Assembly: GCF_023566055.1 (NCBI RefSeq)
Contig: NZ_JALIQP010000005.1
Span: 124,001 to 188,000, forward strand
Direction: 5' to 3'
Source of the DNA: Halosolutus amylolyticus
GTDB lineage: Archaea > Halobacteriota > Halobacteria > Halobacteriales > Natrialbaceae
Length of the DNA: 64,000 nucleotides
Positions 1 through 64,000 of the stretch are shown piece by piece (position 1 is the first letter of the stretch; every line of letters begins with the position of its first letter). Below the pieces are notes generated by a model that had not been told where the DNA came from, searched no databases, and saw only the letters and a program-made list of their open reading frames with translations. The position numbers were made by a program, and so were the translations under genes.

Positions 1-2
1 CC

Positions 3-377
3 GCCGTTCCCGAGTCGGAGACCGGCGACGACGGCGAGTCTCCGGATCGCTGCTCCCCGTGGCACTACCACGCGGGACTCCCCTCGCGGTTCGCGTGGTG
101 GTACTACCGGAAGGTGTACGAAGGGGACTACGAGGACGGCGCGGTGCAACTCCCCTGTCGCACGCCCTGTCTGCTCCACGTCTGGACAGTCGACCATCCC
201 GAGAGCGTCTACGCCCACGACGCGCCACCGCCGGAGTACCGCGATCGAGACCCCGCGGACGAGGCCAGTTTCGAGACGGACGCGGACCCCGGCGAGGACG
301 TGCTCGGCTGGGACGTGCTTCCGGACGAGGCGACTCCCGATCTGCTTCCGGGCGAGTTCTCCGTTCTCGGGCCCTGA
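3..377 (+). CDS. C-terminal part of an unrecognised protein (5' truncated)
   Basis: The frame is open from the first in-frame codon at the window edge to the stop, so only the last 124 residues are visible and the true start lies upstream. The visible part is acidic and has an aromatic stretch (WHYH, then FAWWYYRKVY) and a CRTPCLLHVW segment with two cysteines that could bind metal or form a disulfide. I do not recognise the family. It converges on the kinase gene that follows, with 16 nt between the two stops. The GTG inside the frame at 114 is probably not the start, because the acidic reading frame continues upstream of it. Confidence 0.6.
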   Translation, partial: AVPESETGDDGESPDRCSPWHYHAGLPSRFAWWYYRKVYEGDYEDGAVQLPCRTPCLLHVWTVDHPESVYAHDAPPPEYRDRDPADEASFETDADPGEDVLGWDVLPDEATPDLLPGEFSVLGP

Positions 378-393
378 ACACACTCCTGTGGAC

Positions 394-858
394 TTACTCG
401 GCGGCCGCGTCGAGCCAGCCCCACGCCGCCAGCGCGGCCACGACCCGGTCGACCGCTTCCGTCACGGTGCAGTCGTCGGTGTCGATCACGACGTCGGCGT
501 CCGGGTCGTCGAACTCCCGGTAGACCACGTGGACGCCCTGCTCGTCGATCGAGTCCGGCCGCGATCGATTGCGTTCGAGGCAGGTCCCGAGGCTCGCCGT
601 GACGTGGACGAACCGGACGTCCTCGAGGGTGCGAAACTGCGTCTGCCACTCGCGCCGGTAGAACGTGCCATCGACGAGGTGGACGGCGTTCTCGGGTCCC
701 TCGGAGACCCGTTCGTAGAGTCGTTCGTACGTGCGACTGGAGAACTCGTCGGAGTGGTGGCTCTCGACGCGTACGCCCTGGCGGGCGAGACGGTCTCGAA
801 CCCGGTTCGTGATCGTCGTTTTGCCGGCACCGGGCGGACCGCAAACGACGAGTATCAC
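394..858 (-). CDS. P-loop kinase / AAA-type ATPase, small-molecule or RNA kinase-like
   Basis: The protein has 154 residues and opens with a beta strand followed by a Walker A motif, GPPGAGKTT, at residues 7-15. The size and fold pattern match the adenylate/chloramphenicol/L-seryl-tRNA kinase-like P-loop group. The segment HVTASLGTCLERNRSR looks like the arginine-bearing lid that follows the strand ending in VRFVH. The substrate cannot be read from sequence; a nucleotide, sugar or tRNA-linked substrate is possible. The ATG places the P-loop directly at the N-terminus, as usual for the family. It lies upstream of the membrane paralogue cluster on the same strand, with no obvious operon link. 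Confidence 0.75.
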   Translation of the reverse strand: MILVVCGPPGAGKTTITNRVRDRLARQGVRVESHHSDEFSSRTYERLYERVSEGPENAVHLVDGTFYRREWQTQFRTLEDVRFVHVTASLGTCLERNRSRPDSIDEQGVHVVYREFDDPDADVVIDTDDCTVTEAVDRVVAALAAWGWLDAAAE

Positions 859-918
859 GGTCGCTCACTCGTCGTCGAACGGTGTAATCCCTTCCGTTTC
901 GACCTCCCTCGCCGATCG

Positions 919-1959
919 CTACTGCTCCCAGTCGATCTCCTCGCCGCGGCCCGACTCGCGGAGGATGAACGGCCCGATCGCCAGCGTTCGCTGGGCCATC
1001 GTCGCGATCCGCAGGATGAAGGCGATCAACAGGAGAAACGGGGTGACGGCGATCGTCGCCGCCAGCGCGACGATCCAGACGAGGAGATCCACGCCCAGGA
1101 ACACCCCTATCACGGCGTTCGAATCGAAAAAGAGCAGCATCGACATCGTCACGATCAGGGAGGGCACGGCGACGTACATCATCGCCCGCGAGAGATTGAT
1201 CAGTTCCCACTGGAAGTACAGCGTCTTGAAGTGCTCGCGGGCGAGGCCGAACAGCTTCAGCGACTCGAGCAGGTCGTCGTAGGCCTCGCGAGCCTCGTCG
1301 GTGAACGAGTCGGCGTGGGTGTTCCGGATCCGCCGGGTCCGGAAGATCTTCCAGGAGTAGTTGTAGTCGAGCGCGGCCTTGACGACCTCGTAGGTGCCGA
1401 ACTGGGCGTCGTCCAGGTCGGCGCGGACCGACTCGGCGTGCGTCGTGAGGTTGTCGACGAAGTCGTCGACCCGTTCCTGAAGGTCCGCATCCTGGCTATC
1501 GGAGACGGCCTCCCGGAAGTCGAGCGCCCGCTCCTCGGAGGCGGCGACGATCGCCTGCACGAACGAGGCCGGTTCCGGCGGACTGATCGGCGCGTCGATC
1601 GATCCGCCGACGTTCTCGCGAAACTCGAGTGCCCCCTCGAGCCGCGTTCGCTGGTCTTCGACCGCACCGATCTCCTGGGAGAGCACCAGCGAGTTGATCG
1701 TGACCACGAGCGTGACCCCGGTGATCAGCGCCGTCGTCAGCGCCTGGAAGAGCGTCCCGATCGGATCCGACGTCCCGACGAGCGCCCTGAGCGAGACGGG
1801 ACTGAGTCGGGCGACGACGAGCAGTCCGACGAAGACGAACGCCATGAGGCCGACCGTGACGACCCACCGGTTCGCGTTCAACAGGAGCTGGTGTTTCCAC
1901 GTCGAGGCCGCGCTACGTTCGGCCATCGTATCGCTGGGCTGGGACCCGTCGCCGCTCAT
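919..1959 (-). CDS. Haloarchaeal four-helix membrane protein, paralogue 1 of 4
   Basis: The protein has 346 residues with hydrophobic segments near 32-52, 68-92, 259-278 and 290-325. A soluble, acidic, helical domain of about 150 residues separates the helix pairs. The motif REHFKTLYFQWELINLSRA comes just before the third helix, and LAIGPFILRE closes the protein. Both are shared with the next two genes. I do not know a function; the layout suggests a membrane sensor or channel-like scaffold. The ATG at 1959 was chosen because the open frame upstream of it runs into the palindromic repeat and is not protein-like. An alternative ATG lies at 1926. Confidence 0.8.
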   Translation of the reverse strand: MSGDGSQPSDTMAERSAASTWKHQLLLNANRWVVTVGLMAFVFVGLLVVARLSPVSLRALVGTSDPIGTLFQALTTALITGVTLVVTINSLVLSQEIGAVEDQRTRLEGALEFRENVGGSIDAPISPPEPASFVQAIVAASEERALDFREAVSDSQDADLQERVDDFVDNLTTHAESVRADLDDAQFGTYEVVKAALDYNYSWKIFRTRRIRNTHADSFTDEAREAYDDLLESLKLFGLAREHFKTLYFQWELINLSRAMMYVAVPSLIVTMSMLLFFDSNAVIGVFLGVDLLVWIVALAATIAVTPFLLLIAFILRIATMAQRTLAIGPFILRESGRGEEIDWEQ

Positions 1960-2041
1960 CGGTCGGCCCGGACGATACCACATCGCCCGGGAAATAGCTA
2001 CGGCAGGAGTCCGCGCCACTGAACGCGGTGGTGTCGACGGC

Positions 2042-2126
2042 TCATACGGTCCGTTGTACCGAGTTACCGGTGCAACCGCAGGCCGGGCGCGGTTGCACCG
2101 GCACTGACGTACGACGGTCCGTATCA
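2042..2126. repeat. Stop-codon palindrome, copy A (85 bp)
   Basis: This is an imperfect inverted repeat. It starts TCATACGG and ends CCGTATCA, with complementary core arms TGCAACCGC and GCGGTTGCA. The last three bases are the complement of the TGA stop of the minus-strand gene at 2124-3149, so the gene's stop codon is part of the element. It is one of eight full copies in this window, all 85-86 bp long. Confidence 0.9.
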
Positions 2127-3149
2127 CCCCAGGTCCTCGTCACGCTCGGACTCCCGAAGGATGAACGGGCCCATCGCGAGCGTTCGCTTGGCGACCGACG
2201 CGATCCGGAGGATGTAGACGATGAAGACGACGAACGGGGCGATACCGACGACGAAGCCCGCGCTCGTCACCCAGACGAGGTTGTCGACGCCCAGCGTCGT
2301 CCCGGGGAGCGCACTCCCGTCGATGTACATCAAGAACAGCGCGATCGCCGTCAGCGCGGGCACCGAGATGTAGAGCAGGGCCCGCGAGAGGTTGATCAGC
2401 TCCCACTGGAAGTACAGCGTCTTGAAGTGCTCGCGGGCCGGCCCGAAGAACTTGAGAAGTGTGATCATCTCGCTGATCTCCTCGACAGCGTCGTCAGACA
2501 GTTCGTCGTCGTGCTCGGCGCGGATCTTGCGGGCGTCGTAAATCTTCCGGGAGTAGTTGAAGTTGAGCGCGTTCCAGATCACGTCGAACGTCCCGAACTG
2601 GGCGCTCTCGAGGTCGTCCTTGACTACCTGCGCGTTCTCGACGGCGTCGTCGACGTAGTCGGCGATTTTTCCCTGCAGTTCCTCGCCGTGGTCGCCCGCC
2701 ACCGCTCGCTCGAGGTCGGTCGCTTCTTCCTCGACGCCGTCGACGAGTTCGTAGAGGAACGCCGCGGGTTCGGGCGGCGTCACGTCCTCCTCGAGTTCGT
2801 CCTCGATGTCTCGGCGGAAGCCCATGGCTTCCTGCATGCGCTCGCGCTGCTCGCCGACCGCGCCGAGTTCCTGGGAGAGCACCAGCTGGTTGATCGTGAC
2901 GACGATCGAGGTTCCGGTGATGATCGCCCCGATGAACGCCGAGAAGATCCAGAAGGTCCCGTTGTGCCGCTGGACGATCACGCGGAGGGGTGTGAGTCCG
3001 AGGAAGCTGGCCCCCACCAGGACGGCGAACACGGTCGCCAGTACCGCCGCCGTGAAGAGCCAGCGGTTCAACCGGAGCAACACCCACAGTCGCAGGCCGC
3101 CGACGCCGGCCCGCTGACTCAACACGTTGCTCGAGTCCGAGTTACTCAT
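2124..3149 (-). CDS. Haloarchaeal four-helix membrane protein, paralogue 2 of 4
   Basis: The 341-residue protein is clearly homologous to its neighbours. It has an N-terminal hydrophobic pair, the line NQLVLSQELGAVGEQRERM after helix 2, an acidic helical middle domain, the REHFKTLYFQWELINLSRA motif, a C-terminal hydrophobic pair and the ending AMGPFILRES. The start ATG at 3149 precedes a short hydrophilic tail and then the first helix. The TGA stop is formed by the end of palindrome copy A. It is divergent from paralogue 3, with about 170 nt between the starts that must hold both promoters. Function unknown. Confidence 0.82.
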   Translation of the reverse strand: MSNSDSSNVLSQRAGVGGLRLWVLLRLNRWLFTAAVLATVFAVLVGASFLGLTPLRVIVQRHNGTFWIFSAFIGAIITGTSIVVTINQLVLSQELGAVGEQRERMQEAMGFRRDIEDELEEDVTPPEPAAFLYELVDGVEEEATDLERAVAGDHGEELQGKIADYVDDAVENAQVVKDDLESAQFGTFDVIWNALNFNYSRKIYDARKIRAEHDDELSDDAVEEISEMITLLKFFGPAREHFKTLYFQWELINLSRALLYISVPALTAIALFLMYIDGSALPGTTLGVDNLVWVTSAGFVVGIAPFVVFIVYILRIASVAKRTLAMGPFILRESERDEDLG

Positions 3150-3320
3150 TGACCGTGACGAACGAACGACGACGGCGGGTAAAATACTACAGCGGGAGTG
3201 AGCAAATCCGACGGGTGGCCGGCGCCCGTCGACCGCCCGTCCATCCAGCGCCGGCGACTGCTGATGGCCGTGCGAACGACGAAAACACTTGTCCGGACGG
3301 TCATGGTACGGGCAGGACGT

Positions 3321-4373
3321 ATGAGCGAGTCCGGTCGGAGCAAGAGCGCCGAGACGGCCACCACGATAGCCGATCGCGTTCCCGGCGGCCGTCCGATACT
3401 GTGGGTCCTGGTCGAGGGTAACCGCGCGCTGGTGGCGAGTGTGATGCTCGCGGTCGCCTACGCCCTCCTCGTCGGACTCGGCGAGTTCGGCCCCGGCTCG
3501 ATCGCGAAGCTGTTCGAACCCGATCCCGTCTTCGCGCTGTTTACGCCGATCATCATCGGGATCATCATGGGCGTCAGCCTCGTGTTGACCTTCAACCAGC
3601 TCGTCCTCTCGGCGGAACTCGGCCCGGTCGCGGACCAGCGCGAGCGGATGGCCGGGGCGATGGCCTTCCGCACGGACGTCGAGGACGCCGTCGGACGGGA
3701 CACGAGCCCCCCGGAACCGTCGGTCTTTCTCCGCGGCCTCGTCGAGGCGACCGGCGACGAGGCCCGAACCCTCCTCGAACGGGTCGAGTCCGAACCGGAC
3801 GTCAACGCGGCCGCTCGCGAGGACGTTCGCGAGTACGCACGGGGGATCGTCGCCGACGCCGATCGGGTCGCCGAGACGCTCGCGGGCCAGCAGTTCGGCC
3901 GGTTCGAGGTCGTCCGTGCCGCCCTGGAGTACAACTACTCCTGGAAGATCTACACCGGCCGGCGCGTCAGGAACCGACACGCCGAGCGGCTGCCGGAGGA
4001 CGTCGTCGCTGAATTCGACGATCTGCTCAGGATCCTCGAGTTCTTCGGGCCGGCCCGCGAGCACTTCAAGACGCTGTACTTCCGGTGGGAGATCATCAAC
4101 ATCTCGCAGGCGCTGGCCTACATCGCCTTGCCCGCGCTGTCGGTCGCGGCCTACATGATCCTGATCTTCGAGACCGGCGACGTAGCCGGGACGACGCTGG
4201 GGTTCGACCGCGGCCTGCTGGTCGTCGGCCTCGGATTCGCGATCGGCGTGACGCCGTTCGCGATCTTCCTGTCCTATATCCTCCGGATCGTCACCGTCGC
4301 GAAGTGGACGCTTGCGATCGGCCCGTTCGTCCTCCGGGAGACCGATCGCGGGGCGGACGTCGAGTGGGAGTGA
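3321..4373 (+). CDS. Haloarchaeal four-helix membrane protein, paralogue 3 of 4
   Basis: The 350-residue protein has the same architecture as paralogues 1 and 2: two N-terminal helices, a soluble domain, the motif REHFKTLYFRWEIINISQA, two C-terminal helices and the ending AIGPFVLRET. The ATG at 3321 gives a short hydrophilic leader like that of the paralogues; the longer open frame from 3198 adds an arginine-rich stretch unlike any of them. It runs tail-to-tail into paralogue 4: its TGA ends at 4373 and the opposite stop starts at 4374, leaving no spacer. Confidence 0.82.
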   Translation: MSESGRSKSAETATTIADRVPGGRPILWVLVEGNRALVASVMLAVAYALLVGLGEFGPGSIAKLFEPDPVFALFTPIIIGIIMGVSLVLTFNQLVLSAELGPVADQRERMAGAMAFRTDVEDAVGRDTSPPEPSVFLRGLVEATGDEARTLLERVESEPDVNAAAREDVREYARGIVADADRVAETLAGQQFGRFEVVRAALEYNYSWKIYTGRRVRNRHAERLPEDVVAEFDDLLRILEFFGPAREHFKTLYFRWEIINISQALAYIALPALSVAAYMILIFETGDVAGTTLGFDRGLLVVGLGFAIGVTPFAIFLSYILRIVTVAKWTLAIGPFVLRETDRGADVEWE

Positions 4374-5420
4374 CTAGCGCTCCTCGCCGTAGGTCACGTC
4401 GAACGGGCCCTCGTCGGGATCCTTCTGGGGAATTATCGGGCCGACCGACGCGGTCCGGCGCGTGACGGTCGCGGTCCGGAGGATGTAGGACGCGAGGAGG
4501 GCGAGCGGCGAGAGCGCGACGACGATCAGCCCGATGGCGACGTAGGGAAGCACGGCGACGCTGACGCTCGGACCGACCACGTCAGCGTACATGAGGCCGA
4601 CGAGGATCGCCGACAGGATCGAGGGCACCCCGCAGTAGATCGTCAGCTGCGAGAACCGGGTGAGTTCCCGCTGGAGGTAGGTCGTCTTGAACTGCTCGCG
4701 GGCTACGGCGAACAGTTCCAGCGACTCGATCAGGTCGTCGAAGCGTTCCGTGGCGGCCGGCGACAGCGCGTCCGCGTACTCGCCGCGCAGGTGGGTGGCG
4801 GCGTACAGGTGCCAGGCCTCGTCGTAGTTGATCGCCGCCGAGACGGCCGCAAACGACCCGAACGTCCCTCGATCGAGCACCTCGTCCACGCGTTCGGTCC
4901 GTTCCTGGACGTCGTTCGTGTACCGCGTGACCGTCTCGCGGACCTCCTCGTCGTGGCTCGCGACGGCGTCGGCGAGGTCGTCGGCGTCGTGTCGGATCGA
5001 TTCGACGATCAGTTCGAGAGTTCCCGTGGGCGTCGCCGGGGTCGCCGGAACGCCTGCGTCGTCCGCCACGTCCCGCCGAAACTCCACGACCGATTCGAAC
5101 CGATCGCGCGCCTTGCCGGCCGAACTGAACTCCTGGGAGAGAATGAGTTGGTTGACCGAGACGACCAGCGTGACCAGCGAGAACGTCCCCGCGATCATGC
5201 CGCTGGCGACCCGCGTGACGGAGTTCGGGTTGACGAACGAGACGATACCGAGTTCGTGCAGGACGAGCAACAGGGCGACGACGACGACCGACAGGAGCGC
5301 CGCGACGATCACGCGATTACCCTCGACCACGATCCACTCGCGAACCCCGGACAGCCCCGACCTCGCGCCGACGTCCGCCCCGTAGCTCTCGAGCGTCTCG
5401 TCGGTTTCCGAGGGCCCCAT
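4374..5420 (-). CDS. Haloarchaeal four-helix membrane protein, diverged paralogue 4 of 4
   Basis: The 348-residue protein keeps the topology and the VSVNQLILSQEFSSAGKARDR line after helix 2. The key motif has drifted to AREQFKTTYLQRELTRFSQ, and the ending reads ASVGPIIPQKDP instead of GPFILRE. The soluble domain is still rich in Asp and Glu. It is the most divergent member of the cluster and may have a different partner. The ATG at 5420 was preferred over an upstream in-frame codon because it matches the short hydrophilic N-termini of the paralogues. Confidence 0.8.
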   Translation of the reverse strand: MGPSETDETLESYGADVGARSGLSGVREWIVVEGNRVIVAALLSVVVVALLLVLHELGIVSFVNPNSVTRVASGMIAGTFSLVTLVVSVNQLILSQEFSSAGKARDRFESVVEFRRDVADDAGVPATPATPTGTLELIVESIRHDADDLADAVASHDEEVRETVTRYTNDVQERTERVDEVLDRGTFGSFAAVSAAINYDEAWHLYAATHLRGEYADALSPAATERFDDLIESLELFAVAREQFKTTYLQRELTRFSQLTIYCGVPSILSAILVGLMYADVVGPSVSVAVLPYVAIGLIVVALSPLALLASYILRTATVTRRTASVGPIIPQKDPDEGPFDVTYGEER

Positions 5421-5625
5421 GGCGACACGTTCCACAGTCCCGACAATAAGGCCCTGCGTTGCATACACCGCTCGTCCCCGCGTGGGCCGCGGGTGCTGGG
5501 TGCGATCGGTGTCTCGCGGCGCGAGCGCGACCGCTGTCGGTTCAGGGCCTACACTGAAATACGTCCGCGGTGTCGAGTCACCGTATGCCCGGTGACGGAA
5601 CTATCTCGCGGACGCACGCTCGGCG

Positions 5626-6135
5626 ATGACCCGATCGGAGTCGACGAGTCGACGGCGACTGCTCGCCTCGATCGGTGCCGGAATCGCGGCCGCAGCAGCC
5701 GGCTGTGCGGGGAGCGGAGGTCTCGACGGCGAACCGACCTACGAGGACGGCACCGTCGACGCCGGCAACGTCACCAACGCCTCCGAGCGATCGGCGACCC
5801 AGATGGCCGCGGCGGAGGCGGTCGCCGAACGGGAACCGAACACCGCGGTGACGCCGCTCGATCCGCTCTCGCTGATCGAACACGAGTTCGTCGTCGAAGA
5901 CAACTATCTCGGCTCGACCGTCCAGGGAATCGTCGCGAACACGGGGTCCGATCGGATCCAGCTCGTCGAAGTCCGGACGCGGGTCTACGACGACGCCGGC
6001 AACATGCTCGGCCAGTACCTCGCCAGTACCGGCGACCTGAACGGCGGAGCGTCCTGGTCGTTCCAGGTGGTCGTCCTCGAGTCCCCGGCGGACGTCGCGG
6101 ACTACGACATCACGGTCCTGGGAACGCCGACGTGA
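5626..6135 (+). CDS. Tat-exported lipoprotein with FxLYD-like domain
   Basis: The 169-residue precursor begins with a twin-arginine motif (RRRLL), a hydrophobic Ala-rich stretch and a lipobox ending AAAGC. It should therefore be exported folded and anchored by a lipid on the cysteine. The mature part contains EHEFVVEDNYLGSTVQGIVAN-type sequence and a VRTRVYDDAGNMLG strand pattern that fits the FxLYD beta-sandwich often found in archaeal and Bacillus lipoproteins. The domain is presumably a surface binding or structural module; its ligand is unknown. The gene stands alone between the membrane cluster and the pspA pair. Confidence 0.8.
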   Translation: MTRSESTSRRRLLASIGAGIAAAAAGCAGSGGLDGEPTYEDGTVDAGNVTNASERSATQMAAAEAVAEREPNTAVTPLDPLSLIEHEFVVEDNYLGSTVQGIVANTGSDRIQLVEVRTRVYDDAGNMLGQYLASTGDLNGGASWSFQVVVLESPADVADYDITVLGTPT

Positions 6136-6198
6136 GGTCGGTCCGTCCGTGGCGTCGACACCTCGGCGGCCGATGAGCACGAGTCCCCTTCTCGCGCC

Positions 6199-6540
6199 CT
6201 ACGAGGACGACTCCATCGCCTCGGCGAGGTCGTCGTCGACCGCGTCGACGATCGCGTCCGGACCCTCGTTCAGCGCGTAGGCAGGCCGGCCTTTCCCCGT
6301 CGGCGACGTCTCCGATCCGGCGATCTCCTCGACGATACCCTCGTCCTCGAGGCGGTAGAGCGATCGCATCACGTCCGCCTCGGTGAGCGTTCCGACGACC
6401 GTCTCGACGCCGTCCAGTCGCGTCTTGCACACCTGCCGGAGTTCGGGCGTCTGCACCGGCGTCTCACCGTCCCGATCGAGCGCGACGACCCCGAGCAGGA
6501 CGGCCTGATCGGTCAGTGACAGCGAGTCCTTCGAGACCAT
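6199..6540 (-). CDS. Winged-helix regulator next to pspA
   Basis: The protein has 113 residues. The region LTDQAVLLGVVALD, then TPELRQVCKT and a VMRSLYRLEDEGIVEEI helix-turn-wing pattern, is typical of small archaeal winged-helix DNA-binding proteins. GKGRPAYAL forms the wing strand. The C-terminus is an acidic helix. It lies directly downstream of pspA on the same strand, separated by about 140 nt, so a role in controlling the envelope-stress gene is a reasonable inference but not shown. The start ATG at 6540 is the first that leaves the fold intact. Confidence 0.75.
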   Translation of the reverse strand: MVSKDSLSLTDQAVLLGVVALDRDGETPVQTPELRQVCKTRLDGVETVVGTLTEADVMRSLYRLEDEGIVEEIAGSETSPTGKGRPAYALNEGPDAIVDAVDDDLAEAMESSS

Positions 6541-6680
6541 ACGGCCATCTTCGATCCGGGAGGTCCTATGTATTTCCCCCGCGACAGGTATCGCTCGTGA
6601 GAGAACCGATCGGGAAGCGACGGCGGGAGCACTGCTCACGTGGGACCTGTCGACGATCAAAACGGTGCTGTTCGACCTGC

Positions 6681-7499
6681 TTACTCGTTCTCTTCGTCCT
6701 GCAATTCCGCGAGTTCGCTCTCGATCTCCTCGTCGTCGACCTCGCTCGCTACCTCCTCGATCTCTTCCTCGTCGACCGCGTCGGGATCGGCGGTCGACTC
6801 CTCGACGCCGACGTCGGACTTGAGCGTCTCGAGTTCGGCCTCCACGCCGCTGTCGGTCGAGAGCGACTCGAGTTCCCGATCGATGCTGTCCTTGTCCGAG
6901 AGGACGTCGTCGAACGCGCCGCTCTCGTGGAGTTCGTCCATGGCGGCCGCCCGGGCCTCCATGTCCTCGGTCTGCTCCTCGGCGCGTTCGATCGCGCGGC
7001 CGACGTCCTCGAACTCCTCGCCGGTGGCCGTCATCGCTTCCGAGACCGAGGAACTGGCCTTCGCGGCCTCGTGGCGGGCCTTCATCGTCTCCTTCTTGGT
7101 GCGGAACTCCTCGATGCGCGTCTGGAGTTCGTCTTTCTGCTCGATCAGCCGATCCTGCTGGTTCTGGAGCTCCGAGATCTGGCGATCGAGGTCCTCGATC
7201 TGGTTCATCTTCGTCTTCTTCTTCTCGAGGGCGCGTCGCGCCAGATCTTCCCGGCCCTGTTCGACCGCCGTGCGGGCCTGCTCGTTGTGTTTGTCGACGT
7301 TCTCCTCGAGGCGCTTTTTCTGCATCTCGAGGCGCTTTTTCTGCGTGGTGAGGTCGGCGATACCACGTTTGACGTCCTGGAGCTGGTCGCGCATTTGCTC
7401 GTAGGAGTAATCGAGCGTCTCCGTCGGATCTTCGGCCCGGTTGAGCACCGAATTGATCTTCGACCGGATGACGTACGAGGCCCGAGAGAGGATGCCCAT
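6681..7499 (-). CDS. pspA: PspA/IM30 family envelope protein
   Basis: The 272-residue protein starts MGILSRASYVIRSKIN, the amphipathic N-terminal helix typical of PspA/IM30/Vipp1. A long coiled coil covers about residues 25-180 (LDYSYEQMRDQLQDVKRGIA, and repeated Gln/Lys/Glu heptads). The family belongs to the ESCRT-III superfamily and polymerises on damaged membranes. The C-terminal 70 residues are an unusually acidic tail beyond the family core, common in haloarchaeal versions. Its promoter should lie in the AT-rich stretch just upstream (about 7520-7545). Confidence 0.92.
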   Translation of the reverse strand: MGILSRASYVIRSKINSVLNRAEDPTETLDYSYEQMRDQLQDVKRGIADLTTQKKRLEMQKKRLEENVDKHNEQARTAVEQGREDLARRALEKKKTKMNQIEDLDRQISELQNQQDRLIEQKDELQTRIEEFRTKKETMKARHEAAKASSSVSEAMTATGEEFEDVGRAIERAEEQTEDMEARAAAMDELHESGAFDDVLSDKDSIDRELESLSTDSGVEAELETLKSDVGVEESTADPDAVDEEEIEEVASEVDDEEIESELAELQDEENE

Positions 7500-7725
7500 A
7501 CTCGTACGTCTCGCTCGGTACCCTTAAAAACATCACATTAACGACAGTCATGGCCGGAATGAACTCCTGTCGTCGATCGTTCGCCGATGCTGACTGTCGG
7601 CGTCACCGACCGATCGCCGCCCCGCTCGAACCCGAACGTCCCCGAAGACGACGGCCGACAAATAGCCGACTGGGAACCCGCTCCCGTTCAGTGACTACTA
7701 AGGGCGGCGGTGACAACGATCGGGC

Positions 7726-8334
7726 ATGACCGACGTCCTCGTCCCCGGCGGGCGCGACGTCCGGGGGATCCTCGACGAACCCGCGGACGCTCCGAACGCG
7801 ATCGTCGTCGCCTGTCCACCCCATCCGCAACACGGCGGTTCGCGATCGGATCGCCGACTGACGGCCGTGAGCGAGACCCTCACGGCGGCGGGAATCGCCT
7901 GCCTCCGGTTCGATTACGGGCCGTGGGAGGAGGGAGTGGGCGAGCGCGAGGACGTCCGGAACGCGATTCGATGGGCCGGCGAGCGAGCCGATCGCGTCGG
8001 CGTCTTCGGCTTCAGTTTCGGCGCTGCACAGTCACTGCTCGCCACGGCCGACGTGGAGGTGGCCGTCTCGGCCGTCTCCGTCCTCGCTCCGCCGGCACGG
8101 CTCGGTCCCGATCTCGACGCCGTCGCGGCTTACGATCGACTCGACTGTCCCGTCCAGGTCTGTTACGGCGAACGCGACACGACCGTCGACTCGGAGCCGA
8201 TCGTCGATCTGGCCCGCGAGCGGGACGACGAGGTCGTGACGTTCTCGGCCGACCACTTCTTCGTCGGCCAGCACGACGCGATCGCGAGCGAGGTCGGCTC
8301 GTTCTTCGAGCGGACGGTGGCCGGTGGCGCGTAG
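7726..8334 (+). CDS. Alpha/beta hydrolase
   Basis: The 202-residue protein has the nucleophile elbow GFSFGA with Ser97 and an early oxyanion strand followed by CPPHPQHGGSRSD. A candidate acid lies in CYGERDTTVD and a late histidine in SADHFFVGQHD. This order matches the dienelactone hydrolase / YqiA-like small hydrolases called alpha/beta superfamily hydrolases in archaea. The substrate is unknown. It converges on herA, and palindrome copy B fills the gap between them. Confidence 0.8.
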   Translation: MTDVLVPGGRDVRGILDEPADAPNAIVVACPPHPQHGGSRSDRRLTAVSETLTAAGIACLRFDYGPWEEGVGEREDVRNAIRWAGERADRVGVFGFSFGAAQSLLATADVEVAVSAVSVLAPPARLGPDLDAVAAYDRLDCPVQVCYGERDTTVDSEPIVDLARERDDEVVTFSADHFFVGQHDAIASEVGSFFERTVAGGA

Positions 8335-8345
8335 CGATCGGCGAC

Positions 8346-8430
8346 TCATACGGATTGCTGTACCGATGTACCGGCGCAACCGCCGCCGGATCGCGGTTGC
8401 GCCGGAACTGACGTACAGTAAACCGTATCA
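8346..8430. repeat. Stop-codon palindrome, copy B (85 bp)
   Basis: The ends are TCATACGG and CCGTATCA, with core arms CCGGCGCAACCGC and GCGGTTGCGCCGG. The right end gives the TGA stop of the HerA gene. It fills nearly all of the space between two convergent genes. Confidence 0.92.
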
Positions 8431-10299
8431 GTCCCGCCCGTGTCGAGTCAGGCACTTCGGGAGGCCGATCAGTTCGACGGGTTCGGAGTTGTCCGGCGAG
8501 TAGACGACCATCTGCCCTTTCTCCATGTAGGGCACCTTCGACTCGAGGTTGCTGGGGATGTTGACGCTCTTGATCGCGTCCTCGTCGCCGAGATTGAGGA
8601 CTATCGTGGTGTTGATCTGCTTGAAGACGGCGTCGTCGATGTCCTGGGGATCCTGGGTGATGAGGAACAGCCCCAGCCGTTCTTTGCGGCCCTGCTTGGC
8701 GGCCTCGGTGAACTTGCGGATGACCTTGCCCGCCTGCACCGAGTCCGCGTCGGTCAGGAAGTTGTGGGCCTCGTCCATCCCGAGCACGAGGGGCGTCTCC
8801 TTGATCCGATCGTAGGTCGGATCGTTCGAGAGCTTCTGGTCGATCACGAGCGACGAAAGGGCGAGGACGACGGCTTCCGTGGCCCGGGTGTCGTTGACGT
8901 GGTAGGTCGGGACGACCGAGAGGCCACCGGGACGGACGAACTCGTGGACGAGGTCGGTGATCGGCCGCGCGTCCTGGTCGAAGACGTGGTCGAAGCCGAG
9001 CACGCGCCGGCGCACGGCGTCGAACGTCGCCTCGTGGACGCGCCCGGACTCGTCGAGTTCCTCCCGGAGGGCCGGATCGTCGAGGAAGGTCGTGAACTCG
9101 TCGTAGGTCCCGTCCCAGCCGTACTGCTCGCGGAACCGGGGCAGGAGCACGCTCGTCAGCGCGCCGTACTGGTTGTCGTTCAGCCCGCTGCCCGCGACCA
9201 GCCACGGGTTCTCGTGGACCATCGTGAACGGAATGGTGAACTCGACCTGCTCCGCGCGGTGGTGGTCCGCCGAGTACGAGGCCGACCCGACTTTCGGGAC
9301 GAACACCGTCGTGTCGTCGTGACCGCCGTAGGCGATCCCCTCCCGATCGAGCCGTCGCGCGAAGTCGTCGTCCAGGTCGGGGTTGTCGTCGTGCATCTGG
9401 GCGTACTCGTCCTGCGGGTCGAACTGGACGACCGCCGGCTGGACCGATCGACCGTCTTCCATGGGATACCGGCGCTCGTCGGCGAGGTACTGGCGCAGGA
9501 TATTCTTCGCGCCGTGGGTCTTCCCCGACCCCGTGCCGCCGGCGATCAGCGTGTGCCGGAAGACGAGCGGATCGCCCGCCGCGTAGTCGTCTTTCAGCCG
9601 ATAGTCGATCGTCGGCGGCGTCGCCGCGGTCTGTACCTTCTCGCCGCCGACGGAGAGGTGCCCGAGGAAGACGCCGTCGTCGGGCATCTTCAGCCCCGTC
9701 TTGATCTCCTCGGTGTCGGTCGCCCGCTCGATCACCGTCTGGGGCTTCGGGACGCGATCGGTCATTCGTCGCTTCAGTTCCCCATCGTCGCCGGACTGCG
9801 TCCGGCTGCTCGCGGAGCTTTGCTCCGCGCTGTCGTCGTACAGGATCGCGACTGGCTCGAGACTCGCGACGAACTTGTAGTCGGCCTCGTCGACGCCATC
9901 GGTTCGCATCGCGCGGCGGGCGTGGATCTCCGTCGCGTCGTCGGCGTGGTACTGCTGAGCGTACTCGAGTCCCGTGATACGGCAGAACAGCGACTCCCCA
10001 TCCGGATAGGACGCGATCAGGTAGCTCCCGATGCGGATCGACGATCGGTTGCCGCGGGTGACGTACGCCCGGAGGGAGGTGTCGTCGTCGTCCTCGGCGA
10101 CGCGAAGGCCCGGGGAGACGCAGATCGTCCCGATGCCGACGTCGTCCCCGCGTGGCTCGACGGACGTGCGTTCGAACTCGTCCGCGGAATCCGCGCTCGG
10201 TCCGTCGTCGGCCGTCGACGCCGCGCCCGTCCCGCCGCCCGCGGTCGAATCGTCGTCGGCGTCCGCAGTAAACTCGCCAAAGTCGCCCAGATCGGTCAT
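8428..10299 (-). CDS. herA: HerA-type DNA-translocating ATPase
   Basis: The 623-residue protein has an acidic disordered N-terminus (1-50), then a beta-barrel region of HerA type (about 55-160). The FtsK/HerA ATPase core follows, with Walker A GGTGSGKT at about 254-261 and Walker B LVLGMDEAHNF. An arginine/glutamine segment, LGLFLITQDPQDI, follows, typical of HerA. HerA forms hexamers that work with the nuclease NurA to resect DNA ends. The nurA gene lies 1.6 kb upstream on the same strand. The ATG at 10299 was chosen over an upstream codon that only adds a short basic stretch. A compact hairpin lies inside the gene at 9811-9829, and the TGA is provided by palindrome copy B. Confidence 0.9.
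   Translation of the reverse strand: MTDLGDFGEFTADADDDSTAGGGTGAASTADDGPSADSADEFERTSVEPRGDDVGIGTICVSPGLRVAEDDDDTSLRAYVTRGNRSSIRIGSYLIASYPDGESLFCRITGLEYAQQYHADDATEIHARRAMRTDGVDEADYKFVASLEPVAILYDDSAEQSSASSRTQSGDDGELKRRMTDRVPKPQTVIERATDTEEIKTGLKMPDDGVFLGHLSVGGEKVQTAATPPTIDYRLKDDYAAGDPLVFRHTLIAGGTGSGKTHGAKNILRQYLADERRYPMEDGRSVQPAVVQFDPQDEYAQMHDDNPDLDDDFARRLDREGIAYGGHDDTTVFVPKVGSASYSADHHRAEQVEFTIPFTMVHENPWLVAGSGLNDNQYGALTSVLLPRFREQYGWDGTYDEFTTFLDDPALREELDESGRVHEATFDAVRRRVLGFDHVFDQDARPITDLVHEFVRPGGLSVVPTYHVNDTRATEAVVLALSSLVIDQKLSNDPTYDRIKETPLVLGMDEAHNFLTDADSVQAGKVIRKFTEAAKQGRKERLGLFLITQDPQDIDDAVFKQINTTIVLNLGDEDAIKSVNIPSNLESKVPYMEKGQMVVYSPDNSEPVELIGLPKCLTRHGRD
9811..9829. repeat. 8-bp GC hairpin inside herA
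   Basis: The arms CGCGGAGC and GCTCCGCG are perfect complements around the loop TTT. The hairpin encodes a Ser/Ala/Gln-rich linker (AEQSSASS) between the barrel and ATPase domains. The same 7-bp stem with a CAC loop recurs at 53271-53287. Confidence 0.7.
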
Positions 10300-10511
10300 G
10301 GTACAGTCATCCCGCCGGTTCCACAAACACGTTTCCCTCCGACGGACTGTCTCCGATCGGCGACGATTCGCGCGGGGCGACGATCAGCCGAACTGAACCG
10401 CCGCAGGCGCGGCCACGAACGGCTGTTCGACGGGGAAACGACAGGAAGTGAGTGCGGACGGTTCGGACGTTCGGTTATCGGCGGTTCCGTCGATCGAGAC
10501 GACCGCGGTTC

Positions 10512-11138
10512 TCAGACTAGCGTGGGGAGCGAGTAGTCGGTTTCGCTCACCAGCCGGGAGTCGGCGTCGTACTCGAGGAGACTGGCGTCCTCGAGCGCGG
10601 GGAGGTGCGAGTGGTGGAGCTCGATCCTGGCCCGGTCGGCGTCGGCGACCACGTCCTGGTCGGCGAGTTCGGCGGCGAGTTCGTCGAGCGAGAGCGGTCG
10701 ATCGTTGTCGGCGAGGATCGAACAGAGCGGAAGTCGGACAGGGTGGACGACGGTCTCGAGAATCGCGGCCCCGTTTCCACGGTCGGTGTGCTCGAGCAAC
10801 GTCGACAACTCGGCCGGCTCGATCGGGAACGAGTCGACGAGTTCGGCGCCAGTGTCGACGTCCCAGTCGACGACGTCGTACTCGGCCAGTCGCGGCAGGT
10901 GATTGTGGACGAGGCTTACGCGGACGTCGTGGCGCGCCTGTCCGTTCGCGAGGTCACGGGATTCCCGGGCGAGGAGTTCCGAGGTCAGTTCGGCGAGGCC
11001 GAGCCGTGCTCCGTGGCTGCCCAGAATCTCGAGGATCCGGAGCCGTCGCGGGTTCCGGAGCGCGTCGTAACACTCCGCCGGGACGGTCGTCGGTGACTCC
11101 CGCGTACTCCTACCGCCGATGGGGGCGTCCGAACTCAT
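10512..11138 (-). CDS. Two-domain winged-helix protein, DUF7344-like
   Basis: The 208-residue protein contains two repeats of a haloarchaeal winged-helix domain. The first has YDALRNPRRLRILEILG, followed by a helix and VHNHLPRLAEYDVVDWD; the second has VVHPVRLPLCSILA and LHHSHLPALEDASLLEYD. This is the DUF7344 pattern, proposed to bind DNA. A TATA-like box at 11163-11170 sits about 28 nt upstream of the ATG, so the mRNA is probably leaderless. A second protein of this type is carried by the inserted element near 45.6 kb. Confidence 0.82.
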   Translation of the reverse strand: MSSDAPIGGRSTRESPTTVPAECYDALRNPRRLRILEILGSHGARLGLAELTSELLARESRDLANGQARHDVRVSLVHNHLPRLAEYDVVDWDVDTGAELVDSFPIEPAELSTLLEHTDRGNGAAILETVVHPVRLPLCSILADNDRPLSLDELAAELADQDVVADADRARIELHHSHLPALEDASLLEYDADSRLVSETDYSLPTLV

Positions 11139-11455
11139 TACTCAGTGCAACTGGTGCAAGGGGGATAAGCCCGTTTCCAAAACGATTTGGGTTGTGAATG
11201 TGACATTACTCGGCCGGCGCGGAAGTAGTTCCCCCATACGCCCGATATCGGCACGTAGCGCGTTCGATCCGGCTTTCGTGACCGTCTGTTGATCGCGGTA
11301 GTGTCGGATCCCGAACCACCGTTATCGGCGCTTACTCGCGATCGCGGCGATCGGCGGCTGCAGTAGTGGGAGATTTCGGAACCGGGATTCCGGTTTCGGC
11401 CGTCGATCTGCCGGACTCCACGGTCTTTTTGCGTCCACGCCCCGTAGAAACCCGC
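11139..11455. promoter_or_regulatory. Divergent intergenic region with two leaderless promoters
   Basis: This stretch has no gene that I can support. On the minus strand GCTTATCCC (11162-11170) fits a TATA box for the DUF7344-like gene. On the plus strand TCTTTTTGC (about 11423-11431) sits 27-30 nt before the ATG at 11456. The sequence TGCAACTGGTGCA at about 11145-11157 is a weak inverted repeat between the minus TATA box and its start and could be an operator. Confidence 0.45.
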
Positions 11456-11800
11456 ATGCTCATGGTACGCGGTCGCGCGGGTGGGACCGAACTCACCGGG
11501 ACGCTGTACGAACGCGGTGAACGGGCCCCCTCCTTTCGCGGCGCACCCGACGAAGACGCCGCGTACGTCTGGGTCTGTGACGAGTTCTACGAGGTCGACA
11601 GCGGCGGGACGACCCAGCTCGTCGACGGCCGGGAGGTCAACGTCGCGTTCGAATCCCCGATGCCGCGGGGGTTCGACACTCGCGACCAGGCGCTCGAACA
11701 GGCGAAAGAACACGTCCGGACGCAGTTCGCCCGGATCGGCGTCGATCCGGACGCGGTCGAGTTCGAGGTCGAGAAGGACGGTCACAGCGATACCGAATGA
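11456..11800 (+). CDS. Conserved haloarchaeal small protein (possibly DUF7113)
   Basis: The 114-residue acidic protein starts MLMVRGRAGGTELTG and continues with a YVWVCDEFYEVDSGG core. The C-terminal half is an amphipathic helix (TRDQALEQAKEHVRTQFARI) with an acidic end. There is no membrane segment or cofactor motif. It resembles a haloarchaea-only family I recall as DUF7113, but I am not certain of that name. The start was set at 11456 because a T-rich box lies about 28 nt upstream; the ATG at 11462 is also possible. It lies tail-to-tail with nurA. Confidence 0.7.
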   Translation: MLMVRGRAGGTELTGTLYERGERAPSFRGAPDEDAAYVWVCDEFYEVDSGGTTQLVDGREVNVAFESPMPRGFDTRDQALEQAKEHVRTQFARIGVDPDAVEFEVEKDGHSDTE

Positions 11801-11881
11801 CCGCGTTCGCGGTCGCGATCGGTGGGTGACCGCTGGACGTCCCGGATCCGCAGTCGCGATCGGCCCGGCTGCCGGACGCGA

Positions 11882-13159
11882 CTAGCGATACTCCTCGTCC
11901 CAGCGGTGATCGTCGTAGGTCCGGTCCTGGCTCGTGTCGAACTGGGTCTCGAGCGTCTCGCGGAGCGATCGCTTCTCCGCCCGTCCGATCCGGGCGAGTT
12001 CGTCGGCCTTCTCGACGATCGTCGGCGGCCCGTGCGCGATGGCCACGTCCTGGAGGAGTTGCATCGTCAGCCGCTCGCGGGTCTCCGGGTCGCGGGTGAA
12101 CGCGTAGGGAGCCTCGATTCGGTAACAGAGGTCGTCGCGCGGGTCGTAGACGACGAAGAACGTCACCTCGTACTGCTCCGGATCGAGGTCGCGCTCGACG
12201 CCGAGGGCGTCCCCGTCGATCGAGAGGGGGCGATCGACGCCGCCGCGCGATCGGAACCAGTTGGTGTAGGTCAGGCTCGACCTGTCTCGTTCCCAGCGCT
12301 GTCCCTCGACGTCGGGCACGTACTCGCCGCGCTCGAGGAGGCGGGTGAACAGTGCGGCGTCGTCGGCCCACGGGGCGCTGACGTCGGCGTCCCGCTTCGC
12401 CTTCAGCGTCCGCGTGGTGACCCGCGTCGCGGGGTTCTTGACGAAGCCGACGAGCGGCCGATCCCGATCGACGAACGTCTCGACCAGCCGGACGTAGTTC
12501 TCCAGCACCGTCTTCGGCTGCGGGTTCTCGAGCAGGAAGTCGGCGAGGTCGGGGTGCTGGTCGGCCCAGCGGAGCAGGCCGCGCGGGTAGAGTGGCCCGT
12601 CGAGCACGAGCAGGTCGTCGACGTCGTCGGCGTGGTCGCGGGCGTGGGTGCTCTCGGCGAGGTACAGCGCCAGCGCGTGGACGACGCCCTCGGCGAAGCG
12701 CGGGAGCGGCGGGATCTTGACCGCCCGACTCCGGCTGTACCCCTCGTCGAACTTCCCCCACGTCTCGTCGACCGTCATCGTCTCGTCGTTCGAGTGGACG
12801 GTCATCACGGTGGTCCGCGATCGGTGGAGGTCGAGGTCGCTCGGCGTCGCGCTCATCGCGGCCTGCGCGATGTCGATGACGAGGCCGTTCTTGAACGTCG
12901 TCGGGTTGATCGTCCCTGCGTCGAGGCCGTGTTCTGTCGGGAACGGCCGGTCGCGCAGGGCGACGTCCTCGCAGTCGACGAGTCGCCGGGCCTGCTCGTC
13001 GACCGGCTCGACGATCGTCCGGCCCTCGTGGGCGAGGGGGTCGAGGAACTCCGCCCAGACCGTCTCGGCGAAGGCACGGCGGTCGCGCTCGTCGGCACCG
13101 TGGTCGATCCGCCGTGCGAGGCGGGCGATGCCGTCGAAGTGGACCGGATCGAGTGTCAT
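11882..13159 (-). CDS. nurA: NurA-type 5'-3' nuclease
   Basis: The 425-residue protein has the NurA domain layout. A strand with DDLLVLDGPLYPRGLL carries the conserved metal-binding Asp. The downstream strand PLVGFVKNPATRVTT and the C-terminal YEVTFFVVYDP and VEKADELARIGRAEK segments match haloarchaeal NurA. NurA degrades 5' ends with HerA and works alongside Mre11-Rad50. Here the two genes share a strand but are separated by two unrelated genes. The ATG at 13159 follows a gap and begins MTLDPVHFDGIARLARRID; the longer frame from 13186 is less likely. Confidence 0.85.
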   Translation of the reverse strand: MTLDPVHFDGIARLARRIDHGADERDRRAFAETVWAEFLDPLAHEGRTIVEPVDEQARRLVDCEDVALRDRPFPTEHGLDAGTINPTTFKNGLVIDIAQAAMSATPSDLDLHRSRTTVMTVHSNDETMTVDETWGKFDEGYSRSRAVKIPPLPRFAEGVVHALALYLAESTHARDHADDVDDLLVLDGPLYPRGLLRWADQHPDLADFLLENPQPKTVLENYVRLVETFVDRDRPLVGFVKNPATRVTTRTLKAKRDADVSAPWADDAALFTRLLERGEYVPDVEGQRWERDRSSLTYTNWFRSRGGVDRPLSIDGDALGVERDLDPEQYEVTFFVVYDPRDDLCYRIEAPYAFTRDPETRERLTMQLLQDVAIAHGPPTIVEKADELARIGRAEKRSLRETLETQFDTSQDRTYDDHRWDEEYR

Positions 13160-13330
13160 GCACGGTGGCTCCAACCCCATCCCCAAATATCCAGTGGTCG
13201 GCCGTAGTGGCGTACCAGGCCCGATCCGGTGCGGGAAACCGATGGCGTTCGTCCGGGTTCCCGCAACGGCCGACGCTTGGGAGGGTACTAGTCCGCGGTT
13301 AACTCGTGAGCGGGTAAATTATCATCAGAA

Positions 13331-13340
13331 AAATTATATG
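13331..13340 (+). promoter_or_regulatory. TATA box of the zinc-ribbon gene
   Basis: AAATTATATG is an AT-rich island in GC-rich DNA, centred about 32 nt upstream of the ATG at 13368, so the predicted leader is only a few bases long. Confidence 0.6.
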
Positions 13341-13367
13341 AGGGGGCCCCATGGCTGCGGATACCCG

Positions 13368-13628
13368 ATGTCAAAGCGAGGTCTGGAGACGGCCGACGCG
13401 ACCGACGATTCGATCAACTGGCGACAGACCAACTCCGGCGTGACGGTCTACGACGAGGCCAATCCGGACGCCTGGGTACACATGGAGTTCGAGGCCGGCG
13501 TCTCACCCGAACACCGGCTGTTCATGGTCTGTGACGAGTGTGGAGCCGTCTTCGCCCAGCGGAGCAAACCCGGCAGCGGCACCGTCTGTGGTGACTGCGG
13601 TACGACGTTCGACCACGACCACGCCTGA
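13368..13628 (+). CDS. Small zinc-ribbon protein
   Basis: The 86-residue protein ends in a four-cysteine ribbon: MVCDECGAVFAQRS, then TVCGDCGTTFDHDHA. A hydrophilic N-terminal segment (INWRQTNSGVTVYDEANPDAW) comes first. One zinc bound by the two CxxC knuckles is expected. Partner and role are unknown; such proteins are common in haloarchaea and may bind nucleic acid or protein. A second ATG at 13351 is out of frame and was rejected. Confidence 0.8.
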   Translation: MSKRGLETADATDDSINWRQTNSGVTVYDEANPDAWVHMEFEAGVSPEHRLFMVCDECGAVFAQRSKPGSGTVCGDCGTTFDHDHA

Positions 13629-13804
13629 CGGCGCGCGCGGGTGGAATCGATCCGATCGACGACGCCCGATCGATCGGCGCGACGCAACGTCACCTTTCTT
13701 ATACGTTCGGCGACGCACGGCTGAAACACCCCACTTCGATTCACCCCGCTCGACCCGGAATCGACAACGACAGCTAGTTACGCCCGGGTCCGTTCCCGTC
13801 GCAC

Positions 13805-15328
13805 ATGGACGCTGCGTTGATCATCCTCGACGGCTGGGGACTCGGCGACGGCGAGGGACGGAACGCGATCGAGGCGGCCGAGACGCCGACCTTCGATCGG
13901 CTCGCCGACGCGGGCGCGTACGGAACCCTTGAGGTGGCCGGCCGGCGCGTCGGCCTCCCCGAGGGCCAGATGGGCAACAGCGAGGTCGGCCACCTGAACA
14001 TCGGCGCCGGCAGAGTCGTCTACCAGGAGTACACCCGCATCTCCGACTCGATCGCGGACGGCTCGTTCCGCGAGAACGACGCGATCAACACGGCATTTAC
14101 GAACGCCCGCGAGAACGACGGGACGATCCACTTCGTCGGCCTCGTCAGCGACGGCGGCGTCCACTCGGACCACGAGCACCTCCACGCGCTAATCGAACTC
14201 GCCGGCGATCGGGACGTCGAGGCGGTCACACACGCGATCACGGACGGCCGCGACACCTCGCCGACCGGCGGCCGCGACTACCTCGCGACGCTCGAGGGCG
14301 TCGTCGACGAGCACGGGACCGGCGACGTGGCGACGGTGACTGGCCGGTACTACGCGATGGACCGCGACCAGAACTGGGACCGCACGAAGCGAGCGTACGA
14401 CGCGATCGTGAACCGGGCGGCCGACCACGAGGCCGACTCGGCCGTGGACGCGGTCGAGGCATCGTACGACCGGGGCGAGACGGACGAGTTCGTCGAGCCG
14501 ACCGTTATCTCGGGACAGCCCGCGCTCGAGGACGGCGACTCGGTAGTCTGGTTCAACTTCCGATCCGATCGGGCCCGACAGCTCACCCGGATGCTGGCCG
14601 ACATCCGATCCGAAGACTGGGCCGACGAGTTCGAGACGAGTCCGCCGGACGCCGAGGTCGTCATGCTGACCCAGTACGACAAGACGTTCGACCTCCCCGT
14701 GGCCTACCCGCCCACCCAGCCCGAACAGGTGCTCGGCGAGGTGCTCTCCGACGCGGGCAAGACGCAACTGCGGATCGCCGAATCGGAGAAGTACGCCCAC
14801 GTCACCTACTTCCTGAACGGCGGCCGCGAGATCGAGTTCGACGGCGAGAGCCGGACGATCGTCGAGAGTCCCGACGTGCCGACCTACGACCGCCAGCCCG
14901 AGATGAGCGCCCCGGCGGTCACCGACACGGCGATCGACACCGTTCGATCGGACGATCCCGACGTGCTCGTCCTCAACTACGCCAACCCGGACATGGTCGG
15001 CCACACCGGCGATTACGAGGCCGCGATCGAGGCCGTCGAGGTGGTCGACGCGCAACTCGGCCGACTCGTGGATGCACTCGAGGACGCCGGCGCCGACGTG
15101 CTGATCACCGCCGATCACGGCAACGCGGACGACATGGGGACCGAAGACGATCCGCACACGGCGCACACGTACAACGACGTGCCGTTCGTCTACGTGGATT
15201 CACGCGGTACGGACGGCGGGCGAACCGTCCGCGAGGGCGGCACGCTCGCCGACATCGCGCCGACGATGCTCGACCTGATCGACGTCGACCAGCCGCCCGA
15301 GATGACCGGCGAGCCGCTGCTCGAGTGA
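13805..15328 (+). CDS. gpmI: 2,3-bisphosphoglycerate-independent phosphoglycerate mutase
   Basis: The 507-residue enzyme interconverts 3- and 2-phosphoglycerate in glycolysis and gluconeogenesis. It begins with the metal-binding strand LIILDGWG, and the catalytic serine is Ser59 in QMGNSEVGHLNIGAGR. The phosphotransferase domain insert contains DGRDTSP. Near the C-terminus VLITADHGNAD and DPHTAHTYNDVPF carry the second set of metal ligands. Length and motif order are those of full-length GpmI (two Mn ions). The gene is a single unit with about 60 nt to the convergent secreted-protein gene. Confidence 0.96.
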   Translation: MDAALIILDGWGLGDGEGRNAIEAAETPTFDRLADAGAYGTLEVAGRRVGLPEGQMGNSEVGHLNIGAGRVVYQEYTRISDSIADGSFRENDAINTAFTNARENDGTIHFVGLVSDGGVHSDHEHLHALIELAGDRDVEAVTHAITDGRDTSPTGGRDYLATLEGVVDEHGTGDVATVTGRYYAMDRDQNWDRTKRAYDAIVNRAADHEADSAVDAVEASYDRGETDEFVEPTVISGQPALEDGDSVVWFNFRSDRARQLTRMLADIRSEDWADEFETSPPDAEVVMLTQYDKTFDLPVAYPPTQPEQVLGEVLSDAGKTQLRIAESEKYAHVTYFLNGGREIEFDGESRTIVESPDVPTYDRQPEMSAPAVTDTAIDTVRSDDPDVLVLNYANPDMVGHTGDYEAAIEAVEVVDAQLGRLVDALEDAGADVLITADHGNADDMGTEDDPHTAHTYNDVPFVYVDSRGTDGGRTVREGGTLADIAPTMLDLIDVDQPPEMTGEPLLE

Positions 15329-15391
15329 GCGGTCCCCGAAATCCCTCGTCAAAATAGCGATTCGATCGCGGCAGCCGGACGCGGCGTCTGC

Positions 15392-17035
15392 TTACGCGTC
15401 GATCGTCTCCGTTTCGGTCACGACGTTGCCGGCCGCGTCCTCGACGGTGAGCGTCACCGTGTACGTCTCGCCGGCCCCTTTCTTCACCGTCTCGCCGAGC
15501 GAGCCGCCGGCACCGGGTCCGCCGATCGAGTGCGTGCTCCTGACGACAGTCGCCCCGCGCTCGTTCTCGATCGTCACGGTGGCAGCCGCGAGGTCGCCGT
15601 CCTCGTCGGCGACCTGCCAGTCGACGGCCAGTTCGGCGTGCGGGTTCGGCGGGCTGTTCTCGCTCCCGGCGAGCGTCGTCACGATCGGGTCGTGTTCGAT
15701 CGCGTCCGTCCGCACCGTCGCAGTCGTCCCGCGGTCGGTGACGCCGTCGGCGCGGACGACGGCCCGGTACTCGTACGCGGTGTCGGCGTCGAGTCCGGCG
15801 AGGGTCGTCTCGATCGTCCCGGTCGCAGTCGCCGTCACGGCGTCGGTTTCGGCCCACTCGACGCCTCCTGCGGGACGGTACTCGACGCTCACGGTCGCGG
15901 CGTCGGCCCCGCCGAATGTCGTCAAGTCGGCGGCCACGGTCGCGGACGTCTCGTCGACGGCAGTTACGGCACCGGTCTCGATGGTGGGGTCGACGGGCGT
16001 CTCGAAGGTCCGGCGATCGCCCGCGTCCGTCTCGCCGTCGGCCGTCTCGCCCGCGGCGCGGAAGACGTACTCCGTTCCGGGCTGGAGCCCGTCGATCCCG
16101 GTCTCGATCACACCGGACGAGTCCGGCGCGATCGGCGCGGTCTCCTGCCACGCGTCCGCCCCGGCCGGGGCGTACTCGAGCCACGCCGTCACGTCGGCGT
16201 TCCCGCCGAAGTCGGCGATCTCGCCGGAGAGCGTCGCGGTCGTCGCCGTGACGTCCGTCGCCGTCCCGGTCTCGACGGCGAACGCCGAGGCCGTCGCGAA
16301 CTGCGCGACGTCGCCGGCGTAGTGCTGTTCGTATCCCTCCGCGTTCCGGACCCGGACGACGAACTCGTACTCGGTACCGGGTTCGAGGTCGGTCACAGCC
16401 TCGGTCACGACGCCGGGCGACTCGATCGTCTGCGTCTCCGTCTCGGCCCAGTTCCACCGGGACTCGTCTGCGTCTGCCGGACTGTAGGCGAACCAGACGT
16501 CCATCGCCGGGCGATCGGCGAGATCGGTCACGTTCGCCGTCAGCGTCGCCGCGGTCTCGGTGACGTCGACTGCGTCGCCGGTGGTCACCGCTGGCGGTTC
16601 GTACGGCGTGACGAACTGCTGGCGGTCCCCGTAGTCGGTCCCGGCGTCGGTCTCGGCGACAGCGCGGAACTCGTAGGTGGTTCCCTGCTCCAGGCCCGTC
16701 AGGTCCCAGGTGAACCGATCAGGCGACTGGGCCTCTTTCGGGGCCGTCGTCGTCCACGGCTCGTCGGTCCCGTTTTCGCGGTATTCGAGCCAGACGGTCG
16801 CGGTCTCCGAATCACCCAGATCGGTGAGATTCGCGGCCGCGACGACTGCCGTCTCGTTGAGCCTGTCGGCCCACGCGGTCTCGACGTCGGGACCGTCGCC
16901 ATCCGCGGCGATCGGAGCGGACCCGGCCGCCGCGGCCGTCGCCGGCCCTGCAGCGGCAGCCGCCGCCAGCAAGACGGTTACGAGAACGACGAACGTTCGC
17001 GGACTCGATGCGGTTAAATCAACGTTCGAAGTCAT
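15392..17035 (-). CDS. Secreted protein with tandem fibronectin type III-like repeats
   Basis: The 547-residue protein has an N-terminal signal: a short charged start, a hydrophobic core VVLVTVLLAAAAAAGPA, and an Ala-rich end. At least four repeats follow, each with ETAATLTANVTDL, then W..Y...G and LEPGTEYEFVVRV-type lines, the Fn3 GL.PGT.Y.FR hallmark. A separate C-terminal domain (VTLTVEDAAGNVVTETE) resembles a PKD/Ig-like fold. It has no RR motif, so Sec export is likely. No C-terminal anchor is seen. The likely role is cell-surface binding or a matrix spacer. The ATG at 17035 was preferred over an upstream GTG. Confidence 0.78.
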   Translation of the reverse strand: MTSNVDLTASSPRTFVVLVTVLLAAAAAAGPATAAAAGSAPIAADGDGPDVETAWADRLNETAVVAAANLTDLGDSETATVWLEYRENGTDEPWTTTAPKEAQSPDRFTWDLTGLEQGTTYEFRAVAETDAGTDYGDRQQFVTPYEPPAVTTGDAVDVTETAATLTANVTDLADRPAMDVWFAYSPADADESRWNWAETETQTIESPGVVTEAVTDLEPGTEYEFVVRVRNAEGYEQHYAGDVAQFATASAFAVETGTATDVTATTATLSGEIADFGGNADVTAWLEYAPAGADAWQETAPIAPDSSGVIETGIDGLQPGTEYVFRAAGETADGETDAGDRRTFETPVDPTIETGAVTAVDETSATVAADLTTFGGADAATVSVEYRPAGGVEWAETDAVTATATGTIETTLAGLDADTAYEYRAVVRADGVTDRGTTATVRTDAIEHDPIVTTLAGSENSPPNPHAELAVDWQVADEDGDLAAATVTIENERGATVVRSTHSIGGPGAGGSLGETVKKGAGETYTVTLTVEDAAGNVVTETETIDA

Positions 17036-17236
17036 ACGCACACCGGTTCATAGTATTAAAATAATAGTCTTTTCATCGAGAACGCTACGTTGCTTCGGGA
17101 GTCCGCCGTTCCCGGTTCGGGAGTCGGCGGCTGACGTCTTCGACGTTGCGGGACCGCTCGTCGACGCAGGCCGATCGCGGGCTACCGCCGTTGCCAGGGC
17201 CACAACAGGGAAGTGGGAGTCCTGACACAACCACGT

Positions 17237-19048
17237 ATGCTCACGGTCCCGTGGCCGGTCGTTCCCGCACTGCTGTCCGGCGTCGGGACGGTGTTTCTGA
17301 TCGCGTATCTCCGGCGCCACCGGGGGAAACCGGGGGCGAACTGGTTGCTCCTCGCGCTGGTCGGACAGGCACTGTGGTGTTTCTCGGCCGGTTTCGCTTT
17401 GCTCGTGTTCGAGCCCTCGCTCCGGTGGGGGCTCGAGGTGCTGACGTGGATCGGGATCACGTGGACCGGCGTCCCCTTCTTCGCGTTCGGCCTCGAGTAC
17501 ACCGGCCGCGGGAACGTGATTCGAACCCCCTCGTTCGGACTGCTCGTGCTCCTGCCGGTTCTGACGACGGTGCTGGTCGTCACGAACCCCCTCCACGAAC
17601 TCGTCTGGCAGGACTTCCGTCTCGACCCGGTGTTCGGGGCGGCCACGGTCTCCTACGAGTTCAACGCGTGGGCCTACGCCGCGATCATGATCGGGACCGT
17701 CTTCGCCGCGTCGGGGACGTTTTTGCTGTTCGACACGGTCGTGAGCTACGGCCCACTCTACCGATCGGAGGCGCTCGCGGTCGGGATCAGCACGCTCCCG
17801 CCGGGGATCGGCCTCCTGGTTTGGCTCTTCGGCATCGGACCGGTTCCACAGCTCAACCTGTCGGCGGCCCTGTTCCTCCCGCACGTGCTCCTCGACGCCT
17901 ACGCGTTCGTGGGGAGCGGGATGTTCACGTTCAATCCGGTGACGCGGCGGACGGCCGATCGGTCGGCGATCGAGGACCTCGAGAACCCGTTCGTGGTGGT
18001 CAACACGGACGAACGCGTCGTCGACCTGAACCCGGCGGCCGCCGCGTGGTTCGACGTTTCGGAGCCGTCGGTACTCGGAACGGCGCTCGACGTCGCGACC
18101 GGCGTCGATATCGACGTGACGGCGACCAACCAGGTCGTGACCCACGGCGCGAACGGCGAACGCCGGGAACTGGCGGTATCGACGTCCGAACTCCGCGACC
18201 CGTCGACCGAACTCGTCGGGCACACGATCGTCTTCCAGGACATCACCGAACAGCGACGCCGGAAACAGCGCCTCGAGATCCTCAACCGGGTCCTCCGGCA
18301 CAACCTCCGGAACGACCTGAACGTCGTCGACGGGTACGTCGGCATCGCCGTCGAACGGGTCGACGACGAGGAGGTGGCGACGATGCTCGAACGGGCCCGG
18401 ACGGACGTCGAGAGCGTGATCGGCACGGGAGAGAAAGCGTGGGCGTTCGAACGCGCCTTCGACTCGACGTCGCCGTCACCGCCGCCGATCGCACTCCGTA
18501 ACGTTCTCTCGGCGGTCGCGGACGATCTGGAGGGGACGACTCGCGGCGCGGTCGACGTCTCCGTCCCGGCCGACCTCGTGCTCGCGGCGAACCGGGAGAT
18601 ACTCGCCCAGTTGTTCCTGCAGCTCGTCGAGAACGGACTCGAACACACCGACGCCGAGGAACCGACCGTCACCGTCACCGGGGAGGCGGGCGATTCCGGG
18701 ACCGCAGTGGTGACCGTTCGCGACGACGGTCCCGGGATCCCCGAGCACGAACTCGCGGTGCTCGAACGCGGCGAGGAGACGGCCCTCGAACACGGCAGCG
18801 GCCTCGGACTCTGGATCGTCACCTGGTGCGTGGCGACGCTCGGTGGTGACGTCTCCTTCGACGCGTCCGACGGCGGCACGACCGTCACCGTTCGACTCCC
18901 CGGCGTCGTCGAGTCGAATGTCGATCGATCGCGAGAGATGGCGGCCTCCGGCGGCGAATCGGCCGTGGCCGACAGCGAAACGAGGTCTGACATCGAACCC
19001 GCGTCGGGCGTCGGGGACCGGTTCGGTTCGACGTCCCGATCGGGGTGA
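17237..19048 (+). CDS. Membrane histidine kinase, 7TM-PAS-kinase
   Basis: The 603-residue protein begins with about seven hydrophobic helices (residues 5-230, the histidine-kinase N-terminal 7TM region). A PAS domain follows (about 240-345, with NPFVVVNTDERVVDLNPAA). The kinase core has His355 in RVLRHNLRNDLNVV, an N-box QLVENGLEHTD, and G-boxes DDGPGIP and GSGLGLWIV. It should sense a membrane-linked or lipid signal and phosphorylate an unidentified response regulator; none is adjacent. The C-terminal 45 residues are low-complexity. The ATG at 17237 follows a plausible short leader. Confidence 0.87.
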   Translation: MLTVPWPVVPALLSGVGTVFLIAYLRRHRGKPGANWLLLALVGQALWCFSAGFALLVFEPSLRWGLEVLTWIGITWTGVPFFAFGLEYTGRGNVIRTPSFGLLVLLPVLTTVLVVTNPLHELVWQDFRLDPVFGAATVSYEFNAWAYAAIMIGTVFAASGTFLLFDTVVSYGPLYRSEALAVGISTLPPGIGLLVWLFGIGPVPQLNLSAALFLPHVLLDAYAFVGSGMFTFNPVTRRTADRSAIEDLENPFVVVNTDERVVDLNPAAAAWFDVSEPSVLGTALDVATGVDIDVTATNQVVTHGANGERRELAVSTSELRDPSTELVGHTIVFQDITEQRRRKQRLEILNRVLRHNLRNDLNVVDGYVGIAVERVDDEEVATMLERARTDVESVIGTGEKAWAFERAFDSTSPSPPPIALRNVLSAVADDLEGTTRGAVDVSVPADLVLAANREILAQLFLQLVENGLEHTDAEEPTVTVTGEAGDSGTAVVTVRDDGPGIPEHELAVLERGEETALEHGSGLGLWIVTWCVATLGGDVSFDASDGGTTVTVRLPGVVESNVDRSREMAASGGESAVADSETRSDIEPASGVGDRFGSTSRSG

Positions 19049-19209
19049 GTCGCCCGCGGCGCTGGAACCGTCGATCGCTGGTGGTCGCCGCACGGGACCG
19101 TGCGATCGGCGTGTCTCCGGAAATCCGAATTCGTTCGGCGAGAACCGGGATAGCGTCCGATTTTGCAGCTACTGGGAGGATTATCTTCCTCCGGTGACAG
19201 GCACCGGGT

Positions 19210-20496
19210 ATGGGAGACCACAGCGACGATCATCGTTTCGCGACCGACAGCATCCACGCCGGGCAGGAACCGGACCCGACCACGGGGGCGCGCGCACCGC
19301 CGCTCTACCAGACCACTTCCTACGAGTTCGAGGACACCGAGCACGCGGCCGCCCTGTTCGGACTGGAAGAGTTCGGCAACATCTACTCGCGGATCATGAA
19401 CCCGACGAACGCGATGCTCGAAGAGCGGATCGCGACGCTCGAGGGCGGGGTCGGTGCCCTCGCCACGGCCTCGGGGATGGCCGCGTTCGACCTCGCGACG
19501 TTCATCCTCACGGACGTCGGGGACAACATCGTCTCCTCGTCGTCGCTGTACGGCGGCACCTACACCTACCTCACTCACACCGTCGCGAAACGCGGCGTCG
19601 AGACCACGTTCGTCGACACGCTCGACTACGAGGCCTACGCGGAGGCGATCGACGAGAACACCGCCTTCGTTCACCTCGAGACGATCGGCAACCCCGCACT
19701 CGTGACGCCGGACATCGAGCGGATTGCCGACATCGCTCACGAGCACGACGTCCCGCTGTTCGTCGACAACACCTTCGCGACGCCGTACCTGTGCCGACCG
19801 CTCGAGCACGGCGCGGACCTCGTCTGGAACTCCACGACGAAGTGGATCCACGGCGCGGGCTCGACCGTCGGCGGGATCCTCGTCGACGGCGGGTCGTTCC
19901 CGTGGCCGGAGGGCGATTACCCCGAACTCACCGAACCCAATCCGGCATATCACGGCGTCAACTTCCACGAGACCTTCGGCGAGCAGGCGTTCGCGATCGC
20001 AGCACGCACTCGTGGCCTCCGGGATCTGGGGAACCAGCAGTCGCCGTTCGACGCCTGGGTCACGCTCCAGAAACTCGAGTCCCTGCCCCTGCGGATGGAG
20101 AAACACTGCGAGAACGCGATGGCCGTCGCGGAGTACCTCGAGGACCACCCCGACGTCGCGTGGGTCAACTATCCCGGTCTCGAAAGTCACGAGACCCACG
20201 AGAACGCGAACGAGTACCTCGACGGCGGCTACGGCGGCATGATCACCTTCGGCCTCGAAGGCGGGTACGACGCGGCCGAAACCGTCTGTAACGAGGTCGA
20301 TCTCGCCAGCCTGCTGGCGAACGTCGGCGACGCGAAGACGCTGATCATCCACCCCGCGAGCACGACCCACCAGCAACTCACGGAGGAGGAGAAACTGGCC
20401 AGCGGCGTCACGGACGATCTCGTGCGCCTCTCGGTCGGGATCGAGGACGTCGACGACGTGATCGCCGATCTCGATCGGGCGATCGAGCAGGCCTGA
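19210..20496 (+). CDS. metY: O-acetylhomoserine sulfhydrylase (PLP enzyme)
   Basis: The 428-residue enzyme belongs to the Cys/Met metabolism PLP family. [20 protein letters not shown] is the typical start of the O-acetylhomoserine aminocarboxypropyltransferase subgroup. Later motifs include YSRIMNPTN, the [16 protein letters not shown] phosphate-binding loop, [14 protein letters not shown], and the Schiff-base lysine in [12 protein letters not shown]. It uses O-acetylhomoserine and sulfide to make homocysteine. The acetyltransferase gene metX, which often follows, is not next to it here; a 470-nt gap with one small candidate gene follows instead. Confidence 0.93.
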
Positions 20497-20622
20497 GTCT
20501 CTACCGGCCGCGGCCGATCGCGATACCGTTGGTCTCGGTCGACGGGCCCGTTCTCGAGGCGTGCGAAATCGTTCCAGCCGCGCTAGACCGCGATCTCGTC
20601 CAGCGGAGACGCGAACGCCTGG

Positions 20623-20790
20623 CTAGTGATCGTCTACTTGCTCCGATTGCTCTTCGGAATCGGACCGCGAGGACGGTGGCTGACCCACGCTCGACTCGGA
20701 ACCGATCGGGAGGCCCGACCCGAGTTCCTCGTGTGTACCGAGCAATCGTGCGAAGCGCTGGCGCTCGACGGCGTGTCTGTCGAGAGTCAT
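20623..20790 (-). CDS. Candidate small hydrophilic protein
   Basis: The predicted 55-residue protein reads MTLDRHAVERQRFARLLG, followed by a Gly/Ser-rich linker and an acidic SEEQSEQVDDH tail. The N-terminal amphipathic helix and acidic tail look like a real haloarchaeal product, but I recognise no family. An in-frame ATG lies four codons upstream at 20802. It lies in an otherwise gene-free stretch of 468 nt between metY and the next gene. Confidence 0.42.
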   Translation of the reverse strand: MTLDRHAVERQRFARLLGTHEELGSGLPIGSESSVGQPPSSRSDSEEQSEQVDDH

Positions 20791-20964
20791 GCTGACTAAC
20801 ATACCGGGATCCGTTGTAGTAATGCAGGGCGTTTGCCCGTGGAAACCCAGCACTACCGTCACGAAACGGTCCCCGTTCCGGCTGTCGGTTTCACGGTCAA
20901 GTGTCACTAGAAACGGAGTAGGACAGCGTAACACCCTTTTCCGCCAGGCCCGTCTACACGCTCG

Positions 20965-21495
20965 ATGACCGACCTTCCAGCGCCCGTCGAGCGCGAACTC
21001 GACGCCCACGACGCCTTCGCGTCGGCCGACGACGGCTACGAACTCACGACGACGGTCTTCGACACGATCGTCACCGCCGACGAGGCGGAGGGGAAACGCG
21101 ACGGTCGCTTCACTGCCATCGTTCGCCTGCCGACCCTCGACGCCGCGGTGGCCGGTGAGTCCGTCGCACCCGTCGTCGAGGACGGCTGGTTCGAGACGCT
21201 CGAGCGTCGCCTGCAGGACGTCTTCACCGTCGCCCACACGAGTACCCACGAGGAGCCGGCGATCGATCGGGCCGGCGACGAGGTCACCGTCTCCCTCGAG
21301 TACACCGCCTGGGACGCCGGCGAGGGCGTCGAGGACGCCAAGGCCCTGATCGAGTTCGTCGAGGGAACGTACGCGCAGGGGATCATCCCGGGCTACGAGT
21401 ACCGCGGCGAGGCCGCAACCCTGCTCGAGAACGCGCAGAACCGCGGCCAGCAGGCCGCGAACGGAGACGGGCGGAGCGGCGGGATGCCGATGTGA
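20965..21495 (+). CDS. DUF5813 family protein
   Basis: The 176-residue acidic protein has the sequence pattern of the haloarchaeal DUF5813 family: FTAIVRLPTLDAAV, VVEDGWFETLERRL, FVEGTYAQGIIPGYEY. No catalytic motif, membrane helix or metal site is visible. Alternating strands and helices suggest a compact globular domain. The function is unknown. A T-rich stretch just upstream (ACCCTTTTCC, about 20931) could hold the promoter. A structured intergenic region follows it. Confidence 0.75.
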   Translation: MTDLPAPVERELDAHDAFASADDGYELTTTVFDTIVTADEAEGKRDGRFTAIVRLPTLDAAVAGESVAPVVEDGWFETLERRLQDVFTVAHTSTHEEPAIDRAGDEVTVSLEYTAWDAGEGVEDAKALIEFVEGTYAQGIIPGYEYRGEAATLLENAQNRGQQAANGDGRSGGMPM

Positions 21496-21647
21496 CCGCT
21501 GGTCCGATCGCTGTGGCCGAGAGCGCGGCTCGAGAAAATCGAGAGCCGCGCGATTCGGGGGAGGGCAGGTTAGACCCCAATCACTGACCGCGAGCGAAGC
21601 CGCAGGCTGAGCGAGCGGGCCGACGACTGACTCGGAGTGAGCGATAG

Positions 21648-21666
21648 CGCGGCGCAACGCGCCGCG
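21648..21666. repeat. 8-bp GC hairpin, N3 loop
   Basis: CGCGGCGC and GCGCCGCG pair perfectly around AAC. The same stem with a TAT loop lies at 53243-53261, and both copies are preceded by GACGACTGAC-type sequence, so they look like a dispersed repeat. Confidence 0.7.
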
Positions 21667-21703
21667 AGTCGAGCGAACGGAGAGGAAGGAGGAGTGCTTT
21701 TCA

Positions 21704-21756
21704 TCGAAGTTTTGCCGAGGGTGCGCCAGAGGCGCACCCACAGCGCAAAAGTTCGA
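21704..21756 (-). terminator. Long hairpin 3' of the RAM-domain gene
   Basis: Outer arms TCGAAGTTTTGC (21704-21715) and GCAAAAGTTCGA (21745-21756) pair except for one base. The inner arms GGGTGCGCC and GGCGCACCC pair perfectly around AGA. It starts three bases after the stop of the minus-strand gene at 21760 and carries T/A runs, so it may be a 3' end signal. Confidence 0.55.
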
Positions 21757-21759
21757 TCC

Positions 21760-21990
21760 TTAGTCCATCGCGATGTACGTCTGCGTGTCCTCGATGCCGT
21801 CGATACCCTGGATCCGGGTCGCGGCGATCTCCTTGACCGCGGCGGGCGTCTCGACCTGCGCTTTCGCGATGATGTCGACGTCCCCGGCGACGATGTGGGC
21901 CGATTGGACCCCTTCGATCGATTCGACGCTGTCTCTGAGTCGATCCGCCTCGCCCGTGTTCGCTTTGATCATGACGAATGCCGTAACCAT
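21760..21990 (-). CDS. Stand-alone Lrp/AsnC ligand-binding (RAM) domain protein
   Basis: The 76-residue protein is a single RAM domain without a DNA-binding helix-turn-helix. The strands MVTAFVMIKAN and AHIVAGDVDIIAKAQV and the ending IDGIEDTQTYIAMD are characteristic. Such proteins bind amino acids or assemble into rings and can modulate other proteins. Its ATG overlaps the last base of the trkA stop codon (TGATG), so the two are translationally coupled. A role in controlling potassium uptake is an inference from this coupling. Confidence 0.88.
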   Translation of the reverse strand: MVTAFVMIKANTGEADRLRDSVESIEGVQSAHIVAGDVDIIAKAQVETPAAVKEIAATRIQGIDGIEDTQTYIAMD

Positions 21991-22691
21991 CAGTTGACAC
22001 CTCCGGCGCCCGCGTTGGCGGCCGCGAGATCGGGATTCTCGCCGACCAGTAGCTGTCTGACGTCGGACAGTACCTCGAAGTCCGCGAGCACGACGAGCCG
22101 ATCGCCGTCCTCGAGCGAGAGGTCCTCGTTCGGGATCTCGAGCGGCTGGCCGCGTTTGCCGAACGCGAGGACGGTCGCGTCGGCCGGGAGTTGCAGTTCG
22201 CTGATCGTGTAGCCGTTGACGGGCGCGCCGTTGGTGATCGTGAGTTCGACGATCTGCAGGTTCTGGGCGATGTCCGCGATCGCACGGATCGTCCCCCCGA
22301 GGAGGGCGTTCTTGGCACCGATCGCGCCGAGTCGCTCGGGGTAGATCACCTCGTCGACCTCGTCGGCGTACTTCCGGTAGATCCCCTCGCGGTAGGCCTC
22401 GTCGATGCGCATGATCGTCCGGGCGCCGTAGTGGTCCCCGATCATGCAGGCGGTGAAGTTGACGTTCAGGTCGCCGGTTAGCGCACCGAGTGCGTCGGCC
22501 TCGCTGATCCCTGCCTCTTCGAGGAGGGCCTCCCTGGAGCCGTCACCGACGACGACGGTAAAGCCCTGGTCCCGGGCCCGATCGGCTTTCCGTTCGTCGC
22601 GCTCGATGACCGTCACCTCGTGGCCCTCCTCGCGTAAGACACGCGCTGTGCGCAGACCGACCCGTCCCGCGCCGATGATCACGAACCGCAT
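21990..22691 (-). CDS. trkA: TrkA-type potassium transport regulator
   Basis: The 233-residue protein has an N-terminal Rossmann domain of TrkA-N/RCK type (GAGRVG at residues 7-12; the second-strand acid is in VTVIERDE). A TrkA-C domain follows, with VELTITNGAPVNGYTISEL and LEDGDRLVVLAD. It is the cytoplasmic nucleotide-binding gating subunit of a K+ channel or Trk transporter. No membrane subunit is adjacent. It is flanked on both sides by small RAM-domain genes and is divergent from one of them. ATG 22691 begins MRFVIIG, directly on the first strand. Confidence 0.92.
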   Translation of the reverse strand: MRFVIIGAGRVGLRTARVLREEGHEVTVIERDERKADRARDQGFTVVVGDGSREALLEEAGISEADALGALTGDLNVNFTACMIGDHYGARTIMRIDEAYREGIYRKYADEVDEVIYPERLGAIGAKNALLGGTIRAIADIAQNLQIVELTITNGAPVNGYTISELQLPADATVLAFGKRGQPLEIPNEDLSLEDGDRLVVLADFEVLSDVRQLLVGENPDLAAANAGAGGVN

Positions 22692-22805
22692 GGACAGGGA
22701 TACGCTCGCCCCCGTGAATAAGTTTGCCCCGGTGTCCCATACCACTCGGTCGCCGATCGGCCAAAGGCTTTAGTCGTGTGAGGGTGTACCACACCAGCGA
22801 GAGAG

Positions 22806-23036
22806 ATGGTTCACGCGTTTATTATGGTGAAGACGGCCGCCGGGAAGTCCGAGGGCCTCCTCGCGTCTATCAGGGACCTCGAGACGGTCGCCGACGCCCA
22901 CATCGTCGCCGGCAACTACGACATCATCACGGAGGTCGACGCCCAGGAAGTCTACGACGTTCTCAAGGTCGTCTCGTCGAATATCCAGAGTCTCGACGGC
23001 GTGACTGACACGAAGACCTACATCGCGATGGACTAG
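22806..23036 (+). CDS. Second stand-alone RAM domain protein
   Basis: The 76-residue protein has the same length as the protein at 21760-21990 and a similar ending (LDGVTDTKTYIAMD). It starts MVHAFIMVKTAAGKSEGLL and has the AHIVAGNYDIITEV core. It has no helix-turn-helix. It is transcribed divergently from trkA, with 114 nt between the starts. It probably assembles with itself or with the other RAM protein; the effector is unknown. Confidence 0.87.
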   Translation: MVHAFIMVKTAAGKSEGLLASIRDLETVADAHIVAGNYDIITEVDAQEVYDVLKVVSSNIQSLDGVTDTKTYIAMD

Positions 23037-23286
23037 GGCCGAACTGTTGCGCTGCGTGCGGTCACAAAGCGACCGCACCCGGTAAAACGTCGATGAAACG
23101 CCTCCTCCCTCCGTTCGCTCGTTCCCGTCGCTAACTCGCTCACGTCAGACGGCGGCCCGCTCGCTCTCGCCAGTCGCTCACGGTCGATGGTCGGCGGTTG
23201 GCCTGCCCTCACTCGGGTCACGAGAGACGCCGAAACGGCGTTTCTCGTTCCCGGCCTCGCAATTCTCGAGACTCGTCTCGATCGGG

Positions 23287-23371
23287 TCATACGGACTGCG
23301 GTACCGAGTGACCGGCACACCCGTGGACGGGTCGCGGGTACACCGGAACTGACGGACAGCAGTCGGTATCA
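23287..23371. repeat. Stop-codon palindrome, copy C (85 bp, most diverged core)
   Basis: The left end is TCATACGG and the right end CGGTATCA. The core has drifted to CCGGCACACCC and GGGTACACCGG. The right end forms the TGA of the E1-alpha gene. The 250 nt before it (23037-23286) holds only purine/pyrimidine-biased low-complexity sequence. Confidence 0.85.
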
Positions 23372-24415
23372 GTACTCCAGTTCCCGGACGTCTTCCGCCG
23401 CCGTGAAGTCCTCGAGCCACGCCCGCTGGTCGGCCAGTCTGGGCGGCACCTCGTCGTAGACTGGGTCGAACACGTCTTCGGGATCGGGCATGGGCGTCGA
23501 TTCGGCGATTTCGACCGCCTCCTCGAGTTCCCGCTCGGCCTCGTCCTCGATCTCGCCGACGATATCGTCGTCGAGCACGCCCTCCTCGCGGAGGAACGAC
23601 TCGTACCGATCGAGCGGGTCGGCGGTGCGCCAGTCGGGCAGGTCGTCGCGGTCGTCGCGGTACCGCGTGGGGTCGTCGCTGGTCGTGTGGGCACCCTGCC
23701 GGTAGGTCAGGCTCTCGACGAGGACGGGGTCGCCGTCGCGGGCGGCGTCGAGCGCCTCTGCGACGACTTCGCGGACCGCGAGCGGGTCGTTGCCGTCGAC
23801 GCGGACGCCCTCGAAGCCGTACGCCTCGGCCTTCTGGGCGATCGTCGCGCTGGCGGTCTGGCGTTCGCGGGGGAGCGAGATGGCCCAGTGATTGTTCTCA
23901 CAGAAGAAGACGACCGGGGCGTCGAAGACGCCGGCGAAGTTCAGTCCCTCGTGGAAGTCCCCTTCGGAGGTCGCGCCGTCGCCGAAGTAACAGCAAATCG
24001 CCTCTTCGGAGTCGGTGTAGTTCGCGGCCATTCCCAGTCCCGCCGCGTGGGGGATCTGGGTCGCGATCGGAACCGCCTGCGGGAACACGTTCAGGTCGTG
24101 GTCGGACGTGTACTCGGGGTAGCCCCGTCGAAAGAGGAGGATGTCGCTCATCGGCACGCCGTGGGCGATCTGCATCGCGTTCGATCGGTACGTCGGGACG
24201 AGCCAGTCGTCGGCGGCGAGGGCGTGGGCGGCCCCCACCTGCGAGGCCTCCTGGCCCTTGAACGGCGGGTAGCCGCTCATCCAGCCCCGCCGCTGGAGGG
24301 CGAGTGCCCGCTCGTCGAACCGACGCGTCCGCACCATGTCCCGGTAACACGCGAGGGCGTCCTCCGTGTTCACTCGACTCGCTGCAAGCGACGTCTCACC
24401 AATGACGCGGTGCAT
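23369..24415 (-). CDS. Thiamine-diphosphate 2-oxoacid dehydrogenase E1 alpha subunit
   Basis: The 348-residue protein has the ThDP motif GDGATSEGDFHEGLNF...ENN (GDG at 145-147, NN at 174-175). It also has the family regions FKGQEASQVGAAHAL, PTYRSNAMQIAHG and GVRVDGNDPLAV, and the loop TYRQGAHTTSDDPTRYR. It would decarboxylate a 2-oxoacid (pyruvate or branched-chain) in the first step of a dehydrogenase complex. No E1-beta, E2 or E3 gene is near, which is unusual: haloarchaeal copies are normally clustered. The partner is therefore encoded elsewhere. Its TGA lies in palindrome copy C. Confidence 0.9.
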   Translation of the reverse strand: MHRVIGETSLAASRVNTEDALACYRDMVRTRRFDERALALQRRGWMSGYPPFKGQEASQVGAAHALAADDWLVPTYRSNAMQIAHGVPMSDILLFRRGYPEYTSDHDLNVFPQAVPIATQIPHAAGLGMAANYTDSEEAICCYFGDGATSEGDFHEGLNFAGVFDAPVVFFCENNHWAISLPRERQTASATIAQKAEAYGFEGVRVDGNDPLAVREVVAEALDAARDGDPVLVESLTYRQGAHTTSDDPTRYRDDRDDLPDWRTADPLDRYESFLREEGVLDDDIVGEIEDEAERELEEAVEIAESTPMPDPEDVFDPVYDEVPPRLADQRAWLEDFTAAEDVRELEY

Positions 24416-24571
24416 GGAGGGGCGTCACCGCGGGCCGTGAAAGTGATTGCGAAATGACCTCCGAAACGAACCCGTGTCCTCCGACGTCGTCGGTCGTCGC
24501 CCTGTAGTAGCCACTGAAACGGGTTACACACTGATCGCAACGCCGCCCTGCGAGCAGGTGGACACTGACGT

Positions 24572-24657
24572 TCATACGGATTGCTGTACCGATGTACCGG
24601 CGCAACCGCGATCCGGGCGGCGGTTGCGCCGGAACTGACTCACAGTAAACCGTATCA
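24572..24657. repeat. Stop-codon palindrome, copy D (86 bp)
   Basis: The ends are TCATACGG and CCGTATCA, with core arms CCGGCGCAACCGC and GCGGTTGCGCCGG. The right end forms the TGA of the thymidylate kinase gene. It is almost identical to copy H. Confidence 0.92.
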
Positions 24658-25278
24658 GTGGCTACTGTACTCGTCGGATTCGATCGCCGACGCGAGGACG
24701 TGCTCGACCCGATCGAGCACCGCCGCTGGTTCCTGGCTCGCGTCCACGCGAACGAATCGATCGGGATCGCGCTCGACCAGTCGCTCGTAGTTGTCCCGGA
24801 CCGCGGCGAGGTACTCGGCGTGCTCGAACTTGTTCGTCGCCCCGGCCCGCTCGGCGGCCGTCTCCGGATCGAGATCGAGATAGATCGTCAGGTCGGGCTG
24901 GATCGAGAACCGGTCGTGCACGTCGACGACGTACTGGAGCGGGTCCGCGAGTCGATCGCCGAGTCGCTCGTCCGCTGCGAGCGTCGCACCCTGGTAGGCA
25001 AAGCGGGAGTCGGAGTAGCGGTCGGAGATCACGAGGTCGCCGCGCTCGAGGGCCGGTTCGATCACCCGCGAGAGATGGTCGGCGTGGTCCGCGGTGTACA
25101 GAAAGAGTTCCGCCAGCGGGTCGGCGTCGTCGTCCGCGATCGATCGGGAGACGGCCTCGCCGTACCACGAGTCGTCCGTGGGCTCGCGGGTAAAGACGGC
25201 GTCGGGATACGTCTCCTGCAGGGAGTCCCAGACCGTCGTCTTGCCGCTGCCGTCCAGTCCCTCGAGCGTGACCAGCAT
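24655..25278 (-). CDS. tmk: Thymidylate kinase
   Basis: The 207-residue enzyme phosphorylates dTMP to dTDP. It has the P-loop GLDGSGKT at residues 7-14, the DR(Y/F) substrate motif in [15 protein letters not shown], and a strand [17 protein letters not shown] before the lid. The ATG at 25278 places the P-loop at the normal distance; a GTG two codons upstream is an alternative. The stop lies in palindrome copy D. Confidence 0.93.
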
Positions 25279-25391
25279 GCTCACCTCTCGTCGTGACGGG
25301 TACTACAATCTGTCGAGAGGCCACGTCCCCGAGGCGATCCCTTACAGTGTAGCCGTCCAGTTATTTACAGTCTCGAGTACATATTCCCGGT

Positions 25392-26309
25392 ATGAAAGTC
25401 CTCGTCGCCGGCGGCACCGGTTTCATCGGAACGAACCTCTGTGCGGAACTCCACGACCGCGGCCACGACGTCACGGCGCTGTCCCGCGATCCGGACGGGA
25501 GCGATCTCCCGGCGGACGTCGACCTCGCGATGGGCGACGTGGGCGCGTACGACTCCATCGCGGAGACCGTCGCGGACCACGAGGCCGTCGTCAACCTCGT
25601 CTCGCTGTCGCCGCTGTACAAACCCCGCGGCGATCGGAGCCACGAGGACGTCCACCTCGGCGGGACCGAGAATCTCGTCCGCGCCGCCGAGGACGGTGAC
25701 GTCGATCGGTTCCTCCAGATGAGCGCCCTCGGCGCCGATCCGAACGGCGACACCGACTACATTCGCGCCAAGGGGAAGGCCGAGCGGGTGGTCCGGGAGT
25801 CGGATCTCGCGTGGACGATGGTCCGTCCGTCGGTGGTGTTCGGCGACGGCGGCGAGTTCGTCGAGTTCACGAAGACGTTGACGACGCCGTTCGTCACGGC
25901 GCTCCCCGGCGGCGGCGAGACCCGGTTTCAGCCCATCTGGATCGGCGACCTCGTCCCTATGCTCGCGGACGCGCTCGAGGACGACGCGCACGTCGGCGAG
26001 ATCTACGAGCTTGCCGGCCCGCAGATCGTCACGCTCGCGGACGTGACCGAACTGGCCTACGAGGCCGAGGGCAAGTCCGTCACCGTCCTGCCGATCCCGA
26101 TGCCGATCGCGAAACTCGGACTCACGGCGGCGGATCCGCTCCCGTTCGTCCCGTTCGGACCCGACCAGGCGCGATCGCTGGAGTTCGACAACACGGTCGT
26201 CGACAACGACGTCACGGCGTTCGGCGTCGAGCCGGACGAGTTGCGGACGCTCCGTTCGTACCTCGACATCGAACCTCGGTCCGTCCGCGAGCCACGGCAG
26301 TCGGCGTGA
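25392..26309 (+). CDS. NAD(P)-binding SDR, complex I NDUFA9-like
   Basis: The 305-residue protein starts with the atypical/extended SDR motif MKVLVAGGTGFIGTNL (GxxGxxG). A VVNLVSLSPLYKP region and FLQMSALGAD follow, then YIRAKGKAERVV with the YxxxK-like pair. The C-terminal part (FQPIWIGDLVPMLADALE and YELAGPQIVTL) is the pattern of the NDUFA9-like subfamily. The family ranges from complex I accessory subunits to membrane quinone-linked reductases; in haloarchaea the exact role is open. It is a single gene with its own promoter. Confidence 0.85.
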   Translation: MKVLVAGGTGFIGTNLCAELHDRGHDVTALSRDPDGSDLPADVDLAMGDVGAYDSIAETVADHEAVVNLVSLSPLYKPRGDRSHEDVHLGGTENLVRAAEDGDVDRFLQMSALGADPNGDTDYIRAKGKAERVVRESDLAWTMVRPSVVFGDGGEFVEFTKTLTTPFVTALPGGGETRFQPIWIGDLVPMLADALEDDAHVGEIYELAGPQIVTLADVTELAYEAEGKSVTVLPIPMPIAKLGLTAADPLPFVPFGPDQARSLEFDNTVVDNDVTAFGVEPDELRTLRSYLDIEPRSVREPRQSA

Positions 26310-26483
26310 TCGCTCCCCGTTAGATCGACACGGAAGTCCGCGGGACGACGCGGCCGGGACCGGCAGCTATCGGCCCAAAGACTTACCATAAAGAGCTGAT
26401 ACTCTGACAGTAATACCTGTTTTCTCGATCGGAATGTGCCTCCGAATAGCCGTGCTGTCGACTGGTTTCGAGTAATACAAAAT

Positions 26484-26518
26484 TGTGAGAGAAATTCACA
26501 TAATCAGAAGATTTATAT
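26484..26518 (+). promoter_or_regulatory. cetZ promoter with palindromic operator candidate
   Basis: ATTTATATCC at 26511-26520 is a strong TATA box in an AT-rich island. It predicts a start near 26540 and a leader of about 23 nt before ATG 26564. Just upstream, TGTGA at 26484-26488 and TCACA at 26496-26500 form an inverted repeat with a 7-nt spacer, where an activator or repressor could bind. Confidence 0.6.
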
Positions 26519-26563
26519 CCTTAATACCACTGTTACCAATCCAACGGAGCCCCCTGACAAACA

Positions 26564-27748
26564 ATGAAGCTGGCGATGATCGGATTCGGACAGGCCGGTG
26601 GCAAGATCGTCGATCGATTCCTCGATTACGACGATCGCACCAACAGCGGGATCGTCCGAGCGGCGATCGCGGTCAACTCCGCGAAAGCGGACCTCATCGG
26701 TCTCGACAATATTCCACAGGAGAACCGCGTACTCATCGGCCAGGCCCGGGTCAAGGGCCACGGCGTGGGTGCTGACAACGAACTCGGCGCGGAAATCGCC
26801 GAGGAGGACATCGACGAGGTCCAGAACGCGATCGACGCGATTCCGACCCACGAGGTCGACGCGTTCCTGATCGTCGCCGGTATGGGTGGCGGGACGGGCT
26901 CCGGCGGCGCGCCCGTTCTCGCGAAACACCTCAAGCGAATCTACACCATCCCCGTCTACGGACTGGGCGTCCTGCCCGGGACGGACGAGGGCGGGATCTA
27001 CACGCTCAACGCGGCCCGATCGTTCCAGACGTTCGTCCGCGAAGTGGACAATCTGATGGTCTTCGACAACGACTCCTGGCGACAGACCGGCGAGTCGGTC
27101 GAGGGCGGGTACGACCAGATCAACGAGGAGATCGTCCGACGCTTCGGGATCCTCTTCGGTGCCGGCGAGGTGGGCGACGGACAGGAGGTCGCCGAGAGCG
27201 TCGTCGACTCCTCGGAGATCATCAATACGCTCTCCGGCGGTGGTGTCTCCACCGTCGGCTTCGCGAGCGAGGAGGTCGAACTCAACACGGGCGGTGGCCT
27301 CCTCTCGCGCTTTACCGGCGACGGCGGCGGTGGCAGCGACGACGACCTCGACGCCGCGAACACGACCAATCGCATCACCAGCCTCGTCCGCAAGGCCGCA
27401 CTCGGCCGGCTGACGCTCCCGTGTGAGATCGAAGGCACCGAGCGTGCCCTGCTCGTGCTCTCCGGTCCCTCGGAGTACCTGAACCGGAAAGGCATCGAAC
27501 GCGGCCGCAAGTGGCTCGAAGAGGAAACCGGGAGCATGGAGGTCCGTGGCGGCGACTTCCCGCGGGGCGAACCCGAGGTCGCAGCCGCCATCCTGCTGTC
27601 GGGCGTGACGAACGTCCCGCGGATCAAGCGACTCCAGCAGGTCGCGATCGAGGCACAGGACAACATCGACGACATCCAGGCCGAGAGCGAGGAGAACCTC
27701 GAGGAACTCGTCGAGGACGACGAGGACGAACTGGAACCGCTGTTCTGA
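26564..27748 (+). CDS. cetZ: CetZ tubulin-like cytoskeletal GTPase
   Basis: The 394-residue protein starts MKLAMIGFGQAGGKIVDRF, and the tubulin signature GMGGGTGSG lies at 106-114. NxxxxD-type sequence (LMVFDNDSW) and the T7-like region EGGYDQINEEIV fit the CetZ group rather than FtsZ. CetZ proteins control cell shape and motility in haloarchaea. The C-terminus is an acidic tail (EELVEDDEDELEPLF). The gene is followed by cofC and cofG, an arrangement I believe is conserved around cetZ1 in haloarchaea. It has one of the strongest promoters visible in the window. Confidence 0.93.
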   Translation: MKLAMIGFGQAGGKIVDRFLDYDDRTNSGIVRAAIAVNSAKADLIGLDNIPQENRVLIGQARVKGHGVGADNELGAEIAEEDIDEVQNAIDAIPTHEVDAFLIVAGMGGGTGSGGAPVLAKHLKRIYTIPVYGLGVLPGTDEGGIYTLNAARSFQTFVREVDNLMVFDNDSWRQTGESVEGGYDQINEEIVRRFGILFGAGEVGDGQEVAESVVDSSEIINTLSGGGVSTVGFASEEVELNTGGGLLSRFTGDGGGGSDDDLDAANTTNRITSLVRKAALGRLTLPCEIEGTERALLVLSGPSEYLNRKGIERGRKWLEEETGSMEVRGGDFPRGEPEVAAAILLSGVTNVPRIKRLQQVAIEAQDNIDDIQAESEENLEELVEDDEDELEPLF

Positions 27749-27915
27749 GTCACCGGCGGGTTTCGACGGTCGGCGCCGACGGCAGTGAGGCGCACTCGGG
27801 AAAGGGGGTGGATCGATCGTCGCCCGTCACGTCGATCCGCGAGACGCGATCGAACGGGCGTTGGCCGCCAGAGACTCCGACGTGTTTTTGAGCGCGTACC
27901 GGCTACGTCCCCCAG

Positions 27916-28551
27916 ATGCAGGTCGTCGTCCCGTTCGCAGTCGAGAATCCGAAGACCCGGCTCGAGCCGGTGCTCGATCCCGACGAGCGATCGACGGTCG
28001 CGCGAGCCATGCTCGCGGACGTCGTCACCGCCGTCGCTGACGCGGGCCACGAGCCGACGGTCCTGGCGACGGAGCCCCTCGATCTCGCGGTCGACGCGGC
28101 CCCGGTCGCGATCGACGACCGGCCGCTGACGCCCGCGGTCAACGCGCGACTCGACGTCGCGGACGGCCCCGTCGCGATCGTCATGGCCGACCTCGCGCTG
28201 GCGACGCCGGCGGCGCTCGCACGACTGTTCTCGACGGACGGCGACGTCGTGATCGCGCCGGGGCGGGGCGGCGGGACGAACGCGCTCGTCGTTCGCCACT
28301 CCGAGTTCCGTGTCGACTACCACGGCGCGTCGTATCTCGACCACCGCGCGATCGCCCGCGAGATCGGGGCCGCCGTCGAGACGATCGACTCGTTCCGGCT
28401 CGCGACCGACATCGACGAGCCGGCGGACCTCGTCGAGGTGCTCGTCCACGCCGACGGACGGGCGGCCGACGCGCTCCGCGAGCTGGGGTTCGAACTCGAC
28501 GCGTCCGACGGCCGGGTCGACGTCGCCCGCGTCCCGGCGGCGCGGGACTGA
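27916..28551 (+). CDS. cofC: 2-phospho-L-lactate guanylyltransferase (F420 biosynthesis)
   Basis: The 211-residue nucleotidyltransferase activates phospholactate (or the related substrate) with GTP for coenzyme F420. The start [20 protein letters not shown] carries the Lys/Arg of the GT-A NTP-binding region. [10 protein letters not shown] is the metal-binding strand, and [14 protein letters not shown] binds the base. [14 protein letters not shown] near the end is typical of CofC/FbiD. cofG follows at 54 nt. Confidence 0.9.
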
Positions 28552-28605
28552 AGCGGACCGATCGAAGGTGAAGCCTTATGTGCGCCGCGACGACACACCG
28601 AGGTG

Positions 28606-29745
28606 ATGCTTCCCGGGGCGAGCGAGTACGGTATCGACCTGTCGATCGACGACGCGGCCGTCGAGCGGCTGCTGGACGTCGGGCCGGCCGACGTCGCCGG
28701 GCCGTCGGAGCTGACGTTCGCGCGGAACGTCTTCGTCCCCCTGACGACGGCCTGCCGCTACACCTGTACCTACTGTACGTACTTCGATCCACCGGGACAG
28801 GCCTCGTTGCTCTCGCTCGAGGAGGTCCGGGAGATCTGCCGGCGCGGGGCCGACGCGGGCTGTACGGAGGCCCTCTTTACCTTCGGCGACGATCCGGACG
28901 ATCGCTACACGGCGATCCACGACCAGCTGGCGGAGTGGGGCCACGACTCGATCCACACCTACCTCCGCGAGGCCTGCGAGGTCGCTCTCGAGGAGGGGCT
29001 CCTGCCACACGCCAACCCGGGCGACCAGACTCGCGAGCAGATGGCCGAAGTCGCGGACGTCAACGCCAGCATGGGCGTCATGCTCGAGTCGACCGCCGCG
29101 GTCGACGCCCACGCCGGTCCACGAAAGAAGGAGCCGGCCCAGCGCCTGCGGACGATCCGGACCGCCGGCGAACTCGACGTCGCGTTCACCACGGGCATCC
29201 TCGTCGGCATCGGGGAGACGTGGCGCGATCGGGCCGAGAGCCTGCTTGCGATCGCCGAGATGCACGACCGGTACGATCACGTCCAGGAGGTGATCGTCCA
29301 GCCGGTGGTGGAGAACGAGCGCTGGTCCGACGGGTCGCCCGACCTCGAAACCATGCGCCGCGTGACGGCGATGGCCCGCGCCGCCTTGCCGGAGGAAATC
29401 TCCGTACAGGTTCCGCCGAACCTCGCGCCCGCCCGGGACCTGATCGACTGCGGCGTCGACGACCTCGGCGGCGTCTCGCCGATCACCGACGATCACATCA
29501 ATCCCGACTACGCGTGGCCCGCCCTGCGGGAACTCGAGGAGATCGCCGAGACGGCGGGGCTTCCCCTGCACGAGCGCCTACCCGTCTACGAGCGGTTCCT
29601 GCCCGCCGACCTGCGACCGGCGGACTTCGACGGGGTGCCCGCGGAAAGGGCGGACGACGGCGACCGGGAGTGGATCTCCCCGACGATCCGATCGGCCCTC
29701 GTGGCCGACGACGCGGCCGGGGACCGTTACCGGAGCGTGCTCTAG
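28606..29745 (+). CDS. cofG: FO synthase subunit 1, radical SAM
   Basis: The 379-residue enzyme is the CofG half of 7,8-didemethyl-8-hydroxy-5-deazariboflavin synthase. It works with CofH, encoded 2 kb away on the other strand. The radical SAM cluster is CRYTCTYC (Cys50, Cys54, Cys57), in FVPLTTACRYTCTYC. GMLGSTA-like SAM contacts are seen as MGVMLESTAAVDA. GGVSPITDDHINP is a family signature. ATG 28606 was chosen; the preceding GTG at 28603 would add one residue. Confidence 0.94.
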   Translation: MLPGASEYGIDLSIDDAAVERLLDVGPADVAGPSELTFARNVFVPLTTACRYTCTYCTYFDPPGQASLLSLEEVREICRRGADAGCTEALFTFGDDPDDRYTAIHDQLAEWGHDSIHTYLREACEVALEEGLLPHANPGDQTREQMAEVADVNASMGVMLESTAAVDAHAGPRKKEPAQRLRTIRTAGELDVAFTTGILVGIGETWRDRAESLLAIAEMHDRYDHVQEVIVQPVVENERWSDGSPDLETMRRVTAMARAALPEEISVQVPPNLAPARDLIDCGVDDLGGVSPITDDHINPDYAWPALRELEEIAETAGLPLHERLPVYERFLPADLRPADFDGVPAERADDGDREWISPTIRSALVADDAAGDRYRSVL

Positions 29746-29771
29746 GACGGCACTCCCGGCTGACGATTGTA

Positions 29772-29806
29772 ACAGCCGTTTTTCCGCACATCACGGCCGT
29801 TTTTTC
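29772..29806 (+). terminator. Tandem T-tract terminator after cofG
   Basis: A roughly 22-bp unit of the form GCCGTTTTT-CGCAC-TCAC is repeated twice in near-perfect tandem. The T-runs are at 29779-29783 (5 T) and 29800-29805 (6 T), and a degraded third unit follows. Archaeal termination occurs at such T-tracts. It lies 27-60 nt after the cofG stop. Confidence 0.6.
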
Positions 29807-29866
29807 GCACGTCACAGCCCGCTTCTCCGTTCCGTTGCGCCCGTTCTTCGCCCCGCATCCGACGAC

Positions 29867-29872
29867 TTATTG
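29867..29872 (+). promoter_or_regulatory. TATA-like box before the hsp20 mini-ORF
   Basis: TTATTG is centred 27 nt upstream of the ATG at 29896, the distance expected for a leaderless mRNA. The GTG of the hsp20-like gene lies 59 nt further downstream. Confidence 0.45.
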
Positions 29873-29895
29873 TGGGCTGACCACTACCTCCTGGT

Positions 29896-29958
29896 ATGGT
29901 GTGTCACAACGTGCCAATTCAGTCCGTTCCCCGGATCTGCGGGGGTGAGCCGGCGTGA
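29896..29958 (+). CDS. Mini-ORF of 20 codons overlapping the hsp20 start
   Basis: The ORF encodes MVCHNVPIQS and ten further residues, ending GGEPA, with two cysteines. Its TGA overlaps the GTG start of the next gene (GTGA). A TATA-like box lies at the leaderless distance. It could be a leader peptide that couples translation. No homology is claimed, and chance is possible. Confidence 0.35.
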   Translation: MVCHNVPIQSVPRICGGEPA

Positions 29959-30488
29959 GCGACGACCGACCGCCGGCGGAGGACGACTCCTCTGCGGACG
30001 GGACACCCGACGACGGCGACGATCGAACCGGCGCGGGTGGATTCCGCTTCGAGGCCGGACTCCGATCGCTCACGGACCTCCTCGATGCCCTCGTCGACGT
30101 GACGGTCACCGACGCCCTGCCGCCCCCGGCCGAACGGGCCGATCGATCGACTGACCCACGAGGGCGGTCGGGCGACGACCCCGGCCGAGCGTCCGATGGC
30201 GATCGATCGAACGGGTTTCACACGACGGGGCGGCGTCCGACACCCGCCGCCGAGCACCTCGTCGACAGCCGGCGCGCCGACGGCGAGTTCGTCGTCACCG
30301 CCGACGTTCCCGGCGCGAGCAGGGACGACCTCTCGGTTAGGATCGATCCGCGGACCAGCGAGCTGGTGATCACCGTCTCGGGGACCGTCCTCGAACGGGT
30401 CGCGACGCCGTGGCGATCGGTCGAGGCGACCAGGGTCCGGTTCAACAACGGCGTGCTCGAGGTCAGGCTTCGGTCGGCCGACTCCTGA
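29955..30488 (+). CDS. Hsp20/alpha-crystallin-like (GvpH-type) protein
   Basis: The 177-residue protein has a long acidic, Gly/Asp-rich disordered N-terminus (1-105). The C-terminal alpha-crystallin-like sandwich follows: GEFVVTADVPGASRDDLSVR, LVITVSG, and VRFNNGVLEVRL, which fits the GVLEV/GxLxI family hallmark. It resembles the GvpH-like small heat-shock group of haloarchaea, although no gas-vesicle genes are near. It is likely a holdase. The start is GTG at 29955, overlapped by the mini-ORF. The TGA is the first three bases of the half palindrome. Confidence 0.78.
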   Translation: MSDDRPPAEDDSSADGTPDDGDDRTGAGGFRFEAGLRSLTDLLDALVDVTVTDALPPPAERADRSTDPRGRSGDDPGRASDGDRSNGFHTTGRRPTPAAEHLVDSRRADGEFVVTADVPGASRDDLSVRIDPRTSELVITVSGTVLERVATPWRSVEATRVRFNNGVLEVRLRSADS

Positions 30489-30525
30489 TACGGTCCATTG
30501 TGATTCGTTACCGGTGATCACTGTC
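30486..30525. repeat. Half copy of the stop-codon palindrome
   Basis: TGATACGGTCC at the stop of the hsp20-like gene, then GTTACCGGTG, match one arm of copy A at about 26 of 36 positions. The second arm is missing. It is the only example placed at the stop of a plus-strand gene. Confidence 0.65.
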
Positions 30526-30566
30526 CCGGTCGGACGATCTCCGATAAAACGTTACAACGATCCGCA

Positions 30567-30651
30567 CGAGACGGATTGCTGTACCGACGCCCCGGCGCAA
30601 CCGCCGACGGGTCGCTGTTGCGCCGAAACTGACGGACAGCAGTCCGTATGA
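30567..30651. repeat. Palindrome copy E (85 bp), not at a stop codon
   Basis: The left end is degraded to CGAGACGG; the right end is CCGTATGA. The core arms are CCGGCGCAACCGC and GCTGTTGCGCCG. It lies 19 nt beyond the TAG of the minus-strand gene at 30671, so unlike the others it does not supply a stop codon; its gene-proximal end reads TCA rather than TGA. Confidence 0.85.
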
Positions 30652-30670
30652 TCCCGACTCGATCGCCGGG

Positions 30671-30952
30671 CTATCGTGACGCGGTGATCCCGAACCGATC
30701 GTCGTCGGTCCGTTCGAGGGCCGCTTCCTCGCGGAGGTTTACGACCCGTCCCGTCGGATTCGACTCGACCACGGCGCTGGCGTCGGTCGACTCGAGGGTG
30801 CCGAGCAATTGCGCTTTCGGCGGCTTCTGTGCGGCGGCGCAGTCGTAGATCGTGAGCAGTCCGCGGTCGCTCGCCTCGCGCTCGTAGACGACGACCTGGG
30901 CGTGGTTCGGCAGGTGCCACCGATCGTCGTCGATCGGGACGAGATGATTCAT
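30671..30952 (-). CDS. Small conserved-looking protein of unknown function
   Basis: The 93-residue protein starts MNHLVPIDDDRWHLPNHAQ and has a VVVYEREASDRGLLTIYDCAA core with a single Cys. Its tail is charged (VVNLREEAALERTDDDRF). The strand pattern suggests a small single-domain fold. I do not recognise the family. ATG 30952 gives a hydrophilic start; the longer frame from 30997 would start inside palindrome copy F and was rejected. Confidence 0.6.
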   Translation of the reverse strand: MNHLVPIDDDRWHLPNHAQVVVYEREASDRGLLTIYDCAAAQKPPKAQLLGTLESTDASAVVESNPTGRVVNLREEAALERTDDDRFGITASR

Positions 30953-30993
30953 ACCGGGGGAACGGTCGGGGTCGGGAAAAAGCTGATCCGGCC

Positions 30994-31079
30994 TCATACG
31001 GTTTACTGTAAGTCAGTTCCGGCGCAACCGCCGCCCGGATCGCGGTTGCGCCGGTACATCGGTACAGCAATCCGTATCA
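30994..31079. repeat. Stop-codon palindrome, copy F (86 bp, core inverted)
   Basis: The ends are TCATACGG and CCGTATCA as in the other copies, but the internal arms are swapped: TTTACTGTAAGTCAG comes first and TACATCGGTACAGC last. The right end still supplies the TGA, here for cofH. Confidence 0.92.
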
Positions 31080-32450
31080 GTCGTCGGCCGGCATCGGCCG
31101 CTCCTCGTCCGTCAGCAGCGGCGTCCCGTCCGCTTTCGGCCCGAGGCGCGGCCCGAACGGCGGCTCGTCGGGGTCGACGACGCGCCGTTCGTCGTAGCCG
31201 GTCGATCGCTCGACGGGCACGCGACCGATCGAGGCGATCATCTCGACGTAGTCCGCGAACGACCGGTACTCGCCGTACTCGCCGCCGGCGCGTTTGGTGA
31301 TCTCCTCGGAAAGGATCGTTCCCATGAAGTCGTCCGCACCGCAGTTGAGCATCTTCAGTCCGCCCTCGTCGCCGTACTTGACCCACGACGACTGGATGTG
31401 ATCGACGTTGTCGAGGAACAGCCGCGAGACGGCGATCATGAGTTCGTCCTCGGCCTGCGAGGCCCCACCCGACACCACGTCGTGTTCGAACAGCGGCGTG
31501 TTCTGGTGGACGAACGAGAGCGGGACGAACTCCGTGATCGCGCCGTCGACGCGCTCTTGCAGGTCACGGACGCGTTTCAGGTGGAGGGCGCGATGGGCCT
31601 CGTTCTCCACGTGGCCGTACATGATCGTCGCCGTCAGCCCGAGACCGACGTTCGCGGCGGCCTCCATCGCGTCCAGCCAGTCGTCGGTGCCGATCTTGCC
31701 GGGGCAGATGACGTCGCGAACTTCGTCGACGAGGATTTCGGCGGCGGTACCGGGAACGGTGTCGAGACCCGCTTCCTTGAGTCGGCCGTACACCTCCTCG
31801 TAGGACCAGTCGGTGCCGCGGCGGGCGTGGTACCCCTCTTCGGGCGTCATCGAGTGAACGTGGACGCCGTCGACGCTCATCGCCGCCATCTGGTCGACGT
31901 ATGTTCCGGGACTCGTCTCGTAGACGTTCGGCGATTTGTAGTTGACTTCCTTCGGCTCCGGGTGAGCCTCCAGGATCTCCCGGTGCTCCTCGTCCAGCGC
32001 GAACGCGGGGTGGAGGCCGGAGACCGAGGTGACCTCGTAGATCCCGCGATCGACGGCGTCGGCCACGATCGCGCGGGACTCGCTCGGCGTCTTCGTGAAG
32101 CCGGCGGTCTCGACCGTCGCGTCCCGCTCGAAGGTGTGGGCGGCGTCCTTGAAGTTGCAGAACAGACAGCCCACGTTACAGGCCGTCGTGACGTTGTTGT
32201 TCAGGTTCGCGACGAAGGTGACCTCCTCGCCGACCACGTCGGCCCGGCGGCGATCGGCCGCCTCGAGCACCCGCTCTTTGCGATCGCGGCGGATGCCCTC
32301 GACGTCCGTTCCCGTGGTGAGTAACTCGATCGCGTCGTCGACCGTGAGTCGGTCGCCGGCGCGGGCTTTCGCGAGTGCGTTCTCGAACGACTGATCGGTC
32401 TCGGGAACGTAGTCGAACGTGAGGTCGGCGTCGGTCACCGGTCGCTCCAT
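31077..32450 (-). CDS. cofH: FO synthase subunit 2, radical SAM
   Basis: The 457-residue CofH subunit makes the FO deazaflavin chromophore from 5-amino-6-ribitylaminouracil and tyrosine together with CofG. The iron-sulfur motif is CNVGCLFC (Cys91, Cys95, Cys98), in the context VANLNNNVTTACNVGCLFC. Family segments TSVSGLHPAF, VHVHSMTPEEGYHARRGTDW and GLGLTATIMYGHVE are clear. The ATG at 32450 was preferred because the frame upstream is basic and unlike the family. The stop is in palindrome copy F. It lies back-to-back with the purC leader region. Confidence 0.94.
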   Translation of the reverse strand: MERPVTDADLTFDYVPETDQSFENALAKARAGDRLTVDDAIELLTTGTDVEGIRRDRKERVLEAADRRRADVVGEEVTFVANLNNNVTTACNVGCLFCNFKDAAHTFERDATVETAGFTKTPSESRAIVADAVDRGIYEVTSVSGLHPAFALDEEHREILEAHPEPKEVNYKSPNVYETSPGTYVDQMAAMSVDGVHVHSMTPEEGYHARRGTDWSYEEVYGRLKEAGLDTVPGTAAEILVDEVRDVICPGKIGTDDWLDAMEAAANVGLGLTATIMYGHVENEAHRALHLKRVRDLQERVDGAITEFVPLSFVHQNTPLFEHDVVSGGASQAEDELMIAVSRLFLDNVDHIQSSWVKYGDEGGLKMLNCGADDFMGTILSEEITKRAGGEYGEYRSFADYVEMIASIGRVPVERSTGYDERRVVDPDEPPFGPRLGPKADGTPLLTDEERPMPADD

Positions 32451-32591
32451 CGTCGTACCGATGCCGGTACAGTGAGAAAAACGTGGTGGTCCCGGTGGTA
32501 CGGCAGTCCCTCCGACGAGCGGTTCCGGATCGCGATCGATGCGGTCGTTCTCCGCGCGTCGGCGGCGACAGTTCGCCACGACGATACTGAA

Positions 32592-32602
32592 ACCTTCTTA
32601 CC
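32592..32602 (+). promoter_or_regulatory. TATA-like box of the purC transcript
   Basis: ACCTTCTTACC is centred about 28 nt before the ATG at 32625. The predicted mRNA would therefore begin at the first mini-ORF, about 95 nt ahead of the purC GTG. Confidence 0.45.
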
Positions 32603-32624
32603 GTCCGCCCACAGCAACTGGTGT

Positions 32625-32663
32625 ATGAACTGCGGCCCGCGTGCCCGGGGGTGTCTTGGATGA
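32625..32663 (+). CDS. Mini-ORF 1 before purC (12 codons)
   Basis: The ORF encodes MNCGPRARGCLG with two Cys. Its stop TGA overlaps the ATG of mini-ORF 2 (ATGA). Its start is at the leaderless distance from the TATA-like box. It may be a leader peptide; chance is not excluded. Confidence 0.4.
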   Translation: MNCGPRARGCLG

Positions 32664-32722
32664 CTACACTCACAGCGATGCTGTTCGAACGTCACAAAAC
32701 CCACAGGGGGTGGATTTTGTGA
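32660..32722 (+). CDS. Mini-ORF 2 before purC (20 codons)
   Basis: The ORF encodes MTTLTAMLFE, ten further residues and a stop, and ends RGWIL. It overlaps mini-ORF 1 by ATGA and purC by GTGA. Its second half is made by the inverted repeat at 32691-32723, so ribosomes translating it would melt that stem. Confidence 0.4.
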   Translation: MTTLTAMLFERHKTHRGWIL

Positions 32723-32723
32723 C
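32691..32723 (+). promoter_or_regulatory. 14-bp inverted repeat covering the purC start codon
   Basis: GTCACAAAACCCAC (32691-32704) and GTGGATTTTGTGAC (32710-32723) pair with one mismatch around the loop AGGGG. The purC GTG (32719-32721) lies in the 3' arm. It can act as an mRNA hairpin that hides the start codon, or as a dyad for a DNA-binding regulator. Confidence 0.65.
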
Positions 32724-33738
32724 GAGTGTCAAAGAGTTCCGGATCGAGGCGGAAGCGACGGCCGACAGCCTCGGTCGCGGCTCGTTCGTCTTCACCGACG
32801 ACTACTCCGTCTTCGACTGGGGCAAGATGCCCGATCGGATCCCCCAGAAGGGGGCCAGCCTCTGTTCGATGGGCGCGTTCAACTTCGAACTGCTCGAGTC
32901 CGAGGGCGTCCCGACCCACTACCGCGGTGTTGTCGAGAACGGCGAGGTCGTCCCGCTCGCAGAGACCGAGAACCCGCCCCGGGAGATGGCGATCGACCTC
33001 ACGCAGGTCCCCGACCTGCCACACGAGGGCCGGGAATACGATTACGAGGCCTACCACGCCGACGCGGGGGAGAACTATCTCGTCCCGCTCGAGATCGTCT
33101 TCCGCAACCGCGTCCCCGTCGGGTCGAGCCTGCGCCGGCGGACCGACCCCGCCGATCACGGCCTCGACCTCGCGGCGTGGCCCGACGAGGCCGTCGACCT
33201 CGACGAGCCGATCGTCGAGTTCTCCACGAAGTACGAGGAGAGCGATCGCTACCTCGATCGCGAGGAGGCAGATTACATCGCCGGCAACGCCGCTATCGGC
33301 GACCTCGAGTCGATCGCGCGGGAGGTAAACCGGATCGTCACCGAGCAGGCCGACGCGGCCGGGCTGGTCCACGAGGACGGCAAGATCGAGTGTCTCTACT
33401 ACGACGGCGAGATTCGCGTCGGCGACGTCGTCGGCACGTTCGACGAGAACCGCTTCAGCTACGAGGGAACCCAGCTCTCGAAGGAAGTGATCCGCCAGTA
33501 CCACAAGCGCACCCAGCCGGAGTGGGTCGAGGCGGTCTCCGAGGCGAAAGCGGAGGCGAAGCGGTCGGACGTCGCCGACTGGAAGGGACTGTGTGACATC
33601 GATCCCGAACCGCTCGACGAATCCGTGATCGAGACGGCACGAGACATGTACTGTGCCGGTGCCAACGCGTACATGGATCGCGACCTGTTCGACGCGCCGC
33701 CGCTCTCGAGCGCGATCGGGGCCGTCCGGCGTCTCTGA
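32719..33738 (+). CDS. purC: SAICAR synthetase (purine biosynthesis)
   Basis: The 339-residue enzyme joins CAIR and aspartate using ATP. The GTG start gives VTSVKEFRIEAEATADSLGRGSFVFTDDYSVFDWGKMPD, and such a start is what I expect for haloarchaeal PurC. Motifs include PQKGASLCSMGAFNFELL, LVPLEIVFRNRVPVGSSLRRR and the DGEIRVGD loop; KEVIRQYHK closes the core. It is longer than bacterial PurC (about 240), with an archaeal C-terminal extension. The start region is enclosed in an inverted repeat and follows two overlapping mini-ORFs. Confidence 0.92.
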   Translation: MTSVKEFRIEAEATADSLGRGSFVFTDDYSVFDWGKMPDRIPQKGASLCSMGAFNFELLESEGVPTHYRGVVENGEVVPLAETENPPREMAIDLTQVPDLPHEGREYDYEAYHADAGENYLVPLEIVFRNRVPVGSSLRRRTDPADHGLDLAAWPDEAVDLDEPIVEFSTKYEESDRYLDREEADYIAGNAAIGDLESIAREVNRIVTEQADAAGLVHEDGKIECLYYDGEIRVGDVVGTFDENRFSYEGTQLSKEVIRQYHKRTQPEWVEAVSEAKAEAKRSDVADWKGLCDIDPEPLDESVIETARDMYCAGANAYMDRDLFDAPPLSSAIGAVRRL

Positions 33739-33870
33739 ACCCCCGCTCGCGATCGATCGCCGTCGGTTCTCGCCCGCGCGAATCCGCTCTATCTGTGAGT
33801 CATGATACCACGTTTTCCCCGCTAACGGCGTCGGTTCCCCGCGATACCCGGCGCACAAAGTAACCCTCAT

Positions 33871-34119
33871 ATGGCGGGAGTCCCGACTGACTGGCGAGCA
33901 CAAATGACGGCTCCCATCGGTGGACTCGCAGCCAGTATCGTCCCGTCCAGTCCGACCGGCGCGATCGCGATCGTCGCCAGCGTCATGCTGACCATCACCG
34001 TTGCGGTGTTCGCGTTCCTCGCGATCGCACCCCTCCTCTCGGAGACGTGGACGGAGCAACTGAACGCCACCCCGAACGGCGGCCCGTCGATCGAGCAGAC
34101 GACCAACGAAGCCGACTAG
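33871..34119 (+). CDS. Small single-pass membrane protein
   Basis: The 82-residue protein has one hydrophobic helix (AIAIVASVMLTITVAVFAFLA, about residues 31-51) between a short N-terminus and an acidic, Asn/Thr-rich tail. I do not recognise it. The start could also be ATG 33904 (71 residues), which leaves the helix untouched and fits a short leader from the AT-rich patch near 33857. Confidence 0.55.
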   Translation: MAGVPTDWRAQMTAPIGGLAASIVPSSPTGAIAIVASVMLTITVAVFAFLAIAPLLSETWTEQLNATPNGGPSIEQTTNEAD

Positions 34120-34321
34120 AAATCGCCGCTCGACGCGACTCGGTTTTCCGTCGCTGTGAATCGAGACGTCCCGTTTCGTCCAGCGACGAGCCCGTCGACT
34201 GATCCGATCGTCGTATCGACGCGTCGGACGGCGGTTCGAGCCGTGCACGCGACGGTTCGGCCGGATCGTGCCACCCCCAGAGGTATGGCGTTCGCAGTGG
34301 TACGACGCCCGAGTTGATCCC

Positions 34322-34648
34322 ATGACCGACAACCACCCAGAACGTACCCGCGAGCTCGGGGTCGAATTCGGCGACCTTTACTCGAAACTCCGCGAGCACG
34401 GCTATCCGATCACGACCGAGGAACTCGTCGACGTCTACGGCGAGGACGCGATTCAACTCCCGTGGGGGTCGACCCTGATCAAAGAGGTGCTCGATCCGAT
34501 CGCCACCGAGACGTACGAGTCCCCCGCGGAGGCCCGCGAGGCGATCTTCAATATGGTCGATAGCAGGGCGATCGGCCGAAAGTACTACTCCGATCGGACC
34601 CCGCCGGCCCTCGGTGAACGCCGACAGGACGAGCAACTGTCGTTTTGA
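34322..34648 (+). CDS. DUF5789 family protein
   Basis: The 108-residue protein matches the haloarchaeal DUF5789 pattern: EELVDVYGEDAIQLPWGSTL, KEVLDPIATETYESPAEARE and FNMVDSRAIGRKYYSDR. It has no catalytic or metal-binding motif. The function is unknown. The ATG at 34322 gives a short charged N-terminus; the longer frame from 34268 begins with an atypical basic stretch. Confidence 0.75.
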   Translation: MTDNHPERTRELGVEFGDLYSKLREHGYPITTEELVDVYGEDAIQLPWGSTLIKEVLDPIATETYESPAEAREAIFNMVDSRAIGRKYYSDRTPPALGERRQDEQLSF

Positions 34649-34697
34649 CGAGACGACGCTCGCCTGCGTCACAGGGGGCGCCGCTCGTCGTCGTGGT

Positions 34698-36005
34698 CTA
34701 TAGATCGTACTGCTCGCGCACCAGGTGGGCCATCCCGCGCTCCTCGAGAACGTCCATCGGGGCGAGCATGTCCAGTTGGACGACGCCAGGGAGTCGACCG
34801 ATCTGGACGCCGCCGGTGAACGTACACCGCGATCGGACCTCGCCCTCGCTCATGTCAAGCAGGTTCCCGGCGCGATCGAAGGCGTTCTCGGTGGCGTCGT
34901 TGATCGTCGCGCCCGAGCCGATGACCTGGATCGGCCCCATGTCGTCTTCCACGTCCACGCCGTGCTTGTCGGCGAGTTCGCGGCCCGCCTCGAGTTCGTC
35001 CTCACTGTAGGGTCGGCTGATGAACGGCAGATCCTCCTCGTTCGGCAGGAGGATCGGGCCGTCGATCTCGAAGTCCTTGATGACCTCGACGTCCATCCGC
35101 ACGGTGCCGCTGACGTCGGTCGTGTGCAAGGAGAGTTCGCCGTCGCCCTGGTTGGCGTGGAGGTCGCCGACGTAGACGCCGCCGCCGTCGACCTTGACCG
35201 GACAGATGAGCGTTGCACCAGCCCGGACCTCGGGGACGTCCATGTGGCCGTCGGTGCGCTCCTCGAGTTCCGCCTCGTTCTCCAGGCCCCAGTCGTGCTC
35301 GGCGCCGACGAGGAACTGGCCGAAGTCGCCCGCGTTGTGCGAGTCCGGGAGTTCGACCGGCGGCGTCGTCCCGACGTTCCCGATGAACGGACGCAGGCGA
35401 CCGAGCGTGCCGGGCATCTCCGAGGGCTCGTACAGCAAGATCGGGTGCTGGCGGGCGTTCTCGGGGATGTCCATCACGTCCTCCGCGTCTTCCGCGAGTT
35501 CGTGGGCGCCCTCCCGATCCATCGTGAGGCCGACGGTGTGGTCGTCGTCGAACGCGACGGTGTAGCCGTACTCGAAGCCGAACGCGGAGGCGTTCGCGTC
35601 ACACTCCGCACAGCGGATGGCGTCCTCGCCGGTGCCTTCGACGACGGAGTCGGGCCACTCCGTCCCGCACTCGGGACAGCGGTGGTCGACGAACGGATCG
35701 TCGCCGAACGCGCCCTCGCGCTCGCGCATCGACCCCGTGCTCGTCGCGAGACTCGTCACGTCGACCTCCCGAATCCGCAAGGCGATCGCGTCGCCGACCT
35801 CGGCGTTCTCGACCCGGATCGGCCGCGTTACCTCGTGACCGCCGCGGAACTCCGGCGTGATCATCGGCCCCCAGCAGGCCGGCGGCGTGTACGTCTCGAT
35901 CGTGCCGCCGTCGGCGACGGTCCCCGCCCACTCCTGGTCGGGACCGACGAGGCCGAGCGTGTACCGGTCGACGGACAGTTCTTGCTGAATCTCTCGTTGT
36001 GCCAT
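34698..36005 (-). CDS. Acetamidase/formamidase family amidase with zinc-ribbon insert
   Basis: The 435-residue enzyme belongs to the acetamidase/formamidase family, which releases ammonia from short amides. Family segments include TPPACWGPMITPE, PFIGNVGTTPP, CPVKVDGGGVYVGDLHANQGDGE and DMLAPMDVL. Between residues about 120 and 150 there is a four-cysteine ribbon, HRCPECGTEW and IRCAECDAN, which I do not associate with the core fold. It might bind a structural zinc. The ATG at 36005 begins MAQREIQQEL. The gene is single. Confidence 0.85.
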   Translation of the reverse strand: MAQREIQQELSVDRYTLGLVGPDQEWAGTVADGGTIETYTPPACWGPMITPEFRGGHEVTRPIRVENAEVGDAIALRIREVDVTSLATSTGSMREREGAFGDDPFVDHRCPECGTEWPDSVVEGTGEDAIRCAECDANASAFGFEYGYTVAFDDDHTVGLTMDREGAHELAEDAEDVMDIPENARQHPILLYEPSEMPGTLGRLRPFIGNVGTTPPVELPDSHNAGDFGQFLVGAEHDWGLENEAELEERTDGHMDVPEVRAGATLICPVKVDGGGVYVGDLHANQGDGELSLHTTDVSGTVRMDVEVIKDFEIDGPILLPNEEDLPFISRPYSEDELEAGRELADKHGVDVEDDMGPIQVIGSGATINDATENAFDRAGNLLDMSEGEVRSRCTFTGGVQIGRLPGVVQLDMLAPMDVLEERGMAHLVREQYDL

Positions 36006-36263
36006 ACCATACCAGACTACGGCGGCCCCGTCGATAAACCCTGCAGTACACACGTCACAGCCCGTCACGGTCAGGATTCGTGATGTGACACGGGGGCGAT
36101 CGGCTCGCGGGACTGCAGCCGGTCGGGGGTCACGATCGAACCGCCAGGTCTCGATCGCGACTATCTGCCGACCGGGACGAGCGTCCCGAATAGTGCGGGT
36201 GTCGGCGCGGCCGAAGCCCCCACAACAGGTCCGTTGAAGTGAACGGCGTCCGTCCCGTCACCC

Positions 36264-36422
36264 ATGATCGATTCGGTGGACGAGGACGAACCCGACTGTC
36301 AGTACTGCGGTCTGACCGTCGCATCGACGGACGAGCGACGAGTCGTGACCACGATCGAGGAGGGGACGGCGATCCACACCCACTTCTGTAGCGACGACTG
36401 TCTGGCGGCCTGGAAGTCCTGA
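36264..36422 (+). CDS. Small TRASH-like zinc finger protein (DUF7576-like)
   Basis: The 52-residue protein has CQYCG near the start and HFCSDDCLAAWKS at the end. The four Cys arrangement (CxxC...CxxxC) is that of TRASH/MYM-like zinc fingers. It is acidic at the N-terminus. Such tiny proteins may sense metal or bind protein partners. It is predicted from its intact ATG frame and conserved Cys spacing; it was too short for routine gene calling. Confidence 0.7.
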   Translation: MIDSVDEDEPDCQYCGLTVASTDERRVVTTIEEGTAIHTHFCSDDCLAAWKS

Positions 36423-36486
36423 CCGATCTCGCGGTCCGGCCCCGTGTCCGAAAAGGGTGATCCGACGGGATTCTGCTTCGGTGCGG

Positions 36487-37443
36487 TTACTGGGACCGGT
36501 CCTCGGCGACTGCCGTCCCGATTCCGTCGACCGGCCGATCGGGCGTGACGTCCGCCAGTTCCTCGGGCAGGCCGAGCTGGTAGCGATCGCCGTTTTCGCG
36601 CACGCTCGTGCGGCCGCGGTGGACGGAGACGTCGCCGTTCAGGTGAAGCCGGACGGCCTCCAGCAGGGCGCTTGCCTCCAGTGGCTGGCCGCGGCGTTTC
36701 ATGTCGTCGAGGTCGGCGTCGTCGGGGACGTCGAACGCGCGCTGCGTGATGATCGGTCCCTGGTCCAGGTCGGTCGTCACGTAGTGGGCGGTGACGCCGG
36801 CGACGCGGACGCCCTCGTCCAGGGCCTGGCGGTAGGCCTCGGCACCGGGGAACGCCGGCAGGAGCGAGGGATGGACGTTGATGATCCGGTCCTCGTACCG
36901 GAAGACGACGTTGGGCGAGAGAATGCGCATGTAGCGCGCGAGGACGATCAGGTCGACGTCGTACTCGCCGAGGAGTTCGAGCAGTTGCTCCTCGTTCTGC
37001 TGGCCGCCATCGTCGCCGATGTCGTGAAACGGCACGTCGTAGTGTTCGGCGAGCGGCTGGAGGTCGTCGTGGTTGCCGATGACGACGCCGATGTCGGCCC
37101 CGAGTTCGTCGTTGGCCCACGCCTCGAACAGCGCCTCGAGACAGTGGCTCTCCTTCGTGACGAGGACGGCGATCCGCTGGTGGTCCCGATCGGCCGGGAA
37201 CCGGACCTGGACGTCGAGTCCGAGGTCGTCGCCGAGGTCGTGGAGGTCCGCGCGCAGCGTCTCCTCGGTACAGACCATCTCCGAGGTGTCCACGGCGAGG
37301 TACATCCGGAAGACGCCGTCGCGAACCGCCTGGTCCAAGTCCTCGATGTTGATCCCGCGCTCGAACAGGAGGCTCGTGACGCGAGCGATCAATCCGGTGT
37401 CGTCGTCTCCGATAACCGTGATTTCGGTCAGGTCAGTCGTCAT
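36487..37443 (-). CDS. purU: Formyltetrahydrofolate deformylase
   Basis: The 318-residue enzyme has an N-terminal ACT domain (ITVIGDDDTGLIARVTSLL, residues 8-80) and a C-terminal formyltransferase-like hydrolase domain. Catalytic region segments are LARYMRILSP, INVHPSLLPAFPGAEAY (His) and VTTDLDQGPIITQR (Asp). It releases formate and THF from 10-formyl-THF; in archaea it may feed formate-dependent purine synthesis. A C-terminal acidic extension of about 35 residues is beyond the family core. It is transcribed on its own strand between purC and purSQ. Confidence 0.92.
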   Translation of the reverse strand: MTTDLTEITVIGDDDTGLIARVTSLLFERGINIEDLDQAVRDGVFRMYLAVDTSEMVCTEETLRADLHDLGDDLGLDVQVRFPADRDHQRIAVLVTKESHCLEALFEAWANDELGADIGVVIGNHDDLQPLAEHYDVPFHDIGDDGGQQNEEQLLELLGEYDVDLIVLARYMRILSPNVVFRYEDRIINVHPSLLPAFPGAEAYRQALDEGVRVAGVTAHYVTTDLDQGPIITQRAFDVPDDADLDDMKRRGQPLEASALLEAVRLHLNGDVSVHRGRTSVRENGDRYQLGLPEELADVTPDRPVDGIGTAVAEDRSQ

Positions 37444-37761
37444 CCTGCCACCTCCGCTCGAGCGAATGTCGATCCATCAGTACGGATCCAGTCCACGGGC
37501 GGCTAAAAGTCCTGCTTTCCGTGGGCACGTGTGAGAACGGTGGCCACCGTTCCGCGGTCGCTCCCCGATCGGCCGAACCGCGTCTGACGCGTCCACGACG
37601 ATCGGTGTCTGACAAACGGGTGACCGGGACCCCTCCCACGTCCCCCGATCGAATTGCATTCGTCGTACAAATGCGTGCAAAATGTCTGACAGGGTTTTAT
37701 GCCTTCGACTGTGGTGGACAGTTCTGTCACGACGCGTGACGATCTTCGCACGGTGAATACA

Positions 37762-38076
37762 ATGACTGCAACACGATCGAACCACGGCGGAGCTGGGATC
37801 GACCCCGAGACGGAGACGGCGGTCGTCTCCCACGACTGGGAGACCGACACCTCACTATCTACTACCATCGTCTCGACCGTTGCGAGCCTCTCGGGGCGGG
37901 ACCCGGCGGAACTCGACCGGCTCTACGATCGGATCGACCCGGACAGCCTCGAGACGCTCTTCGAACCCGCGAACGGGTCCACCAGCCGGAACGGCGGTCG
38001 GGTTTCGTTCCGGTTCGACGCGTATTCGATAACGGTCCACGCGAGCGGGACCGTCGTCGTCACGCGGGCGGGATGA
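37762..38076 (+). CDS. HalOD1 output-domain protein
   Basis: The 104-residue protein is a single HalOD1 domain: STTIVSTVASLSGRDPAELD, RLYDRIDPDSLETLFEP and FRFDAYSITVHASGTVVV. HalOD1 is a haloarchaeal domain found alone or after receiver domains and thought to be an output module. A TATA-like TTTTATG at about 37693 is near the right place for a start with a short leader. The ATG at 37762 was chosen; the frame starting at 37699 overlaps that box. A related HalOD1 gene sits in the inserted element at 46726. Confidence 0.85.
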   Translation: MTATRSNHGGAGIDPETETAVVSHDWETDTSLSTTIVSTVASLSGRDPAELDRLYDRIDPDSLETLFEPANGSTSRNGGRVSFRFDAYSITVHASGTVVVTRAG

Positions 38077-38154
38077 GTGGGCCGCACGGCCGTCGACGGA
38101 TCGGCCGCCCGGCGTCGACGGAGCGTCGCGCGAGGGGGAGCGGGGATCGACCGG

Positions 38155-38568
38155 TCACTCGGTCGATCGTTCGAGTTCGCGATCGTCCTGCGCCGACTCG
38201 TCAGGGACGGTCTCGAGGTGTCGCTCGACGTCGGCGAGCGTCTCCGTCGAGAGGAGCGTCTCGAGTTTTCGTTCGAACTCGTCGTCGGAGAGTTCGCCGT
38301 CGGCGTACCGCGTTCGCAATCGCTCGAGGGCGTCGGCCGTCCGATCGCGATCGGCAGCCGGGTCCTCGGGATCGGCCTCGAATTCGTCGTCGGTGACCCC
38401 CGAGACGAGTTCGCGAAGGACGTCGCCGCCGAAGACGAACGCGACGATCGCTACGATGACCGCGAGCCCCGAGTCGATGAGTGCGAGCGCGACGAACGCG
38501 GCGAGGAGCGCGACGATGACGACGACTGTCGGCACCGACAGGCGTCCGGACGATCGGGTGCTGGCCAT
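38155..38568 (-). CDS. Membrane protein with C-terminal SHOCT domain
   Basis: The 137-residue protein has two hydrophobic helices (about residues 13-32 and 36-53). A soluble acidic linker and a SHOCT motif follow (ALERLRTRYADGELSDDEFERKLETLL). SHOCT domains occur at the ends of many small membrane proteins and are proposed to bind other proteins or nucleic acid. The ATG at 38568 starts just before the first helix. Confidence 0.82.
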   Translation of the reverse strand: MASTRSSGRLSVPTVVVIVALLAAFVALALIDSGLAVIVAIVAFVFGGDVLRELVSGVTDDEFEADPEDPAADRDRTADALERLRTRYADGELSDDEFERKLETLLSTETLADVERHLETVPDESAQDDRELERSTE

Positions 38569-38744
38569 GCAGTAGTGTTCGCCGACCAACACAAAAACAC
38601 CTGTCATCGGCGGCGGGTACAACGGGACAGATTCCGTGCGACGGCTGCTCGGGGATCGCTCTCTCTGACAGAAGACTGCACGGACTGGTCCCACCGGCGA
38701 CGCGAACCCGGCTCGTTTTGTGGACGTGGGCGATATTGGGTGCT

Positions 38745-39116
38745 ATGAGCAAGATAAGTCCGGCCGAACTCGACAGTCGACTCGAGGGCGACGATCGGGT
38801 GTTCGTCCTCGACATTCGACCGCGGGAGACGTACCAGCGGTCACACATCGACGGGAGTCGAAACGTTCCCGTCTACCACGCGCTCCGGGGCGGAGACGAC
38901 TCCGAGTTGCGCGATTCGCTCTCGCGGATTCCGGACGACGGGACCGTCGTCACGGTCTGCAAAGCGGGACTCGTCGCCCGGAAGGCGACCGCCGTCCTCG
39001 AGGAGGAGGGGTACGACGCCGCGACCCTCGCGGGCGGGATGCGCCGCTGGAAGGGCTACCGAAACGGGTCGCTCGGCTACCGACTCGGTGCCGCGGTCCG
39101 TCGGCTGCTCCCGTGA
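38745..39116 (+). CDS. Rhodanese-like sulfurtransferase domain
   Basis: The 123-residue protein is a single rhodanese domain. VFVLDIRPRETYQRSHIDGSRNVP is the CDC25/rhodanese entry, and VVTVCKAGLVARKATAVL contains the active-site cysteine loop. GGMRRWKGY is the closing motif. It may transfer sulfur to thiol acceptors. It is followed after about 87 nt by purS, with no functional link apparent. Confidence 0.88.
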   Translation: MSKISPAELDSRLEGDDRVFVLDIRPRETYQRSHIDGSRNVPVYHALRGGDDSELRDSLSRIPDDGTVVTVCKAGLVARKATAVLEEEGYDAATLAGGMRRWKGYRNGSLGYRLGAAVRRLLP

Positions 39117-39203
39117 TCGCGCCGCGCCGATCGACTATCCACGAACGTGCATTACACAGGAAAGTCGAAAGCGTTTTTGAGCACGGATACGGGATTCAAG
39201 GTA

Positions 39204-39455
39204 ATGACCGCCTACACCGCGACGGTGACGGTTCGACTCAAACACGGCGTCCTGGATCCCGAGGCCGAGACCACGAAGCAGGCCCTGGAGCGTCTCGGCT
39301 TCGAACTCGAGGCGCTCCGATCGGCCGACCGGTTCGAGGTCGACCTCGACGCGGACTCCGCGGAGGCCGCCCACGAGCGCGCGAGCGAGATGGCAGAACG
39401 GCTGCTCGCGAACCCGACCATCCACGACTACGACGTGGAGGTCGACGAACGGTAG
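39204..39455 (+). CDS. purS: FGAM synthase subunit PurS
   Basis: The 83-residue protein is the small bridging subunit of the PurS-PurQ-PurL formylglycinamidine synthase. YTATVTVRLKHGVLDPEAE, TKQALERLGFE and LLANPTIHDYDVEV are family signatures. The TAG stop is directly followed by the ATG of a 20-codon mini-ORF and then purQ, so the two enzymes are probably co-transcribed. purL is not in the window. Confidence 0.92.
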   Translation: MTAYTATVTVRLKHGVLDPEAETTKQALERLGFELEALRSADRFEVDLDADSAEAAHERASEMAERLLANPTIHDYDVEVDER

Positions 39456-39518
39456 ATGACGGTCGCATACACCGTGATCGAAACCGTCGGTCGACACACC
39501 AAGGGGTGTCGACTGTGA
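39456..39518 (+). CDS. Mini-ORF between purS and purQ (20 codons)
   Basis: It starts MTVAYTVIETV and ends in a GTGA overlap with the purQ GTG. The first eleven residues resemble the PurS N-terminus (MTAYTATVTV), so this may be a decayed duplication of the purS start or a coupling ORF. The inverted repeat 39490-39513 lies inside it. Confidence 0.35.
   Translation: MTVAYTVIETVGRHTKGCRL
39490..39513 (+). promoter_or_regulatory. 8-bp inverted repeat just before purQ
   Basis: GTCGACAC (39490-39497) and GTGTCGAC (39506-39513) are perfect complements with an 8-nt loop. The purQ GTG follows one base later, so this could hold a translation-control hairpin. Confidence 0.6.
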
Positions 39519-40195
39519 CGGTTTCGATCATCAGATTCGGCGGCTCGAACTGCGATCGCGACGCCGAGCGCGCGCTCGACCACCTCGGGATCGACGCCGA
39601 AATCGTCTGGCACGAGGACGGTCTGCCCGAGGACACTACGGGGATCCTGCTTCCCGGGGGGTTCTCCTACGGTGACTACCTCCGTGCGGGTGCGATGGCC
39701 GCCCGATCGCCGATCATGGCCACGGTCCGCGAGGCCGCCGCCGACGGCGTCCCCGTCCTCGGGGTCTGCAACGGGGCCCAGATCGGCTGCGAGGCGGGGC
39801 TGACGGAGGGCGCGTTCACCACCAACGAGAGCGCTCGTTTCCAGTGTGAACACGTCTATCTCAGGGCCGAGCGCACGGATACGCCGTGGACCGAGGCCTA
39901 CGAGGAGGGTGAGGTCATCGAGGTGCCGATCGCCCACGGCGAAGGCCGGTACGAGATCGGAGACGATCGGCTGGCCGAACTCGAGGACGAGGACCGGGTC
40001 CTCTTCCGGTACTGCGACGAGACCGGCGAGACCGGCCCGGACGCGAACCCGAACGGCTCGAAACACGACGTCGCGGGCGTCCTCGGCGAGACCGACTCCG
40101 TCGCGGTCCTGATGCCCCATCCCGAGCGCGCGACGCTCCCGGACGTCGGACCCACGGACGGACAGGGCGTCCTCCGTGGCTTCGAGTCGCCCTGA
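39515..40195 (+). CDS. purQ: FGAM synthase glutamine amidotransferase subunit
   Basis: The 226-residue class I amidotransferase supplies ammonia to PurL. Cys85 in LGVCNGAQIG is the nucleophile, and PHPERATLP holds the His/Glu pair. The start MTVSIIRFGGSNCDRD fits the family with GTG at 39515; a GTG at 39506 is also in frame. It follows purS after 59 nt, occupied by a mini-ORF. Confidence 0.93.
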   Translation: MTVSIIRFGGSNCDRDAERALDHLGIDAEIVWHEDGLPEDTTGILLPGGFSYGDYLRAGAMAARSPIMATVREAAADGVPVLGVCNGAQIGCEAGLTEGAFTTNESARFQCEHVYLRAERTDTPWTEAYEEGEVIEVPIAHGEGRYEIGDDRLAELEDEDRVLFRYCDETGETGPDANPNGSKHDVAGVLGETDSVAVLMPHPERATLPDVGPTDGQGVLRGFESP

Positions 40196-40337
40196 CGGCC
40201 GGCCATCACGTTTATCCTCCCCCTCCGTCGATTCCCTCCAACGACTGCCGAACCACGACTCACCGACTGAAACGAGTCGAACAGTTAGGACCCTATAGTT
40301 CGTTGGTCCCGGTACTCGAACGACTCGACAACTTCCC

Positions 40338-43300
40338 ATGGCCCACGGAACACGTATCGTGTACGTCGATCCCGGTGCGACGGGCGAGGTCAGCACGGCC
40401 GCGAGCACCGCCGCGTTCACGGTCGAGGTCGTCGCGTCCGTAGCCGCCTGCCTGGAGCGACTCCCGAGTGCCGACTGCGTGGTGACGTCGGATCGACTCC
40501 CCGACGCGAGTCCCGCCGACCTCTGTCGGCAGGTCCGCGACCGTCGGGCGGACCTGCCGATCGTCGTCTTCCCGGTCGACGGGAGCGAAGCGCTCGCCGG
40601 CGAGGTGATCGCCGCCGGAGCCGACGGCTACGTCCCGCGATCGCAGGGGGTCGAGACCCTCGTCTCACGGCTCGACGAACTCGTCGAGCACGACCGCCAC
40701 GACGACCGGGCTGCCGCCCACGTCGGGTCGTCGGCCGATCCCTCCGATCGGCTCGCGTTGCTCGTCGAGCAGTCGCCGCTCGCGATCGTCGAGTGGACGC
40801 TCGATCGGACCGTGGGAAGCTGGAACCCGGCCGCGGCGGACCTGTTCGGATACTCGGCTTCCGAGGCCGTCGGGAAACAGGCGATGGAACTGCTCGTTCC
40901 CGAAGAGCATCACGACACGATCGACCAGTACTGGGCCGACCTCGTCGACGAGGACGTCGCGGGATCGGTCAGTCGGCGCGTCGTCCAGAACGTCCGCAAG
41001 GACGGGTCGACGATCACCTGCGAGTGGTTCAGTACGCCCCTGGTCGACGACGGCGAGGTCGTCAGCGTCCTCTCGTTCGCCCAGGACGTTACCAGGGACA
41101 TCAAGCGGGCGAACGCGCTGGAGGCGCTCCAGGAGACGACGAACGAACTGATGCGCGCCGAATCGGTCGCGGAGATCGGCGAGATCGTCATGGACGCGAC
41201 CGAACACGTGATCGATCAGTCACTCGCCGGCATCAGGTTCTACGACGACGAGACCGGGACGCTCAGTATCGCCGCGACGACGTCCCGGCTCGAGGTCCAC
41301 AGCGGCGACCTCTCGACGGTCGGTCCGGACGATGGCCTCCTCTGGAGCGTCTACCAGGACGGGGAGCCGACCGTGATCGACGACGCGTCCGCGGACATGG
41401 TTCCGTACGACCTCGATCGCACCGTCGGGAACGCGATCCTGCATCCGCTCGGGGAACACGGCCTCCTGACGGTCGCATCCTCCGGGAGGGACGACCTCGA
41501 CGTCGTCGACATCCACCTCGTTCACGTCCTCGCGGCGACCGCCGAAGCGGCGCTCGATCGGGCCGTCCGCGAACGGGAACTCGAACGGACGAAGACGGTC
41601 GTCGAGACCGTCGGCGACAGCGTCTACGCGCTGGATCGGAAGGGTCGTTTCGTCACCGTCAACGACACGCTAACCGAGTTGACGGGCTACGATCGCGAGG
41701 AACTGCTCGGGGAACACGTGTCGACGGTCCTCACCGCCGAAAGCGTCGAGCGCGGCCAGAAACGCGTCCGGGCGCTGCTCTCGGCTGCCGACCATCGGGT
41801 CGCGACCTACGAGGTGACCGCCGAAGCCGCCGACGGCGAGCGGATCGCCGGCGAGGTCAACATGACGCTCCTGTGGTCCGATGGCGAACTCGAGGGGACC
41901 GTCGGCATCTTCCGGGATATCAGCGATCGCAAGCGCATGCAGCGCGAACTCGTCGATCGCAAGGCGAAAATCGAGAGTCTCCACGAGATCGCGTCCAGGC
42001 TCGACGACTGCGAGACTCGGGAGGCGGTGTTCGAGTTGACCGTCGACGCCGCCGAGCGGGTGTTGAACTTCGACGTCTGCGTGGCCGACGAGATCGACGG
42101 GGAGTACCTCGCGAAGAAGGCGATCTCCTCGAATCTCGACGACGCCGACTACGTCGAGCGGATCCACGTCGAGGAGGGGATCGCCGGCAAGACGTATCGG
42201 AACCGGCGAACCTACCGGATCGGGGACGTGGCCGACGCCGAGGACGCGGCCGGCGAGGCCGACAAATACCAGTCCCTGCTCAGTGTGCCGATCGGCGACC
42301 ACGGCGTCTTCCAGGCCGTCGCGACGGACCGGAACGCGTTCGACGCCGACGACCAGGAACTCGCGGAACTGTTGCTCTCGCACGTCAGCGATACGCTAGA
42401 TCGACTGGCGTTCGAGTCCGAACTCAAGGCGGAGCGCGATCGGTTCGTCGCGCTGTTCGAGAACGTCCCGGACGCCGTCGTCAGCGTTCGCGAACTCGGC
42501 TCCGGCCCCACGGTCGAGGAGGTCAACCCGGCGTTCGAGCGCCTCTTCGGGTACGACGCGGAGACCGTCGTCGGCGAACCCCTCGATCGGTTCATCGTCC
42601 CGGCCGATCGGGCGGCCGACGCCGATCGACTCAACGCCAAAGGGGGCCGCGGCGAACCCGTCGAAGCGGAGGTCAAACGCCGGACGGCCGACGGGTTGCG
42701 GGACTTCATGCTCCGGGTCGTCCCGATGCAGATGGACGAGCGGTCCGAGCGGGCGTTCGGGCTCTACACGGACATCACCGAACAGAAGCAACGCCAGCAA
42801 CGGGTCGAGATCCTGAACCGCGTACTGCGTCACGACCTGCGAAACGGGATGAACATCATCACCGGCTGTGCGCAGATGCTGGCCGAGGCAGTCGAGGGCG
42901 ACGACGTCGAGTACGCCCAGACCATCCAGGAACGGGCGAGCGAACTCATCAGCCTCGCAGAGAAGACCAGGGCCGTCGAGCGGACGCTCGAACGGGGCGA
43001 GGCGGCCACGGGGCCGGTCAACATCGCCGAGGCCGTCCAGCAGGCCGCGTCGCGTCTCGAATCGACGTATCCCGAGGTCGAGGTTACCTGTTCGGTCACC
43101 GACGACATCTACGCCCGGACGGACGAGTACTTCCAGACCGCGGTCTTCCAGGTGTTAGAGAACGCGATCGAACACAACGACGAGCCGACACCGACCGTCG
43201 ACGTCGAACTGCGTAACTGCCAGGAGGACGGTATGGTGACGCTCTCGATCGCCGACAACGGCCCCGGCATGCCGGCCGAGGAACGGGCCCTGCTCCAGGA

Positions 43301-43496
43301 AGACGAGGAGATCACCCAGTTGCGCCACGCAAGCGGACTCGGTCTCTGGCTCGTCAACTGGGTCGTCACCCGGTCGGGCGGGCAACTGCGGTTCGACGAG
43401 AACGACCCCCGCGGGACGATCGTCACGCTCGAGATCCCGCGCGCCGACGTCGAGTCCGCCCGATCGGGGGCCGACGGGACGGTGACCGGTGACTGA
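40338..43496 (+). CDS. Soluble multi-sensor histidine kinase (REC-PAS-GAF-PAS-GAF-PAS-HK)
   Basis: The 1052-residue protein opens with a degenerate receiver (about 6-115). The usual acidic pair is reduced to IVYVD, while the phospho-site region SDRLPDAS keeps an Asp. Then come PAS (about 135-255), GAF (about 260-415), PAS (about 420-535), GAF (about 550-695) and PAS (about 700-820). The kinase core has His832 in RVLRHDLRNG, an N-box VLENAIEHNDE, and G-boxes DNGPGMP and GLGLWLV. It has no membrane helix, so it senses cytoplasmic ligands or redox. No response regulator is adjacent. Confidence 0.88.
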   Translation: MAHGTRIVYVDPGATGEVSTAASTAAFTVEVVASVAACLERLPSADCVVTSDRLPDASPADLCRQVRDRRADLPIVVFPVDGSEALAGEVIAAGADGYVPRSQGVETLVSRLDELVEHDRHDDRAAAHVGSSADPSDRLALLVEQSPLAIVEWTLDRTVGSWNPAAADLFGYSASEAVGKQAMELLVPEEHHDTIDQYWADLVDEDVAGSVSRRVVQNVRKDGSTITCEWFSTPLVDDGEVVSVLSFAQDVTRDIKRANALEALQETTNELMRAESVAEIGEIVMDATEHVIDQSLAGIRFYDDETGTLSIAATTSRLEVHSGDLSTVGPDDGLLWSVYQDGEPTVIDDASADMVPYDLDRTVGNAILHPLGEHGLLTVASSGRDDLDVVDIHLVHVLAATAEAALDRAVRERELERTKTVVETVGDSVYALDRKGRFVTVNDTLTELTGYDREELLGEHVSTVLTAESVERGQKRVRALLSAADHRVATYEVTAEAADGERIAGEVNMTLLWSDGELEGTVGIFRDISDRKRMQRELVDRKAKIESLHEIASRLDDCETREAVFELTVDAAERVLNFDVCVADEIDGEYLAKKAISSNLDDADYVERIHVEEGIAGKTYRNRRTYRIGDVADAEDAAGEADKYQSLLSVPIGDHGVFQAVATDRNAFDADDQELAELLLSHVSDTLDRLAFESELKAERDRFVALFENVPDAVVSVRELGSGPTVEEVNPAFERLFGYDAETVVGEPLDRFIVPADRAADADRLNAKGGRGEPVEAEVKRRTADGLRDFMLRVVPMQMDERSERAFGLYTDITEQKQRQQRVEILNRVLRHDLRNGMNIITGCAQMLAEAVEGDDVEYAQTIQERASELISLAEKTRAVERTLERGEAATGPVNIAEAVQQAASRLESTYPEVEVTCSVTDDIYARTDEYFQTAVFQVLENAIEHNDEPTPTVDVELRNCQEDGMVTLSIADNGPGMPAEERALLQEDEEITQLRHASGLGLWLVNWVVTRSGGQLRFDENDPRGTIVTLEIPRADVESARSGADGTVTGD

Positions 43497-43605
43497 TGGT
43501 CGATCGAGCCGATCCTGACGGCGGGATGACACCGTCGTTCGGAGTCGACGTCCGATCGACGTGGCGGACTGCTTTCGGAACGCTTGTGACCGATTGTCGG
43601 AATGT

Positions 43606-44769
43606 GTGACTGTGAGCCGCGCTCGACTCTTCGCGTCCCTCTGTGGTCTCGTCTTTCTCCTCAACCTCGCGAGAATCGTCTTCGCACCGCTCTTGAACGT
43701 GTTTATCGAGGAGTTCGCGATCGGTGAGGCGACGGCCGGACTCATCGTGACGCTCGCGTGGGTCGGGAGCGCCTCCCTTCGCCTCCCCACGGGATGGCTC
43801 CTCACGAAAGTCCCGCGACACCGCGTCGTGGTCGCGTCCGGAGTGATCCTCGCCGGGTCGTCCGCGCTCGCTGCGACCGCGAGGACGGTTCCCCACCTCA
43901 TGATCGGCGCGTTCCTCATGGGCATCGCCTCCGGCGTCTACTTCGTCTCGGCGAACCCGCTCCTGAGCGAACTCTACCCCGAGCGCGTCGGCCGCGTCGT
44001 CGGGATCCACGGGGCCGCCAGCCAGATCGCCGCGGTGATCGCCGCCCCATTCGTCCTCCTCACGTTGCTCGTCGACTGGCGGCTCTCGCTGTGGGCGATC
44101 GCCGCCGGGGCGGCGGTGGTGACGGCCTACACGTGGCTCACCGCGAGGCGGACCGAGATGCCGACGGCGGGCCAGTCCGATCGCGACTTCGTCGCCGGCG
44201 CGCTGTCGGAGTGGCGGCTCATCGTGACGGCGCTGGCGATCGTCGGCGCGGCGTCGTTCGTCTGGCAGGGCGTGTTCAACTTCTACGAACTGTACATGCA
44301 GTCGAAGGGGCTCTCCGACAGGGCGGCGGGGACGATGCTCACGATCGTCTTCGCCGCCGGCGTGCCCGCGTTCTTCTTCGGCGGCGACCTGGCCGACAGG
44401 TTCCCGCAGGTGCCGTACCTGCTCGCGATCGTCGGGACGTTCTCCGCGTGCCTGCTCGCCCTGACGATGATCGACGGTCTGGTCGCGCTGGTCGCGATCA
44501 GCGCGGTCGTCGGCTTCGTCATTCACGCGCTGTTCCCCGCCACGGACACGTATCTCCTCGACACGCTCCCGGATTCGACCCGGGGGAGCGCCTACGCGGT
44601 GTTCAGTTCGATCTGGATGCTCACCCAGGCGATCGGCTCGTCCGTCCTCGGCCTGTTCATCGAACGCGGCTACACCTACGACGCGGTGTTCGCCAGCGCC
44701 GCGCTCCTCCTCGGCGCGACGATCGTCGTCCTCGTTGTCCTCGAACGCGCGGGACGGCTCCCGAGTTGA
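43606..44769 (+). CDS. MFS transporter
   Basis: The 387-residue protein has about twelve hydrophobic helices. The loop 2-3 signature GSASLRLPTGWLLTKVPRHR is clear, and the second half repeats FFFGGDLADRFPQ. Substrate unknown. GTG at 43606 is my chosen start (GTG 43612 also possible), since helix 1 begins about ten residues later. The ORF 43526-43609 ends in a GTGA overlap with this start, a configuration also seen at purC, hsp20 and purQ. Confidence 0.82.
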   Translation: MTVSRARLFASLCGLVFLLNLARIVFAPLLNVFIEEFAIGEATAGLIVTLAWVGSASLRLPTGWLLTKVPRHRVVVASGVILAGSSALAATARTVPHLMIGAFLMGIASGVYFVSANPLLSELYPERVGRVVGIHGAASQIAAVIAAPFVLLTLLVDWRLSLWAIAAGAAVVTAYTWLTARRTEMPTAGQSDRDFVAGALSEWRLIVTALAIVGAASFVWQGVFNFYELYMQSKGLSDRAAGTMLTIVFAAGVPAFFFGGDLADRFPQVPYLLAIVGTFSACLLALTMIDGLVALVAISAVVGFVIHALFPATDTYLLDTLPDSTRGSAYAVFSSIWMLTQAIGSSVLGLFIERGYTYDAVFASAALLLGATIVVLVVLERAGRLPS

Positions 44770-44850
44770 CCCGTCGCGGACGGGCCGTCGACCCGTCGCC
44801 GTTCGGCGGCAGTGCTCGGTGTTCGAAACTCGTCGTGGTGGGGTAGCAGA
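44770..44850. other. Residual GC-rich intergenic tail after the MFS gene
   Basis: The sequence here is of the normal host GC type. I see no gene or clear terminator in it. It ends where the inserted element's left 10-bp direct repeat begins. Confidence 0.5.
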
Positions 44851-44860
44851 CAGTCCGTGG
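44851..44860. repeat. Left target-site duplication
   Basis: CAGTCCGTGG is identical to 47151-47160. It abuts the left terminal inverted repeat of the inserted element. Confidence 0.7.
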
Positions 44861-45070
44861 GATCTGTCGAAACCCTTGATCGGAGACATATTTCAGGAAT
44901 CCTGCTGAATATAGAGCATGGATGCAGCACAGCGCCATCGTTTGTTTCGTGCCCAATTCACTGAACCAACCGGTCAGTACATCTGCGTACTGCGCGGAAC
45001 TGAAATTGCTGTGGATACCACAAGATCGGAGATAATCAAACATTATAGTGTATTGGAATGATAGGTAAGT

Positions 45071-45397
45071 ATGCCCTTTAGCGAAGACGGTTCAACGACG
45101 ATTCCTACTTTCGGTGCATCTGCCCGCACTATAGTCAGCGTCCGTAATGCTGTGATGGTAATCGCTGGCCTTCTGGCCGGAGCCAGTCTTGTGTTCTTGG
45201 GGGAGGAGACTGTTGTCGTCCCCGTTATCGGGTCAACCCCGGGAATACTGGTCGGTACCATCGGACTCGTCACTGCACTGGCCATCACTCGACGGGGAAG
45301 TTGCTGTGACAACTGCAACTCCAAGGAGTGTGGTTGCTCCGGTGACTGTAGCGAGAGTTGCTCATACGACCCGCGACGGGGACGAGGGAGAGAGTAG
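45071..45397 (+). CDS. Two-helix membrane protein with Cys-rich tail
   Basis: The 108-residue protein has two hydrophobic helices (about 28-46 and 48-72). Its tail carries seven cysteines within about 18 residues (CCDNCNSKECGCSGDCSESC) and a basic end. The cluster could bind zinc, copper or iron-sulfur, or form a disulfide knot. I do not recognise it. It is the first cargo gene of the inserted element. Confidence 0.65.
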   Translation: MPFSEDGSTTIPTFGASARTIVSVRNAVMVIAGLLAGASLVFLGEETVVVPVIGSTPGILVGTIGLVTALAITRRGSCCDNCNSKECGCSGDCSESCSYDPRRGRGRE

Positions 45398-45578
45398 ACT
45401 TCTCTAACCCTGTTATCGGTACTCGCTGATAGAACCGAAACGGTTCACCGTGGCATCGGTGCAGTTCGAAATTAGGTAAACGCTCAGTAGGTACAGGAGA
45501 AACAACGAGCGACTCAACGTGAAGGTACGATTATCCTGTGAAAACACTATTTATCCGTCGGAATTGAGTAGTATGATA

Positions 45579-46337
45579 ATGACGGAGAGAGACACCTATC
45601 TACGGAATCCGACCCTTGAGTATATCGCGACCAGTCCCCGGCGGGAGTGTCTTCTCGCCCTGAACAAGTGGGGACCAACGCTCTCTGTAAAACAACTTGC
45701 CGCCTACCTTGCTGCCACGGAAAAGGGAGAGTCGTCGCTCGATACAACAGAGTTCGAAGCAATGCAGATGCAACTTATCCATATGCATCTGCCAGTACTG
45801 GAAAATGCAGACTTCATTTCGTGGGATGGAGATAATAGCGACGTCCAAATCGCCGGACACCCTGCGCTCGATGACCCCCGGTTCGAACGATTACTTAGGG
45901 CCAAGGCCGACAATATGGATACGATACTCTCGGCGCTCTCCCACGAATACCGACGGATCACGCTGTCTGTTCTCGAGATCGACCAAACGAAGTCCCGAAC
46001 TGAACTGGCACACGAGATTCACCACCGCTTGCCAGTGCCAGATCAGGGCGAACCACCATCAACCAAAGAGATCGAACTCTCACTACACCATATGCACCTC
46101 CCATCCCTCGACGATATCGACGTAATCAATTTTGACCCTGACACGGGTGATGTCACTTACAATGATAATCCCGTTATCGAACAAGTCTTCACGATAATCT
46201 TCGATCGTGACGACTCTGCTGTTGAGAAGCTTGACGGATTCTTAGACGGGCTTGCGGATTCCTACCCTGAGGTTAGTCAAGGAACGAACAGCCAAGTCGA
46301 ATGGCCGCACTTCTGGAACGATCCGTACTATGGATAG
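45579..46337 (+). CDS. Two-domain winged-helix protein, DUF7344-like, in the element
   Basis: The 252-residue protein has two winged-helix repeats: TSPRRECLLALNKWG with LIHMHLPVLENADFISWD, and LSHEYRRITLSVLEI with SLHHMHLPSLDDIDVINFD. This is the domain pair seen in the 10512-11138 protein, but codon use is much more AT-rich. A TATA-like CTATTTATC (45547-45555) is 28 nt before ATG 45579, so leaderless expression is likely. ATG 45573 is an alternative. It overlaps the next gene by 8 nt. Confidence 0.78.
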   Translation: MTERDTYLRNPTLEYIATSPRRECLLALNKWGPTLSVKQLAAYLAATEKGESSLDTTEFEAMQMQLIHMHLPVLENADFISWDGDNSDVQIAGHPALDDPRFERLLRAKADNMDTILSALSHEYRRITLSVLEIDQTKSRTELAHEIHHRLPVPDQGEPPSTKEIELSLHHMHLPSLDDIDVINFDPDTGDVTYNDNPVIEQVFTIIFDRDDSAVEKLDGFLDGLADSYPEVSQGTNSQVEWPHFWNDPYYG

Positions 46338-46719
46338 CACGTTAGAACTATGGGCGTACGTTATCAGTAACATTGGAGCAGTCGTAGCGGGGAGTCTCCT
46401 GACCGCATTGAGCTTCATCGCGTATCGACGAAACACAAATCAGGAATCGTATCGGTTTGCCACCTTAGGGTTCGGTCTGATCGTCGTGGGAACGCTCGTT
46501 GATCCGGTCTTCTTCCTCTGGATGTCGATCGACTATCACTTATCATTCACCGAAATCTTACTCCTCCAAGTCAGTGAGGATCTCTTATTCGCGGCTGGGC
46601 TCGGACTACTCTTCTATGCAATTCTCCAGTACGACAGTTCGAATGCTTCGACAGCGGAAGGACCTATATCATCTGAGGACGAATTGCTTTGGAACCAGCA
46701 GTCACAGAACGATGACTAA
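46330..46719 (+). CDS. Small multi-helix membrane protein (DUF7521-like)
   Basis: The 129-residue protein has three hydrophobic helices (about 10-28, 43-63, 78-99) and an acidic tail. Its start overlaps the stop of the DUF7344-like gene, so the two form a coupled pair. This pairing of a DUF7344-type regulator with a small membrane protein recalls a family I know as DUF7521, but I am not certain. A role as a membrane signal partner is an inference. Confidence 0.65.
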   Translation: MDSTLELWAYVISNIGAVVAGSLLTALSFIAYRRNTNQESYRFATLGFGLIVVGTLVDPVFFLWMSIDYHLSFTEILLLQVSEDLLFAAGLGLLFYAILQYDSSNASTAEGPISSEDELLWNQQSQNDD

Positions 46720-46725
46720 GCACGT

Positions 46726-46944
46726 TTACTGATCAATCGTGATTGTGCCGCTATCCACAGTTATATTGTAACCGATATACTCAAACTGGATCTTACTTGA
46801 TTCAGCAAGACGGTCCAGTGCATCGGGGTCAACGATATCATATAGAGGTGGCAAGTCCATCGGATCCTGTCCCTCCATTTCAGCCACTCTATTTATAATT
46901 TCAATGGATGGACTGGACCGTGAGCTCATCGTTAGATTCCCCAT
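46726..46944 (-). CDS. HalOD1 output-domain protein in the element
   Basis: The 72-residue protein is one HalOD1 domain (SIEIINRVAEMEGQDPMDLP, PLYDIVDPDALDRLAES, and GYNITVDSGTITI), clearly related to the 37762-38076 protein. The ATG at 46944 was chosen; ATG 46929 is possible. It is convergent with the membrane-protein gene, only 6 nt away. Its codon use is AT-rich like the rest of the element. Confidence 0.78.
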   Translation of the reverse strand: MGNLTMSSRSSPSIEIINRVAEMEGQDPMDLPPLYDIVDPDALDRLAESSKIQFEYIGYNITVDSGTITIDQ

Positions 46945-47150
46945 TAGGGACCTAATTCGATGGCCCCGCTTATGATTGAATCCCGAATTAAAGTAGGCGA
47001 TTATCAACAATGATGGTTGGCAACTCCCCGCAAATGAATCTCCTGTACTGACCGATCACTACCGGCGCAAATCGAGGCGAATCCCGTGCGACATTCGCGC
47101 CTTGTATTCAGCAGGCAAATCCTATCAGATACTGAGAGTTCCAACAGAGC

Positions 47151-47160
47151 CAGTCCGTGG
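47151..47160. repeat. Right target-site duplication
   Basis: CAGTCCGTGG directly abuts the right end of the element and is identical to 44851-44860. Confidence 0.7.
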
Positions 47161-47196
47161 TGACCCGGGTCCGTTACCGCATCAGCGACGTCCCGT

Positions 47197-48294
47197 CTAC
47201 CGCGTCAGCGGCTGGTTGAAACTCCGCTCGCGCTCCATCACGACCTCCCACGTCCGCTCGCAGTCACAGGAGACCTGCTCGAACACGGTCGGATCCTGCC
47301 GGAGGTCGAAGTCCTTGATCGCCTTCTGGACGAGGTCGTCGCACTCCCCGCAGTTGTGCGGGCCGCGATCGGAGCCGTGGCCGACCGGGTCCGAGACGAC
47401 GATGGCGTCGACGTCCGCGGTTTCCTCGAGGACGTGCGCGACGGACCACAGCCACGGCGGTCGGTAGCCGTCGTTGAAGTAGAGTTCGTCGACCATCGTG
47501 TAGCGCTGGACGTTGCAGGGGTTCATCGAGACGGTGTGACAGCCATCGACGTCGGCACACCGCTCGATCGACGAGATCATGTCGTCGACCGCCTCGGACT
47601 CGGTGAGGAAGGGTGGCTTCATCAGGAGGTAGGCCTTGATCCCCGCCTCGGCGTCGTCGGCTTCCTCGTCGGCCGTCGCGGCTTCCGCGCAGGCCGCCTC
47701 GAAGTCCGCGAAGTCGAAGTACTTGTTCACGCAGTCGTGACGCACGCGATCGGTGGCCGTCTCCAGCCCGATCGCGACGTCGGTGTCGACGCCGTGCCGG
47801 GTGAAGTCGCCGATCTTCTCGCGATCGACGAAGTCCGGCAGGGACTCGACGACCATCCGCTCGCGGTCGGCGAAGGTCTCGGCGATCGCTCGCCGGGTCT
47901 CCGCACCGACTTCACGCTCGTCCAGGAACGAACCGGAGGTGTAGATCTTGATGAGTTCGGCGGGTTCGTCCGCGTGTTCCGCCTCGTGGTCGAGACAGAC
48001 GTCGATCTGGTCCATCAGGGCCTCGTGAGAGACGGAGCCGCCGTCGACGCTTTCCGCGACGTAGCCACACATCGTACAGCCGCCGGCGCGGGCCCAGCGA
48101 CAGCCGCCGGTGTTCAGGATGATCGTCAGGCTTCGCTTGACGCCGGTCGGCGTGTTGTCCTCGTCGAGCCAGACGCGGGTGGGCTCGTGGGGATCGTAGC
48201 TCGCCTCCTTGCGCGAGCGGATCTCCCGCATCACCTGGTTGTGGGCGTCCATGCCCTTGCCCTGCTCGTAGACCTCGGGCGTGGGTTTACTCAT
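47197..48294 (-). CDS. Archaeosine-biosynthesis radical SAM protein (RaSEA)
   Basis: The 365-residue protein has a SAM/4Fe-4S motif with an unusual spacing, NTGGCRWARAGGCTMCGY (Cys65, Cys73, Cys76), as in RaSEA and the TIGR01210-like Elp3-related proteins. Later segments IKIYTSGSFLD, GLETATDRVRHDCVNK and MNPCNVQRYTMVD are family-typical, and a C-terminal Cys group CGECD and CDCERTW may hold zinc. It converts the lysine adduct on tRNA G15 to archaeosine together with ArcS. The ATG at 48294 begins MSKPTPEVYE. Confidence 0.88.
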   Translation of the reverse strand: MSKPTPEVYEQGKGMDAHNQVMREIRSRKEASYDPHEPTRVWLDEDNTPTGVKRSLTIILNTGGCRWARAGGCTMCGYVAESVDGGSVSHEALMDQIDVCLDHEAEHADEPAELIKIYTSGSFLDEREVGAETRRAIAETFADRERMVVESLPDFVDREKIGDFTRHGVDTDVAIGLETATDRVRHDCVNKYFDFADFEAACAEAATADEEADDAEAGIKAYLLMKPPFLTESEAVDDMISSIERCADVDGCHTVSMNPCNVQRYTMVDELYFNDGYRPPWLWSVAHVLEETADVDAIVVSDPVGHGSDRGPHNCGECDDLVQKAIKDFDLRQDPTVFEQVSCDCERTWEVVMERERSFNQPLTR

Positions 48295-48419
48295 TGTACG
48301 GGGCAAGCGGTCCAGCGCGTAAAGCGCCTTCGTCTGGCCCCGATCGTCGCCACTCGCGGGGTCGAGGCCCGACAGAAGCGCCATTCGTCAGTCGGCTTGC
48401 TACGACGCCCGGGTGGTCC

Positions 48420-48611
48420 CTACTCGAGACGCATCACTCTGGTCTCGACGGCGTTGCAGGTGGGACAGACGAACTGGTATCGGACGCGGCTCCCGGCGGC
48501 TGTGACCCGCCAGCCGCCGTCCTCGACGACGTAGCCACACTCCCCGCAGCGGGCCTCCGACTCGTCGAACTTCGCCCGGAGGCGCTCGAACGGCGATCGG
48601 TGTACAGACAT
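48420..48611 (-). CDS. Small zinc-finger protein, HVO_0649-like
   Basis: The 63-residue protein starts MSVHRSPFERLRAKFDE and has a four-Cys ribbon: ARCGECGYVVEDGGW and FVCPTCNAVETRV. The order and size match a haloarchaeal zinc-finger family that I know by the name HVO_0649. Function unknown. It lies just downstream of the raSEA start and diverges from the Bat-like gene. Confidence 0.8.
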   Translation of the reverse strand: MSVHRSPFERLRAKFDESEARCGECGYVVEDGGWRVTAAGSRVRYQFVCPTCNAVETRVMRLE

Positions 48612-48721
48612 GCGTTATCATATAACGTGGTACGATATAACATTCGGGGGTGGGTCGGGTACCGGGTCCCCTGCTCTACAACGCCGGGGGTTCTTTACGA
48701 ATGCCCTTCCTATGTAGGCTC

Positions 48722-50596
48722 ATGAACACTGTCGACACGGGTGGCGGTCCGAATCCGGCGGCAGCGACTGCCCTCGAACAGGTCGTCGATCCCGTCGTTG
48801 CGATCGCCGACGAGACGGTCACGTACGCGAACCCGGCGGCCCAGGAGGCGTTCGGGTTGCCGGCGACCGACGACGGCACCGGTGACGACGCAGGCCGGCC
48901 GGATGCGGCGACCGCCCTCGCTCCGTACTGGGACGCGCTCGAGACGGCGATCACCGAGACGACGGTCGGGACCGCTCGTACCGTCGCGATCGACCACGGT
49001 CGGTACGACGCCCGCGTCCACCGGGGTGACGACGGGGCGACGATCACCTTCGAACTCACGGCGGACGCCGAGACGGCGGCGAGCGATCGCGCCGTCAAAG
49101 ACCGGGCGATCAACGAGGCGCCGGTCGGGATCTCGATCTCCGACCCCGACCGACCGGACAATCCGCTGGTCTACATCAACGACGCCTACGAGGAACTGAC
49201 CGGCTACGGTTTCGACGAGGTGGTCGGCCGGAACTGTCGGCTCCTGCAGGGCGAAGAGTCGGATCCCGACGCGATCGCCGAGATGCGGGCGGCGATCGAC
49301 GACGAGCGGCCCGTCACCGTCGAACTGAAGAACTACCGCAAGGACGGCACCGAGTTCTGGAACGAGGTGACCATCGCGCCCGTCCGCGACGACGCGGGCG
49401 AGGTGACCAACTACGTCGGTTTCCAGAACGACGTCACGGCGCGCAAGGAGGCCGAACTCGCGCTCGAGCGCCGTACCGAGGAACTCGAGTACATCCTCGA
49501 CCGGGTGGAGGGGTTGATCCAGGACGTCACGGACGTCGTCGCGGGGTCGACGTCACGATCGGAACTCGAGGCCGCGGTCTGTGACCGGATCGCCGCCGAG
49601 GCGGCCTACGACGGGGTCTGGATCGGGGAACGCAATCCCGCGATCGGGACGATCGAGGTACGATCGAGCGCCGGCGTCGAACTCGACGACGTGTCGGCCG
49701 ACGCGGATCATCCGACCGCGGACGCGCTTGCGGCGAACGAGGCTACCGTCGCGACGATCGACGGGACGACCCACGCGGCGTTCCCGCTGATCTACAACGG
49801 TATCGAGTACGGCGTATTGACGGTCTGTACGGATCGCCCGATCGGCGATCGCGAGGCGGTCATCCTCTCGGCACTGGCCCGCGCCGTCGCGAGCGGGGTC
49901 AACGCGCGCGAAACGAGTCGGATGCTCGCGACGGACGCCGTCGTCGCCGTCGACCTCGAACTCACCGATCGATCGGTCGCGCCGGTCGCCGTCTCGGCCG
50001 CGACCGGAAGTCGCCTCGAGTATCGCCGCTCGGTCCACCGCACCGGCAACGAGACGGCGTCACTGTTCACGGCCACCGGGGCCAGCGGTGCGGATCTCGC
50101 CGCGGCCGCCGACGACCTGCCGGAAATCGATCTCTCCGTGCTCGTCGAACGCGACGAGGACGACACCTGCCTGGTCGAGGTGACCGGCGACGACGACCTC
50201 GTCGGGTGGCTCTCCGAACGCGGCGTCCGGACGCGAGCGATCGAGAGCGAGGACGGCCGCGCCCGGGTGACCCTCGAGATCCCCCGCTCGGCCAACGTGC
50301 GATCGATCGTCGAGGCCGTCGAGGACCGGTACGAGGGGACCGACGTCATCTCGTTCCAGCAACGCGAACGCGAGGGCGAGACGCGCCAGGAGTTCGCGGC
50401 CCGCCTGGAGAAGCGCCTCACCGATCGCCAGTTCGGCGCGTTACAGCGGGCCTATCTCGGCGGCTACTTCGAGTGGCCCCGGCCGACGACCGGCGAGGAA
50501 CTGGCCCAGTCGATGGGCGTCTCCCGGCCGACCTTCCACGAACACCTGCGAACGGCGGAAGCCAAACTGTGCCGGGCGTTCTTCGGCGACGAGTGA
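48722..50596 (+). CDS. LOV-type Bat-like regulator (PAS-LOV-GAF-HTH_10)
   Basis: The 624-residue protein has a weak N-terminal PAS (about 15-115). A PAS with the complete LOV photosensor signature follows: YINDAYEELTGY, then GRNCRLLQG with Cys172, then NYRKDGTEFWNE and YVGFQNDVT. A GAF domain (about 285-425), a Bat-specific domain and a C-terminal HTH_10 (LTDRQFGALQRAYLGGYFEW, SMGVSRPTFHEHL) follow. Bat-type proteins control light- or oxygen-regulated genes such as bacterio-opsin. The LOV Cys suggests flavin adduct formation under blue light. ATG 48722 was chosen over upstream in-frame starts. Confidence 0.88.
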   Translation: MNTVDTGGGPNPAAATALEQVVDPVVAIADETVTYANPAAQEAFGLPATDDGTGDDAGRPDAATALAPYWDALETAITETTVGTARTVAIDHGRYDARVHRGDDGATITFELTADAETAASDRAVKDRAINEAPVGISISDPDRPDNPLVYINDAYEELTGYGFDEVVGRNCRLLQGEESDPDAIAEMRAAIDDERPVTVELKNYRKDGTEFWNEVTIAPVRDDAGEVTNYVGFQNDVTARKEAELALERRTEELEYILDRVEGLIQDVTDVVAGSTSRSELEAAVCDRIAAEAAYDGVWIGERNPAIGTIEVRSSAGVELDDVSADADHPTADALAANEATVATIDGTTHAAFPLIYNGIEYGVLTVCTDRPIGDREAVILSALARAVASGVNARETSRMLATDAVVAVDLELTDRSVAPVAVSAATGSRLEYRRSVHRTGNETASLFTATGASGADLAAAADDLPEIDLSVLVERDEDDTCLVEVTGDDDLVGWLSERGVRTRAIESEDGRARVTLEIPRSANVRSIVEAVEDRYEGTDVISFQQREREGETRQEFAARLEKRLTDRQFGALQRAYLGGYFEWPRPTTGEELAQSMGVSRPTFHEHLRTAEAKLCRAFFGDE

Positions 50597-50718
50597 GTCC
50601 GCCGGCCTGCGGCCGCGGTTCCGCCCGTCCCGTCGCTCGTCGTCTCTCCCCCGTACGTCGTTGAACGGCACGTTAACCCGTTGTAGTCCGTTCTTAGAGG
50701 GTCGGACGGTCGCCCCCG

Positions 50719-50726
50719 TTTATGTA
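50719..50726 (+). promoter_or_regulatory. TATA box of the DUF1328 gene
   Basis: TTTATGTA is centred 27 nt before ATG 50749, predicting a leaderless mRNA. Confidence 0.6.
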
Positions 50727-50748
50727 AGCCGACGTGGCAGCCGGTTCC

Positions 50749-50943
50749 ATGCTCGAACTCCCAACGGCGACGCCGCTCCAGGTCGGCGGCGGTGGATTCC
50801 TGTACTGGGCAGTGATCTTCTTCATCCTCGCGATCGTCGCCGCCGCCGTCGGTGCCCGCGGCGTCGCCGGCATCTCGATGGAGATCGCCCGCATCTTCGT
50901 GCTGATCTTCATCATCCTCGCGGTCGTCGCCTTGCTGTTGTAG
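50749..50943 (+). CDS. DUF1328-family small membrane protein
   Basis: The 64-residue protein has two hydrophobic helices (LYWAVIFFILAIVAAAVGARG and IFVLIFIILAVVALLL) joined by an IAGISMEIA-like turn, the pattern of DUF1328 (YtjA-like) proteins. A putative stress-linked membrane protein of unknown function. ATG 50749 agrees with the TATA position. Confidence 0.85.
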   Translation: MLELPTATPLQVGGGGFLYWAVIFFILAIVAAAVGARGVAGISMEIARIFVLIFIILAVVALLL

Positions 50944-51255
50944 GCGCTCGCCCGTCCCGCCAGTCGACGATCGTCGGTCGCCGACGCTACCCGCGAGTAT
51001 CGGACCCCGTCCTGAACGGGGCTCACACCTGCGAGCGGCGCGTACGCGTCCCGGTCACAGACTCGGCCCGCGATCGGTTCTGGTTTCGAGTTCGCAGGTT
51101 TTGCCTGCGCCCGGAGTCGTCCCGAATCGGTGACGTTTCGCCCCTCCGGCGCGTCGATCGTCGGTCCGCTCTCACGATGACGTAACTACTAGTGGTTACA
51201 CAACGTTGGGAACGCCTAACAACCTCCACAGCATAGATAAGAGATAGGGTTTACC
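50944..51255. other. Gene-free stretch before the aor gene
   Basis: I found no ORF or RNA gene here. It contains a hairpin (CCCCGTCCTGAACGGGG, about 51006) and a weak stem (CGCAGG TTTT CCTGCG, about 51095-51111). The end is AT-rich, with a TATA-like ATAAGAGATAG (51236-51246) too close to ATG 51256 for a leaderless start. Confidence 0.45.
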
Positions 51256-53184
51256 ATGACAGAACTCGGCGGTTTTCAGGACAGGGTCGCCCGCATCGAC
51301 CTCTCGGATGGGGAGGTCGCGTACGAGTCGATCGACGACGAGGACGCGAAGAAGTATATCGGTGCGCGCGGCCTGGGGGTAAAGCACGTCTTCGAGCAGG
51401 GGCCGGACGTCGATCCGCTGGGGCCCGACAACCTGCTGGCGTTCATGAACGGGCCGCTGTCGGGCACGCAAGTGACGATGAGCGGTCGGATCGCCGTCGT
51501 GACGAAGTCGCCGCTCACCGGGACCGTCACCGACAGTCACCACGGCGGCTGGTCCGGTGCGCGACTGAAGTGGGCCGGCTTCGACGGCCTGCTGTTCGAG
51601 GGACAGGCAGACGACCCGGTCTACGCCTACGTGGAGGACGGCGAGGTCGAACTCCGCGACGCGTCGGGCCTCTGGGGCAAGGGCGTCCACGAGACCCGTG
51701 ACGCGCTCGAGGAGGAGGTCGACGGCGCCTACGGAAAGAACCTGAGCTTCATGGGGATCGGCCCCGGCGGCGAGAACGAGGTCAAGTACGCCTGTGTCAT
51801 CAACGAGGACGATCGCGCCTCGGGGCGGGGCGGCACCGGCTGCGTGATGGGCAACAAGGGGCTGAAGGCGATCGTCGTCAAGTCCTCGACGAAGATGCCC
51901 AAACCGGCGGACCAGGAGACGTTCACGGAGGGCCACCAGCAGGCGATGCAGGCCATCCAGGAGTCCGAAGTGACCGCGCCCAACGAGGGAGGCCTCTCGA
52001 TGTACGGGACGAACGTCCTGATGAACATCGGCGAGGAGATGGACGGTCTCCCGACGAAAAACGGGAAGTACACCTCGACCCGCGCCATGCGCGAGGCGGA
52101 GGGCGCCGACATCGACGCCGAGGAGGTCTCCGGCGAGAACGTCCGCGAGAACATCCTCGTCGACGAGCCGACCTGTCACTCCTGTCCGGTCGCCTGCAAG
52201 AAGGAAGTCGAGGTGCAGGCGATGCACAAGGGCGAGGAGATGAACGTCCGGATGGAGTCCTACGAGTACGAATCGGCGTACGCGCTCGGACCGAACTCCG
52301 GCAACTCCGCACGCGACGAGATCGCCCTCATGATCGATCGCTGTAACGACATGGGCGTCGACACGATCGACACGGGCAACATGATGGCGATGGCCATGGA
52401 GATGACCGAGGAGGGCAAACTCGACGATATCGGTGGCCTCGAGTGGGGCGACACCGAGACGATGATCGACATGATCGAGCGGATCGCCCGCCGCGAGGAC
52501 GACCTCGCGGACCTGCTGGCCGAGGGGCCGCGCCGCGTGGCCGAGGCCCGCGACGCCCACGACAACTCGCTCGCGGTCAAGGGCCAGACGATCGCCGCGT
52601 ACGATCCCCGTTGCATGAAAGGGATGGGGATCGGCTACGCCACCTCGAACCGCGGGGCCTGCCACCTGCGCGGGTACACGCCCGCCGCGGAGATCCTCGG
52701 CATCCCCGAGAAGGTCGATCCCTACGAGTACGAGGGCAAGGGCGAACTCACCGCGGAGTTCCAGAACCTCCACGCGATCAGCGACTCGTTCGACATCTGC
52801 AAGTTCAACGCGTTCGCGGAGGGCATCGAGGAGTACGTCCTCCAGTACAACGGGATGACCGGACTGGACGTGAGCGAGGAGGGACTGATGGAGGCCGGCG
52901 AGCGGGTCTACAACCTCGAGCGGTACTACAACAACCTCGCGGGCTTCGACGGGAGCGACGACTCCCTGCCGGCGCGGTTCCTCGAAGACGGCATCCGCGG
53001 CCAGGGTGCCAGCGAGGGCGAGTACTGCGAACTCGAGGAGATGAAAGAAGAGTACTACGACTACCGCGGCTGGGTCGACGGCGTCGTCCCCGACGAGAAA
53101 CTCGACGACCTCGGGATCGAGATCGGACCCGGCACCGGCGTCAGTGCGGACGAGGGTGGTGCGGCGGCTCCCAGCGACGACTGA
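51256..53184 (+). CDS. aor: Aldehyde:ferredoxin oxidoreductase (tungstopterin enzyme)
   Basis: The 642-residue enzyme oxidises aldehydes to carboxylic acids with ferredoxin. The family's signatures are present: MNGPLSGTQVTMSGRIAVVTKSPLTG, YACVINEDDRASGRGGTGCVMG, the [4Fe-4S] motif CHSCPVACK (Cys307, Cys310, Cys314) and the fourth ligand Cys515 in DSFDICKFN. It needs a bis-pterin W or Mo cofactor, consistent with the MoaD/SAMP1 gene later in the window. The ATG at 51256 gives MTELGGFQDRVARIDLS. Confidence 0.92.
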   Translation: MTELGGFQDRVARIDLSDGEVAYESIDDEDAKKYIGARGLGVKHVFEQGPDVDPLGPDNLLAFMNGPLSGTQVTMSGRIAVVTKSPLTGTVTDSHHGGWSGARLKWAGFDGLLFEGQADDPVYAYVEDGEVELRDASGLWGKGVHETRDALEEEVDGAYGKNLSFMGIGPGGENEVKYACVINEDDRASGRGGTGCVMGNKGLKAIVVKSSTKMPKPADQETFTEGHQQAMQAIQESEVTAPNEGGLSMYGTNVLMNIGEEMDGLPTKNGKYTSTRAMREAEGADIDAEEVSGENVRENILVDEPTCHSCPVACKKEVEVQAMHKGEEMNVRMESYEYESAYALGPNSGNSARDEIALMIDRCNDMGVDTIDTGNMMAMAMEMTEEGKLDDIGGLEWGDTETMIDMIERIARREDDLADLLAEGPRRVAEARDAHDNSLAVKGQTIAAYDPRCMKGMGIGYATSNRGACHLRGYTPAAEILGIPEKVDPYEYEGKGELTAEFQNLHAISDSFDICKFNAFAEGIEEYVLQYNGMTGLDVSEEGLMEAGERVYNLERYYNNLAGFDGSDDSLPARFLEDGIRGQGASEGEYCELEEMKEEYYDYRGWVDGVVPDEKLDDLGIEIGPGTGVSADEGGAAAPSDD

Positions 53185-53185
53185 C

Positions 53186-53215
53186 CGGGTGAGCGTTCAT
53201 CGCGACCCCGCAGTC
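53186..53215 (+). repeat. 30-bp direct repeat, copy 1
   Basis: CGGGTGAGCGTTCATCGCGA, then CCCCGCAGTC, directly follows the aor stop. It recurs 107 nt later with one mismatch (G to A). Confidence 0.75.
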
Positions 53216-53242
53216 GTCGCTGGGGCGAGAGGACGACTGACG

Positions 53243-53287
53243 CGCGGCGCTATGCGCCGCGGGATGGGGAGCGGAGCCACGCTCCGC
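53243..53287. repeat. Two GC hairpins between the direct repeats
   Basis: CGCGGCGC/GCGCCGCG with loop TAT (53243-53261) and GCGGAGC/GCTCCGC with loop CAC (53271-53287). The first is the same stem as 21648-21666, and the second the same stem as 9811-9829 in herA. Confidence 0.7.
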
Positions 53288-53292
53288 GAGCA

Positions 53293-53322
53293 CGGGTGAG
53301 CGTTCATCGCGACCCCACAGTC
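53293..53322 (+). repeat. 30-bp direct repeat, copy 2
   Basis: This copy is identical to 53186-53215 except for one base. The unit plus the two hairpins makes a 107-bp period, suggesting a local duplication. Confidence 0.75.
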
Positions 53323-53362
53323 TTTGACGGCTAGCGCGCGACTGCCCGTTCTCGATCGCGCC

Positions 53363-53920
53363 TCACTCTTTCCATAGCCGCCAGCACGCGCGGTACAGCG
53401 TCCACATGTCGCAGTCGAGGCGATCGGCGAGCGATCGGCAGGTCTCGAGATAGGCCCGATACTCAGAGACCGACGGCGGGTCGGGATAGGAGTCGGCGAG
53501 GTGGCCGTGATCGCGAAGCACCGCCCACTCGCGCTCGCCGACGACGATGCAGGCGTCGGGGTCGCAGAACAGCAGGAAGGCGGACGCGACCGGGACGTCG
53601 ACGCCCTCGAGTGCGGTCAGTCGATCGAGCCGATCGGCCGGGTCCGTCGCGGCGGTGATGTCGGCGATCGCGTCCCGGACGTCCTCGAAGTCGTTTCGGC
53701 CGAACCGGTCCTCGCGATCGCGGCGCTCGGCGTTCGAAACCGCGCCGAGGGACCGCCGATAGTACCACTGGACGACCCACTCGACGTCTCGCCAGCCGAA
53801 GTCGCCGGCCGCGAAGGCCGCCGGGAACGTCTCGATCCCCTCCCGTTCGACCGGGTACAGGGGCTCGTGCTCCCGGTATTCGTCTGCCTTCGTCGCGACG
53901 AGCGAACGAGTGAGTGCCAT
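53363..53920 (-). CDS. Conserved haloarchaeal protein of unknown function
   Basis: The 185-residue protein is helical and rich in Arg/Asp pairs: ETFPAAFAAGDFGWRDVEWV, VQWYYRRSLG, and a final CRSLADRLDCDMWTLYRACW segment. FLLFCDPDACIVVGEREW is reminiscent of a helical nuclease/glycosylase-like scaffold, but no catalytic motif is convincing. ATG 53920 was chosen; an in-frame GTG lies at 53962. It sits between aor and fdhF and is divergent from fdhF. Confidence 0.62.
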   Translation of the reverse strand: MALTRSLVATKADEYREHEPLYPVEREGIETFPAAFAAGDFGWRDVEWVVQWYYRRSLGAVSNAERRDREDRFGRNDFEDVRDAIADITAATDPADRLDRLTALEGVDVPVASAFLLFCDPDACIVVGEREWAVLRDHGHLADSYPDPPSVSEYRAYLETCRSLADRLDCDMWTLYRACWRLWKE

Positions 53921-54093
53921 CTCTCGCGTCTTCGCGGCGGCGATCCGTGAGCGTTTCCCCACACTGGTCCTCGCAGACTGCTCGTGGCGATCGGGCCCGC
54001 CTCGCCGGGTCCATGCCAGAAAGACTCATGCCGGTGGACGGTAACAGTACACGTGGTACCGACTCGCGGTCCGAAATTTAAAAAATCAGAACA

Positions 54094-56229
54094 ATGTCCA
54101 GTGACAAGCGCGATCCGGTCAAGACGATCTGCCCGTACTGCGGGGTCGGGTGTGGGATCCAGATCCAGCAGGGCGAGGAACCGGGCGACGTACAGTTCAT
54201 GCCGTGGGGTGACGCGCCGGTCAACGAGGGCCGCATCTGCATCAAGGGCGGCGCGGCGACGGAGGTGGTCGATCACGAGGATCGACTCACCGACCCGTTG
54301 ATCGAGGAAGACGGCGAGTTCCGCGAGGCGACCTGGGAGGAGGCCTACGACCGCATCGTCGGCGAACTCGAGCGGATCCGCGAGGAGTACGGCCCGGACG
54401 CGATGGGCTTTTTCGGCTCCTCGAAGACGATGAACGAGGAGAACTACCTCCTCCAGAAGATCGCCCGCCGCTACGGCACCAACAACGTCGACAACTGCAC
54501 GCGGATGTGTCACGCCTCGACGGTCTGGGCGCTCCGGACGAGCCTGGGCGCGGGCGCGATGACCAACAGCATGCGGGACCTCCGGGAGGAAGCCGACGTG
54601 TTCTGGATCCAGGGGGCGAACCCGGGCGAACAGCACCCGATCGCCAACAGCCAGTACTTCCGCCAGGCCGTCCTCGACGGGGCGACGGTGATCCAGGTCG
54701 ATCCGCACGCGAACAAGACGACGCGATCGTTCGGGATCGACGACACCGATCGCCACCAGCACCTCCAGTTGAATCCGGGGACTGACATCCCGCTCCTGAA
54801 CATCGTCCTCAAGACGATCCTCGAGCACCACGAGGAACACCCCGAGGACGGCTGGGTCGACGAGGCGTTCATCGAGGAACGCACCGACGGGTTCGACCAC
54901 CTGAAAGAGACGCTCGCGGACTTCGACAGGGAGGCGGCGGCCGAGGAGTGCGGTGTCCCGCTCGAAGACATCGAACTGGCCGCCAAGAAGTACGCCAGCG
55001 CCGACAACGCGGCTATCTTCACGGGGATGGGGATGAGCCAGCACGCCTGCGGCGTCGACAACGTCCAGAACGAGATCAACCTGGCGCTGATCACCGGGAA
55101 CGTCGGCCGTCCCGGCACCGGGGTCAACCCGTTGCGCGGCCAGAACAACGTCCAGGGCACCTGTGACGTCGGCGCGATGCCGAACGTCCTGCCGGGCTAC
55201 CAGCTCGTCGACGACGACGACTCCCGTGCGGCCGTCGAGGAGGTCTGGGGGTTCGACGTGCCCGACGAGCCCGGACTCACGAACGTCGAACTCTCCCACG
55301 AGTTCGGCGAGTCGGTCCACGGCCTGTACGTCATGGGCGAGAATCCCGTCATGTCCGAACCCGACGCCAACCGCGTCGCCGAGCGGATCCAGCAACTCGA
55401 GTTCATGGTTGTCCAGGACATCTTCATGACGGAAACCGCGAAGTACGCCGACGTTATCCTGCCGGCGACGACCTGGGCCGAACGCGATGGGACCGTCACC
55501 AACACCGATCGCCGCGTCCAGCGGATGCGGGGCGTCGATAAAGTCCACGAGAACACGAAACACGACCTCGAAATTCTCTCGACGGTGGGAAGCCGCCTGT
55601 TCGATGCCGACGACTTCGACTTCGAGGACCCCGAGGCCGTCTTCGAGGAACTCCGGCGGGTCTGTCCGATCTACCACGGGATGACCTACGACGCGCTGGG
55701 CGAGGAAGGACTGCACTGGCCCTGCTACGAACCGGGCGACGAGGGCGATCCGTACCTCTACGAGGAGGAGTTCGACACCGAGAGCGGCCTGGGACACATC
55801 GAGGGCGTCAGCCACCAGCCCCCGAAGGAGACGCCCGACGACGAGTACCCGCTGATCCTGACGACCGCGCGCCTCGAGGAACACTACAACACGGGGACGA
55901 TGAGCCGCCGATCGCCGACGCTGAACCGCCAGACGCCCGAGAACTTCGTCGACGTCCATCCCAACGACGCCGAGCGGTACGGCATCGAGGACGGCGAGGA
56001 CGTCGTCCTCAAATCTCGCCGGGGCGAGATCACGGTTCAGGCCCAGGTCACCGAGGACATCAAGGAGGGATCGGTGTGGACGACGCCGCACTTCGCGGCC
56101 GCCTCGGCCAACCGACTCACGAACGACGTGCTCGACGAGCGGGCGAAGATCCCCGAGTACAAGGCCGCCGCCGCGGAGATTGAGGTCGGGATCGAATCCG
56201 CCGACGCGGAATCGCCGGCAGACGACTGA
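54094..56229 (+). CDS. fdhF: Formate-dehydrogenase-like molybdopterin oxidoreductase, alpha subunit
   Basis: The 711-residue enzyme has the N-terminal [4Fe-4S] set CPYCGVGC plus CIKGG (Cys13, Cys16, Cys20, Cys49). The catalytic Mo-ligand Cys139 follows in CTRMCHAS, and the cofactor-binding segment is GANPGEQHP. Later motifs are GMGMSQHACGVDNV, NPLRGQNNVQG and NTDRRVQRM. It would oxidise formate or reduce a related substrate. No small iron-sulfur or FdhD gene is adjacent. AT-rich sequence precedes the ATG closely, so the promoter is unclear. Confidence 0.9.
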   Translation: MSSDKRDPVKTICPYCGVGCGIQIQQGEEPGDVQFMPWGDAPVNEGRICIKGGAATEVVDHEDRLTDPLIEEDGEFREATWEEAYDRIVGELERIREEYGPDAMGFFGSSKTMNEENYLLQKIARRYGTNNVDNCTRMCHASTVWALRTSLGAGAMTNSMRDLREEADVFWIQGANPGEQHPIANSQYFRQAVLDGATVIQVDPHANKTTRSFGIDDTDRHQHLQLNPGTDIPLLNIVLKTILEHHEEHPEDGWVDEAFIEERTDGFDHLKETLADFDREAAAEECGVPLEDIELAAKKYASADNAAIFTGMGMSQHACGVDNVQNEINLALITGNVGRPGTGVNPLRGQNNVQGTCDVGAMPNVLPGYQLVDDDDSRAAVEEVWGFDVPDEPGLTNVELSHEFGESVHGLYVMGENPVMSEPDANRVAERIQQLEFMVVQDIFMTETAKYADVILPATTWAERDGTVTNTDRRVQRMRGVDKVHENTKHDLEILSTVGSRLFDADDFDFEDPEAVFEELRRVCPIYHGMTYDALGEEGLHWPCYEPGDEGDPYLYEEEFDTESGLGHIEGVSHQPPKETPDDEYPLILTTARLEEHYNTGTMSRRSPTLNRQTPENFVDVHPNDAERYGIEDGEDVVLKSRRGEITVQAQVTEDIKEGSVWTTPHFAAASANRLTNDVLDERAKIPEYKAAAAEIEVGIESADAESPADD

Positions 56230-56300
56230 CTCGGCGCGGGTCTTCACTCTCTATCCTACCATTTGGACGATGGTTTTACCCGCTACTGGACACTCAATAA

Positions 56301-56311
56301 ATATTTATACC
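56301..56311 (+). promoter_or_regulatory. TATA box of the YIP1 gene
   Basis: ATATTTATACC, centred 26 nt before ATG 56332, predicts leaderless transcription. Confidence 0.65.
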
Positions 56312-56331
56312 TCCGTTTAACTTCGGGTTAT

Positions 56332-56925
56332 ATGGGATTCGCGAAACAGTGGAAGGGGGTCAACGGGTACATGATCCGTGATCCGGGAACGTTCTTCACG
56401 AAGTACGACGAATCGCGCGGGATCGGCTTTCCGATCGCGTTCATGCTGGTCTCGTTCGTCGCCGTCATGGTGCCGCTCGCGGTGCTCTCTGCCGCGCTGA
56501 ACGTCACTACCCCGGGCGACGCGGCGATCGGCCTGGTGGCATTCCTGGCACTCGGCGTCGTCTTCTGGGTCCTGGGGCTCGTCGAGGCGCTGCTCGCACA
56601 CGGCATCGTCTACCTGTTCGGGGCGCGCGGTCTGGCGAAGACGCTCGAGGCGTACGCGTTCCCGACCGTCGTTCGATACGGCCTGTGGTGGATCCCGATC
56701 GTCCAGCTCGTCGGCCTGTACGGGTTCTACCTCCAGATCAAGGGTATGGCCGAGTTTCACGGCATCTCGACCGGGAAAGCCGCGATCGCCGGCATCCTCG
56801 CGTCGATCCTGTACTTCCTCCCGGTCATCGTCGTCCTCGCCGCCGTGATCGCCGCGTTCGTCCTCGATCTCGGTTCGACGGCCGAACCAGCGCCGGCCGT
56901 GCTCCTCGTCGAGCACGTCGCGTAG
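56332..56925 (+). CDS. YIP1-family membrane protein
   Basis: The 197-residue protein has an amphipathic start (MGFAKQWKGVNGYMIRDPGTFF). Five hydrophobic segments follow (about 38-60, 67-90, 100-115, 125-145, 155-175). This is the layout of archaeal Yip1-domain proteins, membrane proteins of unknown role. It lies downstream of fdhF but has its own TATA box, so it is a separate unit. Confidence 0.8.
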   Translation: MGFAKQWKGVNGYMIRDPGTFFTKYDESRGIGFPIAFMLVSFVAVMVPLAVLSAALNVTTPGDAAIGLVAFLALGVVFWVLGLVEALLAHGIVYLFGARGLAKTLEAYAFPTVVRYGLWWIPIVQLVGLYGFYLQIKGMAEFHGISTGKAAIAGILASILYFLPVIVVLAAVIAAFVLDLGSTAEPAPAVLLVEHVA

Positions 56926-57046
56926 TCGACGGGGGTCAGGCCCGGCCGGTGCGGTTCCTGACGGTCAGTTCGTGGGAAAGAGCCGAGAACGCGGCCGAGG
57001 GCTGCCGGAGTAGAAACGAGGGTGGCGTCGAACGCGGACCGATGGA

Positions 57047-57430
57047 TCAGTCACCGGCGACGGCGGGCATCGACTCGGAGTCGGAACTGGCGTCCGGCTG
57101 CGTCAGTTCGATCTCGACGTCGCCGGCGTCGCCGACGGAGACGACGACGTCGTCGAAACAGCGGTGATACTCCGTGGCGTGTTTGCCGGACGTGTTGATC
57201 CGGATGCGCTCCTCGACGAGGTTGGCCTCGGTCAGTTTCTCGACTTTTCGGTAGGCAGTCGAGGTCGGGATGTCACACTGCTCGGCGAGTTCGGTTGCAG
57301 TCAGGCTCTCGCCGGTCGTCGCGTCGAGAATCGCACGGCAGCCGTCGTCGTCCAGTGCGGAGAGAACCGCCTGTGCGTCGACGTCGTCGTCGGTTGGCCA
57401 GCCTGGCTGCGTCGTGGGACTGCGTTTCAT
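57047..57430 (-). CDS. Winged-helix regulator with CxC-less HTH (ArsR-like)
   Basis: The 127-residue protein has a winged-helix core: SALDDDGCRAILDATTGESL, TATELAEQCDIPTSTAYRKV and EKLTEANLVEERIRI, with wing TEYHRCFDDVVVSV. This is the ArsR/HTH_20 pattern used by many haloarchaeal regulators. The C-terminal part is acidic. ATG 57430 fits a TATA-like ACTAT box on the minus strand about 27 nt upstream; ATG 57439 is also possible. It is divergent from the HTH_10 regulator. Confidence 0.78.
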   Translation of the reverse strand: MKRSPTTQPGWPTDDDVDAQAVLSALDDDGCRAILDATTGESLTATELAEQCDIPTSTAYRKVEKLTEANLVEERIRINTSGKHATEYHRCFDDVVVSVGDAGDVEIELTQPDASSDSESMPAVAGD

Positions 57431-57595
57431 CGGTGACATCGGTTTCTACTCCATAGTACTGGTCCGGGCCCCTCCAATTGAGTCCCACTAAATACAGGGG
57501 TCTTTATATGGTGGTGCGGAATTCGGGCGTGTGACAACCGGCGATACCGATCGCGGGCGGTGGGTTTAGGGGGCCGGGTCTCCGATGGACGAACA

Positions 57596-58252
57596 ATGCC
57601 GTCGGGAATTCGTGCGGAGATCCGGATCGACGACCCGGACGGGTGTGTCGTCGCGCAAGCGGCTGCGGAGACCGGCGGAGCGGCACAGTCGGTGACCAAG
57701 AGCGTCGACCCGACGGCGCCCGAGCGGATGACCGAGGAGTTCATGCTCGAGGCCGAGGAGCCGCCGGACGAGTTCGACACCGACGTCGACCTCGTGGAGA
57801 TCTTCTCCTACGGGTCGCAGTCGGTCTACCGGTTCCAGCGCGACCTCGAACGCGGCTGTCCGTGCGAGGCGATCGAACAGCACGACTGTCCCGTCGTCGA
57901 CGTCCGCGCACAGGGGTCGGCGCTGTACCTCACCTTTCACGCTCCGGACATGGAGGGGTTGCAGGCCGTCATCGGGACGCTCCAGGATCGTCACTCGAAC
58001 CTCGACGTCCAGCGGCTCCTCCAGTCCGAGCAGGACCACGCCGAGCAACACCTCGTGTTCGTCGATCGGAGCACGCTGACTAACCGCCAGCTGGAGGTCC
58101 TCGAGACGGCCCACGAGATGGGCTACTTCGACCACCCGAAACGGGCGAACGCCGGCGAGGTCGCGTCCGAACTCGGGATCACCGGGACGACGTTTACGGA
58201 GCATCTGTCAGCCGCCCAGCGGAAGCTCCTCGACGCGATTCTCGACGACTGA
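57596..58252 (+). CDS. HTH_10 (Bat-type) regulator with N-terminal sensor domain
   Basis: The 218-residue protein has an N-terminal domain with a Cys trio (ERGCPCEAIEQHDC) and a VVDVRAQGSALYLTFH beta strand. The C-terminal HTH_10 domain follows: TNRQLEVLETAHEMGYFDH and LGITGTTFTEHLSAAQRKL. It belongs to the DmsR-like group that regulates anaerobic respiration genes in haloarchaea. The Cys residues could bind a metal or redox cofactor. A TTTAG box sits 28-30 nt before ATG 57596. It is close to the molybdoenzyme genes, suggesting a link. Confidence 0.83.
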   Translation: MPSGIRAEIRIDDPDGCVVAQAAAETGGAAQSVTKSVDPTAPERMTEEFMLEAEEPPDEFDTDVDLVEIFSYGSQSVYRFQRDLERGCPCEAIEQHDCPVVDVRAQGSALYLTFHAPDMEGLQAVIGTLQDRHSNLDVQRLLQSEQDHAEQHLVFVDRSTLTNRQLEVLETAHEMGYFDHPKRANAGEVASELGITGTTFTEHLSAAQRKLLDAILDD

Positions 58253-58370
58253 ACCTCCTCCCCTAAGAACGCTTCGGGAACTACTGCCCGGTAGTACCGA
58301 ACCGCAATCCTATATATACTGGACCTCCAGCGTTACTGTAGGCAACCAACGGTCCGTCACCCACCCCGTC

Positions 58371-58520
58371 ATGAGCAGGTACGAGTTTACGTGTCCCGAC
58401 TGTGGACAAGAGATCGAGGTCAACGAGTCGATGCGTGAGGCGACTCTCTCTCACGGCTGTCCGGTCTGTGGTGCAAACGTTTCCCCGGCCGACTTCGTCG
58501 CAGAACAGCCAACGAACTGA
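58371..58520 (+). CDS. Small zinc-ribbon protein (DUF7560-like)
   Basis: The 49-residue protein has two CxxC knuckles, FTCPDCGQEIEV and HGCPVCGANVS. Its size and layout fit the haloarchaeal DUF7560 zinc ribbons, as far as I recall. It follows the HTH_10 gene after 118 nt of AT-rich DNA that can hold its own promoter. It was too short for routine calling, but ATG and Cys spacing are intact. Confidence 0.72.
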   Translation: MSRYEFTCPDCGQEIEVNESMREATLSHGCPVCGANVSPADFVAEQPTN

Positions 58521-58565
58521 TTTCGGTCGGGTCGATTCCGTCGCCGTCGCCCCTTCAGACTGGCG

Positions 58566-59018
58566 CTACTCCTCCCGATCGACTTCCGTTCGCCGACCCT
58601 CGAGCGTCTCCGGGTCGAGTCGATAGAGTTCGATGTTCAGCGTGTCTTTTCCTTCCGCCCAGATTTCGAACAGCGGCCGCTTCGCGTCGCCGTACTGGGC
58701 GATCTGGTCCGGCGTCAGATCGTTCGGCTCGATGCGCGCTAAGGTCCCGGTCGCGATGACGCTCCGGTAGGTCGATTCGGCCTCGTCGTAGATCACGAGG
58801 CGGCTCTGGGGCGTCGACGCGAGGAACTCGCGTTTCTCGCTGTCCGGCGTCGAGACCAGTCGCATGTAGAAAACCCGGTTTTCCTCGTCGTAGCCGTACG
58901 AAATCGGGATCGCGTACGGGTCGTTGTCCCGGGCCAGCGATAGCACCCCGGTTTCGCGATGACCGAGGAACTCGTCGATTTCCGCATCGGTCATGTCGGC
59001 TTCCTTGTCGATAGCCAT
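58566..59018 (-). CDS. Pyridoxamine 5'-phosphate oxidase-like flavin protein
   Basis: The 150-residue protein has the split-barrel PNPOx pattern: FLGHRETGVLSLARDNDPYA, IPISYGYDEENRVFYMRL, SRLVIYDEAESTYRSVIATG and a C-terminal LYRLDPETLEG. Haloarchaeal members bind FMN or F420 and reduce diverse substrates. No specific substrate can be inferred. ATG 59018 (MAIDKEADM) was chosen; ATG 58994 is possible. Confidence 0.85.
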   Translation of the reverse strand: MAIDKEADMTDAEIDEFLGHRETGVLSLARDNDPYAIPISYGYDEENRVFYMRLVSTPDSEKREFLASTPQSRLVIYDEAESTYRSVIATGTLARIEPNDLTPDQIAQYGDAKRPLFEIWAEGKDTLNIELYRLDPETLEGRRTEVDREE

Positions 59019-59208
59019 CGTCTCGTTGCTTTGCCAAAGGAGAAACACTATCTTTAGAGTTGCCATCGTCACCGGCCGGATCCGTCGACCGCTGGCGGCG
59101 TTCTACAGGCCCCGACGGAGTCCGGATCGGAACTCCCCTGCCGGTCGCTCCGTCCTCGCGCCCTCGCCCCTACTGGCTCCCGTCGCTCCCCACTCGCACC
59201 TTCTGTCC

Positions 59209-59580
59209 TTACTCGCCCCCGTCGCCGGTCCCGACGAGGACCGGTTCACGGATCTCGAGGGCCGTCTCGAACTCAGACTCCCGATCGCATCGGCGGCCGA
59301 CCCGCAACAGCTGTTCCTCGTGTGCCCGGCGGACGGCCGACAGTTCGCGGCCCTCGAACCCGAGTTCGTCGCCGATCGTCTTCCAGTGGCCGGGGTCGAC
59401 CAGAAACGCCTCGAACGATTCCCCGTCGTAGACCCGTTCGTACTCGCGACGGTACCGATCGCGTTCCCCTGCCAGCAACTCCTGGGTGAGGTCGACGAGG
59501 TCGGGGAGCCGGGACCCCGCGACGCTCGCCTTCGCGGCCGTGAGCAGGAGCACCTGTCCCTCGATCGGTTCGCCCGCCAT
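59209..59580 (-). CDS. Conserved haloarchaeal protein of unknown function (helical)
   Basis: The 123-residue protein is helical and charged: ASVAGSRLPDLVDLTQELL, AGERDRYRREYERVYDGES and LSAVRRAHEEQLLRVGRR. It has no metal or catalytic motif. Its start overlaps the stop of the gene at 59580-59840 by a few bases, so the pair is co-translated. I recall a haloarchaeal DUF with a similar profile, but the name is not secure. Confidence 0.62.
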   Translation of the reverse strand: MAGEPIEGQVLLLTAAKASVAGSRLPDLVDLTQELLAGERDRYRREYERVYDGESFEAFLVDPGHWKTIGDELGFEGRELSAVRRAHEEQLLRVGRRCDRESEFETALEIREPVLVGTGDGGE

Positions 59581-59840
59581 CAGCCACCCGCACGCATCGC
59601 TTTCCGTGCGAAGTCCTCGACGAGCGGGTCCAGCGTCTCGGCCTCGCCCTCGAAGACGACCGTCACCTCCGTCAGCGTCAGCGAGGGGCCGATCCCGACG
59701 CTCTCGGACGAGATCGACGCCGACCAGTCCTCGCCTTCGACCGTGCCGTCGTCGACGCGCTCGCCACCCAGGTTCGTCAGGTACCGGATCGCGAGGCGCT
59801 CGGAGATGCCGCGAAAGGAGCGTTCGATGCGTGTTCCCAT
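59580..59840 (-). CDS. Small conserved protein upstream of the coupled helical protein
   Basis: The 86-residue protein reads MGTRIERSFRGISERLAIRYL, then SLTLTEVTVVFEGEAETLDPL and VEDFARKAMRAGG. It has beta strands and a basic end, with no known motif. It shares its stop region with the start of the next gene, so the two work together. Function unknown. Confidence 0.62.
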   Translation of the reverse strand: MGTRIERSFRGISERLAIRYLTNLGGERVDDGTVEGEDWSASISSESVGIGPSLTLTEVTVVFEGEAETLDPLVEDFARKAMRAGG

Positions 59841-59930
59841 GCCGTCCCGTTGGTCCCCTGGCGGGTTAAAGACGCCCGTCGGCCGATCGTCTTTGGTTCT
59901 TCGAACCGGGAATCGTCCCGTTGAATCCCG

Positions 59931-60140
59931 CTACTGGCCGTACAGCACCAGTACGGTCCCGACGATCGCAACGACGAGTCCGGCCCAGCCCGCAACGGCG
60001 ACGGTGACCCAGATCGCGACCAGGAGACAGCCGAATCCCAGGAGTAGACACGCCCACTCGACCCTCGATCGGGTCTCGCTCCGGCCGAGCAGGGTCTCGA
60101 CCAGTCCGTCGAGGACGAGACGAAGCACCGTTTCGAGCAT
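59931..60140 (-). CDS. Small two-helix membrane protein
   Basis: The 69-residue protein has a short amphipathic start (MLETVLRLVLDGLVETLLG). Two hydrophobic helices follow (ACLLLGFGCLLVAIWVTVAV and GLVVAIVGTVLVLYGQ). It has no other visible motif. It is on the same strand as the two small genes downstream, with a 90-nt gap. Confidence 0.55.
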   Translation of the reverse strand: MLETVLRLVLDGLVETLLGRSETRSRVEWACLLLGFGCLLVAIWVTVAVAGWAGLVVAIVGTVLVLYGQ

Positions 60141-60281
60141 ACCGACACGTATCAGCCAGGCATAACAAACGTTCCGGTGGAAAGGGGAGCGATCAACGAC
60201 GCTGTGGCAATAGGCCTGGTACGGCGACGCCGTAGCGGTGGAGCCGGCACCACGACGCCGTAGGAGTAGGCCGGTGACCGA

Positions 60282-60572
60282 CTACGCCGCGCCGCCAGCG
60301 ACCGGCGGGAACACCGACACGACGTCGCCCTCGTCCAGCACCGTCGCCGGGCCCGCCATGTGGACCACGTTGCGCCCGTTCTTGAGCACGCTCAACTGTG
60401 GCCGGATCGCGTCGCCGTCCTCCGTCAACAGTCGCCCCTCGAGGCCCTCGTACTCGTCCTCGAGGGCCTCGAGAACGTCTCCGACGGTCGCGTCGTCCGC
60501 GACCGTCCGACTGTGTTCTTTGGTACCGACGGCCTCGCGAAAGGTGGCGAAAAATCGAAGTTCGATCTCCAT
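60282..60572 (-). CDS. SAMP1/MoaD ubiquitin-like protein
   Basis: The 96-residue protein has the MoaD/ThiS beta-grasp pattern: MEIELRFFATFREAVGTKEH, then TVGDVLEALEDEY and LVNGRNV-like VLKNGRNVVHM. It ends VVSVFPPVAGGAA. MoaD carries the thiocarboxylate for molybdopterin synthesis, and its SAMP1 relatives are conjugated to proteins. The Gly-Gly is followed by Ala-Ala, so the functional C-terminus would need processing. It should supply pterin for the AOR and FDH enzymes in this window. Confidence 0.9.
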   Translation of the reverse strand: MEIELRFFATFREAVGTKEHSRTVADDATVGDVLEALEDEYEGLEGRLLTEDGDAIRPQLSVLKNGRNVVHMAGPATVLDEGDVVSVFPPVAGGAA

Positions 60573-60665
60573 ATCGGATCCTTGCCCCGTGACGACATAA
60601 ACGTAGGTCCGAAAGCGGATCGCGATCGAGGGGTGGACCAGCAGGACGACGCCTTCCCGATCGAC

Positions 60666-60750
60666 TCGTACGGGCTACTGGACGTCATTTCCAGTGCAAC
60701 CGCAGGGTGGTCGCGGTTGCACTGGTACATCGGTACGGCAGATCGTATCA
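60666..60750. repeat. Stop-codon palindrome, copy G (85 bp, core inverted)
   Basis: The left end is TCGTACGG and the right end TCGTATCA. The core arms are TCCAGTGCAACCGC and GCGGTTGCACTGG. The arms are in the same swapped order as copy F. The right end forms the TGA of the gene at 60748-61098. Confidence 0.88.
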
Positions 60751-61098
60751 GGTCGCCGACGCCGCGGGCGCGGAGGTGTACGTGACAGCGTCGACGTCCG
60801 CGTTCTCGAGCGCGTCGTCGATCGCGCTCGCGCCGACCTCGGATGCCGTGTCGGCGTCGTCGGCCTCGACAGTGACGGTCACGGTGAACGCGACCGTGAT
60901 CGTGTACGGGTCGAACGGGGCGGTCGGGTGTTCGTACACCTCGGCGTTCTCGATCGTCCAGTCGGCGATCCGTCCCTCGGATTCGAGCGATTCGAGATTT
61001 GCAGTCAGTTCGGCGGTAGCGGCGTCACAGGCGGTCGTGTCGGTTCCCTCGTGGAGCGTCACGAGCGTCGTCCCGTCGCGGGCGACGGCGTATTCCAT
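60748..61098 (-). CDS. Conserved haloarchaeal small protein of unknown function
   Basis: The 116-residue protein begins MEYAVARDGTTLVTLHEGTD, with later YTITVAFTVTVTVEADDADT and SAIDDALENADVDAVTYTS. A ferredoxin-like alpha/beta arrangement is plausible. There are no catalytic residues that I can identify. ATG 61098 was chosen over an ATG five codons upstream. The stop lies in palindrome copy G. Confidence 0.65.
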   Translation of the reverse strand: MEYAVARDGTTLVTLHEGTDTTACDAATAELTANLESLESEGRIADWTIENAEVYEHPTAPFDPYTITVAFTVTVTVEADDADTASEVGASAIDDALENADVDAVTYTSAPAASAT

Positions 61099-61206
61099 GT
61101 CCCTCTCTACCAAGTCCGGGGATTTGAACGCTTGGGCTGGGATTGCGGCCGCTTCGTGTCTCCAGCTTGGCCCCCTCCCGATCGTCCCGTTTCGGTTCGG
61201 CCGCGA

Positions 61207-61908
61207 TCAGGCTCGCTCTCGCCACCGCTGGCTCCGTGAGGCGACCACGTCCAGCCCCGGACTGTAGTAGGTGACCGGCTCCGAATCCGGTTGCCGGAAG
61301 CCGTTGGCCGTCAACAGGGTGTTCGTCTCGACGTCGGCGGCTGCCGGGTAGAGCGTCCACGGACCGTGATCGACCTCGGAATACCGGAGGATACCGTCGG
61401 AGGCCTCCGTGTAGAACCGGTATCGCTCGACGAGGTATCGTGCGAGCGGATCCTCGGGTGCCGAGAACGGGTCGCCGGTCGGCCAGTACGTGGCGTCGTA
61501 GTGGGCGGGACGCGCCCCAGGATGGCGTCGGCGACTCGAGAACTGCACCCGGCCGTCGTGCCAGTCGAGCGAGATGCGAGCGTAGTAGTACGGCAGGTGG
61601 TGGAACAGGCGCGCGCCGGTCACGCTCGCCAGTCCCTGCGCGTCCAGACTGAAGAAGTAAACCCCGGGTTCGCCGTCACAGGTGACGTACGTTCGCAAAT
61701 TGAGTTCGGGCAGTGGGATGCCCGCCCGGGCTGGAACTCCCCGCGGCCGAACGGCCACGTTCGTGAACGGAACCACCGAGAGCCAGCCGCTCCCGTCGTG
61801 TTCGTCGACGTCGAGCGCGTCGGGGAGGTGTGCGTCGATCACGCTCGCGTCGACCGGCCAGTTCTCGAACAGCAGGTGCCGCCAGCCCATCTCCAGCGGG
61901 AGGACCAT
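61207..61908 (-). CDS. DUF2071 (YqjF-like) family protein
   Basis: The 233-residue protein starts MVLPLEMGWRHLLFENWPVD and has the DUF2071 signatures: VIDAHLPDALDVDEHDGSGW, LSVVPFTNVAVRPRGVPA, ELNLRTYVTCDGEPGVYFFS and YYARISLDW. The family is of unknown function and resembles acetoacetate decarboxylase-like folds. It is downstream of the glycosyltransferase on the same strand with a 94-nt gap. Confidence 0.85.
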   Translation of the reverse strand: MVLPLEMGWRHLLFENWPVDASVIDAHLPDALDVDEHDGSGWLSVVPFTNVAVRPRGVPARAGIPLPELNLRTYVTCDGEPGVYFFSLDAQGLASVTGARLFHHLPYYYARISLDWHDGRVQFSSRRRHPGARPAHYDATYWPTGDPFSAPEDPLARYLVERYRFYTEASDGILRYSEVDHGPWTLYPAAADVETNTLLTANGFRQPDSEPVTYYSPGLDVVASRSQRWRERA

Positions 61909-62002
61909 AGCGACGACATGTCGGCCAGCGTAAAAAACGTGGTTCCTCTCGCTTCGCACTCGTCCCGGACGATCGACGGTGTCGGCCGATCGACTCGCCG
62001 TC

Positions 62003-63112
62003 TCACGGGTCCAGCGCGTCGTAGACCGTCGCCAGCTGTTTGAGGGAGTGTTCGACCGAGAGCATCGCGCGGCGCCGACGACAGAGATCCGAGAGCCGAT
62101 CGTTCTCCGAGAGTGCCCGGCGGATCGCCCAGCGGAACGCCGCCAGATCGCCGGGGTCGTACCGGTAGCCGGTCTCGCCATAAATGACGCTGTCGGTGAG
62201 CGCGCCCGCGTCGACCGCGACGACCGGCGTTCCGCAGGCAGTCGCCTCGAGCGCGACCAGCCCCTGGGTCTCGACCGGACTCGGGAAGACGAAGACGTCG
62301 AGGGCCGAGTAAAACGCGGGGAGGTCCTCGCGATCGAGAAAGCCGAGGAATCGAACGTCGGCGTCGGCGTCCGCGGCGTACGCTTCGAGGTCCTCGCGAG
62401 CGGGGCCGTCCCCGGCCAGGACGAACGTGTGGTCGGTTCCGTCGACCGCGTCGATCGCTTCTTCGATGTTCTTCTCGGGACTGTGCCGGCCGCTGTACCC
62501 TAACAGCGGTCCATCGGGAAGGTCGTAACGGTCCCGAAACGCCACCGCGTCGACAGGCCGGAAGAACTCGGTGTCGATGCCGTTCGAAACGACGCTCACG
62601 TCGACGTCGGCCCCGACGTGGTTCCGGAGGTGTCGTCGAGCGAACGAGGTCGGGGTGACGACGTGGTCGACGCGTTCGAAGAACGATCGCTCGTACGCCC
62701 GGCAGACGCGCTGGAGTTCGCCGACGAGCGGGTCGGGAACGTGCTGGTCGGCCCGATCGCCGAGCAGGGTGTGGTAGGAGGCGACGACCGGAACGTCGTG
62801 TTTGCGAGCGAACCGAAGTCCGGCGATGCCGACGGTAAACGGCGTGTGGAGGTGGACCACGTCGGACGCGGGAACGTCGTCGGGAACCGCCGGGAGGCCG
62901 AGCCGGTACTGTGAATACAACGGCGCGGGAACGCTCGGCAGCGCGTACTCTCCCTCTTCGGGCTCGTAGCCGTCCATCGCCGGGAAGACGACGGCCATCG
63001 AGTCCCGGCACCGGGGCCAGCGCTCGCGCCAGAGCGCCACCGTGTAGGAGACGCCGTTGATCGTCGGCAGGTAGAGGTCCGTAAAGGCGGTGACGGTCGA
63101 CGTTCTGGCCAT
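62003..63112 (-). CDS. GT4-type glycosyltransferase
   Basis: The 369-residue protein has the GT-B fold pattern. An N-terminal domain has the DLYLPTINGVSYTVAL start and a DVVHLHTPFTVG loop. The C-terminal domain has LGYSGRHSPEKNIEEAIDAV, LAGDGPAREDL and the nucleotide-sugar motif FVFPSPVETQGLVALEATACGTPVV. It transfers a sugar to a lipid or glycan; the acceptor cannot be read. ATG 63112 places the first strand at the usual position. Confidence 0.9.
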   Translation of the reverse strand: MARTSTVTAFTDLYLPTINGVSYTVALWRERWPRCRDSMAVVFPAMDGYEPEEGEYALPSVPAPLYSQYRLGLPAVPDDVPASDVVHLHTPFTVGIAGLRFARKHDVPVVASYHTLLGDRADQHVPDPLVGELQRVCRAYERSFFERVDHVVTPTSFARRHLRNHVGADVDVSVVSNGIDTEFFRPVDAVAFRDRYDLPDGPLLGYSGRHSPEKNIEEAIDAVDGTDHTFVLAGDGPAREDLEAYAADADADVRFLGFLDREDLPAFYSALDVFVFPSPVETQGLVALEATACGTPVVAVDAGALTDSVIYGETGYRYDPGDLAAFRWAIRRALSENDRLSDLCRRRRAMLSVEHSLKQLATVYDALDP

Positions 63113-63200
63113 CGATCGACGTTCCAACGGCATCCCCCAAACCGGTTCCGGAACCGACACGTCCACCGCGGAAGGGGACGTCTGCGGTGAAACCCCTGGG

Positions 63201-63286
63201 TCATACGGATTGCTGTACCGATGTCCCGGCGCAACCGCGATCCGGGCGGCGGTTGCGCCGGAACTGACTTCCAGTAAACCGTATCA
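63201..63286. repeat. Stop-codon palindrome, copy H (86 bp)
   Basis: Ends TCATACGG and CCGTATCA; core arms CCGGCGCAACCGC and GCGGTTGCGCCGG, near-identical to copy D. The right end forms the TGA of the gene at 63284-63769. Confidence 0.92.
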
Positions 63287-63769
63287 GTCGATCCGGAACG
63301 TCACGTCGTGGGTCGACAGCAGCGATCGCATCCGCTCGACGCCGCCCGTCGTGTCCCAGCCGTCGCCCCGGTAGTGTTTGAGCGGGTGCCGGAGCCACGA
63401 GTACTCGCGGTGAGCGAACACATCGATCGCGTCGGGCCCGTTCTCGAACAGCGCGACGTGGAGTTGCCACGTCGCGAGCGGCCGTTTCCGCCGGACCCAG
63501 CTTCCGGCCGAGAGCCGGCCGTCGCGATGGACCTTCAGCGACGCGATCGGTTCCGGTTCGAACGCCATCTCATCGAGGTCCGTCCGGAACTCGCGGAGTC
63601 CGTACTGGACGGTACCGACGTACTCGTCGGGATGCTGTACACACTGTGCGAACCCGCCGAGCGGTTCCTTGATGCGGTGGAGGGTCGGGAGCACGCGACG
63701 GCGGACGCGCGTCGTCAGGTCGACCGCGTTCGGGCGGTCGTCGTCGGGTCGATCGCTTCTCGTCGCCAC
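63284..63769 (-). CDS. Conserved haloarchaeal protein of unknown function (His-rich)
   Basis: The 161-residue protein is basic to neutral. It contains RIKEPLGGFAQCVQHPDEYV, YGLREFRTDLDEM, ASLKVHRDGRLSAGSWVRRK and HREYSWLRHPLKHYRG. Several His and Arg and one Cys could form a metal or nucleic-acid site, but I recognise no family. The GTG at 63769 was chosen because the frame upstream of it becomes low-complexity Arg-rich. The stop lies in palindrome copy H. Confidence 0.6.
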   Translation of the reverse strand: MATRSDRPDDDRPNAVDLTTRVRRRVLPTLHRIKEPLGGFAQCVQHPDEYVGTVQYGLREFRTDLDEMAFEPEPIASLKVHRDGRLSAGSWVRRKRPLATWQLHVALFENGPDAIDVFAHREYSWLRHPLKHYRGDGWDTTGGVERMRSLLSTHDVTFRID

Positions 63770-63828
63770 AGGAGAGCGTACCGCGAACGGGTGCAAAACC
63801 GTTGTGCTTCCGGTCGCGCAGGTCCGTG

Positions 63829-64000
63829 TCACAGATCCTGCAATCGGATTCCGTCCTCGACCAGGCGCTGGTTTCGCTCCCGCTCGAGGTGCTCGGCGAG
63901 GTCTTCGTGCTCGTAGAGCTGTGCGATCACGTCGGCGTACAGCGTCCGCCACGCGATCGCGTAGATCGGCGACTGGCCCCACGCGCGCAGTTCCGGCACG
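63829..64000 (-). CDS. C-terminal part of an unrecognised protein, truncated by the window end
   Basis: The open frame from the right window edge ends with GIRLQDL at the stop. The visible 56 residues (PELRAWGQSPIYAIAWRTLY, HEDLAEHLERERNQRLVEDG) are amphipathic helices rich in Glu and Arg. It lies 59 nt upstream of the next minus-strand gene, and the two may form an operon. Confidence 0.6.
   Translation of the reverse strand, partial: VPELRAWGQSPIYAIAWRTLYADVIAQLYEHEDLAEHLERERNQRLVEDGIRLQDL

Follow-up and report, generated by a model that had tools for sequence, protein, structure and literature searches.

Mobile insertion cassettes, also called transporter IS, carry cargo between the ends of an insertion sequence and lack the transposase. 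In integrons, the integrase IntI acts on attC sites to insert and excise gene cassettes. Haloquadratum contains PATEs, which have neither terminal inverted repeats nor target duplications, and MITE families, four of the five of which are non-coding and shorter than 500 bp (PMC3119063). TIMEs are Tn3-derived miniature elements and are described as a source of mosaic non-autonomous transposons (PMC4133298). The element reported below lies in a 64,000-nucleotide stretch of Halosolutus amylolyticus DNA (contig NZ_JALIQP010000005.1, positions 124,001 to 188,000; the window), and its coordinates are those of the window.

Comparison with nine other copies fixes the element at 44860-47151 (2292 bp). 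The initial annotation had recognized a discrete element and placed it at 44861-47150; the element stands and its limits move. A 10-bp target duplication had also been proposed. The 10-mer CAGTCCGTGG does flank the segment as a direct repeat (44851-44860 and 47151-47160), but the true duplication is the 8-bp AGTCCGTG, a register taken from the nine further copies, each of which has a perfect 8-bp duplication. The outer C and G of CAGTCCGTGG are the terminal base of the element on one side and a matching host base on the other. The terminal 16 bp read GGATCTGTCGAAACCC on the left and, reverse-complemented, GGCTCTGTTGGAACTC on the right, and 12 of the 16 positions are identical. CCTGCTGAATA lies near both ends, at 44901 and inverted at 47115. 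GC content drops from ~0.66 outside to ~0.50 inside the element. These inverted ends and the AT-rich composition are as first noted. Just inside the termini are two conserved blocks, L-in (~87 bp) and R-in (~72 bp), which recur across haloarchaea as cassette borders (Table 1).

Table 1. Features of the element and its target site in the window.
Feature	Position	Strand	Basis
Target site duplication AGTCCGTG, left copy	44852..44859	.	sequence and comparison with other copies
Left terminal segment, with the inverted repeat GGATCTGTCGAAACCC followed by a spacer unlike array junction spacers	44860..44902	+	family consensus, GGCTCTGTTGAAAYCCTCA...TGATA...(C)GTGCTGAATA
L-in, conserved left end block	44903..44989	+	profile match E 2.8e-22 (profile iterated from the window copy itself; L-in also borders cassettes in other haloarchaea)
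Cargo 1, Cys-rich membrane protein, 108 aa	45071..45397	+	ORF
Possible remnant of a right-end block (inverted, eroded), between cargo 1 and cargo 2	45484..45500	.	weak
Cargo 2, DUF7344 (winged-helix-type) protein, 272 aa from GTG	45519..46337	+	Pfam DUF7344 E 4.6e-26
Cargo 3, DUF7521 small membrane protein	46330..46719	+	Pfam DUF7521 E 2.3e-8
Cargo 4, HalOD1 protein	46726..47010	-	Pfam HalOD1 E 4.6e-20
R-in, conserved right end block	47042..47113	+	profile match E 3.7e-20; many copies
Right terminal segment, ends in inverted repeat GGCTCTGTTGGAACTC (read inward)	47114..47151	+	
Target site duplication AGTCCGTG, right copy	47152..47159	.	sequence and comparison with other copies

The initial annotation called the same four cargo genes, which are confirmed by their ORFs and, for the last three, by Pfam. 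Cargo 1 has no Pfam family above the cut-off (best DUF5336, E 0.01). The DUF7344 match in cargo 2 consists of two stretches, and alternative ATG starts lie further downstream. The start of cargo 3 overlaps cargo 2 by 8 nt, and the start of cargo 4 is uncertain, with TTG used in the current reading. No transposase is present among the four cargo ORFs in either the ORF list or the Pfam scan, as had been stated.

Transport of a small sensor/regulator module in a single piece is not supported in that form, as the four genes seem to derive from two or three once-separate cassettes. DNA 80% identical to cargo 2 and cargo 3 occurs in another genome (G004, locus L121) beside an inverted R-in with the other cargo absent. 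DNA 85% identical to the HalOD1 gene is found on a Natronosalvus plasmid, where it adjoins sequences like L-in and like the start of R-in. Since the DUF7344 plus DUF7521 pair and HalOD1 are each found elsewhere on their own, next to cassette-end sequence, the window copy probably arose when two or three cassettes fused, and their internal junctions have since eroded. The possible remnant at 45484-45500 gives an inverted match to 47039-47055, at the start of R-in, at 14 of 17 positions; together with the inverted R-in that the gene pair adjoins at L121, it is weak evidence for such a junction. The window copy is a long, single-unit version of a cassette-family element.

The locus is empty in a relative. 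In a same-genus genome (G001), the flanking MFS gene (94.7% identical to that in the window over the matched stretch) and radical-SAM gene (92.4%, likewise) are adjacent, with ~67 bp between the matches and no element. The intergenic sequence of G001 is too diverged from the window to read the exact target site, and the single target copy that the initial annotation expected at an empty site is unreadable there. G001 is the only relative that bears on the empty locus, because the genes downstream of MFS differ in the other genomes that have it. The dependence on a single close relative with the same convergent gene pair leaves room for a segment that was ancestral at the locus and lost by the relative. 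This history is very improbable given the target duplication and defined termini at the site, the low GC content and the nine further sites of the same kind.

Searching each element end against the genome returned partial copies elsewhere in Halosolutus amylolyticus, and the terminal consensus read from the edges of the copies is GGCTCTGTTGAAAYCCTCA. The matching ends that the initial annotation had proposed to look for are thus found at many insertions besides this one, both in Halosolutus amylolyticus and in haloarchaea at large. Together with the empty G001 locus, they support its view that a non-autonomous transposon has inserted between convergent host genes. Other copies have perfect 8-bp duplications, such as TCGCCCAC, GTCCAGGT, CTTAGCCT and AAAAATCG. 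Of 42 terminal-repeat pairs at non-redundant loci, a perfect 8-bp duplication is present at 10, compared to 0.0006 expected, which places the duplications beyond chance. The pairs with a perfect duplication span 650-3080 bp and differ in cargo, and are independent copies. Two related segments were also observed. A 3079-bp element (L144, 9575-12653) shares the terminal repeat and is flanked by the perfect duplication GGTGGTTC, but its subterminal sequence is different; its cargo consists of amphi-Trp, HalOD1 and bacterio-opsin-activator-domain genes. A 4.4-kb segment (L067, 2626-7027) has terminal repeats and a 7/8 duplication, and a gene for a XerA-like tyrosine recombinase (NCBIfam recomb_XerA_Arch, below cut-off) lies beside it at 7147-8109.

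In related genomes, the termini of IS5-family elements (NCBIfam transpos_IS5_2; L186, L189, L195, L206 and L214) read, for example, TGCTYTGTTGAATCCG or GGCTCTGGTGAATCRC, and these elements are flanked by perfect 8-bp duplications. Their termini are similar, not identical, to those of the element (~12-13 of 16 positions). The Halosolutus amylolyticus genome also has IS5-type transposases with termini of a similar kind, and in one of its copies, with the family termini and the duplication GTCCAGGT, the enclosed sequence includes a transposase frame of the IS5 type that contains a single stop. The element is likely to be mobilised in trans by a transposase of the IS5 type, because the terminus type and the 8-bp duplications are shared with haloarchaeal IS5-family elements. 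A transposase from elsewhere, most likely of the haloarchaeal IS5 (ISH1-like) type, would cut at GGCTCTGTTGAAA-type termini, and the cut segment would insert with an 8-bp target duplication. We infer both the identity of the transposase and the present-day activity of the element from sequence. No intact autonomous element with exactly the family termini was found, which counts against the IS5 explanation. An IS6-type origin of the termini was rejected, as haloarchaeal IS6 termini are GGCACTGTCTAGTT or similar, with GGCACTGTCTAGTT or GGYGGTGTTTAGTT at the ends of the copies detected. An IS1595-type origin was also discarded after searches gave no matching termini.

The element is probably a non-autonomous cargo transposon that depends on an IS5-type transposase in trans and is the single-unit form of a cassette-array system, fused as it seems from more than one cassette. 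It is like mobile insertion cassettes in having IS-type inverted termini around a cargo that replaces the transposase and in its target duplication, AGTCCGTG. It differs from them in the long conserved subterminal blocks, the haloarchaeal host and the arrays of tens of cassettes. Terminal repeats of the GGCTCTGTTGAA type and 8-bp duplications are common to the element and haloarchaeal IS5 (ISH1-like) elements; the element differs in having longer conserved ends and a variable cargo, and it encodes no intact IS5 transposase. TIMEs are Tn3-type bacterial elements, unlike this haloarchaeal one, and we know of no regular arrays of TIMEs. The PATEs and MITEs of Haloquadratum are likewise transposase-less haloarchaeal mobile repeats, but the element is not a PATE because it has the terminal inverted repeats and duplications that PATEs lack (PMC3119063).

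The same end blocks border arrayed cassettes, which makes the element the single-unit form of a cassette-array system. The commonest order is head-to-tail, with L-in, cargo, R-in and a fixed spacer followed by the next L-in, cargo and R-in. The junction spacer was 38 bp in 33 of 40 cases in the first set and 39 bp in 43 of 49 with refined profiles; the two figures describe the same spacing because the anchors shifted between profile sets. The junction core has its own consensus with inverted boxes and is conserved and partly palindromic. Array junctions are without the terminal repeats. A 2.2-kb transposon (L113) with the perfect 8-bp duplication AAAGAGGT encloses an internal cassette junction, indicating that a multi-cassette unit moved as one. 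Complete cassettes (n = 80) have a median length of 723 bp and mostly one ORF, in either orientation. The scan of 82 cargo proteins gave 75 Pfam families, the commonest being DUF7344 (10 of 82), and no transposase is among the 25 of these 75 families that were listed. A role of the cargo as a defence system was rejected after a census gave just scattered weak matches to defence genes. Neither the arrays nor the element matched Rfam. End sites had a junction partner (161), a terminal repeat (32), both (2) or neither (72); those with neither, about a quarter, are interrupted or degraded, and many lie beside insertion sequences. The terminal motif occurs in 6 of 801 random 75-mers.

Several variants of the ends were observed. 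A 154-bp cassette (L106, 7598-7751) consists of just the two end blocks with the cargo absent. The sequence GAGT(G/A)TCCATCGGTCATTCCA interrupts the left end block at L106 2361, L109 10780 and L116 13492, at nearly the same position in two genomes, which suggests another element targeting these ends. A different IS5-type element with termini like GGYCTTGTTTAGACG is recurrent inside junction arms next to CTGTATTCAGCA (L105 ~7036, L110 ~6633, L114 6554, L115 8340 and L116 15633). A second junction-like layout, with the inner end of an inverted R-in, ~60 bp (in some cases with AAGCAGTTACCG) and the left end block, is seen at L117 10731, L114 7233, L115 1711, L106 92 and L122 7440.

The exact junction pattern matched 21 stretches among 84,980 species genomes, all haloarchaeal by name. 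The terminal consensus matched 113 plasmid records, whose listed organisms are haloarchaeal, and neither the exact junction nor the terminus matched viral contigs. A sequence model of the junction core detected at least 103 of the 145 genomes of the class (~70%) and at least 47 of 59 genera, which are lower bounds because at most 28 candidates per genome were scored, and matches in the training genomes are not independent because the model was partly built from those genomes. The end blocks belong to a widespread, apparently undescribed cassette family, and no description of the arrays was found in the open-access PMC literature searched. The array in genome G068 has ~28 plus-strand junctions within 36 kb. 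A left terminus lies at 56442 and a right one at 92340, and there is one further, internal right terminus. No matching duplication was found at its ends, which counts against the transposon explanation there.

The likeness of the arrays to integrons and CALINs, including archaeal integrons (PMC9668308), lies in the short, mostly single-gene cassettes and a conserved, partly palindromic site that separates them. A term search of PMC9668308 gave no mention of haloarchaea. It is scarcely credible that the arrays are canonical integrons or CALINs with attC sites, despite the similar architecture. The integron integrase TIGR02249 is above the cut-off in none of seven array-bearing genomes, and G068 has none even at E 1e-5. 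Terminal repeats with 8-bp duplications and genes in either orientation also do not fit, and transposon termini as array bounds are a further difference.

Near-identical cassettes are present in different arrays, and in the clearest pair (L041/L116) identity is limited to the cassette. In eight homologous cassette pairs, identity averages 93% over the cargo and is no higher than background in the left spacer. For three of the eight it is near background in the end blocks as well, which means that breakpoints vary and that the junction core is not in every case the site of exchange; as an examination of site-specific crossover, the pairs gave a mixed outcome. Arm variants match across junctions at 0.735 versus 0.557 when shuffled (p 0.001, n = 49), and between the two ends of one cassette at 0.553 versus 0.583 (p 0.81, n = 73), in shuffles that do not control for relatedness, which inflates such tests. 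The covariation across junctions and not within a cassette suggests that the junction core is inherited as a unit. New cassette combinations would arise through recombination at or near the junctions, judging from these comparisons.

These data bear on how the arrays form. They may have arisen solely from adjacent insertions of IS5-dependent, MITE-like cargo elements that lost their abutting terminal repeats, followed by homologous recombination between ~195-bp end repeats, in which case no dedicated recombinase exists. This origin is plausible, at somewhat under an even chance. By inspection, junction halves resemble terminal segments minus the ~19-bp terminal repeat per side, the breakpoints of several homologous cassette pairs fall in the end blocks or to the inside of them, and insertion sequences frequently target these ends. 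However, the constant 39-bp spacer and the core consensus are hard to obtain by independent deletions, and the arm variants argue in the same direction, with kinship uncontrolled. Alternatively, a trans-acting site-specific recombinase could insert and excise cassettes at the junction core in an integron-like manner. The fixed spacing, the long co-oriented arrays of single-gene cassettes, the recurrence of cassettes across arrays, the inverted boxes and the arm covariation all favour such a recombinase, but a scan of 20 larger proteins encoded within the G068 array or next to it found none, circular cassettes were not seen and some breakpoints are outside the core. We regard this second origin as possible, somewhat on the doubtful side of even. 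A haloarchaeal cassette-array system, with mostly single-gene cassettes, a fixed-length core, a putative trans-acting recombinase that exchanges them and IS5-type termini that bound and move whole arrays, is proposed tentatively, as somewhat less likely than not.

The array system, rather than the element itself, is the surprising part. Should the arrays serve to capture cassettes, much of the accessory gene exchange in haloarchaea would use a structure that standard annotation leaves unlabelled. Many small hypothetical genes (DUF7344, HalOD1 and others) would then be explained together as cassette cargo, and the system would be an archaeal counterpart of integrons with a separate origin. The fixed junction provides a direct handle for experiments. 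Even if the arrays derive from MITE-like ends and homologous recombination, they define a very widespread family of cargo-moving elements. The arrays raise the question of whether integron-like architecture evolved more than once.
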